From the NCBI GenBank assembly GCA_013141055.1, contig JABFRS010000001.1:1922001-1986000 (forward strand): DNA of 64,000 nt, written 5' to 3'. The notes beneath the pieces were generated by a model. The model saw only the letters and a list, made by a program, of their open reading frames with translations, searched no databases and was not told the DNA's origin. The translations under genes and the position numbers were made by a program. Position 1 is the stretch's first letter. Each line of letters starts with the position of its first letter. Positions 1-64,000 of the stretch are shown here, piece by piece. The stretch comes from Cyclobacteriaceae bacterium (lineage in GTDB: Bacteria > Bacteroidota > Bacteroidia > Cytophagales > Cyclobacteriaceae).

Positions 1-1
1 C

Positions 2-1594
2 AAACAAATTGAACTTGCTTTCAACTCATCCACCAACGTTGCATTAACACTCAGCACATACATCGGTATGGGCGACTGGAGAATGTTGTTCCTGACACGC
101 GATCGCATAAAGACTGTAACACCGGAAGATGTTTTGCGTGTAGCAGCGACTTATCTTAAACCAGACAATCGTACTACCGGAGTATTCATTCCAACAGAGA
201 AACCAAGTCGTTCTGAAATACCTGCGATTCCCGATGTGGATGCAATGGTAAAAGATTATAAAGGAAACGCTGCCGTAGCATCCGGCGAAGCATTTGATCC
301 AGCTCCTGCCAACATTGAATCAAGAACAACCAAGACAGAGCTTCCTAATGGTATGAAGCTTGCTCTTCTTCCAAAAAAGACACGCGGTGAATCTGTTGAA
401 GGTCGCATCACGTTGCGTTTTGGTGATGAAAAGTCATTAGCAAATAAAGGAACCGCCGCAGAGTATGCAGCAGCTCTTTTAAACAAAGGAACATCCAAGC
501 ATACACGTCAGCAGATCAAGGATGAATTCGATCGTCTGAAAGCAAATGTTTTTATCGGAGGTTCCGCTAATCAGGCTTTTATAAACATCACTACCACCCG
601 TCCTAATCTGATGGAGGCAATGAAGCTTGTGGTGGAAGTACTGAAAGATCCAATCTTCCCAGCAGACGAGTTTGAAAAATATAAAAACGAGCAGCTTGCG
701 CAGATCGAGGCCAACCGCAGCGAACCTCAGGCAATTGCCTTTGTTAAGATTCAAAGACATATGAATCCATGGCCAAAGAGTGATCCACGCTACACCTCTA
801 CTTTTGACGAGGACGTTGCTGATATCAAAGCTCTGACATTGGATGAAGTAAAGAAATTCTATAAGGATTTCTACGGAGCTTCCAGTGCGACCATGTCTAT
901 GGTTGGAGACTTTGATGCTACAGAGGTCAAAAACTTTGTAACACAATCATTCGGCATGTGGAAAAATCCTCAGCCTTTCTCACGATTACCTGGAAAGGTA
1001 TTCCCTGTCACTACTGCAAATGAGTCAACTGAAACACCTGATAAGGCAAATGCCTTCTTCGTGGCTGGTTATGTGTTTGATCTGAGAGATGACAATGCTG
1101 ATTACCCTGCGTTGGTACTTGGCAATTACATGCTGGGTGGTGGATTTCTGAATTCAAGACTTGCTGTTCGCATTCGTCAGAAAGAAGGACTAAGCTATGG
1201 CGTGGGTTCACAGTTTACCGCAAGCTCATTGGATGCTGTTGCCAACTTCCAGGCATTTGCAATCTATGCTCCAGAAAATGTGGTGAAGCTGGAAGCAGCA
1301 TTTAAAGATGAAATGACTAAACTGGTTACTGATGGCTTTACAGCTGAAGAGGTTACCGCAGCCAAATCAGGCTGGACACAAAATCGTTCTGTCAATCGTT
1401 CACAGGATGGTGGCCTTGCCGGAACTTTAAACAACTATCTCTATGTCAAGCGCGATCTTATGTGGGATGAAAGTCTTGAAAAGAAAGTAATGGATTTGAC
1501 ACCTGAGCAGGTAAATGCTGCTATGAAAAAATGGATCAACTATGACAAGATCAATATTTTCAAGGCAGGAGATTTTGCAAAAATCAAGAAGTAA
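2..1594 (+). CDS. M16 family metallopeptidase (insulinase-like), 5' end missing
   Basis: The reading frame is open from base 2, so the gene begins before the window; about 530 C-terminal residues are visible. It is the second half of a two-domain M16 zinc peptidase: the start covers the end of the first half (linker rich in Pro/Ser), and the rest is the second, catalytically inactive half. No HxxEH zinc motif is present here, as expected, since that motif lies in the N-terminal half. The substrate-contact Arg/Tyr segment (RQKEGLSYGVGS) is present near visible residue 390. M16 proteins of this size in Bacteroidota are usually periplasmic and process peptides. It is followed by a clear terminator at 1622-1652. 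The family call is firm; the substrate is unknown. Confidence 0.9.
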   Translation, partial: KQIELAFNSSTNVALTLSTYIGMGDWRMLFLTRDRIKTVTPEDVLRVAATYLKPDNRTTGVFIPTEKPSRSEIPAIPDVDAMVKDYKGNAAVASGEAFDPAPANIESRTTKTELPNGMKLALLPKKTRGESVEGRITLRFGDEKSLANKGTAAEYAAALLNKGTSKHTRQQIKDEFDRLKANVFIGGSANQAFINITTTRPNLMEAMKLVVEVLKDPIFPADEFEKYKNEQLAQIEANRSEPQAIAFVKIQRHMNPWPKSDPRYTSTFDEDVADIKALTLDEVKKFYKDFYGASSATMSMVGDFDATEVKNFVTQSFGMWKNPQPFSRLPGKVFPVTTANESTETPDKANAFFVAGYVFDLRDDNADYPALVLGNYMLGGGFLNSRLAVRIRQKEGLSYGVGSQFTASSLDAVANFQAFAIYAPENVVKLEAAFKDEMTKLVTDGFTAEEVTAAKSGWTQNRSVNRSQDGGLAGTLNNYLYVKRDLMWDESLEKKVMDLTPEQVNAAMKKWINYDKINIFKAGDFAKIKK

Positions 1595-1621
1595 CGACCA
1601 GCGTCAGAAAATAAAAAGAGA

Positions 1622-1652
1622 AGAGCCTTGGGAAACCAGGGCTCTTTTTTTT
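1622..1652 (+). terminator. Rho-independent terminator after M16 peptidase
   Basis: AGAGCCTTGG (1622-1631) pairs with CCAGGGCTCT (1636-1645) around a GAAA tetraloop with one G-T wobble, followed by a run of eight T. It sits 27 bases after the M16 stop codon. Confidence 0.9.
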
Positions 1653-1710
1653 GTCGCAATTGACCCTCTATTTCGTCGCTTTGAACCAAATAAACCTCAA
1701 ATTCAATTGA

Positions 1711-1718
1711 TATGTTTG
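1711..1718 (+). promoter_or_regulatory. Candidate -7 promoter box for SRPBCC gene
   Basis: TATGTTTG matches the Bacteroidota sigma-70 -7 consensus TAnnTTTG and lies 36 bases before the ATG at 1755, downstream of the M16 terminator. No convincing -33 TTTG is seen at the expected distance, so the call rests on the -7 box and its position. Confidence 0.35.
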
Positions 1719-1754
1719 TATGGTAAACGAGGAACAAAACATAAAAAACATATT

Positions 1755-2180
1755 ATGGAAACAACATCAAAAAATGCAATTACTGTAGAGGCAACCGTGA
1801 AAGCACCGGTAGAAAAAGTTTGGAAATTGTGGTCGGAACCAAATCATATTATGAAATGGAATAGCGCCTCCGATGACTGGCATACTCCAGCGGCAGAGAA
1901 TGATCTGCGCACAAATGGAAAATTTAAATCAACTATGGCCGCACGTGATGGCAGCATGAGCTTTGATTTTGAAGGAGTGTACTCCAATGTAGTTCCTCAT
2001 AAAGTGATTGAATATGGAATGGGTGACGGAAGAAAAGTAAAGGTGACATTCGCTTCCAATGGAAATGAAACAAAGGTTGTAGAAACTTTTGATCCGGAAT
2101 CAATCAACTCCGTAGAAATGCAGCGCGGTGGATGGCAGGCAATATTAAATAGTTTCAAGAAATACGCGGAAGCGAATTAA
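1755..2180 (+). CDS. SRPBCC / AHSA1-like domain protein
   Basis: A 141-residue single-domain protein. The N-terminus (ITVEATVKAPVEKVWKLWSEPNHIMKWN) is the typical opening strand and helix of the START/Bet v1-like SRPBCC fold, and the C-terminal helix with GGWQAILNSFKKY is typical of the AHSA1 (activator of Hsp90 ATPase homologue 1-like) branch. Such proteins bind small hydrophobic ligands or act in stress responses; no catalytic residues can be assigned. The ATG at 1755 is chosen because the upstream in-frame extension runs back through the M16 terminator and has no domain similarity. It ends convergent to the VOC gene. No ligand can be inferred. Confidence 0.85.
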   Translation: METTSKNAITVEATVKAPVEKVWKLWSEPNHIMKWNSASDDWHTPAAENDLRTNGKFKSTMAARDGSMSFDFEGVYSNVVPHKVIEYGMGDGRKVKVTFASNGNETKVVETFDPESINSVEMQRGGWQAILNSFKKYAEAN

Positions 2181-2188
2181 GGAAGAGA

Positions 2189-2239
2189 TTGAATAGATGA
2201 AAGCCGATTCTCAAAGAGATTCAGCTTTCATCTATTCAA
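2189..2239. terminator. Long inverted repeat between convergent genes, probable bidirectional terminator
   Basis: A 24-bp stem with two mismatches: left arm 2189-2212, AAA loop 2213-2215, right arm 2216-2239. The outer 16 bp (TTGAATAGATGAAAGC) are perfectly complementary. It lies between the stop of the SRPBCC gene (2180) and the stop of the minus-strand VOC gene (2272). The T tract is poor, so termination is inferred from the stem and position. Confidence 0.65.
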
Positions 2240-2271
2240 TTAAAAAGAGTTGCTTTAAATTATCAGCAATA

Positions 2272-2775
2272 CTAACTTTTTCCATTAAACGCATCTTCCA
2301 GTTTCGCAATATTCATCTTTTTCATTTTCATAAAAGCCTCTGTGACACGATCAACTTTCTTCTGATCTTTGTCGGCCATCATTTCATCAAGAATTGCCGG
2401 TGATACCTGCCACGATAATCCGAATTTATCTTTTAGCCAACCACATTGCTGTGAATCTTTATCGCCACCCGGGGTAAGCTTATCCCAGTAGTAATCAATT
2501 TCCTCCTGGTTCTTGCAGCTTACTATGAAAGAGATGGATTCATTGAATTTAAAAAGCGGCCCTCCGTTGAGGGCGAGAAATTTCTGTCCTTCGATTTCAA
2601 ACTCAACTGTCATTACAGAGCCCTCCGGCATTTTGTGCTGATCATATCCTGCTTTACTGTAATATGAAATCCTGCCAAGTTTTGAATTCTTAAAAATAGA
2701 GACATAATACTTTGCCGCTTCTTCTGCCTGTTTCTCAAACCAAAGATTTGGAGTTATTTTTTGAATCGTTGCCAT
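2272..2775 (-). CDS. VOC family protein (PhnB-like)
   Basis: A 167-residue protein of the PhnB-type vicinal oxygen chelate group. It starts with the family signature (TPNLWFEKQAEEAAKYYVSIFKN), carries LALNGGPLFKFNESISFIVSC in the middle, and CGWLKDKFGLSWQVSP near residue 115, all characteristic of these glyoxalase-fold proteins. Members form dimers of beta-alpha-beta-beta-beta modules; many have no known substrate and some lack the full metal-binding set. The gene stands alone on the minus strand, convergent with the SRPBCC gene and divergent from the secreted protein at 2984. No regulatory role can be assigned. Confidence 0.88.
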   Translation of the reverse strand: MATIQKITPNLWFEKQAEEAAKYYVSIFKNSKLGRISYYSKAGYDQHKMPEGSVMTVEFEIEGQKFLALNGGPLFKFNESISFIVSCKNQEEIDYYWDKLTPGGDKDSQQCGWLKDKFGLSWQVSPAILDEMMADKDQKKVDRVTEAFMKMKKMNIAKLEDAFNGKS

Positions 2776-2983
2776 GTTAGTCTGGTTTATGTTAATACTA
2801 GTACTGGGGATTCTGATCTACATTTTCATGACATTTCTTTCATCCATAAAGGATTCAAAACATAATTGAATCTCACTTATTGAAACGTTATGACCCCTAA
2901 TACTCTCACAAAAGTTGCGCCATGACCCAGCTACGGTCTTTTATTTTATAATTAATATCTTTAACCTATTCATTAAACACCCT

Positions 2984-3970
2984 ATGAGAAAGATTCTTGC
3001 TTTGATCCTGTTTGGCATTTCGATAACTGTGCTGTATGCTCAGCCTGTGCCGTATCGCAATGTGGTTCCTGTAAATATTGAAGAGATTCAATATCCGAAT
3101 CGCATGGGCAATACCACGTCTTCACAACCTCAAAAGGGAACTGTTAAATTGAAGGACGGGTCTTCTGTCTCCGGTAAAATTACTTTCTTCAAAAAGAAAG
3201 AAGTTTTCGAAAGAGTAAAGGTCAACACCGGAGAAGACAAAAAAGAGATCCTGGCAACAGATATTACCAGCATCATGTTGGATCCAAAAATCTATGAGGG
3301 CAAGTATCCCAATGACTTCAAAAAACCTGAGAAGAATTTTCAACGTGGATACATCGTTCTTCCAACAGGAGCAAAAGTTACTGGCAAGGTCGCTCAATTG
3401 AGAGACTTCTCTGATTATGATTTCTTTGTATATAATATAATGTTTCTCCCTGATGGCTCAGAAGTAGCATCTTCGTTCAAGGGCGGTCGAATTGCAGAGT
3501 TTGGTCAGGAAATAAATGGAACCATGCAGGTGTGGGACGGATATGTTGATGGCTATCTCCTTAGGATGACAGACGGTCGCTATAGATTGAGCCGCAATCC
3601 TTATTCAAAAACAAAAAATGAATTCTTCACCTCATTAAAAAACAGTGTGACCGATTCATTGGCTAAAGGTGCGGCACAGGCAGCCTTAACCAAGAGTATT
3701 CAGGATGGACAAAATTTAAATGAGTCAATTGAGAATTCAGTCAATGCAGGATCTGCGGTGAGTGAAGTTCTCGGTCAGGTGGAGATCAACAAAAAAGAGT
3801 ATCTGATTTTTGATACAAAGAATAACACAGTCGTGTCTGTAACAAAAGATGCGTTTCCTGGATACGCTCAAAGTCTTCTGCAGAATTGTAATGCTTCGAT
3901 CTCTAAAGATCTGATGACATGGGACAAGGCCGTTGAGTTTTTCAATGCATTGAATGCCGCCTGCAAGTAG
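2984..3970 (+). CDS. Secreted hypothetical protein
   Basis: 328 residues with an N-terminal signal peptide (MRKILALILFGISITVLYA, probable cleavage before QPVP). The ATG at 2984 is chosen because it opens the signal peptide; an earlier in-frame start would put 23 extra residues before it. The mature part contains two similar beta-rich stretches, each around a Gly-rich phrase (GTVKLKDGSSVSGKITF near residue 50 and GYIVLPTGAKVTGKV near 125), suggesting an internal repeat of about 75 residues. No catalytic motif is recognised. It probably acts in the periplasm or on the surface. A bidirectional terminator follows. I cannot assign a family. Confidence 0.75.
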   Translation: MRKILALILFGISITVLYAQPVPYRNVVPVNIEEIQYPNRMGNTTSSQPQKGTVKLKDGSSVSGKITFFKKKEVFERVKVNTGEDKKEILATDITSIMLDPKIYEGKYPNDFKKPEKNFQRGYIVLPTGAKVTGKVAQLRDFSDYDFFVYNIMFLPDGSEVASSFKGGRIAEFGQEINGTMQVWDGYVDGYLLRMTDGRYRLSRNPYSKTKNEFFTSLKNSVTDSLAKGAAQAALTKSIQDGQNLNESIENSVNAGSAVSEVLGQVEINKKEYLIFDTKNNTVVSVTKDAFPGYAQSLLQNCNASISKDLMTWDKAVEFFNALNAACK

Positions 3971-3993
3971 CCGGATTTTAAACTAAAAATAAA

Positions 3994-4018
3994 AGAGACT
4001 TACATCAGTCTCTTTTTT
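3994..4018. terminator. Terminator between convergent genes
   Basis: AGAGACT (3994-4000) and AGTCTCT (4007-4013) pair around TACATC, followed by six T. On the opposite strand the stem is followed by a T-rich stretch too, so it can serve both the secreted protein gene and the minus-strand YihY gene. Confidence 0.88.
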
Positions 4019-5036
4019 ATGCCTTATCAGCTTTTGCTGTTCTGGGTTTCAATCTCTTCTTCTCACGCTTATGCTGTTCAATAGCTTCCAGCTTTTGTCC
4101 GTAGTGAAGACTTGCGTTAATCTCATAGCCAAATAATAAAACCACTGTGAGGAGTTGTATCCACACCATCAACGCTATCAGTGCACCGATGGAACCATAG
4201 ACTTTATTATAGCTCCCGAAATTTGTGATGTAAAAAGAAAAGCCATAGGAAATCGCAAGGCAGGTAAGTGTGGCAATAAAAGATCCAATGGAAAAGAATT
4301 TCCAATTGTAATGTACGGCAGGTCCCCAGTAGTAAATGAACGATACAGCAAAAAAGAATACAATAAAGATGACGATAAAGCGAAGGCTGAAAAGTCCATA
4401 TAAAGACAGTGTATCCATCTTCATATTGCTATAGTCTGACAATTGATGGGTGACTCTGTCAAGAGCAACCTGTCCTATGATTAACAAGAACACCGCTAAG
4501 AAGAGAACGATCGCTAATAATAATGTAAGGCCGGTTGCCGTAAGCCTCATGCGAATGAACCCACGATTCTCAACCGTTTTGTAACAGGCATTGAAAGACC
4601 GCATCAAGGCCATCATTCCGTTGGTTGCCAGGTAAAGTGCAAATACAAAACCAAAGGTCAGAAGTCCGCCACGTTGTTTGCTTAAGATATCAGTAACGGT
4701 GCCTGATACTACCTCATACATGCTGGAGGGCATATAATCACTCAAGAATAACATGATTCCGTCCGTAGTAATCGCGGGAAAATATGTTGATATATATGGT
4801 ATCAGCGTGAAGAGGAAGATGATGGTTGGAAAAATCGCCAGGATAAAATTATAAGCAACGCCATTAGCGCGATCCATTATCTCATCTTCCTGAATATTGA
4901 ATAGAAATATCTTGAAGAATTTGTAGAGAGAAAGATGATGATTGCCTCTCCCCTTGATCTTTATTTTTTTTAGCCATGTCCGGCTGGTGCGGGCGGACGG
5001 GACTTGTAAGATGCGTTTGCGGTAACTGTACTTCAT
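4017..5036 (-). CDS. YihY/UPF0761 family inner membrane protein
   Basis: 339 residues. After a basic N-terminal segment of about 50 residues comes the family signature (DRANGVAYNFILAIFPTIIFLFTLIPYI), followed by about six hydrophobic segments and a charged, Lys/Arg-rich C-terminal tail. This is the YihY (formerly BrkB / ribonuclease BN misannotation) family of integral membrane proteins of uncertain function. The gene follows the thioesterase and mltG on the minus strand with a 15-bp gap, so the three probably share a transcript. The long basic N-terminus could be trimmed by a later start, but the chosen ATG is the first after the thioesterase stop. Confidence 0.88.
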   Translation of the reverse strand: MKYSYRKRILQVPSARTSRTWLKKIKIKGRGNHHLSLYKFFKIFLFNIQEDEIMDRANGVAYNFILAIFPTIIFLFTLIPYISTYFPAITTDGIMLFLSDYMPSSMYEVVSGTVTDILSKQRGGLLTFGFVFALYLATNGMMALMRSFNACYKTVENRGFIRMRLTATGLTLLLAIVLFLAVFLLIIGQVALDRVTHQLSDYSNMKMDTLSLYGLFSLRFIVIFIVFFFAVSFIYYWGPAVHYNWKFFSIGSFIATLTCLAISYGFSFYITNFGSYNKVYGSIGALIALMVWIQLLTVVLLFGYEINASLHYGQKLEAIEQHKREKKRLKPRTAKADKA

Positions 5037-5051
5037 ACTTCCGCCTGCAAG

Positions 5052-5456
5052 TTAGAAATAAGGGGCTAATACTGTCTGGAAGGCTTCCGGCGGACGACAT
5101 GGGCGGCCGGTTCGCTGGTTGACAAACGCGAGGAGTGTTTCGCCTTTATGTATGAGTTTCTGTTGCTCGTTGAATATCTCATAATGAAACCGGATCCTGA
5201 CGGAGGGTTTTTCAGGAATTGTTACGATTACCTTAAGCAATTCATCATACAGCGCAGGAGCCAGAAACTCAGAATGATTCTCCAGCACAGGCATGATAAT
5301 TCCCATCGCTTCCATCTCTTTATAAGTGAGGCCTAACTGACGAAGCGCTTCTACCCTTGCTACTTCATAGTAAGAAGCGTAGTTACCATAATACACATAC
5401 TGCATCTGGTCTGTCTCGCTGTAACGCACCCGGATGAGAGTCTCGGTTTTGTACAT
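5052..5456 (-). CDS. Acyl-CoA thioesterase, YbgC/FadM hot-dog family
   Basis: 134 residues, the normal length of a single hot-dog domain. The N-terminal motif (RYSETDQMQYVYYGNYASYYEVARVEALR) contains Asp16 in the place of the catalytic Asp of YbgC-type thioesterases, then the usual Tyr/Gly-rich turn. The enzyme hydrolyses acyl-CoA (or acyl-ACP) thioesters in the cytoplasm; the chain length preferred cannot be read from sequence. The start codon overlaps the stop of mltG (TAATG), so translation is probably coupled. Association with an envelope enzyme is common but its meaning here is inference. Confidence 0.9.
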   Translation of the reverse strand: MYKTETLIRVRYSETDQMQYVYYGNYASYYEVARVEALRQLGLTYKEMEAMGIIMPVLENHSEFLAPALYDELLKVIVTIPEKPSVRIRFHYEIFNEQQKLIHKGETLLAFVNQRTGRPCRPPEAFQTVLAPYF

Positions 5457-6517
5457 TACTTGTTCTTCTTTCTTAATGCCGCACCCTTTTTTATTTCAAT
5501 GGTCAGAGCGTTTTGATATTTCGTAGCGTTTATATTATGCTCACGAAGGTTGGTAGCAAAGTTATGATAGCCTGAAAAATCTTCACGGGCACACATATAT
5601 ATGTATTTACTTTTCTCATAGTTGAGTACCGCATCCAGATTTGATATATCGGGCATGTTGATTGGCCCTGGAGGAAGTCCCGCGTACTTATAAGTGTTGT
5701 ATTTTGAATCAACTTCTTTGTGAACATTCAACACACGCTTGATTGCAAAATCACCAAGAGCATATTTCAAAGTTGGATCAGCCTGCAGAGGGATATCTGC
5801 TTTCAATCGGTTAATATAAAGTCCGGCTACTCTGGGGGCTTCGTCTACTTTGATTGTTTCGGCCTGAACAATGGATGCGAGAATTGAAACTTCAATTGGC
5901 TTCATTCCAATAGCAACTGCTTTTGCTTTTCTTTCTGCAGTCCAGAATTTTACATACTCCTGATGCATGCGCTCAACTAAATCGGCAGGCACGACATTAA
6001 AATAAACCTGATAAGTATTGGGGATGAACATGGAAAGGATGTTGGCATCCGTGAATCCTTCCTTATTGGTTGAAATAAAATCCTCCAAAGCATCTTCAAA
6101 CTCTTCTTCTGAAACTCCTGTGTCTTTTGTTATCTTTTCATAAAGTTCCGGCAGCAATCTTACATTCGTGAAAGTCACATTGATCGGCTCACGTCTTCCA
6201 CCCATCAGCGCATTGATCGCTGCGAGATTGGTCATGTTATGACGAAGCATGTATCGTCCTGGCTGAATCTTTCTGTCAAAGTTTTTTAGTCTTGCCAGAA
6301 AACTGAATGAGACCATATCATTTACAACTCTTTGTTCACCAAGATCTTTCAGCACCTGACGATAACTTGTTCCGGAGCTAATGACAAACAAGCGATCTGT
6401 TCCGTCCACCAGAATATTAGGTGTATAGACAATCTGATAGAAGTAAAAGGAGAATGATATGAGAAGCATGGAGCCGACCAGATATGCCGCCAGCTTTATT
6501 TTAGGTATTTTTTCCAT
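5456..6517 (-). CDS. mltG: Endolytic murein transglycosylase MltG
   Basis: 353 residues. One N-terminal transmembrane helix (about 10-30) anchors the protein in the inner membrane; a LysM-like region is followed by the YceG domain. The catalytic Glu lies in the motif SILASIVQAET (Glu220), followed by the conserved RVAGLYINRL and the phrase ADPTLKYALGD. The C-terminus has YKYAGLPPGPINMPD, another family signature. MltG cleaves nascent glycan strands and so sets their length. It is the first gene of a three-gene minus-strand unit (mltG, thioesterase, YihY). The divergent gene on the other side is the YciO/Sua5 protein. Confidence 0.96.
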   Translation of the reverse strand: MEKIPKIKLAAYLVGSMLLISFSFYFYQIVYTPNILVDGTDRLFVISSGTSYRQVLKDLGEQRVVNDMVSFSFLARLKNFDRKIQPGRYMLRHNMTNLAAINALMGGRREPINVTFTNVRLLPELYEKITKDTGVSEEEFEDALEDFISTNKEGFTDANILSMFIPNTYQVYFNVVPADLVERMHQEYVKFWTAERKAKAVAIGMKPIEVSILASIVQAETIKVDEAPRVAGLYINRLKADIPLQADPTLKYALGDFAIKRVLNVHKEVDSKYNTYKYAGLPPGPINMPDISNLDAVLNYEKSKYIYMCAREDFSGYHNFATNLREHNINATKYQNALTIEIKKGAALRKKNK

Positions 6518-6594
6518 CGGGGATCAAAAATAGTGAAAGTAGGCAAGAAGTTGAGAACGAAACGAAGTAACCCGGACGGGAATTCCGAACTCCC

Positions 6595-6602
6595 TATCTT
6601 TG
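6595..6602 (+). promoter_or_regulatory. Candidate -7 box almost touching the start codon
   Basis: TATCTTTG matches TAnnTTTG. Its last base is only six bases before the ATG at 6609, so a transcript starting at the usual distance would have almost no leader. A -33 element is not evident. Confidence 0.4.
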
Positions 6603-6608
6603 TGATTC

Positions 6609-7223
6609 ATGCAAGCTGAATTAATCAAAATACATCCCGACAATCCAGAGCCACGCAAGATCAAGCACGCGGTGGAAATTCTTCAAAATGATGGCATCAT
6701 TGTTTACCCTACGGATACCATTTACGGGATTGGTTGTGATCTTTTCAATAGAAGAGCGGTTGAGCGACTTTGTAAGATTCAAAATGTAAAGCCTCAAAAG
6801 CTAAACCTCTCTTTTATTTGTTCTGACTTGAGTCACATTTCAGAATTCGTGACGCGCATCGAAACACCCGAATTCAAAATTCTTAAAAGAACTTTGCCAG
6901 GACCTTTCACATTTATCTTCGAATCAAGCAGTCTCGTTCCAAAAATTCTTGGTGTTAATAAAAAGACTGTGGGGATACGTGTTCCAAAACATAACATTCC
7001 GTTGGAGATCGTTAAGTTATTGGGCAACCCACTTATTACTTCATCCATAAAAGATGATGATCAGATAAAAGAGTACACTACTGATCCCGAAGAAATCTTT
7101 GATGACTTTAAAAACCTGGTAGATCTTGTCATTGATGGAGGGCCTGGCGGAAACGTTCCATCAACTGTAATTGATTTTACTTCCGGAGAACCTGTCGTAA
7201 CAAGAGGGAGCTATGAATTATAA
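6609..7223 (+). CDS. YrdC/Sua5 family protein, YciO type (threonylcarbamoyl-AMP synthase-like)
   Basis: 204 residues, one YrdC domain. The pattern ([78 protein letters not shown]) follows the YciO branch closely. TsaC/Sua5 enzymes make threonylcarbamoyl-AMP from threonine, bicarbonate and ATP for the t6A37 modification of tRNA; YciO members have weaker or uncertain activity. The KxR/SxN substrate-binding region appears as KPQKLNLSF. The gene is followed after three bases by the WbqC gene. Whether it is the cell's main t6A enzyme depends on whether a long Sua5 is encoded elsewhere. Confidence 0.88.
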
Positions 7224-7226
7224 GTT

Positions 7227-7856
7227 ATGAGTTCGGTACTGATTGAACTTCACCTTCTTCCTTCAATAGAATACTTCTGCACCATTGAATCGGTCGATGA
7301 AATCATCGTCGAAAAGAATGAAAACTTTATCAAGCAAAGCTTCCGAAATCGTTGCTACATTCTCACATCACAAGGACCGGATCGATTGACAATTCCATTA
7401 ATAGCGGATCATAAAAAAGTTATGATCACAGACGTGAAAATAGATTACACTTCCCGATGGCAAGCAAGGCTTTGGAAGACGTTGGAATCTGCTTACGCCA
7501 AGTCACCTTTCTTCGAGCATTACGCCGATGATCTGAAAAGGGAATTGTTTTTTGAGCACACCTATTTATATGATCTGAATACCCGACTCCTGTCAATGTG
7601 TCTGCAATGGTTGCGGTGGAATAAGATAATCTCAGAAAGTATGTCGTACGAAAAATATACATCTGAGGGGGTCATCGATATGAGAAACGTCATTTCAGCC
7701 AAAAAGGACTTTTCGCAGAGGGAAATCTACCTTCCTCAATCCTACCAGCAGGTTTTTGGCAGTAACTTTGCTTCCAACCTAAGCCTTATCGACCTGGTGT
7801 TCTGTGAGGGTCCCGGAGCTGCGGCCCTTGTAAAAGCTTCTCACAAGAAAAATTGA
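7227..7856 (+). CDS. WbqC family protein
   Basis: 209 residues. The N-terminus (IELHLLPSIEYFCTIESVDEIIVEKNENFIKQSFRNRCYI), the phrase LTIPLIADHKKVMITDVKIDY, and WQARLWKTLESAYAKSPFFEHYADDL are hallmarks of WbqC, a small family found in O-antigen and other glycan loci and often as a lone chromosomal gene in Bacteroidota. The His-Tyr-Asp segment near residue 95 (EHYADD) is the most conserved part. It has no proven reaction. It starts three bases after the upstream gene, so the two are cotranscribed. No glycan genes lie nearby. Confidence 0.88.
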   Translation: MSSVLIELHLLPSIEYFCTIESVDEIIVEKNENFIKQSFRNRCYILTSQGPDRLTIPLIADHKKVMITDVKIDYTSRWQARLWKTLESAYAKSPFFEHYADDLKRELFFEHTYLYDLNTRLLSMCLQWLRWNKIISESMSYEKYTSEGVIDMRNVISAKKDFSQREIYLPQSYQQVFGSNFASNLSLIDLVFCEGPGAAALVKASHKKN

Positions 7857-7975
7857 ACAAATAAAAGTGAACTTGTGTTTTGTCTTTAATCGGTAAACGA
7901 TTGCAGGCTAACACCCAGTTGGATTTGAGTCATCATCAACTTACATTTATAATTCACTAAAAAGAGGAGACACGC

Positions 7976-10525
7976 ATGGAAGCAAAATTCTCTAATCGCG
8001 TTAAAGAAGTGATCTCCCTAAGCCGGGAAGAAGCCCTTCGTTTAGGGCATGATTACATTGGTACTGAACACCTCGTACTGGGCATGATTCGCGAAGGCGA
8101 AGGAGTTGCAGTAGGTGTATTGAAAAAGCTCGGTGTTCCCATCGACGAACTGAGAGGAGAAATTGAAAAGATCTCCAAAGGAACTGCTACACACCAGGTA
8201 AAGAATCTCTCGAATATTCCGTTGACCCGCGCTTCAGAAAAGGTACTAAAGATCACGTACCTCGAGGCAAAGGTATTTAAGGCGCAGCTGATTGGCACTG
8301 AGCATTTGTTGCTCTCCATCCTGCGTGATCCAGATAATCTCGCAACACAAATTTTAAACAAGTTTGACGTGGCTTACGACGTTGTAAAAGAAATGCTCGA
8401 ATATCAACATGATCAGCCGATGGCTTCTCAAGACACCGATGATCCGGATGATGATTCTTCCAAAATGTTTGGAAACGCGGGGGGAGCTGGTGCCGGTGGT
8501 ACTGGAAAAGAAAAGAAAGGAATTGAAAAATCACGCACTCCTGTGCTTGACAATTTCGGTCGTGATCTTACCAAACTCGCTGAAGACAATAAACTCGATC
8601 CGATAGTTGGACGCGAAAAAGAAATTGAACGCGTTGCTCAGATCCTGTCCCGCAGAAAAAAGAACAATCCTATCCTTATCGGTGAACCCGGTGTAGGTAA
8701 GACTGCCATTGCAGAAGGACTTGCCTTGCGCATCATTCAGAAAAAAGTTTCCCGTGTACTTTTCGGCAAGCGGGTAGTGACTCTTGATCTTGCTTCACTT
8801 GTAGCGGGTACCAAATACCGTGGCCAGTTTGAAGAAAGAATGAAAGCCGTTATGAATGAACTGGAGAAATCCCAGGATGTAATTCTATTCATTGATGAGC
8901 TTCACACCATCGTTGGTGCCGGTGGCGCTTCCGGTTCGCTGGATGCTTCCAACATGTTCAAACCTGCGTTAGCGCGCGGTGAGATACAATGCATTGGAGC
9001 AACAACACTGGATGAGTATCGCCAGTACATTGAGAAGGATGGTGCATTGGCCCGTCGCTTCCAAATGGTAATGGTAGATTCTACTACGGTTGAGGAGACT
9101 ATTCAGATCCTGGATAACATCAAAGAGAAATACGAAGATCATCATCATGTTAACTATACCAAGGAAGCAATTGATGCCTGCGTAAAGCTTTCTGATCGTT
9201 ACATCAGTGATCGTTTCCTTCCGGATAAGGCAATTGATGTTTTGGATGAAGCCGGTGCACGCGTTCACATGAACAACATTCACGTGCCTGAGGACATCGT
9301 TAAATATGAAGACGCCATTGAAGATGTTAAGAAAGAAAAGAATCGCGTTGTAAAAAGTCAGAAGTACGAAGAAGCTGCTCAGCTCCGTGATAAGGAGAAG
9401 AAGCTTATTGAACAGCTTGATCTTGCGAAAGCACGTTGGGAAGAAAAAACCCGCACTGAAAAATATACTGTTACAGAAGATAACGTCGCTGATGTTATTG
9501 GAATGATGACAGGCATTCCTACCAATCGCATTGCCCAGAAAGAAAGCAACAAGCTTTTAGGCATGGCCGGTGAGTTGGGTGGGAAAGTTATTGGACAGGA
9601 TGAAGCGATCAAGAAGCTTACAAAAGCTATTCAGCGTACGCGCGTAGGATTGAAGGATCCTAAGAAGCCAATCGGATCATTTGTATTCCTTGGACCTACT
9701 GGCGTCGGAAAGACTGAGTTGGCAAAGGTGTTGGCGATGTATCTTTTTGACAAAGAGGATGCTTTGGTTCGCATTGACATGAGTGAGTATATGGAGAAAT
9801 TCTCTGTATCTCGTTTGGTCGGAGCTCCTCCAGGATATGTTGGATATGAAGAAGGCGGTCAACTTACCGAAAAAGTAAGACGCAAGCCGTATAGTGTTGT
9901 GTTGCTGGATGAAATTGAAAAAGCTCACCCGGATGTATTCAACATCTTGTTGCAGGTATTGGATGACGGAATCTTAACTGATGGCTTAGGTCGTCGTGTT
10001 GACTTCAGAAATACAATCATCATCCTTACCTCAAACATCGGGGTTCGCGATTTGAAAGATTTTGGAGCCGGTATCGGTTTTGCCTCAAAGGCAAAGCAGG
10101 CAAATGAAGAGGAAATCATGAAGAGCACAATTCAAAGTGCTTTGAAGAAAGCCTTCTCTCCTGAGTTCCTCAATCGTCTGGATGACGTGATCATCTTCAA
10201 TTCATTGCAACGTGAGAACATTCACAAGATCATTGATCTTACACTTGGAAAGTTATTTGCGCGCATTCTTGCACTGGGATATCATGTTGAACTGACAGAG
10301 AAGGCAAAAGACTTCCTGGCAGAAAAAGGATACGATCATCAATTCGGAGCGCGTCCTTTAAACAGGGCCATTCAGAAATATCTGGAAGATCCGGTTGCAG
10401 AAGAGATCCTGAAAGGTGAAATCGAGGAAGGCGGAACGATCATGGCCGACCACGATGGCAAGAGCGAAGTACTCACGATCAAAGTGAAGAAAGCAAAGGC
10501 TTCACCAAAGGAGAAGGATAAATAA
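7976..10525 (+). CDS. clpC: ATP-dependent Clp protease ATP-binding subunit ClpC
   Basis: 849 residues. Order: two N-terminal Clp repeats (about 1-145), an acidic and Gly-rich linker, AAA1 with Walker A GEPGVGKT at 236-243, a middle region with a UVR-like motif around 460, AAA2 with Walker A GPTGVGKT at about 572-579, and a C-terminal D2-small domain. The loop GIGF at 699-702 in AAA2 is the ClpP-docking tripeptide (IGF), which marks it as a ClpP partner rather than a ClpB disaggregase. It unfolds substrates for ClpP in the cytoplasm. A purine-rich AAGAGGAG precedes the ATG, an unusual Shine-Dalgarno-like site for this genome. A strong terminator follows. Confidence 0.96.
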
Positions 10526-10553
10526 TCTGTTGGTGACAAACACCACTAATAAC

Positions 10554-10583
10554 AAAGGGCGGAGTAATATCCGCCCTTTTTTT
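10554..10583 (+). terminator. Terminator after clpC
   Basis: AAAGGGCGGA (10554-10563) pairs with TCCGCCCTTT (10570-10579) around GTAATA, ending in seven T. It also separates clpC from the convergent VWA gene. Confidence 0.92.
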
Positions 10584-10599
10584 ATGACTCGCCTTTTAC

Positions 10600-12663
10600 T
10601 TAATATGAACCCATAAACTTTCTTACAAACCACTCCGTTGAAATCAGCAAGAGCAATATGAAGAAGACGGCTTTCAAATTGATCAAGGGATTAAATGTCT
10701 CTTCTGAGTGAATAATGCTTTTTAATTCTTTCGCAGAAAGATCAGTTGCCAGGTTATTAATATCCTGAAGCTTATAAAACTTCCCATCCGTATTAACAGC
10801 CAGCTGACGAAGCAATCCAAAATCTGCTGTCAAGTTCTGTTCTTCCTGATTTTGTTCTGTCATTAAAAACTCTCCACGAACTTCTTCCTTCTTACCTTTT
10901 ACTTCTGTTGTGGCCTTATAGCGATAAATTCCTTCTTTAAGATTGCCAATCCGATAGCGGCTGTTTCCTGCACCCGTGACATAACGATAATTGGTTATTT
11001 TATTCTGTTCATCCCTCAATTCAATGTCAATGGTATTTCCGTAGACCGGCTCAAAAAGATCGTTGTAAACCTGACTCTCCAGCACTGCCGGACCATCACT
11101 GGTAAATTCATGCTGCAACGGAAAGCTTCTGAATTTTCTTCGGTCATCACGTGTACTGAGATACTGAAATAGTTTTGAGAACAATTCATCGAATGAAGAA
11201 GTCTTTTCAGTTTCCTGAAATTCATTGAGTCTCCATTTCCAGATCCCTTCTCCAACGACAACTCCAATTTTTTGCTGGTCATCTTCCATGGTCATCAAAA
11301 GAGGACGATCTGTAACCACACTTCCGATCCGTTGATGAAGAATTATTTTGGTGTTAACAGGGAAAGAAAATTTGCCGAAAGGAACCTGCACCGGAGGATA
11401 TCGGCTAATGTTTGAGTTGATGTCGTCTGAAAATCCAAGATCACGGAAACTGGAATTAACGACGGTCTGCACCTCATCACGTTGTCCGGAACCCTCAAAA
11501 CCAAGAGGTATCCCTAATGTTGGAAGTGCACGCAACGAAGTTTTTTGTCCAATAATAATGAGTGCTGAGGTCTTTGCTTTCAGAAAAGAGGATAAAATCG
11601 CCGTGGTCTTACCTTCCGCATCTGGAGATTGATGCGCGATGATCAGATCAACTTTTCCCGGTTGCAGCAAAGAACGATCTGCTTCTTCAACACCAGGAAT
11701 GTGAACATAAAATTCATAGTTGGGATTTTTCTCCAGAACATTTCGGATTGCCTTGATGTCAGGATGAGGCGAGCGAGCCAGCAAAAGGATTTTCTTCTTA
11801 CCCTCCACTACTTCAACAAAAGCGCTGGCTCTGTTATTCTTGAGATTGCTTTCATTTTTAACATTTTCGACGCGGACTTCCAGTCGTTGAATGCCCTGAG
11901 TTCCAGCATCCAACTGAAAGTCAAAATCAAGAAGTGATTTGGCTCCCGAGTTTTTTGTCTGCTTTTGAAGAACCTTACCCTGCTGAAGTACCGTAACTGT
12001 AACATCCTGATCCGGTATTCCATTGATACTTAGCTCTGCACGCAATGGAAACTTATTCCCCTGATATACGATCCGGTTGTAATTAACATTTCTTAAAACA
12101 ACATCTGCACGCTGTGTGGTATCACCGAGTCCGACAGTATAAACCGGAATACGCAAAGGCTGATATAGTGGTGAAACCCCATTATTATAGATACCGTCTG
12201 AAACCAATACAATTCCTTCCAGGTTTTTCCCTTCATAACGATTTACCGTTTCGCGCAAAGCATGCGCAAGGTCTGATGAAGAACCATTGAAGTAAATGCT
12301 ATCTGAAACTGATGTAAGATTGCTCCATGACACCTGACGATCGTTCTTTTTCAATTCATTGGCAACAGAGTTTAATCCAGTCATGATCTGAGCGGAGTCT
12401 GCAATTTCATGTACAGATCTTGAATTGTCGACCAGAAACACAATTGAAGGTTTCTCAAAAATATTTTCTGTTTGCTTGAGAATTGGTCCCAGAAGTAATA
12501 GAAGTAATCCGGTAGCGAGAACGGTACGCAGACTAAAAAGGATACGATTGATTGTTTTACTCCAATTGTACTTTACTGAGTATAACAGATACGCGTATCC
12601 CACTCCCAATGCCAGGCAAAGAAGAAAATAGAACGGAGAATATTCGAAAAGAAGACGTTGCAT
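10600..12663 (-). CDS. VWA-domain membrane protein
   Basis: 687 residues. Two N-terminal transmembrane helices (about 10-30 and 42-62) are followed by a von Willebrand A-like domain with a MIDAS start DNSRS at residues 79-83 and the phrase GIVLVSDGIYNNG near 150. The centre is a long beta-rich extracytoplasmic part, with a CARDB/Ig-like stretch (about 190-285) and a glutamine-amidotransferase-like region. A C-terminal helix (about 660-680) gives a second anchor. This layout is common in Bacteroidota, where the protein often accompanies BatA/MoxR-type genes, but here it ends an operon with rarA and a threonine aldolase. Function is unknown. Confidence 0.82.
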   Translation of the reverse strand: MQRLLFEYSPFYFLLCLALGVGYAYLLYSVKYNWSKTINRILFSLRTVLATGLLLLLLGPILKQTENIFEKPSIVFLVDNSRSVHEIADSAQIMTGLNSVANELKKNDRQVSWSNLTSVSDSIYFNGSSSDLAHALRETVNRYEGKNLEGIVLVSDGIYNNGVSPLYQPLRIPVYTVGLGDTTQRADVVLRNVNYNRIVYQGNKFPLRAELSINGIPDQDVTVTVLQQGKVLQKQTKNSGAKSLLDFDFQLDAGTQGIQRLEVRVENVKNESNLKNNRASAFVEVVEGKKKILLLARSPHPDIKAIRNVLEKNPNYEFYVHIPGVEEADRSLLQPGKVDLIIAHQSPDAEGKTTAILSSFLKAKTSALIIIGQKTSLRALPTLGIPLGFEGSGQRDEVQTVVNSSFRDLGFSDDINSNISRYPPVQVPFGKFSFPVNTKIILHQRIGSVVTDRPLLMTMEDDQQKIGVVVGEGIWKWRLNEFQETEKTSSFDELFSKLFQYLSTRDDRRKFRSFPLQHEFTSDGPAVLESQVYNDLFEPVYGNTIDIELRDEQNKITNYRYVTGAGNSRYRIGNLKEGIYRYKATTEVKGKKEEVRGEFLMTEQNQEEQNLTADFGLLRQLAVNTDGKFYKLQDINNLATDLSAKELKSIIHSEETFNPLINLKAVFFILLLLISTEWFVRKFMGSY

Positions 12664-12696
12664 GTAGTATGCTTATTCTATGTTAGAGTTCGGGGT

Positions 12697-13971
12697 TTAA
12701 TAGCCGTATTTTTCTTTCCACAATCTCTTCAGATAATTTCTTAACTCTTCTTCTCTGGGATTGTTGCCAGGTTCGTAGAATTTTTCTCCAGAAATCTGAT
12801 CCGGAAGAAATTCCATATTCACAAAGTTATCCTTAAAACTGTGTGCATACTGATAATCTTTCCCATAGCCCATATCTTTCATCAGCTTGGTGGGGGCATT
12901 TCTAACATTCAACGGCACCGGAAGATCCCCCGTTTGGTTCACTTTGCTCATTGCACTTCCGATGGCAACGGTGCTTGAATTACTTTTAGCTGAACAAGCG
13001 AGGTACGTTGTGCACTGGCTCAGAATAAGATTGGCTTCAGGATACCCAATCATACTCACTGCCTGAAATGCACTGGTAGCAAGCACTAATGCTGTTGGGT
13101 TTGCATTGCCGATATCTTCTGAAGCTAAAATCACAAGTCTTCGTGCAATAAACTTCACATCTTCCCCACCTGTGATCATGCGTGCGAGGTAATAAACAGC
13201 TGCATTAGGATCGCTTCCGCGAATAGATTTAATAAAGGCCGAAATGATATCATAATGCTGCTCGCCACTCTTATCATAAATAGCAACATGCTTTTGTGCC
13301 ACTTCCATTACCAACTGATCAGTAACTTCAATATCACCGGGAACAGATTCAACAATCAATTCAAGAAGATTTAGGATTTTTCTTGCGTCTCCTCCCGAAA
13401 TATTTAATAAAGCAGCATGTTCTTTAACATCAACATTTCTCTTTTTCAATTCAGTATCGCGACTGAGTGCCTGGTCGATCAATTGAAGAAGTTCTTTTTC
13501 ACCCAGAGGCTTCAAAACATATACCTGGCTTCGTGAAAGCAAGGCCGAGTTAACCTCGAATGAAGGATTTTCTGTCGTTGCCCCTATTAGGGTAATTGTT
13601 CCCTTCTCTACTGCACCCAGCAAAGCATCTTGTTGTGATTTATTGAATCGATGAATTTCATCAATGAACAATATGGGTCGATTCGTATGTTTTGCTTTTT
13701 CAATTACCTCGCGAACATCTTTTACACCAGCGCTCACTGCACTTAAAATATGAAAAGGTCTTTTGACTTCATTGGCAATGATGTTTGCTATTGTTGTTTT
13801 ACCAACACCTGGCGGACCCCATAAAATCATGGATGGAATATTTCCCGTGAGGATAGCTTTGCGGATAATGCCAGTCGGTCCTACCAAATGCTCCTGACCT
13901 ACCAGATCCTCAAGTCTGGAAGGCCTCATGCGTTCTGCCAATGGTGGTGAAGAAGAGTTTAGTAAAGCCAT
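12697..13971 (-). CDS. rarA: Replication-associated recombination protein A (RarA/MgsA)
   Basis: 424 residues. AAA+ ATPase with Walker A GPPGVGKT (52-59), Walker B LFIDEIHRFNK (Asp104-Glu105), sensor 1 in TLIGATTENPSFEVN, and the C-terminal MgsA tetramerisation and clamp-loader-like part (RGSDPNAAVYYLARMITGGED and ASEDIGNANP). RarA acts at stalled replication forks together with SSB. The start at 13971 (MALLNSSSPPLAERMRPSRLEDLVGQ) is preferred over one 16 codons earlier because the extension reads through the stop of the upstream gene and has no family similarity; the chosen ATG overlaps that stop (TAATG). Confidence 0.95.
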   Translation of the reverse strand: MALLNSSSPPLAERMRPSRLEDLVGQEHLVGPTGIIRKAILTGNIPSMILWGPPGVGKTTIANIIANEVKRPFHILSAVSAGVKDVREVIEKAKHTNRPILFIDEIHRFNKSQQDALLGAVEKGTITLIGATTENPSFEVNSALLSRSQVYVLKPLGEKELLQLIDQALSRDTELKKRNVDVKEHAALLNISGGDARKILNLLELIVESVPGDIEVTDQLVMEVAQKHVAIYDKSGEQHYDIISAFIKSIRGSDPNAAVYYLARMITGGEDVKFIARRLVILASEDIGNANPTALVLATSAFQAVSMIGYPEANLILSQCTTYLACSAKSNSSTVAIGSAMSKVNQTGDLPVPLNVRNAPTKLMKDMGYGKDYQYAHSFKDNFVNMEFLPDQISGEKFYEPGNNPREEELRNYLKRLWKEKYGY

Positions 13972-15065
13972 TACATCATCATTAATACGTATATCCCTGC
14001 CACAACCAACCCGATGCACGCACAGATAAAGAACATGAACTGAAAAAGAAAGAATTTAGCAATAGTCTTCTTCCACGTTTGCCCGTACATTCTCTTCATT
14101 GCAAACAACAGATAGAAGAATATCCAGAAACCTACCGCGACCGAAACATAGTTTAGGGCCGGAACCAGATTGATCACCATCTGGAGAGATCCCGCCAGGT
14201 AAGCGAAATTGTAGTAGTAAATAGAGAATACAAGATGTTCACTATAGAAATAATCTCTTCTTACGTAGAGCAATTTTAACACAAGAGCAAAAACGGGAAG
14301 AAGGAAAAACAGAACCTTAGAAAAATTATCCATGAAAATTTTTCCATACTCTTTCCCAAACTCATCAGAACTTTCAAAGCGCTCATTTAATTGAATAGTC
14401 TTTAAAATCAGTCGCTTCTTAAACCATCCATCACGCTCGTCTTCCGGCAACTTTGCCTGAGCCGAGTCATACTCACCAACTCTTGTATACTTCTCACCTG
14501 TTATACTAAACTTCTCTTTCTTGCCTTTTCTAAACTTCTTAGTCTTCTTAATAGAGTCAATTTTACTAGTATCTCCTTTAGGAATCTGAGCAAGAATTGA
14601 ATCAAGCTTCGCTGGGTCCCAATATTTTTTTGCCTGTTCGTCTGCAATTTCCTTTTTTATAGTTTTTTGCATTTCCTCTTTTTCATCATCGGGTGCATCC
14701 GGAAGAGAGAAAAAAGCGAGAAAAAATACAAAACTGATAAAGGCATACATCCTTGCCGGATGGTAGTAGCTTTCACGGTGTCCTTTATTGTATTCAATCG
14801 CAAGGAAACCCGGCTTAAGCAATAAAAATTTTGTGGTTCGAAAAAATTTCCCCTCATAACTCCAAAAAGAGGAAATAAAGTTTTCCCACAGTTCACTTAA
14901 TGTTTGGCGACGTGGGATATCTTTCTGCCCACAGTGATGACAGAATTTATCATGTAGTTGTGTACCGCAATTAAGACAAAACTCATTGTGAGTCTTTTTG
15001 GAAGAAGCCTCCTCAGCTTCCACCATGCCTTCAGCCCCCGGTAATGATTTCTCCAAATCGTCCAT
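13971..15065 (-). CDS. DUF3667 domain membrane protein with zinc ribbon
   Basis: 364 residues. Four cysteines (30, 33, 42, 45: CLNC and CHHC) form a zinc ribbon, followed by the DUF3667 signature RRQTLSELWENF...LLLKPGFLAIEYNKGHRESYYHPARMYAFISFVFF. A charged Lys/Asp/Glu-rich region (about 125-225) separates the first hydrophobic helix from four or so C-terminal ones. The family is widespread in Bacteroidota; its role is unknown. It lies between the threonine aldolase (1-base gap upstream) and rarA (TAATG overlap downstream), so the three are one transcript and probably translationally coupled. Confidence 0.85.
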   Translation of the reverse strand: MDDLEKSLPGAEGMVEAEEASSKKTHNEFCLNCGTQLHDKFCHHCGQKDIPRRQTLSELWENFISSFWSYEGKFFRTTKFLLLKPGFLAIEYNKGHRESYYHPARMYAFISFVFFLAFFSLPDAPDDEKEEMQKTIKKEIADEQAKKYWDPAKLDSILAQIPKGDTSKIDSIKKTKKFRKGKKEKFSITGEKYTRVGEYDSAQAKLPEDERDGWFKKRLILKTIQLNERFESSDEFGKEYGKIFMDNFSKVLFFLLPVFALVLKLLYVRRDYFYSEHLVFSIYYYNFAYLAGSLQMVINLVPALNYVSVAVGFWIFFYLLFAMKRMYGQTWKKTIAKFFLFQFMFFICACIGLVVAGIYVLMMM

Positions 15066-15066
15066 G

Positions 15067-16092
15067 CTAGATTGAAATTTTATTAAAGACAGAGACCGCC
15101 TTCTCCAGCATCATATCCGAAAAATCAAGATGAGTAACCAACCGTACCTGTGACGGACCAAAGGCGAGAGCCTTCATGTCATGGTCACCAATCTTTGCAA
15201 GAAACTGTTGAGGGGTGATTCGTGAATCCAGTTCAAAGATTACAATATTAGTATCCACCGGCATGACCGAACGAACATATGATTTAGCCTTGAGGACATT
15301 ACCCAGCTCTTTTGCCCGGGTATGATCTTCCTTCAATCTTGAAACGTGATGATCCAGGGCATAAATTCCCGCTGCTGCCAGAAATCCCGCCTGACGCATA
15401 CCTCCACCAAATGCCTTACGCACCTTCCTTATTTTAAATTCCAGATCCTTTTTACATACCAACACAGACCCCACCGGTGCTCCCAAACCTTTTGACAAGC
15501 AGATCGATATGGTTTCGAAGTACTTACCGATTTCATTGATCGATTCTCCTGTTTCAACGAAAGCATTAAACAATCTCGCTCCATCAAGATGCATCTTCAG
15601 ACCTTTCGACCTGGAAAATTCACTGACTTGCTTTATCTGATTAAGTGTGTAGAAACTCCCAGCCTCTCTGACGATTGTGTTTTCAAGTGCTACAACTGAA
15701 GTGATTGCAGCATGAGTATCTGCACTATTGTTAATATTTCCTGCAACATCCTCAACAGATAAACGGCCCCGATCACCTGGAAGCAATCTTACACTGACAT
15801 TGCTATTGCCGGCCAGTCCACCGCCCTCATATTTATAGATATGAGCGCCCTGGTAACAAATTACCTCATCAAAGGGTTGAGTGTTCACTTTGATCCCAAT
15901 CTGATTGGTCATAGTGCCCGATGGACAATACACCGCGGCATCCATACCCAGAAGTTCAGCACACTTCTTTTCCAGTTTATTGATGGTTGGATCCTCTCCG
16001 AAAACATCATCCCCCACCTCTGCCTGCCACATGGCTTCCAGCATTCCAGGAGTAGGTTTTGTAACAGTGTCACTTCGTAAATCAATCGTCAT
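15067..16092 (-). CDS. ltaE: Low-specificity L-threonine aldolase (GntG/LtaE-type)
   Basis: 341 residues, normal length. It is a fold-type I PLP enzyme: DLRSDTVTKPTPGMLEAM opens the family, YCPSGTMTNQIGIKV binds the cofactor phosphate, LHLDGAR-type sequence MHLDGARLFNAF contacts the pyridine nitrogen, and the Schiff-base lysine is Lys201 in CLSKGLGAPVGS. It splits L-threonine or allo-threonine to glycine and acetaldehyde in the cytoplasm. First gene of the minus-strand unit LtaE, DUF3667, RarA, VWA. No functional link to rarA is obvious. The gene symbol is by family resemblance. Confidence 0.92.
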   Translation of the reverse strand: MTIDLRSDTVTKPTPGMLEAMWQAEVGDDVFGEDPTINKLEKKCAELLGMDAAVYCPSGTMTNQIGIKVNTQPFDEVICYQGAHIYKYEGGGLAGNSNVSVRLLPGDRGRLSVEDVAGNINNSADTHAAITSVVALENTIVREAGSFYTLNQIKQVSEFSRSKGLKMHLDGARLFNAFVETGESINEIGKYFETISICLSKGLGAPVGSVLVCKKDLEFKIRKVRKAFGGGMRQAGFLAAAGIYALDHHVSRLKEDHTRAKELGNVLKAKSYVRSVMPVDTNIVIFELDSRITPQQFLAKIGDHDMKALAFGPSQVRLVTHLDFSDMMLEKAVSVFNKISI

Positions 16093-16185
16093 GGTGAATC
16101 ATTCAAACCCTGAAAATACGAAAATCATCCACTGGAAATCCTTATGTTTTATGATCGGAAAGGGGGATACGGTGGGGTTTAGTCA

Positions 16186-16214
16186 TAAAAAAAAGCGACC
16201 CGATGTGGGCCGCT
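16186..16214 (-). terminator. Terminator for the TonB-domain lipoprotein gene
   Basis: On the minus strand AGCGGCCC pairs with GGGTCGCT around ACATC with one mismatch, followed by eight T. It lies 27 bases past the stop of the gene that ends at 16241. Confidence 0.85.
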
Positions 16215-16240
16215 CTTCTGTAGTGGTTATTTTTTGGGTC

Positions 16241-16810
16241 TTAATAAAGAACGAATGAAACCGGAAGGCTATAATAGGTATCAACTGGTTTTCCCTTTTG
16301 GGATCCTGCTACCCATTTTGGCATGTTGGATACAACTCTGATAGCTTCCATTCTAAGGCTCTGATCTACATCACCTTCATCAGTTACTACCACGTTGCGA
16401 ACTACGCCATCCTTTGCTACCACGAAATCAACGAACACTGTTCCTTCCAATTCCTGCTCTTTTGCAGTTTCAGGATACATGAGGTTGTCGCGTAAGTACT
16501 TGTTCATTGCATCTTCACCACCAACATACATCGGATCAACCTCTGCTTTGTTGTAAACTACTACACCATTTTCATCGGTATAAGTAGGTGATGTTTTAAG
16601 TTTTTCTTCCCATCTGGCACGGCGCGCTGCTGCACGATCAGCCTTGTCTTTTTCAATCTTGGCGCGACGTTCTTCAACAGTCAACTTTGGAGTTGCGCTT
16701 ACTGAAGTTTCGGTTGCCATTGTTTCTTCTGTGTTTTCCTTTTTAGGTCCACAAGCTTGTACAAGGACAAATGCGGCTACCAGGAGGAAAAGATTCAATA
16801 TCTGTTTCAT
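16241..16810 (-). CDS. Lipoprotein with TonB C-terminal domain
   Basis: 189 residues. The ATG at 16810 opens a lipoprotein signal (MKQILNLFLLVAAFVLVQAC, lipobox ending in Cys20). A highly charged Ala/Arg/Lys/Glu helix (about 45-75) follows. Residues 95-189 form a TonB C-terminal domain (AMNKYLRDNLMYPETAKEQELEGTVFVDFVVAKDGVVRNVVVTDEG). Unlike a classic TonB there is no transmembrane anchor or Pro-rich spacer; it would be tethered by lipid. Such proteins are common in Bacteroidota and may not energise receptors. It is monocistronic. A start seven codons earlier is less likely since it would precede the signal peptide. Confidence 0.85.
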   Translation of the reverse strand: MKQILNLFLLVAAFVLVQACGPKKENTEETMATETSVSATPKLTVEERRAKIEKDKADRAAARRARWEEKLKTSPTYTDENGVVVYNKAEVDPMYVGGEDAMNKYLRDNLMYPETAKEQELEGTVFVDFVVAKDGVVRNVVVTDEGDVDQSLRMEAIRVVSNMPKWVAGSQKGKPVDTYYSLPVSFVLY

Positions 16811-16831
16811 AGTTATAGGTTTAGTATACAT

Positions 16832-17166
16832 ATGATAAGAATTATGCCACCGGAAGAATGGGCTAAAAGGAGGGGTATTTTTTATCCCCCAATTGGATAA
16901 AGGCTTATTGGGGAAACTTTTCCACGATGAAATACCAGGATCCCGATTATCAAATTCTTAATCAGGGATTTACAAAATCGGTCCATTTTGGCTAAAAAAG
17001 CACTTTCCCAACTCCCCCTAAGTAGAAACCCCTACGATCCCGGCCACTCCTGATTTTAGCATTCCAGTCTTTTCCTGATTCATGGGAGGCGCCAACCGGC
17101 CACTTTTGTTGCCTCATGTCGCCGGATCAAATCACCCCCAGCACCTGAGACTTAAAACATCAGCTT
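16832..17166. other. Intergenic region upstream of the giant adhesin
   Basis: 335 bases without a gene, divergent between the TonB-domain lipoprotein and the giant adhesin. It holds an inverted repeat CCCCAAT/ATTGGGG (16887-16893 and 16907-16913) of unknown role and, at 17046-17120, the conserved element described separately. The rest shows nothing I can name. Confidence 0.7.
17046..17120 (+). promoter_or_regulatory. Conserved upstream element, copy 1 (adhesin)
   Basis: 75 bases matching 26270-26344 at 62 positions by hand alignment, with no gap. The first 44 bases differ by one base. It contains the direct repeat TCCTGATT twice, at 17048-17055 and 17073-17080, start to start 25 bases, and a second conserved block CACTTTTGTT...CATGTC. 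It ends 46 bases before the adhesin ATG. A promoter-operator or a shared 5' leader is inferred. Confidence 0.75.
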
Positions 17167-20100
17167 ATGAAGAAACTTCGACTAACCACCGTAACCCTTC
17201 TGATCATGTTATCTGGTCTTTTCCAGACATTACATGCATCACCATTTTTACTTCCCAAGATTGGGCTTGCTACCAGCGCTGCAGCACCAGCTCTCCAGGC
17301 GGACGGAAGCTATAACATCACTTACACCTTAACGGTGAAAAATTATGGTGATGAAAAACTAACCAATGTTCAGGTAACTGATGCATTGGGTCTTGTTTTT
17401 ATAATTCCTACAACCTACTCGATGGTTGGAAATGTTGTTGCTACGGGAACGCTCATTGGTAATCCTGCCTTCAACGGCGGATTGAATTCCAATCTTCTTG
17501 CAGCAGGAAGCTTTCTGAACGTTGGTGTTCAGCAGACGATCATCTTCACAATCAATGTAGTTCCGAATTTGATTTTCGGACCATTTGCAAGCTTGCCTGT
17601 TGCCAGTGCAAACGGAACAATTCTTCCGGTGCTGGATACTTCGGTAAACGGAAACAATCCTGATCCAAATGGTGATGGAACTCCTCTTGAAACATCTGCT
17701 ACGATTGTTAACCTTAGCCCTCTGCCAGTTATTGGTGTTGCCAAAAGTGCAGCAGCTCCACAAAAACAAGCGAACGGATCATATAGCATTCCATTTACAA
17801 TCACGATCAAGAATCTTGGAAACGAGATCCTTAATAATGTTCAGGTTTCAGATAATCTTAGCTCAGTATTTATTTTTCCATCAACCTACACAGTAGGTTC
17901 TGTTGTTTCTACCGGTTCATTGGTAGCCAACGGTTCTTATAATGGTAATACAAATTCAAATCTACTGGCTGCCGGAAGCACACTTGGTTTAGGTGCTACT
18001 CAGACCATAACATTCAATGTAAACGTGGTAACGAACGGACTCTTCGGCCCTTTCTTAAACACTGCTACTGCTTCTGCAAACGGAAGCATTCTTCCCACAC
18101 TTGATCTTTCAGTTGACGGAAACAATCCTGATCCAAATGGTGATGGTATTCCATTGGAACTTTTGCCTACATCTATTTCATTAATTCCAACTCCGATCAT
18201 CGGTATTGCGAAAAGCGCGACTGCTCCACTGTTACAACCTGATGGAACAAACAATGTGACATTCACCATGACGGTCAAGAATCTTGGTAATGAGCCATTG
18301 ACTAATGTTCAGGTGACTGACAATCTTATCACTGCTTTCATAGGACCCTCTGCTTACTCAATCGTAGGCGGTGTTATCACCAGCGGAACACTTACAGCAA
18401 ATGCAGGCTTCAACGGAAATATTGCTACTAACCTTTTGAATTCTTCTACCAGCACCCTGGCGATTGGAGCAACCCAAACTATCGTATTCACCGTAAATGT
18501 TGACCCACACGGTTCCTTTGGACCATTTGCCAACATTGCCACAGCATCTGCCAATGGAAGTCTTCTTCCCACCATTGACATTTCTGTTGATGGGAATAAT
18601 CCTGATCCTAACGGAGATGGCATTCCTCTTGAAACTTCACCGACGATCGTTTCATTGCTACCCATTCCAATCATTGGTGTTGCAAAAAGTGCTTCAGTGC
18701 CTGTACTGCAACCAAATGGTTCTTACAACATTCCATTCACCATCGTTATTGAAAATCTTGGTAATGAAGTATTGAATAACGTACAGGTAACGGATAATCT
18801 CCTTTCAACATTCGCATCTCCATCCATATTCAGCATTGTTGGTCATGTGCTTACCAGCGGATCCCTTGTTTCAAACGGAGCATATGATGGAAATCTTTTC
18901 ACCAACTTACTTCAGCCTGGCAGCACTCTTGCAGTTGGAGCATCACAGACGATCACATTTACAGTGAATGTAGTTCCAAACGGTTTGTTTGGATTGATTG
19001 TTAACACCGCGATTGCATCTGCTACTGGTTCATTGCTGCCTACTTTAGATATATCAGTTGATGGAAATGATCCTGATCCAAACGGAGACGGCCTTCCGTT
19101 GGAGTTGCTTCCTACTATCGTAACATTGGTACCCGTGCCAATCATTGGTATTGCAAAAAGCGCTTCTTCACCTCAGCTTCAGCCAAATGGTTCTTACAAT
19201 GTAACTTTCACGCTTACACTTGAGAATCTTGGAAACGAAGTTCTGAGTAATGTACAGGCGACTGATGTATTGACCTCAGCTTTCATCGGACCCTCCACTT
19301 ATTCTTTAGTCGGAAATATTATTGCCAGCGGATCACTGATTGCCAATTCAAGCTTTAATGGTTTTGGAATTACAAACTTATTAGCTGCTGGAAGCACCCT
19401 TGCGGTAGGAGCCACTCAAACTGTAGTTTTCACGGTTAACGTTGAACCTCATACGGCTTTTGGGCCATTCCTGAATACAGCTATTGCAAGTGCAACCGGA
19501 AGCCTGCTTCCAACAACTGACATTTCCTATGATGGAAATGATCCTGATCCTAATGGTGACGGTCTTCCACTGGAAACATTGCCAACGATCATCAATCTTG
19601 TTCCAATGCCGATAATCGGTCTTGCAAAAAGTGCATCAGCTCCGTTAGCGCAGGTAGATGGTTCTTATAACGTCACGTATACATTCACCGTAAAGAATCT
19701 TGGAAACGAACCATTGCACAATGTTCAGGTGACTGATAACATGGCATCTGTATTTGTTGGGCCGAGCGTTTATACTATTGTTGGAAATGTTGCTGCCAGC
19801 GGAACATTAATTGCCAACGCGGGTTTTAACGGAAATCTTCTTTCTAACCTTCTTGCTCCAGGTAGCACTTTAAATGTTGGCGAAACACAAACGATCACCG
19901 TTACGGTAAATGCTGTCCCTCACGCAATCTTCGGACCTTTTGTAAACACTGCGATTGCAAGTGCTATGGGAAGTCTTTTGCCGACGATCGATCTTTCAAT
20001 GGATGGAAACAACCCTGATCCAAATGGTGACGGAATTCCTTTAGAAACCTTACCAACGATTGTTGTTTTAATTCCCGTGCCGGTGATTGGTATTGCAAAG

Positions 20101-23100
20101 AGCGCTTCCACACCGCTTCTTCAACCTGACGGATCCTATAATGTTACCTACTCATTTGTTGTAGAGAATCTAGGTAATGAAACATTGAATAATGTTCAGG
20201 TTATTGATCCTTTGGTTACAACATTCCCTTCTCCAACAGTTTACAATCTTATAGGAAATGTTGTTTCAACAGGAACATTGATTGCAAACACATTATTCAA
20301 CGGAAATGCTCTTCAAAACTTATTAGCATCAGGAAGCACGCTGAATGTTGGGGCTAGTGAAACCATCACTTTTACAGTGAACATCAAGCCGACCATATTC
20401 TTCGGACCTTTTATTAATAGTGCTGTTGCAACGGGCATGGGAAGCTTATTGCCAACCATCGATGTTTCAATGGATGGCAACAATCCTGATCCTAACGGCG
20501 ACGGTATCCCATTGGAAGTTCTTCCTACCATCATCACATTAACTCCATCACCTATCATTGGTGTTGCAAAGAATGTGATCAGCGCAATTCTGCAGCCTGA
20601 TGGCAGCTACAATGTTACTTATGGAATTATTCTTAAAAACTACGGAAACGTATCTCTTCATAACATCACGTTAATTGACAACTTAACTCAAGCTCTCGGT
20701 TTATCTGCAGGTTTTGGATTAACAGCAAGTGTTAGTACAACGGGTGGATTGACAGCTAACATCGGATTCAACGGAACTCTGGATCTTAATCTTCTTGATG
20801 GACTTAACAGTGTTCTTGGAATCGGTGAAACACAGACGATCAATTTCACAGTTAATGTAAGACCTGGTGGTCTCTTCGGTCCATATTGTAACACAGCTAT
20901 CGTAACTGCAACAGGCCCTTTGGGTCTTGGTCTAACAGTGGATGTTTCAACCAGCGGAACAAATCCTGATCCTAATGGTAACGGAAATCCTTCTGAAATT
21001 TCAGAAAGCAATTGTACCTCTCTTAACCTGACTTCAAACCCGGTTATTGGAATCGCGAAATCTGCAAGCGTACCTGTTTTGCAATCAAACGGAAGTTATA
21101 ATGTGGCATTCCTTTTCACAGTTAAGAATTTAGGAAACACTGCACTCACAAACGTGCAGGTTGTGGATGATCTGGTTGCCGCTCTTCCAGCACCTTCTAC
21201 TTATACTATTTCAGTTGCTCCTTCTGCTTCAGGAACATTGGCCGTTAACTCAGGATTCAATGGCAACAGCAACAAGAATCTTCTTGCGGCTGGAAGTACT
21301 TTAGCTACGGGTGCAACAGCAACGATTTCATTTACGGCAAATGTTCTTCCTAACGGAAGCTTCGGACCGTTCTTTAACACGGCACTTGCTTCTGCTAAAG
21401 ATGCTTTGACCACTGCTACCACAAATGATATTTCAACAGATGGTACACAACCTGATCTTAATGGAAACAATAATCCAGGAGATACAGACGAAAGTGTTCC
21501 AACTCCATTTACACTGACACCGAATGCATTGATTGGTATTGCAAAAGCTGCGAGTGCACCTGCGCTTCAGGCAAACGGAAGTTATAACATGATGTTCACC
21601 TTCACGATCCAGAATATGGGCAACGTGGCGCTGAATAATGTTCAGGTAACTGATAATCTTACAAGCGTTTTTCCTTCTCCTTCAGCGTTCAGCGTTATAG
21701 GTTCAGTGACTACTCCATTGTCGTTAATCGCAAATCCTGGATTTAACGGAAGTTCTGATATCAATCTTCTAAGCGCAGGAAGCACATTGGCCGCCGGCGC
21801 AACCGAACACATTACATTAAATATCAATGTAATGCCCAACGGAAGCTTTGGTCCATTCTTCAACACTGCTGTTGCCACTGCGACTGCATCTGGATTTGCA
21901 GTAACATCTACAGATGTTTCTACCGATGGTATTAATCCTGATCCTAACAACAATAACAATCCATCAGATGCTGGCGAAGATGTAGCTACCTCAATTTCAC
22001 TTGCTCCTAATCCTACAATTGGAGTTGCTAAATCAGTTGTTTCTTCAACTCTTCAGTCTAACGGAAGTTATGTCGTAGCTCTTTCGATCACCGTAAAAAA
22101 TCATGGAAATGTTACTCTTAACAATGTCCAGGTAACGGATGATCTTACTACAGCTTTCAGCTCACCGACTACATTTACAATCACTCAGTTGCCTAGCAGC
22201 ACAGGCGGTTTGTCACCAAATCTTTCATATAACGGAAGAACTGATATCAATCTGCTTGCTGCTGGAAACTCTTTAGCTCCTGGTGAATCACAAACGATCA
22301 CGTTCTCAACCAATGTTGTCGTGAACGGAAACTTTGGCCCTTATTATAACTCTGCGAAAGGATCTGCCACTGGCGCATCCGGTTCTGGCAACACTACTGA
22401 TATCTCTGCAAGTGGAACAAATCCTGATCCTAACGGAAACGGAAATCCTTCTGAAGCAGGTGAAAACGATGCAACAATGATCAGCCTTACTCCTAATGCT
22501 GTCATGGGTGTCGCAAAATCAGCTGGAACTCCTGTGATCTTATCGAATGGTACTTATCAGGTGACTTATACCGTTACGGTTAAGAATCTTGGTAATGCAC
22601 CTTTCACAAACTTCCAGGTAACTGACAATCTTAATAACACTTTCACAAGCCCTACAACTTATACAGTAAGCGGACCTGTAGTGGTATCCGGTTCAGCAAC
22701 TCCTAATGCTGCATTCAATGGTTCAACCAACATCAATCTTCTTTCCGGAGTGAATACTCTGCCGATTGGTGTTACTGAAACCATTACGTTCCAGGTGATC
22801 ATTGATCCACACGGAAGCTTTGGTCCTTTCAACAACAGCGCCGTAGGTACCGCTACCAGCCCTTCCGGAAATTATTCTGATGTGTCTGCTAACGGAACAA
22901 ATCCTGATCCTAATGGAAACGGAAACCCTGGAGATGCAGGCGAAGACGATGCTACTTCTATCACATTGACTCCTCAACCAGTGTTAGGTGTTGCAAAGGC
23001 TGCAAGCACTCCAATTGTTCAGGCAAACGGCTCATATCACATTACTTACACTGTGTCTTTAAAGAACATGGGTAACGTAACGTTGAATAACATTCAGTTG

Positions 23101-26100
23101 ACAGATGATTTGAATAACGCTTTCCCTTTACCAGCAACGTTCATCCTTATCGGAACAAATGTTTCAGGTCTACTGGTTGCGAATCCTTCTTATAATGGAG
23201 TAAGTGACATTAACCTGATCACTTCTGGTTCCATTGCAGTTGGCGCAACACAAACTGTAACATATACAGTCGAAGTTCAGGCGAACGGAAGCTTTGGTCC
23301 ATTCCTTAATAGTGCGATTGGAAAAGGAACCAACGGTGCAGTAACGTACACAGACATTTCTAACAGCGGAACAAATCCTGATCCAAATGGAAACGGAAAC
23401 CCTGGAGATGCCGGTGAAGATATAGCAACCTCAGTCACTTTCTCTCCTAACATGATTGCCGGAGTTGCAAAAGCTGCAAGCTTACCGATTGCGCAAGCTG
23501 ATGGTACATACAAAATTGTGTACACACTTCAGGTTGAAAACCTTGGTAACTACGCTATCAACAATATCCAGGTAAAAGATTTCTTGAGTAATGCTTACCC
23601 TGCTCCTGTGACTTTCACAGTTGCTCCTGGCAGTGCTACAACGGGAACTTTGATCATTAACCCTTCTTATAACGGAAGTACAGATGTTAATCTTCTGGCT
23701 CCTGGAAGCAAGTTGGCGATCGGTGCAAACTTCTCAATTACTTATACTGTGCTGGTTAATCTGAATGGAACTTCAGGAATGTTCTACAATCGTGCGACGG
23801 TTACATCCATCAGCGATGACACCCTGACTACCTACACAGATATCTCAAGCAATGGAACTGATCCGGATCCAAATGGAAATGGAAATCCTTCTGATGCTGG
23901 TGAAAACGACCCAACTGGCGTAAACCTTACACCACACGCAGTATTGGGTGTTGCAAAAGCAGTAAGCGTTCCACTTCAGCAAACTGATGGAAGCTTCGAT
24001 GTAACCTACTCAGTAACGGTTGAAAACCTTGGTAACATTATCCTGAATCAAGTACAGGTGACTGACAATCTTGCACAGGCTTTTCCTGCTCCTGCAACCT
24101 TTACAGTAGACCATGTTAATACGTTAAGTACACTTACTGTGAACCCTGCATTCAATGGAAAAACAGATAAGAACTTATTCGCAGCCGGAAACTCATTGAG
24201 TGTGGGTGCCTCTGCCGTTGTGAACTTTACAGTACACATTCAGGCAAATGGCAGCGCTGGAATTTTCTATAATTCAGCGACGGGTTCTGCTAATGCTAAT
24301 AATGGAGCTTTGACTACTACAGATTTGTCTGTGATTGGAAATAATCCTGATCCAAATGGAAATGGAAATCCTGGAGATGTGGGTGAAGATTCTGCAACAC
24401 CGGTAACATTGATCCTGACTCCGGTAGTAGGTATTGCAAAATCCGCTTCCGTACCATTGTTAAACATGAACGGTTCATACGATGTTACTTTTACAATTGT
24501 AGTTGAGAACTTAGGCAACACAGCACTCAGCAACATTGCAGTATACGATGACATTGCATTGGTATTACCTGTAGCAACTCCATTCACTTTGAAAAGCACA
24601 ATTGCAACAACTGGTTCACTGGTGGCAAATCCTTCTTTCAATGGAAGCACGATTGTCAACTTGCTGGTTGGAACTTCTACGCTGGCAATCGGCGGAAAAG
24701 AAACAATCAAGTTTACTGTGAACATCCCAGGACCGATCAGTGCCGGACCATATTATAACACTGCGCTGGCTTTTGCGAGCAACTCTGACAATTCACTGAC
24801 ATACGGTGATATTTCAACACAAGGTTCAGATCCTGATCCAAATGGAAATGGAAATCCTAATGACACAAATGAAAGTCAGCCAACTCCATTCCTGTTGCAA
24901 CTTGCACCGGTATTGGGTATTGCTAACAATGCTTCGACTCCAGTGCTGAAGGCAGATGGTTCTTATGACATCAACTTCACTATCACTGTACAGAACATGG
25001 GTAATGAAGATCTGACAAGTATTGATTTGTTGAATGATCTTGCTGATGCATTCCCCGCTCCTGCAGTAGTGACTATCACTTCCGCACCACAAATAATTGG
25101 TTCCCTTGTACTCAATCCTTCTTATAACGGGAAGACAAACACGGATATGATCAGTTCAGGAAAGCTGGAAGTTGGTGACACACAATGGATCTCCTTCTCC
25201 ATTAACGTAAAAGCAAACAATTCATTCGGACTCTTCCTTAGCTCAGTGGATGGAATGGCTACCGGTATGACAACTTTGCAAACCACGATGGATATTTCTG
25301 ATATGGGTATGGTGTGCGATGAAGACGGCGATGGAAATCCTTGTGGTGCAAATGAAAATGAGGCAACCCGTATTACATTAATTGCAAACGAGCTGATCGG
25401 AATCTCTAAAACAGTTTCTACTCCAATCGCACTGACCAGCTGTGATTTCGAGGTTACTTATACAATGAACATTGAGAATTTCGGAAATTCTACATTGACG
25501 ATGCTTGATGTGACGGATTCACTTCGTAAAGTGTTCCCTTTACCAGCAACCTTCTCAGTGACGAATGTAATGAGTCCGACACTGCACGTTAATGCGAACT
25601 TCAATGGTATCACTGACAGTCATTTGTTAACCGGAACAGACAATTTTGTTCCTCAGCAAAAAGCTACGGTGTCATTCACTATCATACTTTCACCTAACGG
25701 AAATTATGGTTCATTCCTTAACCTTGCGAGAGCGACTGGTACTGGCCCTGGAAATAATAAGGTTACCGATGTGTCAACAGATGGAACATCTGCTGATCCT
25801 GACCTGAACCATGACCCAAGTGAAAATGTACCGACGTCATTGACACTGGCTCCAGCGAACTTGTTCTTCCCGGATGCTTTCTCTCCTAATGGCGACGGAC
25901 AGCATGACAACTATGAAATAACACTAAGCTGTGGAGTATCAGCAAGCTTATTGATCTTCAATCGTTGGGGTGACAAGGTGTACAGCTCTGCGGACTACAA
26001 GAACGATTGGAATGGAACTTCCAGCCACGGTTCTTTCCTTGACAGACCTCTGCCTGAAGGCACTTACTACTACAACATTGAGCTTTCAAGCGGACAGAAA

Positions 26101-26130
26101 TTCACAAGCTTCGTAGTCATCAAAAGATAA
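17167..26130 (+). CDS. Giant repetitive surface adhesin secreted by the type IX system
   Basis: 2987 residues. Signal peptide about 1-24. Residues 32-2896 are 18 tandem repeats of 155-163 residues, each opening with a form of IGVAKSASxPxLQxNGSYxVTFT and holding a conserved NLGN turn; they resemble the DUF11 / TIGR01451 Ig-like repeat. Repeat starts (residue): 32, 189, 345, 503, 660, 817, 974, 1131, 1294, 1456, 1618, 1780, 1940, 2098, 2260, 2421, 2583, 2744. Each ends in an Asp/Asn/Gly-rich motif (NPDPNGDG or NPDPNGNG) resembling thrombospondin type 3 calcium loops. Residues 2899-2987 (FFPDAFSPNGDGQHDNYEI...NRWGDKVYSS) are the gliding-motility-associated, type B T9SS C-terminal domain. It should be exported by T9SS and held on the cell surface, with the downstream PorP/SprF as partner. 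Ligand unknown. Confidence 0.93.
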   Translation: MKKLRLTTVTLLIMLSGLFQTLHASPFLLPKIGLATSAAAPALQADGSYNITYTLTVKNYGDEKLTNVQVTDALGLVFIIPTTYSMVGNVVATGTLIGNPAFNGGLNSNLLAAGSFLNVGVQQTIIFTINVVPNLIFGPFASLPVASANGTILPVLDTSVNGNNPDPNGDGTPLETSATIVNLSPLPVIGVAKSAAAPQKQANGSYSIPFTITIKNLGNEILNNVQVSDNLSSVFIFPSTYTVGSVVSTGSLVANGSYNGNTNSNLLAAGSTLGLGATQTITFNVNVVTNGLFGPFLNTATASANGSILPTLDLSVDGNNPDPNGDGIPLELLPTSISLIPTPIIGIAKSATAPLLQPDGTNNVTFTMTVKNLGNEPLTNVQVTDNLITAFIGPSAYSIVGGVITSGTLTANAGFNGNIATNLLNSSTSTLAIGATQTIVFTVNVDPHGSFGPFANIATASANGSLLPTIDISVDGNNPDPNGDGIPLETSPTIVSLLPIPIIGVAKSASVPVLQPNGSYNIPFTIVIENLGNEVLNNVQVTDNLLSTFASPSIFSIVGHVLTSGSLVSNGAYDGNLFTNLLQPGSTLAVGASQTITFTVNVVPNGLFGLIVNTAIASATGSLLPTLDISVDGNDPDPNGDGLPLELLPTIVTLVPVPIIGIAKSASSPQLQPNGSYNVTFTLTLENLGNEVLSNVQATDVLTSAFIGPSTYSLVGNIIASGSLIANSSFNGFGITNLLAAGSTLAVGATQTVVFTVNVEPHTAFGPFLNTAIASATGSLLPTTDISYDGNDPDPNGDGLPLETLPTIINLVPMPIIGLAKSASAPLAQVDGSYNVTYTFTVKNLGNEPLHNVQVTDNMASVFVGPSVYTIVGNVAASGTLIANAGFNGNLLSNLLAPGSTLNVGETQTITVTVNAVPHAIFGPFVNTAIASAMGSLLPTIDLSMDGNNPDPNGDGIPLETLPTIVVLIPVPVIGIAKSASTPLLQPDGSYNVTYSFVVENLGNETLNNVQVIDPLVTTFPSPTVYNLIGNVVSTGTLIANTLFNGNALQNLLASGSTLNVGASETITFTVNIKPTIFFGPFINSAVATGMGSLLPTIDVSMDGNNPDPNGDGIPLEVLPTIITLTPSPIIGVAKNVISAILQPDGSYNVTYGIILKNYGNVSLHNITLIDNLTQALGLSAGFGLTASVSTTGGLTANIGFNGTLDLNLLDGLNSVLGIGETQTINFTVNVRPGGLFGPYCNTAIVTATGPLGLGLTVDVSTSGTNPDPNGNGNPSEISESNCTSLNLTSNPVIGIAKSASVPVLQSNGSYNVAFLFTVKNLGNTALTNVQVVDDLVAALPAPSTYTISVAPSASGTLAVNSGFNGNSNKNLLAAGSTLATGATATISFTANVLPNGSFGPFFNTALASAKDALTTATTNDISTDGTQPDLNGNNNPGDTDESVPTPFTLTPNALIGIAKAASAPALQANGSYNMMFTFTIQNMGNVALNNVQVTDNLTSVFPSPSAFSVIGSVTTPLSLIANPGFNGSSDINLLSAGSTLAAGATEHITLNINVMPNGSFGPFFNTAVATATASGFAVTSTDVSTDGINPDPNNNNNPSDAGEDVATSISLAPNPTIGVAKSVVSSTLQSNGSYVVALSITVKNHGNVTLNNVQVTDDLTTAFSSPTTFTITQLPSSTGGLSPNLSYNGRTDINLLAAGNSLAPGESQTITFSTNVVVNGNFGPYYNSAKGSATGASGSGNTTDISASGTNPDPNGNGNPSEAGENDATMISLTPNAVMGVAKSAGTPVILSNGTYQVTYTVTVKNLGNAPFTNFQVTDNLNNTFTSPTTYTVSGPVVVSGSATPNAAFNGSTNINLLSGVNTLPIGVTETITFQVIIDPHGSFGPFNNSAVGTATSPSGNYSDVSANGTNPDPNGNGNPGDAGEDDATSITLTPQPVLGVAKAASTPIVQANGSYHITYTVSLKNMGNVTLNNIQLTDDLNNAFPLPATFILIGTNVSGLLVANPSYNGVSDINLITSGSIAVGATQTVTYTVEVQANGSFGPFLNSAIGKGTNGAVTYTDISNSGTNPDPNGNGNPGDAGEDIATSVTFSPNMIAGVAKAASLPIAQADGTYKIVYTLQVENLGNYAINNIQVKDFLSNAYPAPVTFTVAPGSATTGTLIINPSYNGSTDVNLLAPGSKLAIGANFSITYTVLVNLNGTSGMFYNRATVTSISDDTLTTYTDISSNGTDPDPNGNGNPSDAGENDPTGVNLTPHAVLGVAKAVSVPLQQTDGSFDVTYSVTVENLGNIILNQVQVTDNLAQAFPAPATFTVDHVNTLSTLTVNPAFNGKTDKNLFAAGNSLSVGASAVVNFTVHIQANGSAGIFYNSATGSANANNGALTTTDLSVIGNNPDPNGNGNPGDVGEDSATPVTLILTPVVGIAKSASVPLLNMNGSYDVTFTIVVENLGNTALSNIAVYDDIALVLPVATPFTLKSTIATTGSLVANPSFNGSTIVNLLVGTSTLAIGGKETIKFTVNIPGPISAGPYYNTALAFASNSDNSLTYGDISTQGSDPDPNGNGNPNDTNESQPTPFLLQLAPVLGIANNASTPVLKADGSYDINFTITVQNMGNEDLTSIDLLNDLADAFPAPAVVTITSAPQIIGSLVLNPSYNGKTNTDMISSGKLEVGDTQWISFSINVKANNSFGLFLSSVDGMATGMTTLQTTMDISDMGMVCDEDGDGNPCGANENEATRITLIANELIGISKTVSTPIALTSCDFEVTYTMNIENFGNSTLTMLDVTDSLRKVFPLPATFSVTNVMSPTLHVNANFNGITDSHLLTGTDNFVPQQKATVSFTIILSPNGNYGSFLNLARATGTGPGNNKVTDVSTDGTSADPDLNHDPSENVPTSLTLAPANLFFPDAFSPNGDGQHDNYEITLSCGVSASLLIFNRWGDKVYSSADYKNDWNGTSSHGSFLDRPLPEGTYYYNIELSSGQKFTSFVVIKR
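17260..25860 (+). repeat. 18 tandem protein-coding repeats in the adhesin gene
   Basis: The unit is about 470-489 bp. Copies 1-7 are close to 157 residues and end in the NPDPNGDGxPLE form. Copies 8-16 are about 158-163 residues and use NPDPNGNGNP followed by an acidic tail such as GDAGEDxAT; copies 9 and 10 have degenerate versions. Copy 17 has a variant with two cysteines (VCDEDGDGNPCG) and copy 18 is shortened before the sorting domain. The divergence between copies at the DNA level argues against very recent expansion. Confidence 0.92.
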
Positions 26131-26157
26131 AGGTTCAGTCCTCCCAAACATAGATAG

Positions 26158-26191
26158 AAAGCCTCCTGAGAACTTCAGGGGGCTTTTCTTT
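26158..26191 (+). terminator. Terminator after the giant adhesin
   Basis: AAAGCCTCCTGA (26158-26169) pairs with TCAGGGGGCTTT (26175-26186) with one wobble, followed by TTTTCTTTT. It separates the adhesin transcript from porP, which then needs its own promoter, supplied by the region at 26270-26344. Confidence 0.85.
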
Positions 26192-26269
26192 TGAGGCTTA
26201 AATCGTCCAAAACAGCTCAAAATAGAGGTTCTCAACTCCCTCTCAGTGATTACCCCGATGAGACTGGTA

Positions 26270-26344
26270 ACTCCTGATTTTAGCATTCCAGTCTTTTCCT
26301 GATTTATGGGAGGTACAGGAGTGGCACTTTTGTTACGCCATGTC
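26270..26344 (+). promoter_or_regulatory. Conserved upstream element, copy 2 (porP/sprF)
   Basis: Second copy of the element at 17046-17120. TCCTGATT occurs at 26272-26279 and 26297-26304, with the same 25-base step, and the second block CACTTTTGTT starts at the same distance (12 bases after the 44-base core). It ends 62 bases before the porP ATG and lies after the adhesin terminator, as expected for a promoter region. Confidence 0.75.
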
Positions 26345-26406
26345 ACAGGTATTATTCCAGCCAGGACGTGAAAGAGGAGCTTTAAAATTTTTAAACGATA
26401 ACCTTT

Positions 26407-27327
26407 ATGAACCGGAAATTTTTACTGTCAATCATCTTTAGTGTAACCCTCCTGAATCTTTGTCAGGCGCAACAAGATCCGTTGTACTCACAGTACATGT
26501 TTAACATGCTCGGTGTTAATCCTGCTTATGCAGGGAACCGCGATGTGTTGAGCGTTACCGGATTATATCGTCTTCAATGGGTTGGCGTTCCAGGAGCACC
26601 TGTTACCCAAATGATCTCCATCGATTCACCTCTTCCAAATAAAAAAGTTGGTCTTGGCCTTCAGATCCTCAATGATGAGATCGGTATTAACAAAACTACT
26701 GGCGTGTACGGAAGCTACTCATACAAGCTTAAGTTTAATAAAGGAACATTGGCATTGGGCATACAAGGTGGATTCACCCGCTTTTATGCAAACTATCAGA
26801 CACTCCAGCTTTCAGGAAGTCAGGTAGATAATGCTTTCAATCAAACATTAGATGATTTTCAACCTAACATTGGCGCCGGTGCATTTTACAGCACTGACAG
26901 GTTTTATGTAGGATTTTCTTCTCCACACATTCTTGGTCAGGGGACATTTTATAGTGAGAGTAACGTGAGTAAAGATCTGTCACGTCAGAACGCACACTGG
27001 TTCCTCGCTTCAGGTTATGTGTTTTCAGTTTCGCCAGCGGTTGATCTGAAACCTTCCGCTCTGATAAGAATGGTTCAGGGTTCACCAATCAATGTCGATG
27101 TAAACCTGAATGCCTGGTTTTACAGAACTATCGGATTAGGCGCATCTGTAAGAAGCAGCAGCATTATTTCCTCTATGCTTGAAATACAACTTAATAATCA
27201 GTTCCGCGTCGGTTATGCATATGACTGGACATTGAGTGAGCTCAGAAATTCAGGAAGTCATGAGATCATGCTCCGATACGAATTCGGATATGAAAAGAAA
27301 AGAATGATCTCACCCCGTTTCTTCTAA
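26407..27327 (+). CDS. PorP/SprF family type IX secretion membrane protein
   Basis: 306 residues. A signal peptide (MNRKFLLSIIFSVTLLNLCQA) is followed by the family hallmark QQDPLYSQYMFNMLGVNPAYAGNRD. The rest is an alternating beta-strand pattern with aromatic ends, fitting an outer-membrane barrel. PorP/SprF proteins bind or anchor T9SS cargo with a type B C-terminal domain, and each such giant adhesin commonly has its own SprF next to it, as SprB and SprF in Flavobacterium johnsoniae. Here it directly follows the adhesin. The PorE-like gene starts 32 bases downstream, so those two are cotranscribed. Confidence 0.93.
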   Translation: MNRKFLLSIIFSVTLLNLCQAQQDPLYSQYMFNMLGVNPAYAGNRDVLSVTGLYRLQWVGVPGAPVTQMISIDSPLPNKKVGLGLQILNDEIGINKTTGVYGSYSYKLKFNKGTLALGIQGGFTRFYANYQTLQLSGSQVDNAFNQTLDDFQPNIGAGAFYSTDRFYVGFSSPHILGQGTFYSESNVSKDLSRQNAHWFLASGYVFSVSPAVDLKPSALIRMVQGSPINVDVNLNAWFYRTIGLGASVRSSSIISSMLEIQLNNQFRVGYAYDWTLSELRNSGSHEIMLRYEFGYEKKRMISPRFF

Positions 27328-27359
27328 TCACGATGATCAAAATATTTACAACAGCACCA

Positions 27360-29627
27360 ATGAAAAAGATCACATACTGCATATTGTCACTCCTCGCACT
27401 GACATTAAGCATCCAGTCCCTGAAAGCACAATCGTTCACGATGAAGGTTGCCAACAAGGATTTCGAAAACATGCGCTACATGGAAGCCATTACCTGGTAT
27501 GAGCAAATCCTTAAAAAGGATAGAAGAAACCATGAGGCAAAAGTCAAACTGGCAGAATGCTATCGCAAAATGAATGACATTAAGAATGCCATGCGCATCT
27601 ATTCTGATCTTGCACAGGATGAGAATCCTGATGCAGTAAGTGTATGGCATTATGCACAAGCGCTTGCTTCAAATGAACAATATGAGGAAGCAGCAAAATG
27701 GTATGAGAATTACGCTGTGCTGTTGCCGGATGATCCGAATGGAAAAAAATTCGCCCTGGCGATGCACAACATCAATCAATTCTATCAGGATTCTTCCAAA
27801 TATAACCTGAAGTACGCTGCCTCTATCAATACCTGGCAGTCTGAATTCGGACCTGTATATGTAAAAAACGGACTGGCTTTTCTCTCCAACCGTCAGCAGG
27901 AACATGCTATCAAACACGTTTCAGAATATGATGAATCGGCTTTTCTTGATTGGTATTTTGTTACCGACACCGCCGCCCTCTACACCGAACTAAACAAGGA
28001 GGTGGTTTCATACATTGTTAATACTGGTAAAAATGCTCATGATGCTGATACCTACACAACCAGCAATGACACAAACACTCCCGGTCATTATGGAACTGCT
28101 TTTATGTTTGACAGTGTTCGCTATCACTATGAAAAGGTTGCCAAGATCATAAGGTTTGAGGATTTGAATAAGAAATTTCATGAAGGCCCTGCCGCCGTCT
28201 TTAAAAGTGGCGACACATTAATCATGACCCGCAACAATACCTACACACTCGCAGCAAGCGGTAAAAAGGTAAGTCAGCAAGCACTTTTCATGACCTTTGT
28301 TAAGGATATGAAATTATCCAGTGAGCAGATCCTACTGCCATTTAATGCATCAAGTTATTCCAGCGGGCATCCCGCCCTTACACCTGACAACAAACAATTA
28401 TACTTTGTCTCTAACCGTCCAGGCGGAAAAGGTGGCACCGACATTTATGTTGTGGCTTTCAACAAAGGTCGCTGGTCAAAGCCTGTTAACGTTGAAGAAG
28501 TAAATACCAGTGGTGATGAAATGTTTCCTTTCATCGATGAAGCTGGTAATCTTTATTTCTCTTCTGATGGCCGTCCGGGTTTAGGTGGACTTGACATCTT
28601 CAAAGCACCAATAAAAAAAGGAAGGATAGGAGCCATCACTAATATGGGAGCTCCCTTCAATTCATCAAAGGATGATTTCAGCATCACCTGGGATAAATAT
28701 TTGAAAAGAGGATTCTTCAGTTCCAATAGAAAAAGAGGTTTTGCTGATGATGACATTTATAGCTTCCAGCAAAACTGTCAATCTGTAGTAGTGGTTGCTT
28801 ACGACTCTATTACTAATCTTCCAATGGACTCTGTAAAAGTCGTGGCTGGAGATATGGAAGCTTACACTGATCGCGATGGTCGCGCAAGTTTCTGCATGAA
28901 CCCTGGAGATAATTCATTCAAAGCAGGCAAAGAAACATATGAAGATCGTACTGTCACTTCTGATCGTCGTGAAGTGCCAATGCCTTTAAGTCCGCTTCAC
29001 TTTGAGCTGGCCGGAGTTGTGCGTAGTGAAGAAGACAAGCAGCCAATGGAAAATGTTAATGTCCGGTTGATCGACGCTTCGGGTAGCACCATTCGTGAAA
29101 TAACCACCAGCAGAAACGGTTCTTACAAATTCAAACTTGATCTCAACAGTACTTACACGGTCGTGGCGGCCAGAAAAAATTGCGGTCTCAATTCGGTAGA
29201 CTTCACTACCGTGGGATTAAAGCGCTCAAAAGTATTGAACGGAGACCTTACGATGATCTGTATTGGTGATATCATTAAGATAGAGAACATCTATTATGAT
29301 CTTAACAAGTTCAACATTCGTGCTGATGCACAGCCTGAGCTTAATAAGCTTGCTGAGTTGATGTGGAAATATCCTGATATGCGCATTGAGTTGCGTTCAC
29401 ACACTGACAGCAGATCTTCATATGATTTTAACATGAAGCTTTCCGCGAACCGTGCTGATGCTGCTGTTCAATACCTCGCATCGAAAGGAATTATCCCTTC
29501 CAGAATGCGTGCAGCAGGTTACGGAGAATCTTTGCCTGTCAATAAGTGCAGAGACGGAGTGAAATGTTCAGAAGAACAGTATCAGATGAATCGTAGAACA
29601 GAATTCAAAGTATTGTCAATACGATAA
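27360..29627 (+). CDS. PorE-like OmpA family protein (TPR, beta-propeller, OmpA)
   Basis: 755 residues. The ATG at 27360 opens a signal peptide (MKKITYCILSLLALTLSIQSLKA); the earlier in-frame start adds nine residues before it. Order: TPR-like helices (about 25-130), a WD40/PD40-type propeller with HPALTPDNKQLYFVSNRPGGKGGTDIYVV and FPFIDEAGNLYFSSDGRPGLGGLDIF, a carboxypeptidase-regulatory-like beta domain (about 475-630), and a C-terminal OmpA domain (IYYDLNKFNIRADAQPELNKLAELM ... LRSHTDSRSSYDFN) binding peptidoglycan. This layout is that of PorE of the Porphyromonas T9SS and relatives paired with PorP/SprF. It probably links a T9SS component to the cell wall. Confidence 0.9.
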   Translation: MKKITYCILSLLALTLSIQSLKAQSFTMKVANKDFENMRYMEAITWYEQILKKDRRNHEAKVKLAECYRKMNDIKNAMRIYSDLAQDENPDAVSVWHYAQALASNEQYEEAAKWYENYAVLLPDDPNGKKFALAMHNINQFYQDSSKYNLKYAASINTWQSEFGPVYVKNGLAFLSNRQQEHAIKHVSEYDESAFLDWYFVTDTAALYTELNKEVVSYIVNTGKNAHDADTYTTSNDTNTPGHYGTAFMFDSVRYHYEKVAKIIRFEDLNKKFHEGPAAVFKSGDTLIMTRNNTYTLAASGKKVSQQALFMTFVKDMKLSSEQILLPFNASSYSSGHPALTPDNKQLYFVSNRPGGKGGTDIYVVAFNKGRWSKPVNVEEVNTSGDEMFPFIDEAGNLYFSSDGRPGLGGLDIFKAPIKKGRIGAITNMGAPFNSSKDDFSITWDKYLKRGFFSSNRKRGFADDDIYSFQQNCQSVVVVAYDSITNLPMDSVKVVAGDMEAYTDRDGRASFCMNPGDNSFKAGKETYEDRTVTSDRREVPMPLSPLHFELAGVVRSEEDKQPMENVNVRLIDASGSTIREITTSRNGSYKFKLDLNSTYTVVAARKNCGLNSVDFTTVGLKRSKVLNGDLTMICIGDIIKIENIYYDLNKFNIRADAQPELNKLAELMWKYPDMRIELRSHTDSRSSYDFNMKLSANRADAAVQYLASKGIIPSRMRAAGYGESLPVNKCRDGVKCSEEQYQMNRRTEFKVLSIR

Positions 29628-29650
29628 AGAAAACCTTCATAGGGTAATAA

Positions 29651-29680
29651 GGTGGGCTGGCTCAGGGGTGGGCTGGCTCA
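29651..29680. repeat. Tandem 14-bp direct repeat at convergent gene ends
   Basis: GGTGGGCTGGCTCA occurs at 29651-29664 and 29667-29680, separated by GG. The second copy contains the minus-strand stop codon of the propeller-like gene. It looks like a small slippage duplication; no terminator hairpin is evident between these convergent genes. Confidence 0.8.
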
Positions 29681-31078
29681 TTCTTTTTTTACAGGCTCTG
29701 GCAGAGGTTTTAACAATTCAAGCGTGTGCATCTTTAAAGTGGAGTGACGGTATGAAATCGCTGGTCCGTATGAGGTTAGCACTAACTGCTCTCTGGTTTT
29801 CAACGAAACAAATTTCACAGGAGGCACATCGGGTGCATCAACTTTATAAAGCAGAAAATTATTAGAGATACCTATCAGAATTCTTTTGCCATCCGTAAGA
29901 AAACTTGGAAACCCAATCCAGGGCCCGACCGGAAAATTCCAATGCTGCTTGACCTCACCGTCTTCAGGAGATATAATTGCTGAGGTAATAAAATCTACAC
30001 GATCATCAGGCCCCCCCAACCCCCCATAACCATAAGTGTTAGCACCTGTAGCTACCGCCAATGCAATAGTTGCCAGACCAGAAACAACCATTCTCGTGGC
30101 ATCCAATCGATAGCCCTCACCTACCAAAACAAGATTACCTTGGGCATCGAAAACAGAACCTGATAAATGCCTCCGGTGTTTTCCCATCCGATCAGCAGTA
30201 TCAACCTTATCAAAGATCTGTTGTCCATTCATATCGAACATCGTCATAAAGAAATGTGATTCCTTTCCATACGCCTCCTTTATGTATTCTTCGCCAACGA
30301 GCATCAATTGCTGTCCATTGGTAGCCATCACAGTAATCACACGAGGGCGGACGCCAGCGCTATTGTAAGGCATAGACTTAATGAGAACTCCAGATTGTTT
30401 GCCAAAATAATTTATCGAGTAAGAAGACTCACTGCCAAGAGGAAATCTCCTTAAAGCAATGACTAATGAATCTGTAGTTTGAATGATGTTGAAATTACCT
30501 CTTGTGCTCTTCCACAGCTGGGAACCATTTTGCATATCGAATGCTACGATCATGATTGGGTCTCTCGAACGAAATTCGTTAAACTTAACCAGCAGAATGT
30601 TATTGTCGGGGTCTGATAAAAATTCTAAACGTACATCCTGAACCCTTGTGTGCTTTCCAAACATTCGCTCAATGTCAACGGCTCCTTTTCTGAATGAATA
30701 CTGCAACTTTCCTGACTTGCTGGTGATTAAAAATTCGATAAACCGTACGCCTTCAGATTTTGATTCGAAAGCATGGAATGTAAATCGCTCATTCCCACCA
30801 CTGGTAAGCAATTCAGCATTTCCATCCAGAACATATTCAACAGAATCAATGGCTCTCAGATTTTGATCTAAGAGAACTTTCAGAAAGGTTGTGCTCGTTT
30901 TGGTTTTTGAAGAACGGTAGAGACAGTAGACCCCGTTGTCATCATTGTCAATAGCAAAGTTGTCAGAGGGTCTTAAATATGGAAATGAATATGTTTGCGC
31001 AAAGCCAACACAGGGAATTGCCAAAATAAATAGTAGGGCAATTCTTAACGCGTTTATTACTCTTTTCCTCATCATCAT
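29678..31078 (-). CDS. Secreted propeller-like hypothetical protein
   Basis: 466 residues from the first of three consecutive Met codons at 31078; a start nine codons earlier is possible, but this one gives a standard signal peptide (RKRVINALRIALLFILAIPCVGFAQ) and has AAAGG just upstream. The body shows repeating beta-rich blocks with phrases such as MIVAFDMQNGSQLWKSTRG and MFDMNGQQIFDKVDTADR, which resemble the blades of PQQ/WD40-like propellers. No catalytic residues are recognised. It has no functional neighbours: it is convergent with the PorE-like gene, and the terminator of the tRNA array precedes it on the same strand. Confidence 0.75.
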   Translation of the reverse strand: MMMRKRVINALRIALLFILAIPCVGFAQTYSFPYLRPSDNFAIDNDDNGVYCLYRSSKTKTSTTFLKVLLDQNLRAIDSVEYVLDGNAELLTSGGNERFTFHAFESKSEGVRFIEFLITSKSGKLQYSFRKGAVDIERMFGKHTRVQDVRLEFLSDPDNNILLVKFNEFRSRDPIMIVAFDMQNGSQLWKSTRGNFNIIQTTDSLVIALRRFPLGSESSYSINYFGKQSGVLIKSMPYNSAGVRPRVITVMATNGQQLMLVGEEYIKEAYGKESHFFMTMFDMNGQQIFDKVDTADRMGKHRRHLSGSVFDAQGNLVLVGEGYRLDATRMVVSGLATIALAVATGANTYGYGGLGGPDDRVDFITSAIISPEDGEVKQHWNFPVGPWIGFPSFLTDGKRILIGISNNFLLYKVDAPDVPPVKFVSLKTREQLVLTSYGPAISYRHSTLKMHTLELLKPLPEPVKKE

Positions 31079-31194
31079 GCGCCTTTGAACCATTATCAAA
31101 GGCAAATATCAAGGATTCCGGGAGAATTAGAGAAATTCAATGAGTGCGCAACCATTTGAGGTAAATGCGGACAATAAAAAGGTCTTTAAATAAA

Positions 31195-31219
31195 AAAAGC
31201 AGTCACCTTGACTGCTTTT
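31195..31219 (-). terminator. Terminator closing the tRNA-fMet / GIY-YIG array
   Basis: On the minus strand AAAAGCAGTCA and TGACTGCTTTT form an 11-bp perfect stem around AGG, then a T tract. It lies just after the last tRNA 3' copy, so tRNA and array can form a single transcription unit ending here. Confidence 0.88.
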
Positions 31220-31223
31220 GTAG

Positions 31224-31282
31224 TAGCGGGGGTAAGACTCGAACTTACGTCCGCCAGCTGGCGGATATGAGTCCAACGACTA
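31224..31282 (-). pseudogene. tRNA-fMet 3' copy, unit 1
   Basis: 59 bases matching the initiator tRNA from the D-loop TAG to the discriminator base. The T arm and acceptor 3' strand are identical to the true gene; the region after the anticodon loop is replaced by the palindrome TCCGCCAGCTGGCGGA. There is no 5' half, so it cannot fold as a full tRNA. Its first three bases are the stop codon of the GIY-YIG gene. Confidence 0.85.
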
Positions 31283-31534
31283 GTTCCTTTTTAAGAGATT
31301 AGTGTAAATAAATTCTCGCCCCTTTGCCGATTTTAATTCTCTTTCTCTTCTCATAGCATCTGATTTAGAGTCATATTCCTCCTGATGAATTATCGTCCAA
31401 GGTCTGAATTTGATAGTCCAGCCTTTCTTTGAAAATATGTTATGCGATTCAAATCGAGCCTTCAGATCAGAGGTATAACCAATATATATCTTTTGGAATT
31501 TCTCAGAGTATAGAATGTAAACGTAATATTTCAT
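31280..31534 (-). CDS. Small GIY-YIG nuclease, unit 1
   Basis: 84 residues, one minimal GIY-YIG domain of the YhbQ/UPF0213 type. The first motif reads VYI in MKYYVYILYSEK, the second is YIG in KIYIGYTSDL, followed by the catalytic Arg (LKARFESHN) and a later conserved Glu (REREL). It would be a small site-specific DNA endonuclease. The ATG at 31534 is chosen because it starts at the conserved MKYYVY; the longer in-frame form reads through a hairpin. The stop codon TAG is the first codon of the tRNA-derived sequence. Confidence 0.85.
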   Translation of the reverse strand: MKYYVYILYSEKFQKIYIGYTSDLKARFESHNIFSKKGWTIKFRPWTIIHQEEYDSKSDAMRRERELKSAKGREFIYTNLLKRN

Positions 31535-31543
31535 GAAAAAAAG

Positions 31544-31568
31544 AAAGGTCATCTTTTGGATGACCTTT
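31544..31568 (-). terminator. Hairpin before GIY-YIG gene, unit 1
   Basis: AAAGGTCATC and GATGACCTTT form a 10-bp perfect stem around a five-base loop. On the minus strand it is followed by CTTTTTTT and then the ATG of the nuclease, nine bases after the stem end. It would stop most read-through from upstream into the gene, like an attenuator. Confidence 0.75.
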
Positions 31569-31570
31569 TT

Positions 31571-31606
31571 GTTGTGATAAGGCTCGAGCTTCATGAGCCA
31601 AACGAC
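31571..31606 (-). pseudogene. Degenerate tRNA-like remnant, unit 1
   Basis: On the minus strand GTCGTTTGGCTCATGAAG then TTCGAGCCTTATCACAAC resembles the initiator tRNA anticodon region joined directly to a T-arm-like segment, with the piece between removed. It is shared by all three units. A distant tRNA origin is inferred. Confidence 0.45.
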
Positions 31607-31612
31607 TTTTTG

Positions 31613-31671
31613 TAGCGGGGGTAAGACTCGAACTTACATCCGCCAGCTGGCGGATATGAGTCCAACGACTA
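31613..31671 (-). pseudogene. tRNA-fMet 3' copy, unit 2
   Basis: Same 59-base structure as in unit 1, with one substitution next to the palindrome (ACATCC instead of ACGTCC on the plus strand). T arm and acceptor strand remain identical to the true tRNA. Confidence 0.85.
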
Positions 31672-31923
31672 GTTCCTTTTTAAGAGATTAGTGTAAATAA
31701 ATTCTCGCCCCTTTGCCGATTTTAATTCTCTTTCTCTTCTCATAGCATCTGATTTAGAGTCATATTCCTCCTGATGAATTATCGTCCAAGGTCTGAATTT
31801 GATAGTCCAGCCTTTCTTTGAAAATATGTTATGCGATTCAAATCGAGCCTTCAGATCAGAGGTATAACCAATATATATCTTTTGGAATTTCTCAGAGTAT
31901 AGAGTGTAAACGTAATATTTCAT
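31669..31923 (-). CDS. Small GIY-YIG nuclease, unit 2
   Basis: 84 residues, identical to the other two copies except codon 7, which encodes Thr (MKYYVYTLYSEK). That codon lies in the first (GIY-like) motif, usually hydrophobic at this position, so this copy may be impaired. Second motif, Arg and Glu are intact. The ATG at 31923 follows the unit hairpin; the TAG stop lies in the tRNA-derived segment. Confidence 0.85.
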   Translation of the reverse strand: MKYYVYTLYSEKFQKIYIGYTSDLKARFESHNIFSKKGWTIKFRPWTIIHQEEYDSKSDAMRRERELKSAKGREFIYTNLLKRN

Positions 31924-31931
31924 GAAAAAAG

Positions 31932-31956
31932 AAAGGTCATCTTTTGGATGACCTTT
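31932..31956 (-). terminator. Hairpin before GIY-YIG gene, unit 2
   Basis: Same stem as in unit 1 (AAAGGTCATC with GATGACCTTT), with a minus-strand T tract one base shorter, running into the ATG at 31923. Confidence 0.75.
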
Positions 31957-31958
31957 TT

Positions 31959-31994
31959 GTTGTGATAAGGCTCGAGCTTCATGAGCCAAACGAC
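31959..31994 (-). pseudogene. Degenerate tRNA-like remnant, unit 2
   Basis: Identical to the unit 1 remnant. It lies between the unit 3 tRNA 3' copy and the unit 2 hairpin. Confidence 0.45.
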
Positions 31995-32000
31995 TTTTTG

Positions 32001-32059
32001 TAGCGGGGGTAAGACTCGAACTTACGTCCGCCAGCTGGCGGATATGAGTCCAACGACTA
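32001..32059 (-). pseudogene. tRNA-fMet 3' copy, unit 3
   Basis: 59 bases, identical to the copy in unit 1. It is the copy nearest the intact tRNA gene, separated from it by the unit 3 nuclease gene. Confidence 0.85.
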
Positions 32060-32311
32060 GTTCCTTTTTAAGAGATTAGTGTAAATAAATTCTCGCCCCT
32101 TTGCCGATTTTAATTCTCTTTCTCTTCTCATAGCATCTGATTTAGAGTCATATTCCTCCTGATGAATTATCGTCCAAGGTCTGAATTTGATAGTCCAGCC
32201 TTTCTTTGAAAATATGTTATGCGATTCAAATCGAGCCTTCAGATCAGAGGTGTAACCAATATATATCTTTTGGAATTTCTCAGAGTATAGAACGTAAACG
32301 TAATATTTCAT
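32057..32311 (-). CDS. Small GIY-YIG nuclease, unit 3
   Basis: 84 residues. Codon 7 encodes Val (MKYYVYVLYSEK). All other residues match units 1 and 2; one further synonymous change is seen. It is the copy adjacent to the intact tRNA gene and would be read first on a transcript starting at the tRNA promoter, after the hairpin at 32321-32345. The ATG at 32311 starts the conserved domain. Confidence 0.85.
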   Translation of the reverse strand: MKYYVYVLYSEKFQKIYIGYTSDLKARFESHNIFSKKGWTIKFRPWTIIHQEEYDSKSDAMRRERELKSAKGREFIYTNLLKRN

Positions 32312-32320
32312 GAAAAAAAG

Positions 32321-32345
32321 AAAGGCCATCTTTTGGATGACCTTT
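32321..32345 (-). terminator. Hairpin after the tRNA and before GIY-YIG gene, unit 3
   Basis: AAAGGCCATC with GATGACCTTT: the same stem with one A-C mismatch from a substitution. On the minus strand a T tract follows. In this position it could be the natural terminator of the tRNA-fMet transcript. Confidence 0.75.
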
Positions 32346-32347
32346 TT

Positions 32348-32383
32348 GTTGTGATAAGGCTCGAACTTCATGAGCCAAACGAC
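32348..32383 (-). pseudogene. Degenerate tRNA-like remnant, unit 3
   Basis: As in units 1 and 2, with one substitution (CTCGAACTT) that makes it match the true tRNA T loop better than the other two. It starts seven bases after the intact tRNA. Confidence 0.45.
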
Positions 32384-32389
32384 TTTTTG

Positions 32390-32462
<73 letters not shown>

Positions 32463-32605
32463 ATTTAGTGGCACAAAAGTACTCCTTTCCAGCGAAATCA
32501 AAAACTCAACTGAAAAGACAACTACTTATCCTGAATACTTATTGAATCGTTCCCGAGGATATCATAAGCGCTTTCACGCATGAATAATTCACCTCATTGT
32601 TGTTA

Positions 32606-32761
32606 TTAATCTTTTTCCGCCTGCCTTACTGTCTTCTGATACGAAGTACGATCCTTTACAGGCTTCCATTTTCTAACCGATGAAGCCGAACCAGACGACT
32701 GGTGGCTCATACAGGAAGAAACTAAAACTGCAAAAATCAGGGCAACAACGGCGCTTTTCAC
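32606..32761 (-). CDS. Small lipoprotein with GTG start
   Basis: 51 residues, not found by ATG scanning. From the GTG at 32761 it reads MKSAVVALIFAVLVSSC, a clean lipoprotein signal with the lipidated Cys at 17, followed by a Ser-rich spacer and a basic tail (KWKPVKDRTSYQKTVRQAEKD). There is an in-frame TAG ten codons upstream and no ATG between, so GTG is the only good start. The signal peptide and full lipobox support a real gene. It is divergent from era, and an inverted repeat lies just upstream. Function unknown; such short lipoproteins are frequent in Bacteroidota. Confidence 0.7.
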   Translation of the reverse strand: MKSAVVALIFAVLVSSCMSHQSSGSASSVRKWKPVKDRTSYQKTVRQAEKD

Positions 32762-32774
32762 AACTGGGGGGTTA

Positions 32775-32798
32775 TATACGTTAATACTCTAACGTATA
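32775..32798. promoter_or_regulatory. Palindromic operator-like site between the small lipoprotein and era
   Basis: TATACGTTA (32775-32783) and TAACGTATA (32790-32798) are a perfect 9-bp inverted repeat with a six-base spacer. It lies 14 bases upstream of the lipoprotein GTG and 56 bases before the era ATG. A dimeric regulator site is inferred. Confidence 0.5.
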
Positions 32799-32854
32799 GG
32801 GAAGGTAAATGGATCAAACCACCTAAATGATGCTTAAATTTGATCAAAAAACGC

Positions 32855-33736
32855 ATGAAATCACCCCATAAAGCCGGTTTTGTAAGCATTGTAGGGAAGC
32901 CCAACGTTGGCAAATCTTCCCTCATGAACCGGCTCGTGGGCGAGAACCTATCCATCATTACCCCTAAAGCCCAAACTACCCGCCACCGGATCATGGGCAT
33001 TCTGAACGGCGACGATTTCCAGGTTGTCTATTCCGACACCCCTGGAATTCTTGAACCCAAGTATGCTTTGCACGAAGCAATGATGAATTACGTCAAAGTC
33101 TCCCTCGAAGATGCCGATGTCATCCTCCTGGTAGTGGAGTGGGGAGAAAAATTTGACGTCACCACCTATGAGCGTTTTAAGTCAGTCAAGGCACCCATTC
33201 TTCTTCTTATTAATAAAGTAGATAAAGCACCAAAGACCGGTCGCAAGGAAATCGTGGAATACTGGAAGAGTCATCTTGCAGCGAAAATGATCCTGCCTGT
33301 TTCTGCCGTTACGGGAGAAAATGTTGACCAGATCTTTCCTTCATTGCTGGCGCTGATGCCGGAACATCCAGCCTTCTTTCCAAAGGATGAACTCACCAAC
33401 AGAAGTGAACGGTTCTTTGCATCTGAGATCATCCGTGAAAAAATATTTCAGAACTATGGGCAGGAAATTCCTTACAGTACAGAAGTAGGCATCGAAGATT
33501 TTAAAGACGAAGAAAAGATACTTCGCATACGCGCTACGATTTTTGTTGAACGTGATTCACAAAAAGGAATCGTCATTGGCAAAGCCGGAAGTTCTCTGAA
33601 GAAAGTCGGCACCGAAGCACGAACCGATATGGAATCATTCTTCGGCAAGAAGGTCTTCCTCGAAACCCATGTGAAAGTTGCCGGCGATTGGAGAAAGCAG
33701 AAAGAGAAGCTTAGAATGTTTGGATATCTTGAGTAA
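32855..33736 (+). CDS. era: GTPase Era
   Basis: 293 residues from the ATG at 32855; a TTG five codons earlier is less likely. G1 is GKPNVGKSS (about 14-22), G2/G3 lie in PKAQTTRHRI and SDTPGI, and G4 is NKVD. The C-terminal KH domain carries RIRATIFVERDSQKGIVIGKAGSSLKKVG. Era binds the 3' end of 16S rRNA and is needed for 30S assembly. It is a single gene, with der 550 bp further on the same strand. No partner of the rRNA-processing set is adjacent. Confidence 0.96.
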   Translation: MKSPHKAGFVSIVGKPNVGKSSLMNRLVGENLSIITPKAQTTRHRIMGILNGDDFQVVYSDTPGILEPKYALHEAMMNYVKVSLEDADVILLVVEWGEKFDVTTYERFKSVKAPILLLINKVDKAPKTGRKEIVEYWKSHLAAKMILPVSAVTGENVDQIFPSLLALMPEHPAFFPKDELTNRSERFFASEIIREKIFQNYGQEIPYSTEVGIEDFKDEEKILRIRATIFVERDSQKGIVIGKAGSSLKKVGTEARTDMESFFGKKVFLETHVKVAGDWRKQKEKLRMFGYLE

Positions 33737-33844
33737 CTCCTGATGAATTATCTGAATCAAAAAAATAGTTTTTCCTCATCCTTCCTATCAACTTTTTCGT
33801 TACCAATCTGGTCTCCCCATAGGGACATTTTGACATTCCTGTTA

Positions 33845-33901
33845 AGGTTTTAAAGCGGAAAAACGAGCAAATCGAAAATTCTAAAACCTAATAATTTGCT
33901 C
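33845..33901. repeat. Interlocked inverted repeats (pseudoknot topology)
   Basis: AGGTTTTA (33845-33852) is complementary to TAAAACCT (33882-33889), while GAGCAAAT (33865-33872), inside that loop, is complementary to ATTTGCTC (33894-33901), outside it. Both stems are perfect over 8 bp. In RNA this would be an H-type pseudoknot. No function known. Confidence 0.4.
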
Positions 33902-33968
33902 AGTTGCACACTTTTTTGAGCTTGCACCAGCGTTTCCAGCATCAATTCATAGAAAATCATTCAAAAGC

Positions 33969-34012
33969 ACGGTCGACCCACGGTCACCCCACGGTCACTC
34001 CACGGTCACTCC
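33969..34012. repeat. Four copies of an 11-bp tandem repeat
   Basis: Units at 33969, 33980, 33991 and 34002: ACGGTCGACCC, ACGGTCACCCC, ACGGTCACTCC, ACGGTCACTCC. The last two are identical. The array is GC-rich within an AT-rich spacer. Confidence 0.9.
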
Positions 34013-34247
34013 CCCTCTTTTATCCGATAAGACTCTGGGAAGAAATCGGAAAGACTTAGATGAAACACCGTGAAAGATGGCTTCAGGCTCTTAAAATCGA
34101 GCTTTTTAAATCCGGAAAACGACTTTTCGGAATTGAGATGATCTGATCCTCTGAAAAGAAAAATGATGTCAGCGTGTCAGATTGAGTTGAAAAACTACTC
34201 ATCCCGCTTACCCACACATCTCAAACCCCAGACCCTTATTATTTGCT

Positions 34248-34255
34248 TACCTTTG
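34248..34255 (+). promoter_or_regulatory. Candidate -7 box for der
   Basis: TACCTTTG fits TAnnTTTG and lies 28 bases before the der ATG. The -33 region has no clear TTTG. Confidence 0.4.
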
Positions 34256-34283
34256 CAGACTTTTTACTTCGTATTTCAAGGAA

Positions 34284-35591
34284 ATGGCTAATATCATCGC
34301 AATCGTAGGACGTCCCAATGTGGGGAAATCAACCTTTTTCAACAGGCTGGTGGAAGCTCGTGAGGCGATCATGGATGATATGCCTGGCGTTACCCGTGAC
34401 CGTCACTATGGATACGCGCAATGGGTAGGCAAGTATTTTACAGTCATTGATACTGGTGGATATGTAACGGGGTCAGATGATAAATTTGAATCACAGATCC
34501 GTCGCCAGGTTGAGATGGCCATCGAAGAAGCAACTGCCGTCATCTTTATGGTGGACGCACGCGATGGACTTACCGGATACGATAAAGAGTTTGCCAACAT
34601 CATTCGTAAATCAAAGAAGCCGGTATTCGTTGCAGCCAATAAAGCTGACACTCCCGACAAGGCTATACTTGCCAATGAGTTTTATGCACTGGGCATGGGT
34701 GAAGTATATCCTGTCTCCGCAGAAAATGGTGGTGGTTCCGGCGAACTTCTAGATGAACTTGTGAAAGTATTTGAAGCAGATGATGTAGAAGATCCAAACG
34801 CCGGCATTCCAAAGATTGCAATTCTTGGAAGACCTAATGTTGGTAAATCATCTTACCTGAATGTACTGCTTGGAGTAGAGCGAAGCATTGTTACCGATGA
34901 AGCCGGCACTACGCGTGATGCGGTGCACTCACGATACAGGATGTTCGGCAATGATTTTATATTGATTGATACTGCCGGTATCCGAAAGAGAAACAAGGTC
35001 CATGAGGACATAGAGTTTTATTCAGTCCTTCGCTCATTGCGCGCGCTGGAGGAATGTGATGTTGCCATTGTTGTCATTGACGCTTCCCGCGGAATGGAAT
35101 CTCAGGACGTGAGCATTTTGTCGTTAGCTCAGAAACAGGGCAAGGGAATTGTGATCATGATGAACAAATGGGATCTCATTGAAAAGGACAGCAAGACCGC
35201 CGATAATATCCGGAAGGAGATGGTGGAAAAGCTGATGCCGATGGATTACCTGCCGATCATCTTTGCTTCCGCGACAGAAAAGCAACGCATTTTCCAGGTG
35301 GTTGAAAAGGCAATGGAAGTCTACAAAAACAAGGTGAAAAAGATCCCTACTTCCCAGTTGAACGATGCCTTGCTTCCGGAAATCATCCATTATCCACCAG
35401 CAGCGACAAAGGGAAAACACATCCAGATCAAATATATTACTCAGGTAAATGCGGCAACGCCAACGTTTGCATTCTTCTGTAATCTTCCTCAATACATTCA
35501 GGAATCATATCAGAGATTCCTTGAAAATAAGCTAAGAGAGAACTTTGACTTCACAGGGGTGCCCCTTCGACTGTTTTTCAGAAAGAAATAA
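34284..35591 (+). CDS. der: Ribosome biogenesis GTPase Der (EngA)
   Basis: 435 residues with two G domains in tandem. The first has GRPNVGKST (about 8-16), DTGGY and NKAD; the second has GRPNVGKSS (about 181-189), DTAGIRKRNKVHEDIEFYSVLR and NKWD. A C-terminal KH-like domain follows (YITQVNAATPTFAFFCNLP...RENFDFTGVPLRLFFRKK). Der is needed for 50S maturation. Length and motif order are those of the family. It stands alone, with its own -7 box. Confidence 0.97.
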   Translation: MANIIAIVGRPNVGKSTFFNRLVEAREAIMDDMPGVTRDRHYGYAQWVGKYFTVIDTGGYVTGSDDKFESQIRRQVEMAIEEATAVIFMVDARDGLTGYDKEFANIIRKSKKPVFVAANKADTPDKAILANEFYALGMGEVYPVSAENGGGSGELLDELVKVFEADDVEDPNAGIPKIAILGRPNVGKSSYLNVLLGVERSIVTDEAGTTRDAVHSRYRMFGNDFILIDTAGIRKRNKVHEDIEFYSVLRSLRALEECDVAIVVIDASRGMESQDVSILSLAQKQGKGIVIMMNKWDLIEKDSKTADNIRKEMVEKLMPMDYLPIIFASATEKQRIFQVVEKAMEVYKNKVKKIPTSQLNDALLPEIIHYPPAATKGKHIQIKYITQVNAATPTFAFFCNLPQYIQESYQRFLENKLRENFDFTGVPLRLFFRKK

Positions 35592-35682
35592 GGCCTAACA
35601 AGTGTGCGGTCTAATTTTCACCCCGATTTGCACCAAAATGTAAATTTTTCCTGGGGGATGCCTTAAAATTGGCCCAAACTCC

Positions 35683-35690
35683 TATCTTTG
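35683..35690 (+). promoter_or_regulatory. Candidate -7 box for the Ala-rich lipoprotein
   Basis: TATCTTTG fits TAnnTTTG, 27 bases before the ATG at 35718. Confidence 0.45.
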
Positions 35691-35717
35691 CGGGGAATTT
35701 TAAAAAACCTGTAAACT

Positions 35718-35972
35718 ATGAAAAAAGTATTCGGACTAATTATGGTGTGCGCTTTGGCACTGGCTTTCGTTGCATGTAGCAATAAGGCTAAGGAAGAAGC
35801 TGCTGCTAAAGCAAAAGCTGATTCTACAAGAATGGCTGATTCAGTTGCTAGTGTTCAAGCAATGGCTGCTGCCGCTGCTCAAGCTAAGGCTGATTCAACT
35901 GCTGCTGCTGTTGCTGCTCAAGCAAAGGCTGATTCTATCGCCGCTGCTGCAACAACAAAGAAAAAGAAGTAA
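35718..35972 (+). CDS. Small Ala/Lys/Asp-rich lipoprotein
   Basis: 84 residues. The lipoprotein signal MKKVFGLIMVCALALAFVAC ends at Cys20. The mature part is almost only Ala, Lys, Asp, Ser, Gln with three repeats of (A)KADS (KADSTRMADS, KADSTAAA, KADSIAAA) and ends in four Lys. It should form a continuous helix, reminiscent of Lpp-like envelope proteins, although no homology to Lpp is claimed. It has its own -7 box and strong terminator, so it is probably a well-expressed single-gene unit. Confidence 0.85.
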   Translation: MKKVFGLIMVCALALAFVACSNKAKEEAAAKAKADSTRMADSVASVQAMAAAAAQAKADSTAAAVAAQAKADSIAAAATTKKKK

Positions 35973-35999
35973 TCTCTTGACGAAGAGATTTTCCCGGGA

Positions 36000-36028
36000 A
36001 AGGCTTTAGCATCTAAAGCCTTTTTTTT
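36000..36028 (+). terminator. Terminator after the Ala-rich lipoprotein
   Basis: AAGGCTTTA (36000-36008) pairs perfectly with TAAAGCCTT (36014-36022) around GCATC, followed by eight T. Confidence 0.92.
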
Positions 36029-36044
36029 ATTTCCTTTACTTTCC

Positions 36045-36668
36045 ATGGACGCCGTCAAGTTTTACTCAATCCTGGAAAAACATCTTCCCCCCGCGGCCCT
36101 TCCGTATTGCTTTCAACTTTGGCAGCGATATCCTTTCGACTTCAAGCTTAGAAAAAAGAGAATCTCCAAGGTTGGTGATTTCACCTGTCATCAGGGTAAG
36201 ACTCCTCGGATCACCATCAATCACGACAGTCATCCTTATCTTTTTCTCATGACGTATGTTCATGAAGTTGCTCACCTCGTTGTGCATCAGCAGCATGGCT
36301 GGAAAATTGAAGCACACGGTGATCAATGGAAAAATACTTTCACTCAATTGATGGCTCCTGTTCTTACGGAAGATATTTACCCGGAAGGTTTATTAAAAGT
36401 GCTGAGAAGACACATGGCAGATCCTAAAGCCTCCAGCTTTTCTGACTCCACTTTAACTCACGCATTCCGTCAGTATGACGAACGCCAGAAATCTGTAACG
36501 CTGCTTTCAGAAATTCCGGAAGGAAGCATCTTTGGTTTGCATGGTCGCTGGTTTAAGAAAGGTCTGTTGAAAAGAACCCGTGTCATTTGCCGGGAGATCA
36601 ACACCAAACGGAATTATCTCGTTCCTGCAGATGTGCCCATCGACAGCGCACAACTCAGCCTGTTATAA
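36045..36668 (+). CDS. SprT-like zinc metalloprotease-domain protein
   Basis: 207 residues. The SprT-like domain carries the zinc motif HEVAH (about residues 74-78, in YVHEVAHLVVHQQHG), followed by a third ligand candidate in EAHGDQWK. The last 60 residues form a beta-rich tail (GSIFGLHGRWFKKGLLKRTRVICREINTKRNYLVPADVPI). The order fits the bacterial SprT-like family found in Bacteroidota. The reaction is presumed proteolysis. Convergent with the next gene, 11 bases apart, without a clear terminator. Confidence 0.88.
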   Translation: MDAVKFYSILEKHLPPAALPYCFQLWQRYPFDFKLRKKRISKVGDFTCHQGKTPRITINHDSHPYLFLMTYVHEVAHLVVHQQHGWKIEAHGDQWKNTFTQLMAPVLTEDIYPEGLLKVLRRHMADPKASSFSDSTLTHAFRQYDERQKSVTLLSEIPEGSIFGLHGRWFKKGLLKRTRVICREINTKRNYLVPADVPIDSAQLSLL

Positions 36669-36679
36669 TCTGCGCAAGA

Positions 36680-37255
36680 TCAGGGACCAAGTCTTCTCAC
36701 AATCAGCGAACTCACCAACTCATACAATCTATTGGGGTGTAACGTCCTCCAGTTCTCAATCTGAAGAGTGCCTCCCATGTTGATAAACTGATCAACATGA
36801 TACTTACGCATTTCATCCTGAACAAAATCAGGAAAACTTACCGCAGCTATCCATCCATTTTCATCCTCCACTTCATCAAACCATTCTTCATAATAAGAGT
36901 CATCAGAACCGTGAAAATTGAGGATGTTCTCTCCTATCAGAATGAATTTGGAAATCCCTTCCTTCATGAGCACTTCGATGAAGTTTCTCTTCAGCGACAT
37001 GATGTCGTTATTGATGGTATCATTCCACTCACCGATGAACTCAATGATGGCAAAATTCTTCTCGTAGTTAACAAAGAGGACTTTCAGGTAAAGCGTCTCT
37101 GACTCTATTGAATCCCATCCCGGATGGATGTAATAGCCATAAATGTTGTCCTGATATAAATCGTAGTTGTATTCTTTCCCAAAGAACGGTGAGCGTTCAT
37201 CAAAAGAGGAATCGTAATATTTCAGCCAGTTGTAGTAGGGCTCAATGTTATGCAT
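36680..37255 (-). CDS. Conserved hypothetical protein
   Basis: 191 residues, soluble, acidic, rich in Tyr, Asp and Glu (YYNWLKYYDSSFDERSPFFGKEYNYDLYQDNIYGYYIHPGWD). No signal, helix bundle or catalytic motif is evident, and I do not recognise the family. Its start codon overlaps the stop of murQ (TAATG), so it is the last member of a coupled five-gene unit with murQ, the sugar kinase, the b5-like protein and the RDD protein. A role in that unit cannot be told. Confidence 0.8.
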   Translation of the reverse strand: MHNIEPYYNWLKYYDSSFDERSPFFGKEYNYDLYQDNIYGYYIHPGWDSIESETLYLKVLFVNYEKNFAIIEFIGEWNDTINNDIMSLKRNFIEVLMKEGISKFILIGENILNFHGSDDSYYEEWFDEVEDENGWIAAVSFPDFVQDEMRKYHVDQFINMGGTLQIENWRTLHPNRLYELVSSLIVRRLGP

Positions 37256-38055
37256 TATTTCTTACCCGCAATCGCCTTGCGCACTGATCCAAATTCTTTC
37301 AAAAGTTTTTCGGCTTCGTATTCATTAACACCCAATTCCGCCATGATCATTCTTGTACCGCGGTCAATCAGCTTGTTATTAGTAAGAAGCATGTCCACCA
37401 TTTTATTTCCCTTCACTCTTCCCAGCTGAATCATTACAGCTGTAGAGATCATATTCAATACCAATTTCTGTGCCGTGCCCGCCTTCATTCTTGTAGAACC
37501 GGTAACAAACTCCGGTCCGACCACCACCTCTACAGGATAGTCAACATTGGAAGCTAGATCACTGCCGTTGTTACAGGTAATGCAGCCTGTCGCTATTTTA
37601 TGAGCCCGTGCATCTTTAACCCCACCGATCACATAAGGCGTGCGACCTGACGCTGCAATCCCAATCAATACATCCTGTTCCGTAATGGAAAACTTTTCCA
37701 GATCTTTCCATGCCTGATTCACATCATCTTCAGCATGCTCAACGGCTTTGCGGATCGCCGCATCACCTCCTGCCATCAGTCCAATCACTTTTCCATGAGG
37801 CATTCCATACGTCGGTGGAATCTCTGACGCATCGATAATACCAAGTCTTCCGCTGGTGCCTGCCCCGATATAAAACAGGCGGCCTCCTGCCTGCATTTTC
37901 TCAACGATAACTTTAACAAGTGATTCAATGGAGGGAATAATCTTTTCAATCGCCGTGGGTACCGACTTATCTTCCTTGTTAATGTTGGAAAGCAAGTCGC
38001 GGACGCTCATGTTTTCCAGGTGATCGTAGTGGGAAGTTGATTCAGTTGTGCTCAC
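37255..38055 (-). CDS. murQ: N-acetylmuramic acid 6-phosphate etherase MurQ
   Basis: 266 residues, one SIS domain. The family signature GAGTSGRLGIIDASEIPPTYG (from about 64) includes the catalytic Glu78; a second acidic site lies in AVEHAEDD near 106. EFVTGSTRMKAGTAQKLVLNMISTAVMI and the C-terminal NKLIDRGTRMI complete the pattern. MurQ splits MurNAc-6-phosphate to GlcNAc-6-phosphate and lactate in the cytoplasm, in peptidoglycan recycling. The gene directly follows a sugar kinase that could make its substrate. Confidence 0.96.
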   Translation of the reverse strand: MSTTESTSHYDHLENMSVRDLLSNINKEDKSVPTAIEKIIPSIESLVKVIVEKMQAGGRLFYIGAGTSGRLGIIDASEIPPTYGMPHGKVIGLMAGGDAAIRKAVEHAEDDVNQAWKDLEKFSITEQDVLIGIAASGRTPYVIGGVKDARAHKIATGCITCNNGSDLASNVDYPVEVVVGPEFVTGSTRMKAGTAQKLVLNMISTAVMIQLGRVKGNKMVDMLLTNNKLIDRGTRMIMAELGVNEYEAEKLLKEFGSVRKAIAGKK

Positions 38056-38085
38056 GATTGAGATATTTAGTAAATCAAAGGTCTG

Positions 38086-38931
38086 TTATTTCATTAACTC
38101 CTGGTGGTACAGGGTCAATCCGGATATCGGCGCTTCCAGAATAACCTTCACCGTTACGCCTTTATCATTCGCCACCTGTCTGAGTAAATCACTATAGTAA
38201 AATGCAATAGAGCCAACGAAGTGAACCTTAAGATTCTTATAACCTTCATATGCCATCACATTGTTTTCATAGAATTCTGAAAAGCTGTCATACACTAATC
38301 GATAACAATACGGTTCCTTGAGATGCTGAAAAATGAACTTGGAAAATGTTGCCAGGAAAGTGCTGGGTTTTTCCTGCTGGTAGATCTTCTCAAGAAACTC
38401 CTCTCTTGTGAATGGGAATCTCTTCTGAAATTGTTCAGCGAGTGTTGCCGGCATCTTTTTTCTCAGGTAATCAAATAGAAACTTCTTTCCAATGTTGGCG
38501 CCCGATGCCTCATCTGCCAGTATCCATCCCAGGTTTGCCACCTGACCTGTTATTGTTTTTCCATCGTACAAACATGAATTGGATCCTGTTCCCAGAATGC
38601 ATGCAATTCCAGGTTCATGACCACACAGGGCTCTTGCTGCTGCCAGCAAATCCCATTCAATTTCAACCTTTGCTTTGGGGAAAAATTCCAGGAATGCAGC
38701 TCTTACCAGGTCCTGATTCTTTTGAGAGGAAACACCCGTTCCATAAAAGAAGATCTGATCTACTTGTTCTTTTACGATGGGAACAAGTGCTTCGCGAATA
38801 TTCGTCTTCAGATCTTCTATGGGCTGGTAGTATGGATTGAATCCGGGACAATGTGCCTGTCCGATACTTCCATCATCACTCAGTAATCGCCAGTCGATCT
38901 TTGAGCTGCCACTGTCAGCGATAATAATCAT
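38086..38931 (-). CDS. BadF/BadG-type N-acetyl sugar kinase, possible MurNAc/GlcNAc kinase
   Basis: 281 residues of the ASKHA kinase fold. The N-terminal phosphate loop is MIIIADSGSSKIDWRLL, the second is CILGTGSNSCLYDG (about 117-130), and ILADEASGANIGKKFL follows. It belongs to the BadF/BadG/BcrA/BcrD group that includes GlcNAc kinases and the MurNAc kinase MurK. Lying 30 bp before murQ, it probably phosphorylates MurNAc, as in the MurK-MurQ route described for Tannerella forsythia; that substrate is inferred from context. The unit has no obvious transporter gene nearby. Confidence 0.88.
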   Translation of the reverse strand: MIIIADSGSSKIDWRLLSDDGSIGQAHCPGFNPYYQPIEDLKTNIREALVPIVKEQVDQIFFYGTGVSSQKNQDLVRAAFLEFFPKAKVEIEWDLLAAARALCGHEPGIACILGTGSNSCLYDGKTITGQVANLGWILADEASGANIGKKFLFDYLRKKMPATLAEQFQKRFPFTREEFLEKIYQQEKPSTFLATFSKFIFQHLKEPYCYRLVYDSFSEFYENNVMAYEGYKNLKVHFVGSIAFYYSDLLRQVANDKGVTVKVILEAPISGLTLYHQELMK

Positions 38932-38933
38932 AG

Positions 38934-39194
38934 TTAACTTTTGTCCTTCACAGCTCCTGTAATGAGAACTCCCACAACTTTAAATTTACTAAAAACTTCT
39001 TCTGTGTGCGGCGCGTCTTTTAATTCATCCGTAAGATCCTGACCTGCCCAATGCTCATAGTGCTTACCATCTCTCCACAATCTTGAAGTGGTGACATCAT
39101 ACACCTGACCTTTGAAAGCAATCCATATCTCTGGCTTATCCTGCCCGTTGCGTAAGGCAAGTTGTGAAGCTGTGATTTCCTTCAGTTCACTCAT
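38934..39194 (-). CDS. Cytochrome b5-like heme/steroid-binding domain protein
   Basis: 86 residues, one short b5 domain (ITASQLALRNGQDKPEIWIAFKGQVYDVTTSRLW...GKHYEHWAGQDLTDELKDAPHTEEVFSKF). The His in HYEHWAGQD and that in APHTEE are at the positions of the two axial ligands. Such short soluble b5-like proteins bind heme and probably move electrons, with unknown partners. The end of the RDD gene overlaps its start by four bases, and the kinase gene starts two bases after its stop, so it is tightly coupled in an operon of otherwise cell-wall type genes. Confidence 0.88.
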   Translation of the reverse strand: MSELKEITASQLALRNGQDKPEIWIAFKGQVYDVTTSRLWRDGKHYEHWAGQDLTDELKDAPHTEEVFSKFKVVGVLITGAVKDKS

Positions 39195-39901
39195 CCCTTT
39201 GATGTGATCTGTTGAAAGTCCTTAATGATCGTGTATAAGAATTTGACAGGAGGGAGATCCGTTTCAATACCCAGCAACGTTTTTATTTTCTCGCTGGTAG
39301 CGATCACGGGTTTGGGATTGCCGGTAAAGCGATTTACTTCCAATGCCTTTTGAATCAATTCAATGTCTTTCTCTGTAAGTTGTATTACACGCGGGAAGGT
39401 CAGGACATAATCAGAATTCTGCGGAACAAATATTTCGTCTGCGTTTGTCTGCGCATCACTCGCCACCTTTACTACCGTTGTTCCCGCTACCATATCACCT
39501 AACCTTTGTCCCTTGTTTCCGATGGCAATGCAGAGTACTGCGACCGCTCCACCAATTAAATGGAGATCAATGAAAGCAAAGATCCATCTGAGCAAAAAGT
39601 CTCCAACAGTTGCCGGGGTTCCATCCAGTCGGATGACTTTGATCCTCATGATAAGCTTGCCCGGACTTTGTCCATTCATGAATATTTCAAATAATAAATG
39701 ATACAGAAAAACCGGAATGGCCGCCGCTATAATCCATACCCAGCTCTCGAATTGATTTATCCCGATGTAAATCGCAATGATGGCCAGTACAAAAATCACT
39801 TTGATAATACCATCAATAAGATAAGCTACAATCCGATCGCCCACACCGGCAATCTGATACTGAATAAAAACATTTTGAGTGGTACGAACCTGAACCTGCA
39901 T
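39191..39901 (-). CDS. RDD family membrane protein
   Basis: 236 residues. The RDD signature is near the start (VRTTQNVFIQYQIAGVGDRIVAYLIDGIIK) with two following transmembrane helices, the SPGKLIMRIKVIRLDG turn, and a third hydrophobic helix (about 105-130, with the phrase GNKGQRLGDMVAGTTVVK). A soluble tail of about 80 residues ends the protein. RDD proteins are membrane proteins, sometimes linked to ion or compatible-solute stress. In Bacteroidota they often neighbour the SpoIIM/MoxR cluster, as here (41.3 kb). It is the first gene of the minus-strand murQ operon. Confidence 0.88.
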   Translation of the reverse strand: MQVQVRTTQNVFIQYQIAGVGDRIVAYLIDGIIKVIFVLAIIAIYIGINQFESWVWIIAAAIPVFLYHLLFEIFMNGQSPGKLIMRIKVIRLDGTPATVGDFLLRWIFAFIDLHLIGGAVAVLCIAIGNKGQRLGDMVAGTTVVKVASDAQTNADEIFVPQNSDYVLTFPRVIQLTEKDIELIQKALEVNRFTGNPKPVIATSEKIKTLLGIETDLPPVKFLYTIIKDFQQITSKG

Positions 39902-40003
39902 CAGTGGTATCGATTTATGGAGTGATTATAAAATCAATGTTTGTGTTGAAAAATGAATCTTGATACTTGAAACTTTTTAACTTTCAGTTCTAAACCCAAA
40001 CCT

Positions 40004-41239
40004 ATGAAATTCTTCTCTGTCCTCTGTCTTTCTCTTTCCCTACTTTTCCTTTCATGTTCAGAAAAAAAGCCTGCGGAACGCATGAATGATGAGCAGCTTC
40101 ACGCTTTGGCAGATTCTCTGGCGCATAAGTTCATTATTATGGACGGCCATGTTGATCTTCCTTTCCGTCTCAAAATCAAAAATTTCAGGGTTGAGCGGGA
40201 GTATATGGGCATTCCCATCAGTTATCCGGAAGGAGATTTCGATTATGAAAGAGCAGTAAAAGGAGGTTTGAGTGCGCCCTTTATGTCGATCTATGTTCCG
40301 TCTTCCTATCAGTTATTGCCCGACAAGGGTAAAGCAGTAGCTGATTCCATGATCAACATGGTGATCGGTATCACTACCAATATTCCCGACAAGTTTGCTC
40401 TTGCCAATACCGTTGCGGATGTTGAAAAGAATTTCAAAGAAGGAAAGATATCATTGCCGATGGGGATGGAGAATGCGGCACCTTTCGGAAATGATCTTAA
40501 GAATGTAAAATACTTTTACGATCGTGGAGTCCGTTACGCAACCCTCACACATAGTAAAGACAATCAAATCTGTGATTCCTCCGGCGACACAACGCGTACA
40601 TGGGGAGGATTAAGTCCTTTCGGAATTGAGGTTGTGAAAGAAATGAATCGCATTGGAATGATTGTAGACATCTCTCATGTTGATGACAGTACATTCTATC
40701 AGGTAATGAAACTTTCAAAGGCACCTTGTATTGCATCACACTCATCGGCAAGATTCTTTGCGCCAACGGTTCGTCGTGATATGACCGATGATATGATTAA
40801 AAAGCTCGGAGAGAACGACGGCGTGATGGATATCAATTTCTACACGGCATTCCTCAGCAGTGAAGTCTCCCGTCACAATAAAAAACTTGACTCTCTGCTT
40901 AAATCCAAAGGTCTTGATTCTGAAGACTCGCTTGCAAAGCCAGTAATTGCTGAATATCTGAAAGATCATCCAACGCCTCCAACAGATGTGCAGACAGTTG
41001 CCAATCACATTGATCATGCTGTGAAGCTGGCGGGAATTGATCATGTGGGACTAGGCTCTGACTATGATGGTGTGGGTGGTGCCACAAATCTGCCAAGCGG
41101 ACTGAAAGATGTATCGCAATATCCCAACCTGATCTATGAATTATTAAAGCGCGGATATACAGAATCAGACATTGAAAAAATCTGTTCCGGAAATTTCATC
41201 AGGGTATGGAAAAAGGTTGAAGAGATTGCCAAAAAATGA
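40004..41239 (+). CDS. M19 family membrane dipeptidase, lipoprotein
   Basis: 411 residues. Lipoprotein signal MKFFSVLCLSLSLLFLSC (Cys18). The M19 zinc ligands are visible: HxD in MDGHVDLP (His49, Asp51), a bridging Glu in GMENAAPFG, His in DISHVDDSTF and in ASHSSARFF, and Asp in GLGSDYDGVGG. These enzymes split dipeptides, including ones with a D-residue, and some hydrolyse muropeptide fragments. Its place, divergent from murQ and kinase genes of wall recycling, makes such a role plausible but not shown. The usual length of the family is matched. Confidence 0.93.
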   Translation: MKFFSVLCLSLSLLFLSCSEKKPAERMNDEQLHALADSLAHKFIIMDGHVDLPFRLKIKNFRVEREYMGIPISYPEGDFDYERAVKGGLSAPFMSIYVPSSYQLLPDKGKAVADSMINMVIGITTNIPDKFALANTVADVEKNFKEGKISLPMGMENAAPFGNDLKNVKYFYDRGVRYATLTHSKDNQICDSSGDTTRTWGGLSPFGIEVVKEMNRIGMIVDISHVDDSTFYQVMKLSKAPCIASHSSARFFAPTVRRDMTDDMIKKLGENDGVMDINFYTAFLSSEVSRHNKKLDSLLKSKGLDSEDSLAKPVIAEYLKDHPTPPTDVQTVANHIDHAVKLAGIDHVGLGSDYDGVGGATNLPSGLKDVSQYPNLIYELLKRGYTESDIEKICSGNFIRVWKKVEEIAKK

Positions 41240-41289
41240 GAAGAGTCGAAATGTTTGATTGGTACGGAATTCTTGCCTAATTATGGTCT

Positions 41290-42258
41290 ATGCGTGAAGC
41301 TGCTTTTATACAACAAAATCGTCCGCGATGGGAAGCTTTTGAGAAAGTAGTGAGTCAGCCAAAAACGGCAAAACCTGACCAGCTTGCAGAATTATTCATT
41401 CAGATCACGGACGACCTTTCTTTTTCAAGGACACAGTATCCAAACAGTCGCACGACAAATTATCTGAACGCACTGGCAAGCAAAATTCACCTTGAGATCT
41501 ACAAAAACAAGAAGGAAGAGAAAAGCAGGTTCATCACGTTCTGGAAATCCGAACTTCCCCTGGTGTTGTATGAGGCGCGCAAATCAATGTTGTATGCACT
41601 TATCATTTTTCTTTTAGCAATTGTTATCGGCGCGCTCTCTGCTGCTTACGATGATTCCTTTGCCCGGTTGATCCTTGGAGATGGCTATGTTAACATGACC
41701 CTTGAAAATATCAAGAATGGAAATCCGACTTCAGTTTATTCGGATACCGGAAGTGAAATAGCAATGTTCGTTGGAATAGCCTGGAATAATATCCGGGTCT
41801 CTTTTATGATCTTCGCTTACGGAGTATTCTTTTCACTGGGAACAGGATTGCATCTGTTCTATAACGGTGTAATGGTGGGATCGTTTGTTACTTTTTTCTA
41901 TCGTCAGCATGAGCTTGCCCAGGCATTTCCTGTCATCATGCTTCACGGAACGATTGAGCTTTCTTCCATCGTAATTGCAGGAGCAGCAGGATTTACAATG
42001 GGTAACAGTCTGATTTTCCCTGGCACCTACTCGCGATTGGATTCATTCAAGGCAGGCGCCTTAAGAGGATTGAAGATCATTATGGGACTTGTTCCTTTTT
42101 TTATACTGGCTGCGTTCATCGAAGGAGTGATTACCCGCTATGCTTTTATGCACTGGAGTTTAAAAGCATTGATCATTTCTCTTTCCGCGATCCTCATGGT
42201 TTACTATTTTGTCATTTACCCTTACAAGCTTCGCAATGGGAAACTTCAGATTAATTGA
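41290..42258 (+). CDS. Stage II sporulation protein M-like (SpoIIM/DUF95) membrane protein
   Basis: 322 residues. A soluble N-terminus (REAAFIQQNRPRWEAFEKVV) typical of this group precedes five to six transmembrane helices. Family landmarks are NNIRVSFMIFAYGVFFSLGTGLHLFYNGVMVGSF and HGTIELSSIVIAGAAGFTMG. In non-sporulating Bacteroidota this protein opens a conserved cluster ending in MoxR and DUF58, as here; its function is unknown. The next gene starts inside its 3' end (23-base overlap). Confidence 0.9.
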   Translation: MREAAFIQQNRPRWEAFEKVVSQPKTAKPDQLAELFIQITDDLSFSRTQYPNSRTTNYLNALASKIHLEIYKNKKEEKSRFITFWKSELPLVLYEARKSMLYALIIFLLAIVIGALSAAYDDSFARLILGDGYVNMTLENIKNGNPTSVYSDTGSEIAMFVGIAWNNIRVSFMIFAYGVFFSLGTGLHLFYNGVMVGSFVTFFYRQHELAQAFPVIMLHGTIELSSIVIAGAAGFTMGNSLIFPGTYSRLDSFKAGALRGLKIIMGLVPFFILAAFIEGVITRYAFMHWSLKALIISLSAILMVYYFVIYPYKLRNGKLQIN

Positions 42259-43207
42259 ATTTCAAAAGACCCGTAACTTCAGCGATAAGGTTTCTATAAC
42301 CTTTGTATTCTTCCGGCAGAACTTTAAAGGTCTTTCCAGAAGTCTTCTATATATCGCCGGTCCACCCATTTTGGTTTCCAGTCTATTGATGGGAAGTTCT
42401 ATGAAAGGCATATTCAGCAACAGTACTGCCGGACCAGAAGCAATGGCTAACTATTTCGGATCCGTGAACTTATGGATTGAGATGCTGCTCTCATTTGTCT
42501 TCTTTGTGGTGAGTATAGTTTCCATCATTGCCACCATCAATAATTATCTGATCCTTTATCAGGAAAAACAAACTAATGAAATTGAAGTCAGTGAGGTTTG
42601 GCAAAGAGTACGCAAAACTTTTTTCATGTATCTGATTTCATCGTTTCTGTTTGGCCTCTTTGCGATGATTGCCTATTTTCTTTTGATCATTCCTACCGTT
42701 GTTCTTGCCGCAATTTCACCACTCCTTATATTTCTGGGAATCCTGGTTCTTTTCGGAGGGTTTGTATATCTCTTCATCAGTGCTTCCTTATTGTTCGTGG
42801 TGCAGGGCTTCGAAAAAAGAAATTTTTTCACAGCTGTGGAGAGATCTTTTAAACTGACGCGCGGAAAATGGTGGAGCACTTTTGGAATTTATCTGATCCT
42901 GATGCTGCTGGTGATCACCATCGCCTATGTTTTCTTTATTCCAGGTTACCTGATTATGATAATGGGCTCCCTGCACAATACAGAAGGAAGTTCCTTCAAT
43001 GAAAGTGGTGGCATTTTAAGTTTCGTAGTAATGATGAGCATGACGCTCTACTTTCTTTCATTCATGCTTCTGATCTGTCTTCCAATGATTGGCTTATCCT
43101 TTCAGTATTTTAATCTTGTTGAATTAAAAGAAGCGAGGGGACTTTTGAGTCAGATCAATACTATTGGAGAGGTTCCCATCGCACCAACCGAAGAAGAGCA
43201 TTACTAA
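42236..43207 (+). CDS. Integral membrane protein of the SpoIIM-MoxR cluster
   Basis: 323 residues from the ATG at 42236, which lies within the end of the SpoIIM-like gene and gives a plausible cytosolic start (MGNFRLIEFQKTRNFSDKVSITF). At least six hydrophobic segments are visible. It carries RGKWWSTFGIYLILMLLVITIAYVFF near residue 220. Reminiscent of the DUF975/GPDPase-type membrane domain found in such clusters, but I do not name a family. The gene is between SpoIIM and DUF4129 genes, with a 14-bp gap to the latter. Confidence 0.8.
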   Translation: MGNFRLIEFQKTRNFSDKVSITFVFFRQNFKGLSRSLLYIAGPPILVSSLLMGSSMKGIFSNSTAGPEAMANYFGSVNLWIEMLLSFVFFVVSIVSIIATINNYLILYQEKQTNEIEVSEVWQRVRKTFFMYLISSFLFGLFAMIAYFLLIIPTVVLAAISPLLIFLGILVLFGGFVYLFISASLLFVVQGFEKRNFFTAVERSFKLTRGKWWSTFGIYLILMLLVITIAYVFFIPGYLIMIMGSLHNTEGSSFNESGGILSFVVMMSMTLYFLSFMLLICLPMIGLSFQYFNLVELKEARGLLSQINTIGEVPIAPTEEEHY

Positions 43208-43221
43208 ATTTTTTCCTCATC

Positions 43222-43986
43222 ATGCGATTCATTTTCTCCTTCATCATTGCTCTCATCGTCAGCTTCACATTAGCTGGTCAGGATAGCACGAAGCTTGATG
43301 TTGACTCCATTAAAGCATACATTAATAATCGTTTTGACAATGAAGAAATCATTGGCTCACCCGATTCAACTATTATTGAAGCGCGTTCATTCGATCAAAA
43401 GAAATTAGACGAACTAAAGAACGACGATGATTTCGATTATCGGCAGCCCCCCACGGTAGCGGAAAGTATCTGGACCAGATTCCTGGAATGGCTCTACCAG
43501 ATGTTTGGATGGATCTTCCGAAGTGCCGTTTCCACAAGTTGGGGAAGGGTTTTTCTATACCTTCTCGGAATAGGATTAGTTGTTCTGATTGTTCTGCTGC
43601 TGCTTAAAGTGGACGCTTTGCGGATATTCTATTCCGGCTCAGATAAGGGAGCGTTAAACTATCAGACCGTTGAAGAGAATATTCATGAAATGGATTTCGA
43701 TAAGCTTATCCAGCAAGCTTTGGACAAGAAAGAGTACCGGCACGGCGTGAGGTTAACTTTTCTCTATGCGCTTAAGCTATTGTCAGATAAGCAGCATGTT
43801 GACTGGCGGCCAGGAAAAACCAATCATGATTATACGCAAGAACTTAAAAAAACTGATCTCAAAATTGGATTCAGTGAGCTGAGTTTCTATTTCGATTATG
43901 CGTGGTACGGTGATTTCAATGTCAACGAAACAATGTATGAAAGAGTAAAATTAATTTTCGACAACTGGAGAAAGAGGATTGAATGA
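43222..43986 (+). CDS. DUF4129 domain protein
   Basis: 254 residues. A signal-like N-terminus (MRFIFSFIIALIVSFTLAGQ), a linker, a transmembrane helix (about 110-130: VFLYLLGIGLVVLIVLLLLKV), and the C-terminal DUF4129 domain (YRHGVRLTFLYALKLLSDKQHVDWRPGKTNHDYTQEL...ELSFYFDYAWYGDFNVNETMYERV). DUF4129 commonly pairs with DUF4350, MoxR and DUF58 in one operon. The next gene overlaps by four bases (ATGA). No enzymatic role is known. Confidence 0.88.
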   Translation: MRFIFSFIIALIVSFTLAGQDSTKLDVDSIKAYINNRFDNEEIIGSPDSTIIEARSFDQKKLDELKNDDDFDYRQPPTVAESIWTRFLEWLYQMFGWIFRSAVSTSWGRVFLYLLGIGLVVLIVLLLLKVDALRIFYSGSDKGALNYQTVEENIHEMDFDKLIQQALDKKEYRHGVRLTFLYALKLLSDKQHVDWRPGKTNHDYTQELKKTDLKIGFSELSFYFDYAWYGDFNVNETMYERVKLIFDNWRKRIE

Positions 43987-45167
43987 AAAAGGATTGGAAA
44001 TACATTCTTTATCTCTCTCTGGCTTTCGGCGTGTACCTGATAGTGCAACTTTCGAGTCCGAAGAGTTTCGACTGGACTCCAACTTATGCATCTGAGGACA
44101 AGAATCCTTTTGGAGCGTACGCTTTAAAGCAGTTGCTGCCAGAAATCTTTAAAGGAAAAAAGATCAGTGTATCCAATCAGACGATCTATGAATTAAAAGA
44201 TAGTCTGAAGGCCGATGAGAATATTCTGATTCTTACCCACCACTTTAATATGAAGGAGGAAGATTCCAAAGTTCTTCTTGAACATGCCGCCAGGGGTGCA
44301 TCTGTTTTTATAGCTGCTCAATCATACTATGGTACACTGGCAGACACATTAAATATCAATACTTACGACTATCTCTTCAGAAACTCTATCTATGAACAAC
44401 GAGGCGACACCTCATTCGTCAAGTTTGTCAATAGAAATCTTGATACAGCGCGACACTATATTTTTAAGCGTGATAATATTCACAACTACTTCGGAACCTT
44501 TGACAGCACACGCACCTCCGTCATTGCAGAAAATGATTTTCATCAACCAGTTGCTCTTCGTGTGGTATGGGGGAAGGGAAGCATAATCCTGAATTGCATC
44601 CCCTTAGCCTTCTCTAATATCTATGCCATAAAAGGCGATGCGGCTGAATTTATGTCGACATCATTGTCCTATTTACCTGACAGGGATACCTATTGGAGTG
44701 AATTTTATAGTGTGGGAAGAATGGAAGCCAGTACACCGCTTCGTTTTATTTTAACACGCGAGCCGCTGGCATGGGCATATTATCTTTCTATTATTTCTCT
44801 ATTGATCTTCATGATATTTGAGGCAAAACGCAAACAGCGGATTATTCCTATTATTCCTCCATTACAAAACACCACGCTCGAATTCACAGGCATCATTGGA
44901 AATCTTTATTATCAACGGGGCGACCACAAGAACATTGCTGAAAAGAAAATCCTGTTCCTGTTTGATCAGATCAGGACAAAGCATTTTTTGAATCCCAATG
45001 ACGTGAGCGAGAATTTTGTTTTAACATTGGCAAAGAAATCCGGGAAATCAGAAACTGATGTAAGGAAATTATTTGATCTCATCCGCGAAATACTTAAGAA
45101 GCCTTCTATCAAAGAGGGTGAATTGATCGAATTAAACAGAAGAATAGAGTCCTTTAATGAAAAGTAA
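43983..45167 (+). CDS. DUF4350 domain protein
   Basis: 394 residues. One N-terminal membrane anchor (about 7-25) and another at about 263-280 flank a soluble domain with the DUF4350 opening PTYASEDKNPFGAYALKQLLPEIF and the middle phrase LRVVWGKGSIILNCIPLAFSNIYAIKG; the C-terminal tail is soluble. The fold is related to glutamine-amidotransferase-like domains with no evident active site. It sits between the DUF4129 and MoxR genes in the same transcript. Confidence 0.88.
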   Translation: MKKDWKYILYLSLAFGVYLIVQLSSPKSFDWTPTYASEDKNPFGAYALKQLLPEIFKGKKISVSNQTIYELKDSLKADENILILTHHFNMKEEDSKVLLEHAARGASVFIAAQSYYGTLADTLNINTYDYLFRNSIYEQRGDTSFVKFVNRNLDTARHYIFKRDNIHNYFGTFDSTRTSVIAENDFHQPVALRVVWGKGSIILNCIPLAFSNIYAIKGDAAEFMSTSLSYLPDRDTYWSEFYSVGRMEASTPLRFILTREPLAWAYYLSIISLLIFMIFEAKRKQRIIPIIPPLQNTTLEFTGIIGNLYYQRGDHKNIAEKKILFLFDQIRTKHFLNPNDVSENFVLTLAKKSGKSETDVRKLFDLIREILKKPSIKEGELIELNRRIESFNEK

Positions 45168-45177
45168 ATAAACAATC

Positions 45178-46155
45178 ATGGCAGACAACATTTTTGAAAA
45201 CCGGCTTGACTTAAGTGGCCTCCAGCAAAACGTCAAGCGTATTCGCGAAGAGATTGGAAAAATCATTGTTGGCCAGGAAGCCATGGTCGATCTTCTCCTC
45301 ACCGCCCTGTTGGCAGATGGACATATTCTGATTGAAGGAGTACCCGGCGTTGCCAAAACACTCACGGCAAAGCTGCTCGCTCGTGTAATCTCAGTTGACT
45401 TTAGCCGCATACAATTTACTCCTGACTTAATGCCTTCCGATGTATTAGGAACTTCAGTTTTTAATATGAAGACATCAGAATTCGAATTCAAATCAGGTCC
45501 CATCTTTTCAAACATTGTATTGATTGATGAGATCAACCGCGCGCCGGCAAAAACACAGGCCGCTCTTTTTGAAGTCATGGAAGAACGTCAGGTAACGGTT
45601 GATGGTCATTCTTATAAAATGAAAAGTCCTTATCTCGTTGTGGCTACTCAAAATCCTATCGAACATGAAGGAACTTATCGCTTGCCGGAAGCTCAACTGG
45701 ATCGCTTTCTTTTCAAGATCGTAGTAAACTATCCTAACCTGGATCAGGAGTTTAGCATTATCTCACGACAGCATAATCGGAAATCACAATCTGCAACGGA
45801 ACAGGTAAACGCTGTGCTATCTGCTGAAAGTCTTGCAGCATTCCGTGAGTTGGCTCAGGCTGTCCATCTCGAGGAGAATCTTATGCGATACATTGCCCAG
45901 ATCGTTCACGAGACCCGCAGCAACTCATCTTTATTTCTGGGCGCTTCGCCACGAGCATCCATTGCAATTCTGAATGCATCAAAGTCCTATGCCGCATTGC
46001 AGGGTCGCGATTTTGTAACGCCTGAAGATATCAAGATCGTTGCGCTGCCTGTGTTACGTCATCGCATTATGCTTAATCCTGATAAAGAGATGGAGGGCGT
46101 ATCCACAGATGAGGTTATCAAACAGATCATTGACAAAATTGAAGTGCCGCGATAG
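45178..46155 (+). CDS. MoxR family AAA ATPase
   Basis: 325 residues. Walker A GVPGVAKT (54-61), Walker B VLIDEINRAPAKTQAALFEVMEE, the sensor phrase VATQNPIEHEGTYRLPEAQLDRF and the C-terminal helical lid (ASPRASIAILNASKSYAALQGRDFVTPEDIK) are complete. MoxR ATPases act as chaperone-like partners of VWA proteins; the cluster's DUF58 protein is the probable partner here. The next start codon, GTG, overlaps its stop (TAGTG). Confidence 0.95.
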   Translation: MADNIFENRLDLSGLQQNVKRIREEIGKIIVGQEAMVDLLLTALLADGHILIEGVPGVAKTLTAKLLARVISVDFSRIQFTPDLMPSDVLGTSVFNMKTSEFEFKSGPIFSNIVLIDEINRAPAKTQAALFEVMEERQVTVDGHSYKMKSPYLVVATQNPIEHEGTYRLPEAQLDRFLFKIVVNYPNLDQEFSIISRQHNRKSQSATEQVNAVLSAESLAAFRELAQAVHLEENLMRYIAQIVHETRSNSSLFLGASPRASIAILNASKSYAALQGRDFVTPEDIKIVALPVLRHRIMLNPDKEMEGVSTDEVIKQIIDKIEVPR

Positions 46156-47486
46156 TGAAAGTCTTCCGAAACCTTTATATCAACAATCGTTTCTTCTATA
46201 TCATAGGAGCACTCGTTGTGCTTTTTATTCTGACGTTTGTTTTAAGTAATGGTGTGTGGATTCCAAAAATTCTATTCTATCTGTTTGTTGGAGTCATTCT
46301 GACAGATGCTTTGCTTTTGTTTCGCGTGAAGCGCGGCATGAACGGACACCGTCTTGCTCCTGACCGGCTCTCCAACGGTGATGAGAATGATATAAAGATC
46401 CATCTTGAAAACTTTTACACCTTCCCGGTTTCGCTGAGGATCTTCGATGAACTCCCACATCAGTTTCAACGAAGAGATCTTGAGTTCAATATAAAAATGA
46501 AGTCAGGTGATCAGGAGGTGATTCTTTATCACTTGCGTCCTGTTAAACGTGGTGAGTATTCTTTTGGAGCCGTTAATGTTATTGTGAGTTCTCCTCTGTT
46601 GTTACTGGCGCGCAGGTTTTCATTTTCGGGTGATAAGATGGTGCCGGTATACCCGTCGTATTTGCAGATGCGCAAGTATGAACTCCTCGCTATCAGCAAC
46701 AGGTTGACAGAAGTTGGAATAAAGAAGATCAGGAAGATCGGCCAGAATCAGGAATTTGAACTGATCAAGGAGTATGTAAATGGTGATGATATCCGCACAC
46801 TGAACTGGAAAGCAACGGCGAGAAAATCCAGGTTGATGGTGAATCAGTTTCAGGATGAAAGGTCGCAGCAGGTATATTCTCTTATTGACAAAGGTCGTGT
46901 GATGCAGATGCCTTTCAATGGACTAAGTCTTCTGGACTACGCGATCAATGCCTGTCTTGTGATCTCCAACATTGCCATCAAAAAATTCGATAAGGCAGGA
47001 TTGATTACTTTTCAGGATAAGGTTGGAACGATGCTTCCGGCCAGCAGGCGTAACAACCAGATGGCAGTGATTCAGGAAGTTCTGTATCATCAAAAGACCG
47101 CTTTCCGCGAATCAGATTATTCAATGCTTCATGCTCAGGTGAGAAGCAAGATCAATCAGCGGAGCCTCCTGCTTCTGTTTACAAATTTTGAAAGTGTCTA
47201 TTCAATGGAGAGACAATTGCCCTACCTGAAAAGTCTTTCTCAGCGTCACTTACTGGTGGTAATCTTTTTTGAAAACACTGAAATGAAATCATTGCTGGAA
47301 TCTCCTGCTGGTACCGTGAAAGATATTTACTACAAAGCGGTTGCAGAGAAGTTCAGCTATGATAAAAAGTTGATTGTAAAAGAGCTGAAGAGAAGAGGGA
47401 TCCAATCCATTCTCACTACACCGGAGCAACTTACAGTGAATACAATCAATAAGTATCTTGAACTAAAGGCCAGAAATCTGATTTAA
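46155..47486 (+). CDS. DUF58 domain protein
   Basis: 443 residues with a GTG start overlapping the MoxR stop; this start is preferred because the two N-terminal transmembrane helices (about 13-55) follow at once. The DUF58 core is clear (EFELIKEYVNGDDIRTLNWKATARKSRLMVNQFQDERSQQVYSLIDKGRVM, from about 197). In the family the domain is related to VWA folds and lies next to MoxR. It closes the cluster; no terminator was found before the S9 peptidase gene. Confidence 0.9.
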   Translation: MKVFRNLYINNRFFYIIGALVVLFILTFVLSNGVWIPKILFYLFVGVILTDALLLFRVKRGMNGHRLAPDRLSNGDENDIKIHLENFYTFPVSLRIFDELPHQFQRRDLEFNIKMKSGDQEVILYHLRPVKRGEYSFGAVNVIVSSPLLLLARRFSFSGDKMVPVYPSYLQMRKYELLAISNRLTEVGIKKIRKIGQNQEFELIKEYVNGDDIRTLNWKATARKSRLMVNQFQDERSQQVYSLIDKGRVMQMPFNGLSLLDYAINACLVISNIAIKKFDKAGLITFQDKVGTMLPASRRNNQMAVIQEVLYHQKTAFRESDYSMLHAQVRSKINQRSLLLLFTNFESVYSMERQLPYLKSLSQRHLLVVIFFENTEMKSLLESPAGTVKDIYYKAVAEKFSYDKKLIVKELKRRGIQSILTTPEQLTVNTINKYLELKARNLI

Positions 47487-47606
47487 GGTTTGATGCCTTT
47501 TTCTCTTGTTTATAATTCTTCTCCAATCTTCAAAAACAACCGTTTATAAAAACACTGACTCATTCTGTGTGCGTTCTTACTAAATTTCCTTCATACCCGC
47601 ACCTTT

Positions 47607-50336
47607 ATGAAAAAATCAATCCTGATACTGTCCTTGCTATTGATCGCAGCTACTGCATTCAGTCAGCAAAAACCTCTTACTATTAAAGATTACGCTAAGT
47701 GGTCAAGAGTTGTTGATCCTGTAATTTCCAACGACGGAAAATGGTTTGCCTACAGCCATCGTGTCAATGGCGGCAACGATACATTGATCATCAAAAATCT
47801 TGAGTCTGATAAAATCTACAAAGTCAAGTTTGCTGCAAGTCCTGCATTTTCAGAGAACAGCAAATGGGTATCATTTGTCATAAAGCCTTCACGGGAAGAA
47901 GATAAGAAACTCAAAAAAGACAAGAAGCCGGTTCTTAACTCAGCGGGTATTCTCAATCTGGAAACCGGCAAGAAATCAGTCATTGACAGAATGGACGCCG
48001 CTGCATTCTCCAATAATTCTGCTGTCTATGCAGTCCTCCGCAAAAAACCTTCTGATGACAATTCGAAACATGAAGGCAAGGATCTTATTCTTAAAAAACT
48101 GGATGATGGTTCGCTGGTGAATATTGGCAACGTAGGGTCCTTCGTTTTCAATCAGAAAGGAAATTTACTGGCATACACAGTGGATGCTGATAAAATGAGC
48201 GGCAACGGGCTCTATTTATATAATACTGGGACGGGCGAAATGAAGACACTCGATACCGATTCAGCTACTTACAGTCAGCTTGCATGGGATGATGCAACGG
48301 CTTTACGATCTGAATGGGCTAATAAAGGAAAACATCTCGCCATTCTGAAAGGAGTTTCGCGCGACACGACCATGTACAGAGACAATTCATTACTGGTATT
48401 TATGAATGTCCTGACCCCGGCTTACAGAAAACAAATCTTCCCGTCTTCTTCACTTATTGGTCTTCCTAAAAGAAATATTGTGAGCGAGAATTTCAAACCA
48501 GCCTTTTCAAATGATGGATCACTGGTTTTCATTGGCGTCCGCGCGCAGGAGAAAAAGATAAAGATGAGCAAAGACACACTCGCCAATCTTGATGTCTGGC
48601 ATTGGAAAGATGAACAGATCCAATCTGTTCAAATGAAGCGCTCTGAGCAAAATAAGAAATACACTTATTTGTGTTCCGTAAATCCATCAACAGGAATATT
48701 TTCGCGCCTCAGCGATGAAACATTGAGAGATGTAAACCTTTCAAAAAATTCAACCTATGCAGTGGGTCGCAATGACAAACCATACATTGATGATGTTAAT
48801 TGGGGAGTTTCTCCTGCGGATCTGTACCGTGTAACATTGAAAGACGGGAAGCGCGAACTTTTTGCCAAGCTGGTAAACCGTCCACTCGGATATTCGCCAG
48901 ATGGTAAATACTATCTCTTCCAGCTTGATTCATCCCTACACGTCGTTGATCTCTCAACGAATAAAGTAACAAATATTTCAAAGGCAGCGCCTGTTCGCTT
49001 CATGAATATGGAGCATCCTTATCCTCATGAAAAACCTCCCTTTGGAGTTGCGGGTTGGACAAAGGATGGAAAGAGTGTTGTCGTTAATCACAAATATGAT
49101 CTCTGGATGCTTTCTCTTGATGGAACAAAAGCATCAAATCTTACCGCTGGCGTTGGCACGAAAGAAGAAATTCATTTCAATTACGTTCCAATGGATCCGA
49201 TGGAACCTTTCATCGATACCAAAAAACCTATACTTCTATCTGCGGATGGTGAATGGACTAAGAAGTCTGGATTTTACTCAGTGATAGCAGGACAGGAACC
49301 AAAAGTAGTTCTATATGAAGACCGGAATTATGGCCCACCAAGAAAAGCATTGAATGCTGACAAAGTATTCTACAACGTTCAGACTTTCGTTGATTTTCCC
49401 GATTACTATGTGAGCAATTCAGGTTTTATGAATGCCAAAAAAGTCACGAATGCCAACCCTCAGCAAAAAAATTATGCATGGGGTAAGAGGGTCCTAATTG
49501 ACTATACCAACAGCAAAGGACAAAAGCTTCAGGGTACCCTAACGCTTCCTGCTAATTATGAGGCTGGAAAGAAATATCCGATGATCGTTTACTTCTACGA
49601 AAAGATGTCGCAGGAACACAATAGCTATTCTATGCCTACATACGATGACCGGCCACACATGTCATTGTATTCCAGCAATGGATATCTGGTTTTCCAACCC
49701 GATAATGTCTATGATGAGGGTCGTCCCGGAACGAGTGCCCTGGATTGCATTACCTCTGCCACAAAAAAAGTAATTGATCTCGGCTATGCCGATCCAAAGA
49801 AAATTGGTTTGCAGGGACATAGCTGGGGTGGATATCAAAGTTCATTCATCCTCACACAAACAGATATGTTTGCATGTGTAGTTACCGGTGCACCACCTAC
49901 CAATCTTGAAAGCTTCTATAATAATATCTATGGAAGCACTGGAACCAATCACCATGGCATTATGGAGATAGGGCAGGTACGAATGGGAAAAAATATGACG
50001 CCATGGTCGGCACGCGAGGCTTATCAACGCGAATCACCAATGGTTCATGCACCAAAGATCAAAACTCCTTTCATGATCCTTCATGGCACTGCTGATGGTG
50101 CGGTGGATTGGAACCAGGGTCTTGAATATTATAACGCTGCCAGAAGATTGAATAAGCAGGTGATCTTTCTATCCTATCCAAACGAAGGTCATCATTTGGC
50201 AATCGAAGCAAATCAAAAAGACTTTCTGGTTCGCATGCAGCAATACTTCGACTATTACCTGAAGGGAACGCCCGCTCCGGCATGGATGCTTGAAGGAGTT
50301 GCAAACATTGATAAGAAGTATGATCGTGGCGAGTAG
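47607..50336 (+). CDS. S9 family prolyl-oligopeptidase-type serine peptidase
   Basis: 909 residues. Signal peptide MKKSILILSLLLIAATAFS, then a propeller-like N-terminal region (about 25-600), then the alpha/beta-hydrolase catalytic domain. The triad is visible: Ser739 in GHSWGG, Asp830 in HGTADGAVDW, His862 or His863 in YPNEGHH. It would cut peptides in the periplasm or outside. The protein is longer than typical S9 dipeptidyl peptidases (about 700), mainly in the propeller region, as is usual for this Bacteroidota group. Monocistronic with its own terminator. Confidence 0.93.
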   Translation: MKKSILILSLLLIAATAFSQQKPLTIKDYAKWSRVVDPVISNDGKWFAYSHRVNGGNDTLIIKNLESDKIYKVKFAASPAFSENSKWVSFVIKPSREEDKKLKKDKKPVLNSAGILNLETGKKSVIDRMDAAAFSNNSAVYAVLRKKPSDDNSKHEGKDLILKKLDDGSLVNIGNVGSFVFNQKGNLLAYTVDADKMSGNGLYLYNTGTGEMKTLDTDSATYSQLAWDDATALRSEWANKGKHLAILKGVSRDTTMYRDNSLLVFMNVLTPAYRKQIFPSSSLIGLPKRNIVSENFKPAFSNDGSLVFIGVRAQEKKIKMSKDTLANLDVWHWKDEQIQSVQMKRSEQNKKYTYLCSVNPSTGIFSRLSDETLRDVNLSKNSTYAVGRNDKPYIDDVNWGVSPADLYRVTLKDGKRELFAKLVNRPLGYSPDGKYYLFQLDSSLHVVDLSTNKVTNISKAAPVRFMNMEHPYPHEKPPFGVAGWTKDGKSVVVNHKYDLWMLSLDGTKASNLTAGVGTKEEIHFNYVPMDPMEPFIDTKKPILLSADGEWTKKSGFYSVIAGQEPKVVLYEDRNYGPPRKALNADKVFYNVQTFVDFPDYYVSNSGFMNAKKVTNANPQQKNYAWGKRVLIDYTNSKGQKLQGTLTLPANYEAGKKYPMIVYFYEKMSQEHNSYSMPTYDDRPHMSLYSSNGYLVFQPDNVYDEGRPGTSALDCITSATKKVIDLGYADPKKIGLQGHSWGGYQSSFILTQTDMFACVVTGAPPTNLESFYNNIYGSTGTNHHGIMEIGQVRMGKNMTPWSAREAYQRESPMVHAPKIKTPFMILHGTADGAVDWNQGLEYYNAARRLNKQVIFLSYPNEGHHLAIEANQKDFLVRMQQYFDYYLKGTPAPAWMLEGVANIDKKYDRGE

Positions 50337-50344
50337 GTAAGAAG

Positions 50345-50386
50345 ACTGGAGTAGTGAAGAATATTTCTGCACTATTCCAGTTTTTA
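50345..50386. terminator. Terminator after the S9 peptidase gene
   Basis: ACTGGAGTAGTG (50345-50356) pairs with CACTATTCCAGT (50370-50381) with one wobble, then TTTTT. It lies against the convergent GMC gene end at 50384. Confidence 0.82.
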
Positions 50387-52078
50387 AATATTTCCTTTCT
50401 TCATCTCATCTACCGCATACGCACAGGCTCTTGCTGTCATCGCCATATACGTTAATGAAGGATTGACACATGAAGACGAGGTCATAAAAGATCCATCTGT
50501 AATAAATACGTTTTTGACGGCATGCATCTGATTGAATCCATTTAATACGGAGGTCTTTGAATCTCTTCCCATCCTGACAGAACCCATTTCGTGATTTGCA
50601 TTGCCGGGAAAAGAAATAGTCGAATAAGGTCTTACATTTTTAAATCCAGCAGATTCAAGCATTTCAGCAGCGGCTATTGCAATGTCGCGATGCATGGCAT
50701 GCTCATTCTCTTTGAACTCACAATCAACGCTTAGAGTTGGTCGTCCCCATTTATCTTTCTTGTCTGTATTTAGTACAGCGCGATTCGTCGAATAAGGAAG
50801 ACATTCTCCAAAACCACTTAGCCCCATTGTCCACGGGCCTGGCGCCTGTGCTTCCTTTTTAAGTTCATCACCAATAGCATCAGTATATAGATCGCTTCTC
50901 CAACCCTGGCGCGATGCTCCACCCTGATAACCAAATCCACGGATGTAATCATTCCTTTTTTCTTTCAGATTGCGAAAGCGAGGGACATAAATTCCATTGG
51001 GTCTTCTTCCTGAATAATACTGATCATCGAATCCCTCAACCGTCGCTTCAGCGCCTGCACCTTTATGGTGATCCATAATATTTCTTCCGACCTGATCGCT
51101 GTCATTGCCCAGGCCATTCGGAAACCGACTCGATAACGAACCCAAAAGAATGGCAGTTGTTGCCATAGTGGAAGCATTCAGAAAAATAATACTTGAATAA
51201 AATTCCGTTGTCTCATTTGTTTCTGTATCAATGATCTCAACACCTGTCGCTTTTTCTTTTTTATCATCGTAGATAATTTTATTAACCAGGGAATTGGGTC
51301 GTAGGGTTAAGTTGCCCGTAGCAAATGCTGCTGGTAATGTGCTGGCATTCGTACTGAAGTATGCTCCATAAGGACAGCCACGATAACAAAGATTTCTGTA
51401 TTGACATGTTCCGCGTCCTTTTACCGGAGCAGTGAGATTCGCCGTTCGTCCTATTGTTACTTTCCTTCCAGGAAATTTTTCTTCAGCAATATTTTTGAAA
51501 TGTTTCTCTACACAATTCAATTCCATTGGCGGTTGGAATTTCCCATCAGGCAAATGAGGAATATTTTCCGTCTGCCCTGATACCCCAATGAAGCTTTCGA
51601 CGTAATCATACCAGGGAGCAATGTCTTTATAGCGTATGGGCCAATCCACTCCGTGTCCGTCAATAAGGTTGGCTTCAAAATCAAGGTCACTGAAACGATA
51701 GGTTTGTCTTGCCCAAAGCAATGATCTCCCACCTACAACGTCTCCGCGGATCCAGTCAAATCTCTGCACTTCCGAGTAAGGATTTTCCAGGTCGTCAATA
51801 AAGTAATGTTTACTGTCAGCCCTAATCGCATAGTGTCTTGTCTGGATGGGGAATCTCTTGAGATCTTCCTGAGTCAGCCTGTTCGCATTGGGAACTTCCC
51901 ATGGAGAGAGAGTTGCTGTTGGATAATTGGGGTGCACTAAAGGTTTGCCTCTTTCAAGCAGGAGGACCTTCAAGCCCTTTTCACAAAGTTCTTTCGCTGC
52001 CCAGCCTCCACTGATCCCGGAACCGATAACGATTGCATCAAAAGTCTGCTGATCAGCGGCCTTGAGGTTGAGGTTCAT
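50384..52078 (-). CDS. GMC family oxidoreductase (FAD)
   Basis: 564 residues. FAD-binding Rossmann motif IVIGSGISGGWAAKELCEKGLKVLLLERG (from about 15), GGRSLLWARQTYR, and the C-terminal active-site region with NANHEMGSVRMG and SSCVNPSLTYMAMTARACAYAV. A Cys-rich stretch (GTCQYRNLCYRGCPYGAYFSTN, about 223-244) resembles that of sugar/gluconate dehydrogenase flavoproteins of this family, and may bind an iron-sulfur cluster; that is inference. It oxidises an alcohol or sugar with FAD; substrate unknown. There is no signal peptide and no partner subunit beside it. Confidence 0.9.
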   Translation of the reverse strand: MNLNLKAADQQTFDAIVIGSGISGGWAAKELCEKGLKVLLLERGKPLVHPNYPTATLSPWEVPNANRLTQEDLKRFPIQTRHYAIRADSKHYFIDDLENPYSEVQRFDWIRGDVVGGRSLLWARQTYRFSDLDFEANLIDGHGVDWPIRYKDIAPWYDYVESFIGVSGQTENIPHLPDGKFQPPMELNCVEKHFKNIAEEKFPGRKVTIGRTANLTAPVKGRGTCQYRNLCYRGCPYGAYFSTNASTLPAAFATGNLTLRPNSLVNKIIYDDKKEKATGVEIIDTETNETTEFYSSIIFLNASTMATTAILLGSLSSRFPNGLGNDSDQVGRNIMDHHKGAGAEATVEGFDDQYYSGRRPNGIYVPRFRNLKEKRNDYIRGFGYQGGASRQGWRSDLYTDAIGDELKKEAQAPGPWTMGLSGFGECLPYSTNRAVLNTDKKDKWGRPTLSVDCEFKENEHAMHRDIAIAAAEMLESAGFKNVRPYSTISFPGNANHEMGSVRMGRDSKTSVLNGFNQMHAVKNVFITDGSFMTSSSCVNPSLTYMAMTARACAYAVDEMKKGNI

Positions 52079-52283
52079 TTGAATTTGCTGGTGATTGCTT
52101 TGAAAGACGTTGAATTATCAGATATACCCTTACGTGATTTACCGAGTTAAAAATTGCGAAAAATAGATCACAATCCGATAACAATTATTTGGGCAAATAT
52201 CCTCACTTCGACCTCTCAACTCACTTGTTCAAAATATCATAGAATTAATTTTTCCGTTCTGCGGAATACGAATATTCTCTGGT

Positions 52284-52291
52284 TATTTTTG
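52284..52291 (+). promoter_or_regulatory. Candidate -7 box for carB
   Basis: TATTTTTG fits TAnnTTTG and lies 21 bases before the carB ATG at 52313. Confidence 0.4.
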
Positions 52292-52312
52292 CCCGATTTA
52301 TCCAATCCCGCC

Positions 52313-55128
52313 ATGCCAAGAGACCGCAGTATTCGCTCAGTATTAATCATCGGAAGTGGTCCAATTATAATCGGACAGGCATGCGAATTCGACTATGCCG
52401 GTTCGCAGGCCTCAAGGTCGCTTCGTGAAGAAGGAATCGAGGTGATCCTCATCAATTCCAATCCGGCAACCATCATGACTGACAAGGTAACTGCCGACCA
52501 CGTTTACCTTAAGCCTCTCGAAAAGAAGTATATCAGGGAAATCTTGGAAAAGCATCACGTTGATGCTGTTCTCCTACAATGGGCGGGCAAACCGCCTTGA
52601 ATCTTTGTATCGACTGTGACAAGGCTGGTATCTGGGAACATTATGGAGTAAAGATCATCGGAGTTGACATATTGGCGATTGAGACGACTGAGGACCGCGA
52701 AAAATTCCGTCTGAAAATGAATGAGCTGAATGTTGGAGTCTGCAAAGGCGCAACAGCAACCTCCTTCCTTGAAGGAAAAGAAATTGCTCAGGAAATCGGA
52801 TTCCCTCTTGTCATCCGTCCATCGTTTACCCTTGGCGGAACAGGTGGTGGCTTTGTTGAAAAACCAGAGGACTTTGATGCTGCTCTTAACCGTGGGCTTC
52901 ATGCATCACCAATTCACGAGGTACTGGTGGAGCAAAGCATTATGGGTTAGAAAGAATATGAGCTTGAACTTCTTCGCGATGGAAATGGAAATGTGATCAT
53001 CATCTGCTCTATTGAGAATTTTGATCCAATGGGAATTCATACAGGCGACTCAATCACCGTTGCTCCTGCCATGACCTTACCGGATACCGTTTATCAGCAC
53101 ATGCGTGATCTTGCTATCAAGATGATGAATGGTATCGGAAAGTTTGCAGGTGGCTGCAATGTTCAGTTCTCTGTCAATCCCGACAACGACGATCAGATCA
53201 TTGGAATTGAAATCAATCCCCGTGTATCACGCTCTTCAGCGCTTGCATCAAAAGCAACAGGTTATCCTATTGCAAAGATTGCCGCCAAGCTTGCCATTGG
53301 CTATAATCTTGATGAATTAAGCAATGCCATTACCGGCACCACAACAGCATACTTCGAGCCTGCGCTTGATTATGTCATCGTAAAGATCCCTCGCTGGAAC
53401 TTTGATAAGTTCCACGGTGCCGATCGTCGCTTAGGCTTGCAAATGAAATCCGTTGGTGAGGTAATGGGCATTGGAAGGAATTTCCAGGAAGCATTACAAA
53501 AAGCATGTCAGTCACTTGAGATCAGGAGAAATGGTTTGGGTGCTGATGGAAAAGAAGTAAAAAATCAAGCTGAGCTTCTGCACAGTCTTGAGCGCCCAAG
53601 CTGGAATCGCTTGTTCCATATTTATGATTCAATGAAGCTTGGCATTTCGATGAAGACCATTCAGCATCTAACAAAGATTGACAAATGGTTTTTGGATCAG
53701 ATCTGGGAGTTGATTGAGGTTGAGCAAGAGATAGAAAAATATACACTGGATACCATTCCGGTATCGTTGATGCGTACAGCAAAAGAGAAGGGTTATGCGG
53801 ATCGTCAGATCGCACATCTTATTGATTGCAAGGAAAGCCAGGTACATCTCAAGCGTCGCGAGATGGGAATCAATCGTGTCTACAAACTCGTGGATACCTG
53901 TGCAGCAGAATTTGACGCAAAGACGCCTTACTACTATTCAACTTTCGATTCAGAAAATGAATCAAAACCTTCTTCGCGGAAAAAAGTAATTGTTTTGGGT
54001 TCTGGTCCAAACAGAATTGGTCAGGGTATTGAGTTCGATTACTCCTGCGTGCACGGAATTCTTGCAGCAAAAGAGTGTGGGTATGAAGCAATCATGATCA
54101 ATTGCAATCCTGAAACAGTTTCCACTGACTTTGACATCGCTGATAAGCTTTATTTCGAACCAGTATTCTGGGAGCATCTTTGGGATATTATTCAACACGA
54201 AAAACCAGAAGGCGTTATCGTTCAGTTGGGCGGCCAGACTGCATTGAAGCTTGCAGAAAAACTTAAAAAGTATGGCGTGAAGATCATGGGAACTTCTTAT
54301 GAAGCCCTTGACCTTGCCGAAGATCGCGGAAGCTTCTCATCACTCTTAAAGGATCTCAATATTCCATACCCTGATTTTGGAGTTGCAACAGATGCGGATG
54401 AAGCTCTCGAAGTTTCCAAGACGATTGGATTCCCATTGTTGGTAAGGCCTTCTTATGTTTTGGGGGGCCAAAGCATGAAGATCGTAATCAATGAAACAGA
54501 GCTTGAGAATCATATTCTTGATATCTGGAAGCATCTTCCTGAAAACAAGGTTTTGTTAGATCATTTCCTTGACGGAGCTATCGAAGCAGAAGCTGATGCT
54601 ATTTGTGATGGAGAGGATGTCTATATCATTGGTATCATGCAACACATTGAGCCTGCCGGTATTCACTCCGGTGACTCATACGCCGTACTTCCCCCTTACA
54701 ACCTCGGTGATTTTGTAATGAAGCAAATCGAAACGTATACAAAGAGAATTGCTTTGGCATTGAAAACTGTCGGATTGATCAACATTCAGTTCGCCATTAA
54801 AGGAGATACTGTTTACATCATTGAAGCAAATCCACGAGCATCAAGAACGGTCCCGTTTATCTGCAAGGCATATGATGAGCCTTACGTTAACTATGCCACA
54901 AAAGTGATGTTGGGCGAAAAGAAGGTGAAGGATTTCACATTCAATCCTACAAAGAAGGGTTATGCGATCAAGGTTCCTGTGTTCTCCTTTAGCAAATTCC
55001 CTGAAGTAAATAAAGAATTGGGTCCTGAAATGAAATCAACGGGTGAGGCGATCTACTTCATCGATGATTTAATGGACGATTATTTTCTCAATATTTACTC
55101 AGAAAGAAATCTCTATCTGAGTCGTTAG
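52313..55128 (+). pseudogene. carB: Carbamoyl-phosphate synthase large subunit CarB, with frameshift and nonsense codon
   Basis: The gene would encode 938 residues after one base is restored. From ATG 52313 it reads SIRSVLIIGSGPIIIGQACEFDYAGSQASRSLREEGIEVILINSNPATIM, then the frame breaks near 52573: VDAVLLQWAGKPP replaces the expected VDAVLPTMGGQTALN, fitting loss of one C in a CCC run (CTCCTACA for CTCCCTACA). A TAG at 52948-52950 replaces the expected TGG ([11 protein letters not shown]). Everything after, to 55128, is intact: both ATP-grasp halves, oligomerisation region and a truncated-looking end without a long MGS domain. CarB makes carbamoyl phosphate for arginine and pyrimidines. No carA is adjacent. 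It is either recently broken or contains sequencing errors. Confidence 0.9.
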
Positions 55129-55135
55129 ACATTTT

Positions 55136-55166
55136 GGGATGAGATATTGAGTTCATATCTCATCCC
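55136..55166. terminator. Inverted repeat between carB and the convergent permease gene
   Basis: GGGATGAGATAT (55136-55147) and ATATCTCATCCC (55155-55166) are a perfect 12-bp stem with a seven-base loop, between the two stop codons. There is no T run, so use as a bidirectional terminator is inferred. Confidence 0.65.
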
Positions 55167-55173
55167 TATATTA

Positions 55174-57627
55174 CTATTGGCTTCTCAATGATTTTACCGG
55201 ATTCACAATTGCAGCCTTGATCGACTGATAGCTTACCGTTAGCCAAGCAATGCCCAGTGCTAATAATCCCGCTATCACAAAAGCTTCTACTCCAACAGGA
55301 ATTCTATAGGCAAATCCACTGAGCCATTGCTCCATCATCCACCATGAAAAAGGTGTTGCCAGTACAAAAGCAATAATGACGAGTCTTGTAAAATCTTTTG
55401 ATAATAAAACTACCACTCCCCCAACAGAAGCGCCGAGCACTTTGCGTACCCCAATTTCTTTTGTTCTGAGGCTTGCCGTATAAGCTGACAATCCAAATAA
55501 CCCAACGCATGCAATGATTACTGCCAGGCCTGAAAAGACTCTGAACAATACTCCTGACCGCTGTTCTTCGGCATATCCCTGACTAAGATTATCATCAAGA
55601 AACTCGTACTGAAATGGTTGATCCGGTGCCAGTTCCTTCCATGCGCTTTCGACTTTGCCAATTACCTCCTTGAATCTGCCAGACTCAATTCGAATAGCGA
55701 CATAATTTAAGGTTGCCTGTGAACCAAAAAGCTCTTTGTTATAGATTACTAATGGTGTGATCTCATCACGTAGAGATTGAAAATGGAAATTCTTAACAAC
55801 TCCTATGACAGTAAAGTAGAGACCCCCTGCCTGGCCATTATTTCCCGGAGGGTCAGAGTTATAAATTTTATGACCGATCGGATTTGTCAGCCCAATCGTC
55901 TTTACGGCAGTTTCATTTAATATGACACTCAAAGAATCGCTCGTCTCCTTTGAAAAGAATTTGCCGTCTTGTAAATGAAGGCCTATCATCTCAGGGAATT
56001 CATCATCGAGCACCATTGCTTTCACAGTAAGAATTTCATCAAATCCCGCTGCCTTAAACTGCTGGCCAAACACATCATCCCGATTTCCTATCATTGAACC
56101 CGAACATGCCGCAGCATTAACACCTGGAATTGTCTTGACCTCCTCCACGAATGTGTTCGTTTTCTTTTGAAGACCGAAGGCCCGCTTTACCATCAACACC
56201 TGATCTTTTTCAAAACCAAGTTGCTTGTTCTGCATGAAACTCATCTGGTTTCCAACGACAAGTGTTCCCACGATCAGAATGATCGAAATCATGAATTGAA
56301 ATACGACGAGCCCATTACGAAGCCATTTACCCTTTGAACTGCTGATGAAATTTCCTTTCATCACAACAACAGGATTGAAGCTTGATAAAACAAAAGCAGG
56401 GTAAAGTCCGGCAAGAAGACCTACAAACAAAGCAAATCCCAGTAGCCCGAGAATCATCTCTGCATTCAATGTTAGTTGAAGTTGCTTTGCAATCAGATCA
56501 TTGAAAGACGGTAATAGTAAATAAGCACCAACAACTGCCAGCAGAGTTCCGATGACTGACAATATGAATGCCTCTGTGAGAAATTGAGCAATCAAGTTTC
56601 CTTTAAGAGATCCCATTACCTTCCTCACTCCTACTTCTCTTGCCCGCTCAGACGATCTTGCGGTGGCAAGGTTCATGAAGTTTATACATGCAATCACTAA
56701 AATCAGAACAGCAATCAAAGAAAGGGAGTAAACATATTTTTTATTGCCACTCGGCGACATTGTAAACTCAAGATTGGTAGGATCTAAGTGGATTTCAGTA
56801 AGAGGCTGCAAAAAATAACGATATCCGTTTCCTTCTTTCTTATAATCAATCCATGACTTCCCCAGCTTTGTTTCAATTTCTGCAGCAGCGTAGTTATCCA
56901 CCATGCCTGGAAATTTTGCTTCCAAAGCACTGGCGCTTGCTCCTGGCTTTAACTTTATATAAGTCTGTGAATCAAAACCTGTATAGTTGAGAGTTTTAAG
57001 AAGTCGTGAAAGATCAATGGAGCCAATAAAATCATATCTCATGTGAGAGTTATCCGGCTGATCTTCAAATATTCCTGTTACTTTAAATTCTCCGAAGTCA
57101 CCACTTAATGTTTTCCCCATTGGATCTTCCTCTCCAAAATATTTTCGGGCGGAAGAACGTGATACGATCACCTGGTCAGCCGCAGAGAGCGCAGTTCTTT
57201 TATCTCCTTTGATCAGATTCATATCAAAAAAAGAAAAGAACGAACTATCAGCAAAAAGAAAAAAATCTTCCTCAAAGGATTTAGTCTCACCTTCCAGCGG
57301 TCGGTATGAGATCGCAACGTTTTGATTCGGTCCCTGCATGATCAGCGTACTTTCCACTTCAGGATAATCACGCTGAACGGCTGGCGCAAATGAGTGAGGG
57401 ATGGGCGAAAAGTAGGTCACATGGTTTGGATATTTCCTTTCCAAAACCATCTTATAAATACGGTCTGAATCCGCATAAAACTTGTCGTAAGAAGTCTCAT
57501 GTTTTACATACAACACAATCAGGATGCAGGCCGTTATACTTACGGCAAGACCTAAAATATTAATGGAGGTGTAGACCCTTTGCTTTACCAAGCTTCGGAT
57601 CGCGGTTTTTATGTAGTTTCTGAGCAT
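55174..57627 (-). CDS. ABC transporter permease, MacB/FtsX type (lone)
   Basis: 817 residues. An N-terminal helix (INILGLAVSITACILIVLYV, about 22-42) precedes a periplasmic MacB-core region, then FtsX block one (about 285-440, with ARSSERAREVGVRKVMGS), a second periplasmic region, and a C-terminal FtsX block (ASLRTKEIGVRKVLGAS). This double-FtsX arrangement is the usual Bacteroidota macrolide/peptide-export-like permease. No ATPase gene is nearby, which is common for this group, so the partner must be elsewhere. Substrate unknown. Confidence 0.9.
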   Translation of the reverse strand: MLRNYIKTAIRSLVKQRVYTSINILGLAVSITACILIVLYVKHETSYDKFYADSDRIYKMVLERKYPNHVTYFSPIPHSFAPAVQRDYPEVESTLIMQGPNQNVAISYRPLEGETKSFEEDFFLFADSSFFSFFDMNLIKGDKRTALSAADQVIVSRSSARKYFGEEDPMGKTLSGDFGEFKVTGIFEDQPDNSHMRYDFIGSIDLSRLLKTLNYTGFDSQTYIKLKPGASASALEAKFPGMVDNYAAAEIETKLGKSWIDYKKEGNGYRYFLQPLTEIHLDPTNLEFTMSPSGNKKYVYSLSLIAVLILVIACINFMNLATARSSERAREVGVRKVMGSLKGNLIAQFLTEAFILSVIGTLLAVVGAYLLLPSFNDLIAKQLQLTLNAEMILGLLGFALFVGLLAGLYPAFVLSSFNPVVVMKGNFISSSKGKWLRNGLVVFQFMISIILIVGTLVVGNQMSFMQNKQLGFEKDQVLMVKRAFGLQKKTNTFVEEVKTIPGVNAAACSGSMIGNRDDVFGQQFKAAGFDEILTVKAMVLDDEFPEMIGLHLQDGKFFSKETSDSLSVILNETAVKTIGLTNPIGHKIYNSDPPGNNGQAGGLYFTVIGVVKNFHFQSLRDEITPLVIYNKELFGSQATLNYVAIRIESGRFKEVIGKVESAWKELAPDQPFQYEFLDDNLSQGYAEEQRSGVLFRVFSGLAVIIACVGLFGLSAYTASLRTKEIGVRKVLGASVGGVVVLLSKDFTRLVIIAFVLATPFSWWMMEQWLSGFAYRIPVGVEAFVIAGLLALGIAWLTVSYQSIKAAIVNPVKSLRSQ

Positions 57628-57740
57628 AATTTATGGATGACAGAGGAACAAATCAGTTGCTGTTTCAAGTTATGTAATTCAAAACACTTCAACCATAGAC
57701 CAAAAAAAGGCTAAAAACGACTTATTTTTCAATAATACTT

Positions 57741-57748
57741 TAACTTTG
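57741..57748 (+). promoter_or_regulatory. Candidate -7 box for the DUF4834-dapF pair
   Basis: TAACTTTG fits TAnnTTTG, 18 bases before the ATG at 57767. Confidence 0.4.
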
Positions 57749-57766
57749 ACTTTTGGTTACGCGACT

Positions 57767-57979
57767 ATGTGGAAATTCATTATCATACTGGTGCTTCTGA
57801 TCTACGTCCTGAATAAGGTTAGCAGCCTTATTTTCAAGGTTGCCGGGCCCAAGCAAACTCCTCCCAATTTCAGAAAACCACCGGAAGGAACCATCAACAT
57901 GAACTCAGCTCCCCCACAGCCTAAAAAGAAAGGCGGACTAAAGGGTGGTGAATATGTTGATTACGAGGAAGTAAAATAA
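57767..57979 (+). CDS. DUF4834-like small membrane protein
   Basis: 70 residues. One N-terminal helix (MWKFIIILVLLIYVLNKVSSLIF), then a Pro/Lys-rich linker and a conserved acidic end (GGEYVDYEEVK), the DUF4834 pattern. The ATG at 57767 is chosen over a TTG seven codons upstream, which would fall inside the -7 box. Function unknown. DapF starts 32 bases after the stop, so they likely share a transcript. Confidence 0.8.
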   Translation: MWKFIIILVLLIYVLNKVSSLIFKVAGPKQTPPNFRKPPEGTINMNSAPPQPKKKGGLKGGEYVDYEEVK

Positions 57980-58011
57980 TCCACTTAGTTTTCCAGTACA
58001 GGCATTCCTAA

Positions 58012-58788
58012 ATGAAAATTCATTTTTATAAATATCAGGCAGCTGGCAATGACTTTGTTCTTGCCGATAATCGTGAAGGGAATCTTTCTTTCACCGATGC
58101 ACAGGTTGCAAAGATTTGCGATCGCCGCTTTGGTATTGGTGCGGATGGTTTGATCCTGCTGGAAAAAGATCCTGTTCACAACTTTAAAATGATTTATCGC
58201 AATGCCGATGGAAGTGAAAGCTTCTGCGGTAATGGTTGTCGTGCAGCAGTTCATTTCGCAAACAAATTAGGCATCATAAAAGATACAGCTTCCTTCTCTG
58301 CTTATGATGGTCCTCACACTGCTAAGATATTACCGAAAGGTTTTGTCCGCTTCTCTTTAAAAGATGTGAATGCAGTGGAGTCAAAAGGTGACGACTACTA
58401 TATTAATACTGGCACTGATCATAACATTCGCTTTGTAACAGATATTCATAATTATCCTGTAGCGGAAGAGGGAAGAAAGATCCGATACTCTAATCTTTAC
58501 AAGCCGAAAGGAACGAATGCAAATTTCATTGAGGTAAGTCCTGATCAAAGCGTAACGTTTCGCATCTATGAAAGAGGTGTTGAAGCTGAAACCTATTCCA
58601 GTGGATCAGGAGCAACTGCCTGTGCGTTGGCGGTAGCAAAAGTTTATGGGTATAGTTCTCCCATTAAGTTGAATTCAAAAGGCGGAATTTTAACGGTTGA
58701 GTTCGAAACCCGCCAGAACGGCACATTTCATAACATCTTTCTAACTGGCCCTGTTGAGCTGGTTTTTGAGACCGAATCGGTCATTTAG
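58012..58788 (+). CDS. dapF: Diaminopimelate epimerase DapF
   Basis: 258 residues. Both catalytic cysteines are present: Cys72 in ESFCGNGCRAAVHF and Cys204 in SSGSGATACALAVAK. The N-terminal KYQAAGNDFVLAD is also a signature. It interconverts LL- and meso-diaminopimelate, giving meso-DAP for peptidoglycan and the lysine route. Slightly shorter than E. coli DapF (274) but complete. Confidence 0.96.
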   Translation: MKIHFYKYQAAGNDFVLADNREGNLSFTDAQVAKICDRRFGIGADGLILLEKDPVHNFKMIYRNADGSESFCGNGCRAAVHFANKLGIIKDTASFSAYDGPHTAKILPKGFVRFSLKDVNAVESKGDDYYINTGTDHNIRFVTDIHNYPVAEEGRKIRYSNLYKPKGTNANFIEVSPDQSVTFRIYERGVEAETYSSGSGATACALAVAKVYGYSSPIKLNSKGGILTVEFETRQNGTFHNIFLTGPVELVFETESVI

Positions 58789-58974
58789 CCTCACTTCTCT
58801 CCTCTTTAGGAGAATTCCTGCCAAAATGCGCCTGCGGGGGCGCTTTGGAACTATAATTGCACCCCTGAAAATCTTAACTTTACGGCCCGTTTGAAAGTTA
58901 TTTTATGTGCTTCAATTGGTAAAAACACTGATTAAGGCGGCGCCTAAAAAAACAGGAACGATTAACGAATAGAC

Positions 58975-61900
58975 ATGCTAAAACTCATTGCCAAATTATT
59001 CGGCACCAAATCCGAGAAAGATATTAAGCGAGTGATGCCACTGGTGGAAGCCACGCAACGCGAGGGTGAAAAACTAAAGTCGATCTCTCATGACGAACTA
59101 AGGGGACAAACCACGGAAGTTCAGGATATTATCAACGCCAATCTGAAGCCTATCGACGATCAATTGGCTGGCCTTCACAAACAAGTGAATGATCATCCTG
59201 ATCTTGATCTTCATGAAAAAGAAGCAATCTTTAATCAGATCGATCAGATCGAAAAAGACAGAAATAAGGAACTTGAAAAGGTATTGATGGATGTTCTTCC
59301 AAGAGCATTCGCGATTGTTCGTGAAACCGCAAGGCGCTTTAAAGAAAATGAATATCTGGAAGTGGCTGCTACCGAAATGGATCACCATCTGGCCCTTCGT
59401 CATGAGAACATAAAAATATCAGGCGATAAAGCTTTATGGCATAATCAATGGATGGCTGCCGGAAATCTCATCAAGTGGGACATGGTTCATTACGATGTTC
59501 AGATCATTGGTGGTATTGTTTTGCATGAAGGAAAGATTGCCGAAATGGCAACGGGTGAAGGAAAAACCTTAGTGGCAACTTTCCCAACATTCCTGAATGC
59601 ATTGGCAAAGCGCGGAGTACACATCGTAACCGTGAATAATTATCTGGCAACACGCGATAGCGAATGGATGGCTCCCTTGTTCCAGTTTCATGGATTAACT
59701 ATTGACTGTATTGATAAACATGAGCCAAATTCCATTGCACGTCGCAATGCATACCAGGCAGACATTACATACGGAACCAATAACGAATTCGGCTTTGATT
59801 ACCTGCGTGATAATATGGCGCGTGAAACCGAAGAATTAGTGCAACGTGGCCATCACTATGCAATGGTGGATGAGGTGGATAGTGTTTTGGTTGATGAAGC
59901 CCGTACACCCCTAATCATTTCGGGTCCTGTTCCACGCGGAGATCAGCATGAGTTCTATGATTTGAAACCACGCATTTTTAAGGTGGTGGAAGCTCAAAAG
60001 AAGCTGATCACTCAGTTTTTGAATGATTCAAAGAAACAACTGGCGGAAGGAAATGAAAAAGATGGAGGGCTTGCTCTATTCCGTGCCCATCGCGGTATGC
60101 CGAAGTTCAAACCATTGATCAAATATCTTAGTGAATCCGGAAACAGGAATGTTTTACAGAAGACTGAAAACTATCACTTGCAGGATAACAAAAAGGAAAT
60201 GCCAAAGGCAGACGCTCCATTGTTTTTTGTGATCGATGAAAAAGATAATAGTGTTGAGCTTACTGACAAGGGGATTGATTTGATCACCGGTGAAGGTGAA
60301 GATCCCAAGCTGTTCATACTTCCTGAAATAGGAATGGAGCTCAATCAGATTGAAAAAGACACGACACTCGATGCAGCTGCTCAGCTTCAGAAGAAAGAGG
60401 AGTTGATTCGCGAGTATTCAACAAAGTCACAGCGTATTCATAGTATCAATCAGTTACTGAAAGCTTATACTTTATTCGAGCGTGATACAGAATATATCAT
60501 TGTAGATGGTAAAGTGAAGATTGTTGATGAGCAAACAGGTCGTGTACTGGATGGAAGACGCTATTCAGATGGATTACACCAGGCGATCGAAGCAAAAGAG
60601 AGTGTTAAGGTAGAAGACGCGACACAGACGTATGCCACCATCACCCTTCAGAATTATTTCCGCATGTATCACAAGCTTGCGGGTATGACCGGAACAGCAG
60701 AGACAGAAGCTGGAGAACTCTGGGATATTTATAAATTGGATGTTGTTGCAATCCCAACCAACAGGCCCGTCACCCGTAAGGATATGGATGATCTTGTGCA
60801 TAAAACCATGCGTGAGAAATTCAATGCTGTAGTAGAAGAAATTGTATTGCTGACAAAGGAGGGAAGACCTGTTCTTGTTGGTACCACTTCCGTGGAAATA
60901 TCAGAATTGTTAAGTCGCATGTTGCAACTTCGCAAGATCAAGCACAATGTCTTGAATGCAAAGCAACATCAACGCGAGGCAGAAATTGTTGCAGAAGCAG
61001 GAAAGCCTAGTACTGTTACCATCGCCACCAACATGGCAGGTCGCGGAACAGATATTAAACTAACACCGGAATCACGCGCTGCAGGTGGGCTTGCTATTAT
61101 CGGAACGGAACGCCACGAATCACGTCGCGTGGATCGTCAGTTGCGTGGTCGTTCAGGTCGTCAGGGAGATCCTGGAACTTCCAAGTTCTATGTTTCTCTT
61201 GAAGACAATCTGATGCGCTTGTTCATGCCAGAGCGTATTGCCCGTATCATGGATCGTCTTGGATTAAAAGAGGGAGAAGTGATTTCCCATTCGATGGTTA
61301 CCAACTCTATCGAGCGTGCACAGAAAAAAGTAGAGGAGAATAACTTCGGTATACGCAAGCGACTGCTGGAGTATGATAACGTGATGAACTCACAGCGTGA
61401 GGTTATCTACAAAAGAAGAAGGAACGCATTGTTTGGAGAACGTCTTCAATTGGACATCCTCAACATGCTATTTGATACTTGTGATGACCTTGCCGCAAAC
61501 GCAAAGGCTGGAGAAACACTGGAAAATTTCAAAGTGAATTTGTTGAGTACCCTTGGTCTTGATTTTAACATCACAGCAGATGAATATTCAAGCTGGGATC
61601 AGCCGAAGCTTGCAGAAAATCTCTATCAACAGGCACTTAATCACTATGAGTCAAAAAATAAAGCTGCTGCTCAAAAATCATTGCCGGTTATTCTTGATAT
61701 CTATCGGACGCGCGGAGCGAATATTCAAAATATCTCGGTGCCGTTCAGTGATGGTATAAAGCAAATTGAAGTTGCTGCTCCATTGAAGAAATGTGTTGAC
61801 ACCAATAATTCGGAATTGATTCGCTCGATGGAGAAAATGATCACATTGGCGATCATCGACATGCAATGGAAAGAACACCTTCGCGACATGGATGACCTGA

Positions 61901-62322
61901 AGCAAAGTGTTCAAAATGCGGTTTATGAACAAAAGGATCCATTGTTGATCTATAAGTTTGAAGGATTTGAAGCATTCAAACGATTCATTGCAAGGGTGAA
62001 TGAAGAAACAATCTCTTTCCTTATGAAGGCAGACATTCCTACCCAGGAACCCGAGCGTCTTCAGGAGGCTCGTTCACAAAAACGTCAACGTTTCAGTGAG
62101 CAGAAGGATGAATCACAATCTCTTCTTCAGGGAGGTGGTGCGCCACAGGCTCCGAGAAATGAGGTTGAGCAAAAAGTCATGCCAGTAAAATCTGAAAAGA
62201 TGGCCGGGCGGAATGATAAGGTTACGGTTCAATATCAGGATGGTCGTGTAGCGAAAGATGTGAAATACAAAAAGGTTGAGGAAGACATCAAGAGCGGTCG
62301 TTGCATCGTTATCGAACAATAA
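58975..62322 (+). CDS. secA: Preprotein translocase ATPase SecA
   Basis: 1115 residues, longer than the E. coli protein (901), with the extra length typical of Bacteroidota. NBD1 carries MATGEGKTLVATF (Walker A about 192-198), then the cross-linking domain, DEVDSVLVDEARTPLIISGP (Walker B), NBD2 with TNMAGRGTDIKL and RQLRGRSGRQGDPG, and the helical wing and scaffold parts. An insert of about 140 residues near 330-470 separates parts of NBD1. The C-terminus lacks the Cys-rich zinc/SecB-binding motif. It drives Sec export at the inner membrane. Confidence 0.96.
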   Translation: MLKLIAKLFGTKSEKDIKRVMPLVEATQREGEKLKSISHDELRGQTTEVQDIINANLKPIDDQLAGLHKQVNDHPDLDLHEKEAIFNQIDQIEKDRNKELEKVLMDVLPRAFAIVRETARRFKENEYLEVAATEMDHHLALRHENIKISGDKALWHNQWMAAGNLIKWDMVHYDVQIIGGIVLHEGKIAEMATGEGKTLVATFPTFLNALAKRGVHIVTVNNYLATRDSEWMAPLFQFHGLTIDCIDKHEPNSIARRNAYQADITYGTNNEFGFDYLRDNMARETEELVQRGHHYAMVDEVDSVLVDEARTPLIISGPVPRGDQHEFYDLKPRIFKVVEAQKKLITQFLNDSKKQLAEGNEKDGGLALFRAHRGMPKFKPLIKYLSESGNRNVLQKTENYHLQDNKKEMPKADAPLFFVIDEKDNSVELTDKGIDLITGEGEDPKLFILPEIGMELNQIEKDTTLDAAAQLQKKEELIREYSTKSQRIHSINQLLKAYTLFERDTEYIIVDGKVKIVDEQTGRVLDGRRYSDGLHQAIEAKESVKVEDATQTYATITLQNYFRMYHKLAGMTGTAETEAGELWDIYKLDVVAIPTNRPVTRKDMDDLVHKTMREKFNAVVEEIVLLTKEGRPVLVGTTSVEISELLSRMLQLRKIKHNVLNAKQHQREAEIVAEAGKPSTVTIATNMAGRGTDIKLTPESRAAGGLAIIGTERHESRRVDRQLRGRSGRQGDPGTSKFYVSLEDNLMRLFMPERIARIMDRLGLKEGEVISHSMVTNSIERAQKKVEENNFGIRKRLLEYDNVMNSQREVIYKRRRNALFGERLQLDILNMLFDTCDDLAANAKAGETLENFKVNLLSTLGLDFNITADEYSSWDQPKLAENLYQQALNHYESKNKAAAQKSLPVILDIYRTRGANIQNISVPFSDGIKQIEVAAPLKKCVDTNNSELIRSMEKMITLAIIDMQWKEHLRDMDDLKQSVQNAVYEQKDPLLIYKFEGFEAFKRFIARVNEETISFLMKADIPTQEPERLQEARSQKRQRFSEQKDESQSLLQGGGAPQAPRNEVEQKVMPVKSEKMAGRNDKVTVQYQDGRVAKDVKYKKVEEDIKSGRCIVIEQ

Positions 62323-62332
62323 GTCGGCAAAA

Positions 62333-62860
62333 ATGAATTACTTTGTAGACATGGAAGAGCTTATAAATCGCACAGCATGGTCATGTATGATGTTTGTGGT
62401 GTGTTTGGCATCCTTCTCATGCGCTGCTCAGAAGAATAGTTCAAAGCCTTACTATCATGAAGATTTGCAGGCCCTCCGTCCTAAATTTCCCGAGACAGTA
62501 GATTCTTCCGTTCAGATTCAGTTTCAGAAAAAAGAAGAGGTCGTTCCTGTTTACAATGTTAATAAGAAGGTAGACGGTGTTCTGGATAGCATTAACCACT
62601 TCAATGCTTCGCGCAAACTTATCGATGGCTTTACGATTCAGATTTATTCCGGGCAGAATCGTGAAGAAGCGATGCTCACCAAGAAAAAAATGTCAACTGA
62701 TGCTGGGGATCTTTCTTCAGAAATGGAATACACACAGCCAAAATTCCGTGTTAAAGTAGGAAGCTATTTTTCAAGACTGGAGGCTCAAAAGGATCTTCTC
62801 CGCATGAAAAGATTATTCCCTAATGCAATACTGGTTCCTGAAAAAATTCTGGTACGCTAA
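62333..62860 (+). CDS. SPOR-domain lipoprotein
   Basis: 175 residues from the ATG at 62333, 11 bases after secA; a start at 62351 is also possible, and the earlier in-frame start lies inside secA. The signal region ends in CLASFSC, a fair lipobox. The C-terminal half (DGFTIQIYSGQNREEAMLTKKKM...FRVKVGSYFSRLEAQKDLLRMKRLFPNAILVPEKI) is a SPOR domain, which binds denuded glycan strands of peptidoglycan. It was probably made with secA in one transcript. The next gene overlaps its stop (TAATG). Confidence 0.87.
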   Translation: MNYFVDMEELINRTAWSCMMFVVCLASFSCAAQKNSSKPYYHEDLQALRPKFPETVDSSVQIQFQKKEEVVPVYNVNKKVDGVLDSINHFNASRKLIDGFTIQIYSGQNREEAMLTKKKMSTDAGDLSSEMEYTQPKFRVKVGSYFSRLEAQKDLLRMKRLFPNAILVPEKILVR

Positions 62861-64000
62861 TGTCACTGCTCCAATCTGTTCAAGAGCTTTCTAAAAATAC
62901 TGCAAAGGAAGTAGTAAAGTGGCGCAGGCATTTGCATGCTAATCCTGAACTTTCTTATCAGGAATTTAATACTGCAAAATTTGTCTCTCAAACACTTCGC
63001 GATCTGGGAATGAAGCCTACCGAAGGTATTGCTGGAACAGGAATCGTGGTACTTATCGAGGGAAAAAACCCTGCCAAAAAAACAATCGCACTTCGTGCGG
63101 ATATGGATGCCCTTCCAATCACTGAAGCAAACACAGTAGAGTACAAATCAAAAAATAATGGAGTGATGCATGCATGCGGTCATGATGTACATACATCTTC
63201 ACTGATGGGCACTGCTAAAATTTTAAACTCACTGAAAGATCAGTTTGAAGGAACTGTTAAATTGATCTTTCAACCTGGAGAAGAAAAAAATCCAGGTGGT
63301 GCATCCTTTATGATCAAAGAAGGTGCTTTGGAAAATCCACGGCCTGATTCAATTATCGGTCAGCATGTAATGCCTTTGCTACCTGTTGGAACGATCGGTT
63401 TCCGGGAAGGAATGTACATGGCAAGTTCCGACGAAATCTATTTGAAAGTTATTGGAAAAGGTGGTCATGCTTCAACTCCTGAACTTACAGTAGATCCTAT
63501 TGTGATCGCTTCCCATATTATTATTTCTTTACAACAGATTATTAGCAGGAATGCAAGTCCCAAACAGCCAACGGTTCTTTCCTTTGGGAAAATCTCGGCA
63601 GAAGGCGCAACGAATATTATTCCCAATGAAGTGAATATTGCCGGAACATTTCGTGCATTAAATGAAGTATGGCGCAGGGAAGCTTTGGCAAAGATTCAAA
63701 AAATGGCGGAAGGCATTGCTGAAGGAATGGGTGGACGCTGTGAAGTGACAATCTCTCACGGCTATCCTTATCTTGAGAATAATCCAGGGCTTACGCAAAG
63801 CATTCGTAAGGCAGCTGAGGAATATGTAGGCAAGGACAAAGTTGTCGACATTGATCTCACTCTGGGGTCCGAAGATTTCGCATATTATTCTCATGTTATC
63901 CCTGCTTCCTTCTATCGACTTGGCACACGCAATGAAGCAAAAGGAATTACTTCATATGTTCATACGCCGACATTCGACATTGATGAAGACGCTCTCACAA
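62860..64000 (+). CDS. M20 family amidohydrolase, 3' end missing
   Basis: 380 codons from the ATG at 62860 (overlapping the previous stop), open to the window edge. The metal-binding motif is HACGHDVHTSSLMG (about 102-115), with the catalytic Glu in QPGEEKNPGGA (about 136), and the dimerisation-domain phrase GKGGHASTPELTVDPI near 200. It belongs to the amidohydrolase branch (hippurate / N-acyl amino acid hydrolases) of the M20 metallopeptidases. Substrate unknown. The typical protein is about 390-400 residues, so only the last few codons are missing. Confidence 0.92.
   Translation, partial: MSLLQSVQELSKNTAKEVVKWRRHLHANPELSYQEFNTAKFVSQTLRDLGMKPTEGIAGTGIVVLIEGKNPAKKTIALRADMDALPITEANTVEYKSKNNGVMHACGHDVHTSSLMGTAKILNSLKDQFEGTVKLIFQPGEEKNPGGASFMIKEGALENPRPDSIIGQHVMPLLPVGTIGFREGMYMASSDEIYLKVIGKGGHASTPELTVDPIVIASHIIISLQQIISRNASPKQPTVLSFGKISAEGATNIIPNEVNIAGTFRALNEVWRREALAKIQKMAEGIAEGMGGRCEVTISHGYPYLENNPGLTQSIRKAAEEYVGKDKVVDIDLTLGSEDFAYYSHVIPASFYRLGTRNEAKGITSYVHTPTFDIDEDALT

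Follow-up and report, generated by a model that had tools for sequence, protein, structure and literature searches.

What controls a giant surface adhesin and the outer-membrane protein encoded behind it, when the two genes carry nearly the same stretch of DNA upstream? The question arises in the window analysed here, the whole stretch of 64,000 nucleotides taken from one contig of a Cyclobacteriaceae bacterium, where copies of a 75-bp element precede both a gene for a type IX secretion system (T9SS) cargo and porP. In F. johnsoniae, the signalling pathways that fit motility and secretion to the surroundings are described as still unknown in the excerpted text of a 2021 paper (PMC7807042). The element provides a sequence handle—an operator, a box spacing, and a candidate regulator—on how gliding or adhesive Bacteroidota may build giant T9SS proteins and their anchors together.

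Two Copies of One Element

The features of the locus are given below with their coordinates in the window; the R2 profile is described in the next section.

17046..17120, + strand: element copy 1, predicted promoter-operator of the adhesin gene (62/75 identity to copy 2; R2 profile, 40.0 bits)
17048..17055, + strand: first half-site TCCTGATT of copy 1, kept in alignment A5 of the family
17061..17067, + strand: middle inverted half-site of copy 1, eroded (ATTCCAG versus consensus AAATCAG)
17075..17080, + strand: third half-site CTGATT of copy 1, overlapping the predicted -33 region
17101..17108, + strand: predicted -7 box CACTTTTG of copy 1, 21 bp after CTGAT, the fixed offset
near 17113, + strand: predicted transcript start of copy 1, with the box at -12 to -5 by analogy with F. 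psychrophilum (PMC9723704, in the part excerpted)
17167..26130, + strand: giant repeat adhesin, 2987 aa, with DUF11-type repeats and a CHU_C T9SS signal
26157..26193, + strand: likely intrinsic terminator 3' of the adhesin gene, 13-bp stem and U-rich tail
26270..26344, + strand: element copy 2, predicted promoter-operator of porP (R2 profile, 39.8 bits)
26325..26332, + strand: predicted -7 box CACTTTTG of copy 2, with a predicted transcript start near 26337
26407..27327, + strand: PorP/SprF-family outer-membrane protein, 306 aa (PF11751, 265.9 bits)
27333..29627, + strand: TPR–PD40–CarboxypepD_reg–OmpA protein, starting 5 bp behind porP

The two copies agree at 62 of 75 positions without gaps and differ at one of their first 44 bases (43/44), just as a sequence-only reading of this DNA had described them; a BLASTN alignment of the adhesin and porP upstream regions extends to 89/116 identities (E = 3e-22). 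The same reading was right about two direct repeats and a conserved block: TCCTGATT occurs twice in each copy, with starts 25 bp apart, and the CACTTTTGTT block is found in both. Its estimate that the copies end about 50–60 bases from the start codon was slightly off, the distances being 46 bases for copy 1 (ATG at 17167) and 62 bases for copy 2 (ATG at 26407). Allowing up to three mismatches, the 33-bp TCCTGATT...TCCTGATT core occurs twice in the window and never in 100 shuffles; a search of a viral collection for a 20-base core of the element found nothing. To this description we add a middle inverted half-site (AAATCAG, reading ATTCCAG in the window and eroded in both copies) and a fixed spacing to a -7-like box.

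We read the adhesin as a probable type B cargo, judging by its CHU_C domain. The hairpin behind its gene folds at -21.2 kcal/mol (z = -3.0), and a consensus promoter/terminator scan reported nothing at 26050–26450, this hairpin included; because the adhesin gene is followed by a terminator-like structure, porP probably needs its own promoter. The gene starting 5 bp behind porP is likely to share its transcript, and from its domain architecture we take its product to be PorE-like. According to the excerpted part of one source, type B cargo is anchored by PorP-like proteins, and the probable link from PorP to the cell wall is PorE (PMC9143113)—for this reason, co-expression of the three window genes makes sense. 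Elsewhere in the window (31223–32415), a 389-bp unit is repeated 3.1 times with 98% matches beside a tRNA-Met (32389–32462), and the repeat holds three minus-strand ORFs of about 105 aa at the same period.

A Family of Elements in Related Genomes

DNA similarity searches returned the two window copies and eight matches at E 0.1 or worse from the own genome, and one clear, diverged relative from 57 other genomes. This relative, in genome G006, retains TCCTGATT-N17-TCCTGATT-N20-CACnTTTG at equal spacing; a second, weak match in G050 was judged to be chance. Since similarity gave no further strong relatives, a spaced pattern and profiles were needed. With up to three mismatches, the pattern found in G006 gave 11 sites in 5 of 62 genus genomes (the own genome included), a reversed-pattern control gave none in the same 62 genomes, and a strict pattern found only the two window copies in the own genome. 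Alignment of the 11 sites exposed the AAATCAG half-site, which the pattern did not ask for. Profile R1 was built from these 11 sites and profile R2 from 49; at E <= 1e-4, R2 finds 52 sites, many of them its own training sites, in 17 of the 62 genus genomes, and a few sites also lie in other genera. By profile the own genome holds four sites, namely the two in the window and two more at 38–43 bits:

C1:2347372-2347434: site before an Hpt-like ORF and hybrid-kinase operon
C2:227211-227277: site before a 96-aa ORF

A weak, partial fifth site (15.4 bits) precedes a kinase gene near the regulator locus discussed below.

The sites are placed as promoters would be, usually about 18–75 bp before an ATG; of the 53 distinct sites examined, 40 have an ORF start within 80 bp, versus 15.9% of 6000 random positions. 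Together with a fixed offset to the promoter box (next section), this strongly supports the view, first put forward in the sequence-only reading, that the element is a shared promoter-operator. It belongs to a real and conserved family of them. Could the element instead be a structured RNA leader or riboswitch, or a recent duplication that means nothing? The window copies are far more alike than the remaining members, so that one was probably derived from the other, as a duplication would have it; the family is nevertheless conserved across genera and placed before ORFs, the only Rfam match in the window is a tRNA, and the element folds no better, at any significant level, than its shuffles on either strand. 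We regard both possibilities as highly improbable. Two strong sites (L098 3210–3278 in G031; L099 3919–3987 in G063) have no ORF of at least 85 aa starting within 330 bp downstream, and may drive small ORFs or RNAs. Among the matches listed in searches of the open-access literature, we found no description of such a motif or regulator.

Geometry of the Operator and Promoter Box

The family consensus is CTGATTT-N4/5-AAATCAG-N7-CTGATT, followed by CAnnTTTG 21 bp after the last CTGAT; this box looks like a variant of TAnnTTTG, the -7 box of Bacteroidota. Allowing one mismatch, AAATCAG is present in 34 of 49 family members and the third half-site CTGATT in 42 of 49. TTTG is conserved, and the first two box bases are CA in 37 of 49 sites and TA in none, the initial pattern having asked for CAC. 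An operator-only pattern, in which the box played no part, matched 83 times in 78 stretches from GTDB genomes. A CA/TA-nn-TTTG box (at most one mismatch) follows at offset 21 in 18 of the 83 matches; in 4 it stands at one of nine other offsets considered (19, 19, 24, and 25). All 18 offset-21 matches are Bacteroidota-type by record title. Half of these come from genus-set genomes that gave the pattern; the nine others do not, and amount to about six separate sites, as L122/L144, L138/L160, and L148/L155 are nearly identical. The rest of the operator-only matches, scattered over many phyla, look like chance. In Parachryseolinea and Dawidia (L123, L145), the operator lacks a good -7 box and is followed by a gene whose product groups, as judged by eye, with TonB-receptor-like proteins.

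The excerpted text on F. psychrophilum places the TAnnTTTG box at -12 to -5 (PMC9723704). If the box here is placed in the same way, the last half-site falls at about -38 to -33, which by analogy is the position at which a class II activator would stand in for the -33 element.

The same species suggests another reading, in which the element is a sigma-54 promoter like that of the sprB–sprF operon; remFG-sprCDBF is driven by sigma-54 and SM5 sites, according to the part of the paper excerpted (PMC9723704). Both window copies resemble such a promoter, and copy 2 reads TGGCAC-N5-TTAC. Across the family this resemblance dissolves—GG at -24 is found in 3 of 49 members and GC at -12 in 7 of 49, and CAnnTTTG is the part that is conserved—and we give the sigma-54 reading next to no weight. 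The two systems are alike in that a giant T9SS adhesin and its SprF partner are expressed together; as far as the excerpt describes it, the F. psychrophilum genes form one operon with sigma-54 and SM5 boxes, whereas here there are probably two transcripts, each with its own copy of an activator-type element (PMC9723704).

A Candidate Regulator of the NarL/FixJ Type

When the proteins encoded near the 54 sites used were clustered, one cluster of 92 proteins emerged, to which 31 sites contributed; most of its members look by eye like two-component proteins. Within it is one orthologous NarL/FixJ regulator, 48–82% identical to the first sequence of the alignment, with receiver (PF00072) and GerE (PF00196) domains in the own-genome candidate and in G331, G292, and G015. 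The own-genome gene lies outside the window:

C1:3198135-3198788: candidate regulator gene of the own genome

Orthologs score about 300–400 bits with the regulator profile; in seven genomes scanned at a loose threshold, other family members reach about 200 bits or less. In G021, which was counted as regulator-negative, a gene truncated by the end of a contig scores 167 bits. The nearest solved relatives of the profile are VraR (183.7 bits), NarL (141.9), and DesR (134.7), which by profile score are distant homologs.

The ortholog is present in 12 of the 62 genus genomes, and its distribution follows that of the element: sites occur in 11 of the 12 regulator-positive genomes versus 6 of the 50 others (p = 2.6e-7, uncorrected for relatedness). 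In a sample of 291 genomes from the order, seven have the regulator, seven have a site of at least 32 bits (a cut-off picked after a gap in the scores was seen), and five have both, so that sites occur in 5 of 7 regulator-positive versus 2 of 284 regulator-negative genomes; this sample includes G000, G020, G079, and G084, which supplied training sites. Some match at E <= 0.001 is found in 27 of the 291. Related genomes are not independent, and the co-occurrence p-values are therefore too small. Two genomes new to the models, G292 and G331, each have a site near the regulator gene.

The regulator and the element are also neighbours. Of 20 loci examined, 12 from several genera (G012, G014, G020, G023, G028, G031, G034, G068, G077, G292, UBA2366, and O. 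koreensis) have a same-strand site that begins 27–184 bp downstream of this gene. The UBA2366 and O. koreensis loci (L181 and L148, respectively), 2 of the 20, were chosen because the operator was present, and the G068 site is weak at 16.5 bits. The site of the G063 locus is divergent from the regulator gene, and in G331 the cluster runs hybrid kinase–REC–regulator–HATPase gene–site–PorP–CHU_C protein. The G310 locus, like that of G068, has weak sites only, and there is no site within 1.5 kb of the regulator in G084 or G343. Beside the own-genome regulator gene there is no strong site, the nearest being the 15.4-bit partial site about 8 kb away. With adjacency in these 12 loci and coinciding presence, the orthologous NarL/FixJ response regulator is the best candidate, and on sequence grounds the element is most likely its target.

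A second way to read these data keeps the promoter family and changes the protein: the binder would be another regulator—a LytTR protein, a CRP-like protein, or a NarL-type paralog—and the NarL regulator a mere neighbour. Five genomes (G006, G027, G064, G072, and G079) have sites and neither a full nor a truncated ortholog that we could find, and most of them are fragmented, but G079 is rated 100% complete. In G015, the ortholog looks intact in translation and there is no site at E <= 1e-4, only 14-bit matches nearby. LytTR genes stand directly under the element in G072 and G068, although this link is confined to the two genomes, and in G101, a member of a different family in the order, a site is found 52 bp behind another NarL-type regulator, one with 28% identity to that of the own genome (L246 3005–3768). 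Such a binder would have to be squared with one orthologous regulator adjoining the site across several genera, and we think it unlikely, while giving it more weight than any other alternative considered here.

Target Genes and a Proposed Regulon

The T9SS targets in the window, a CHU_C cargo and porP, have counterparts elsewhere. G072 has the order site–CHU_C cargo–PorP and a separate site–PorP; G331, from another genus, has site–PorP–CHU_C protein; and a large Big/PKD-domain surface protein is encoded 271 bp behind its site in G063. Non-T9SS targets include PD40 proteins, a GT4 glycosyltransferase, histidine kinases, receivers, Hpt-like and LytTR proteins, and small ORFs, with probable outer-membrane barrels that have no Pfam match as further targets. 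The element does not mark T9SS machinery.

These targets divide what the sequence-only reading had proposed, a T9SS regulator, possibly of the PorX or ECF sigma type, coordinating a giant cargo with its anchor. Two other species, G072 and G331, again have a cargo and a PorP together under the element, and co-control of cargo and anchor is thus likely, through a regulator other than PorX/SigP. In the own genome, however, 8 of the 9 PorP/SprF genes have no element directly upstream; with many targets elsewhere that are not T9SS genes, the element lies partly at places unrelated to T9SS, an outcome that the sequence-only reading had named as one that would refute it. A PorX/SigP-type (ECF) regulon would fit a cargo and a porP that both carry the element, and the SigP protein of Porphyromonas gingivalis binds DNA upstream of porP, as an excerpt of the source has it (PMC4800418). 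Against it, besides the porP genes lacking the element, a PglZ protein, our proxy for PorX, is found in 59 of the 62 genus genomes versus 17 of 62 for the element, and the SigP motif, short and degenerate in the published excerpt, shows no resemblance to the element when compared by eye (PMC4800418). We consider this regulon very improbable. PorXY–SigP resembles the system proposed here in that two-component control touches porP, in the excerpts of both sources (PMC4800418, PMC11320123); in contrast, PorX carries an effector domain of the PglZ type and acts together with an ECF sigma factor, whereas our candidate carries a DNA-binding domain of the GerE type, goes with a different motif, and is patchily distributed.

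The account that we favour, and consider probable, is that the copies are activator-dependent promoters run by the NarL/FixJ-type regulator, which would co-switch a T9SS cargo and a PorP–PorE-like anchor under a relay that feeds back on itself. In response to a presumed signal, the regulator (REC plus GerE) would be phosphorylated via a multi-kinase relay and would bind the three CTGATT-type half-sites, the last of which overlaps the -33 region; it would then recruit RNA polymerase to a -7 box that is weak because it reads CAnnTTTG in place of TAnnTTTG. The regulon in the own genome would comprise the giant T9SS cargo, the PorP–PorE-like anchor operon, the Hpt-like/hybrid-kinase operon, and a small ORF, possibly with the kinase near the regulator gene; cargo and anchor would be switched on together, and the relay would feed back on its own parts. 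More tentatively, and with some doubt, we suggest that the element defines a regulon for surface adhesion in Cyclobacteriaceae-like bacteria. Its kinase relay would end in a dedicated NarL-type regulator (rather than PorXY–SigP or sigma-54) that switches on whole type B cargo–PorP–PorE modules, and CAnnTTTG would keep the promoters silent when the regulator is missing. These ideas are testable in Ohtaekwangia koreensis DSM 25262, which has two sites and a regulator ortholog (L148).

Systems of this kind are known. What appears to be new is the present member, together with its geometry and its connection to T9SS cargo–anchor modules. In Bordetella, fhaB encodes a giant adhesin whose secretion partner is co-controlled. 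At the fhaB promoter BvgA, a NarL homologue, binds an inverted-heptad primary site and more sites up to the -35 region, as an excerpt describes it (PMC7250471), and in this the two systems are alike; they differ in DNA motif, promoter type, and secretion system, and no membership by sequence is claimed.

Two observations concern individual targets. The small Hpt-like ORF under the element, for which there is no Pfam match and "Hpt-like" is our own reading, has an asparagine in the own genome (L247 17013–17351) in place of the "CHK" histidine seen in the ORFs of L102 and L144, from G006 and UBA5867. A tandem repeat at L091 (G072:C307) comprises the gene of a probable outer-membrane protein together with its element, in two near-identical copies and a shorter, related third.
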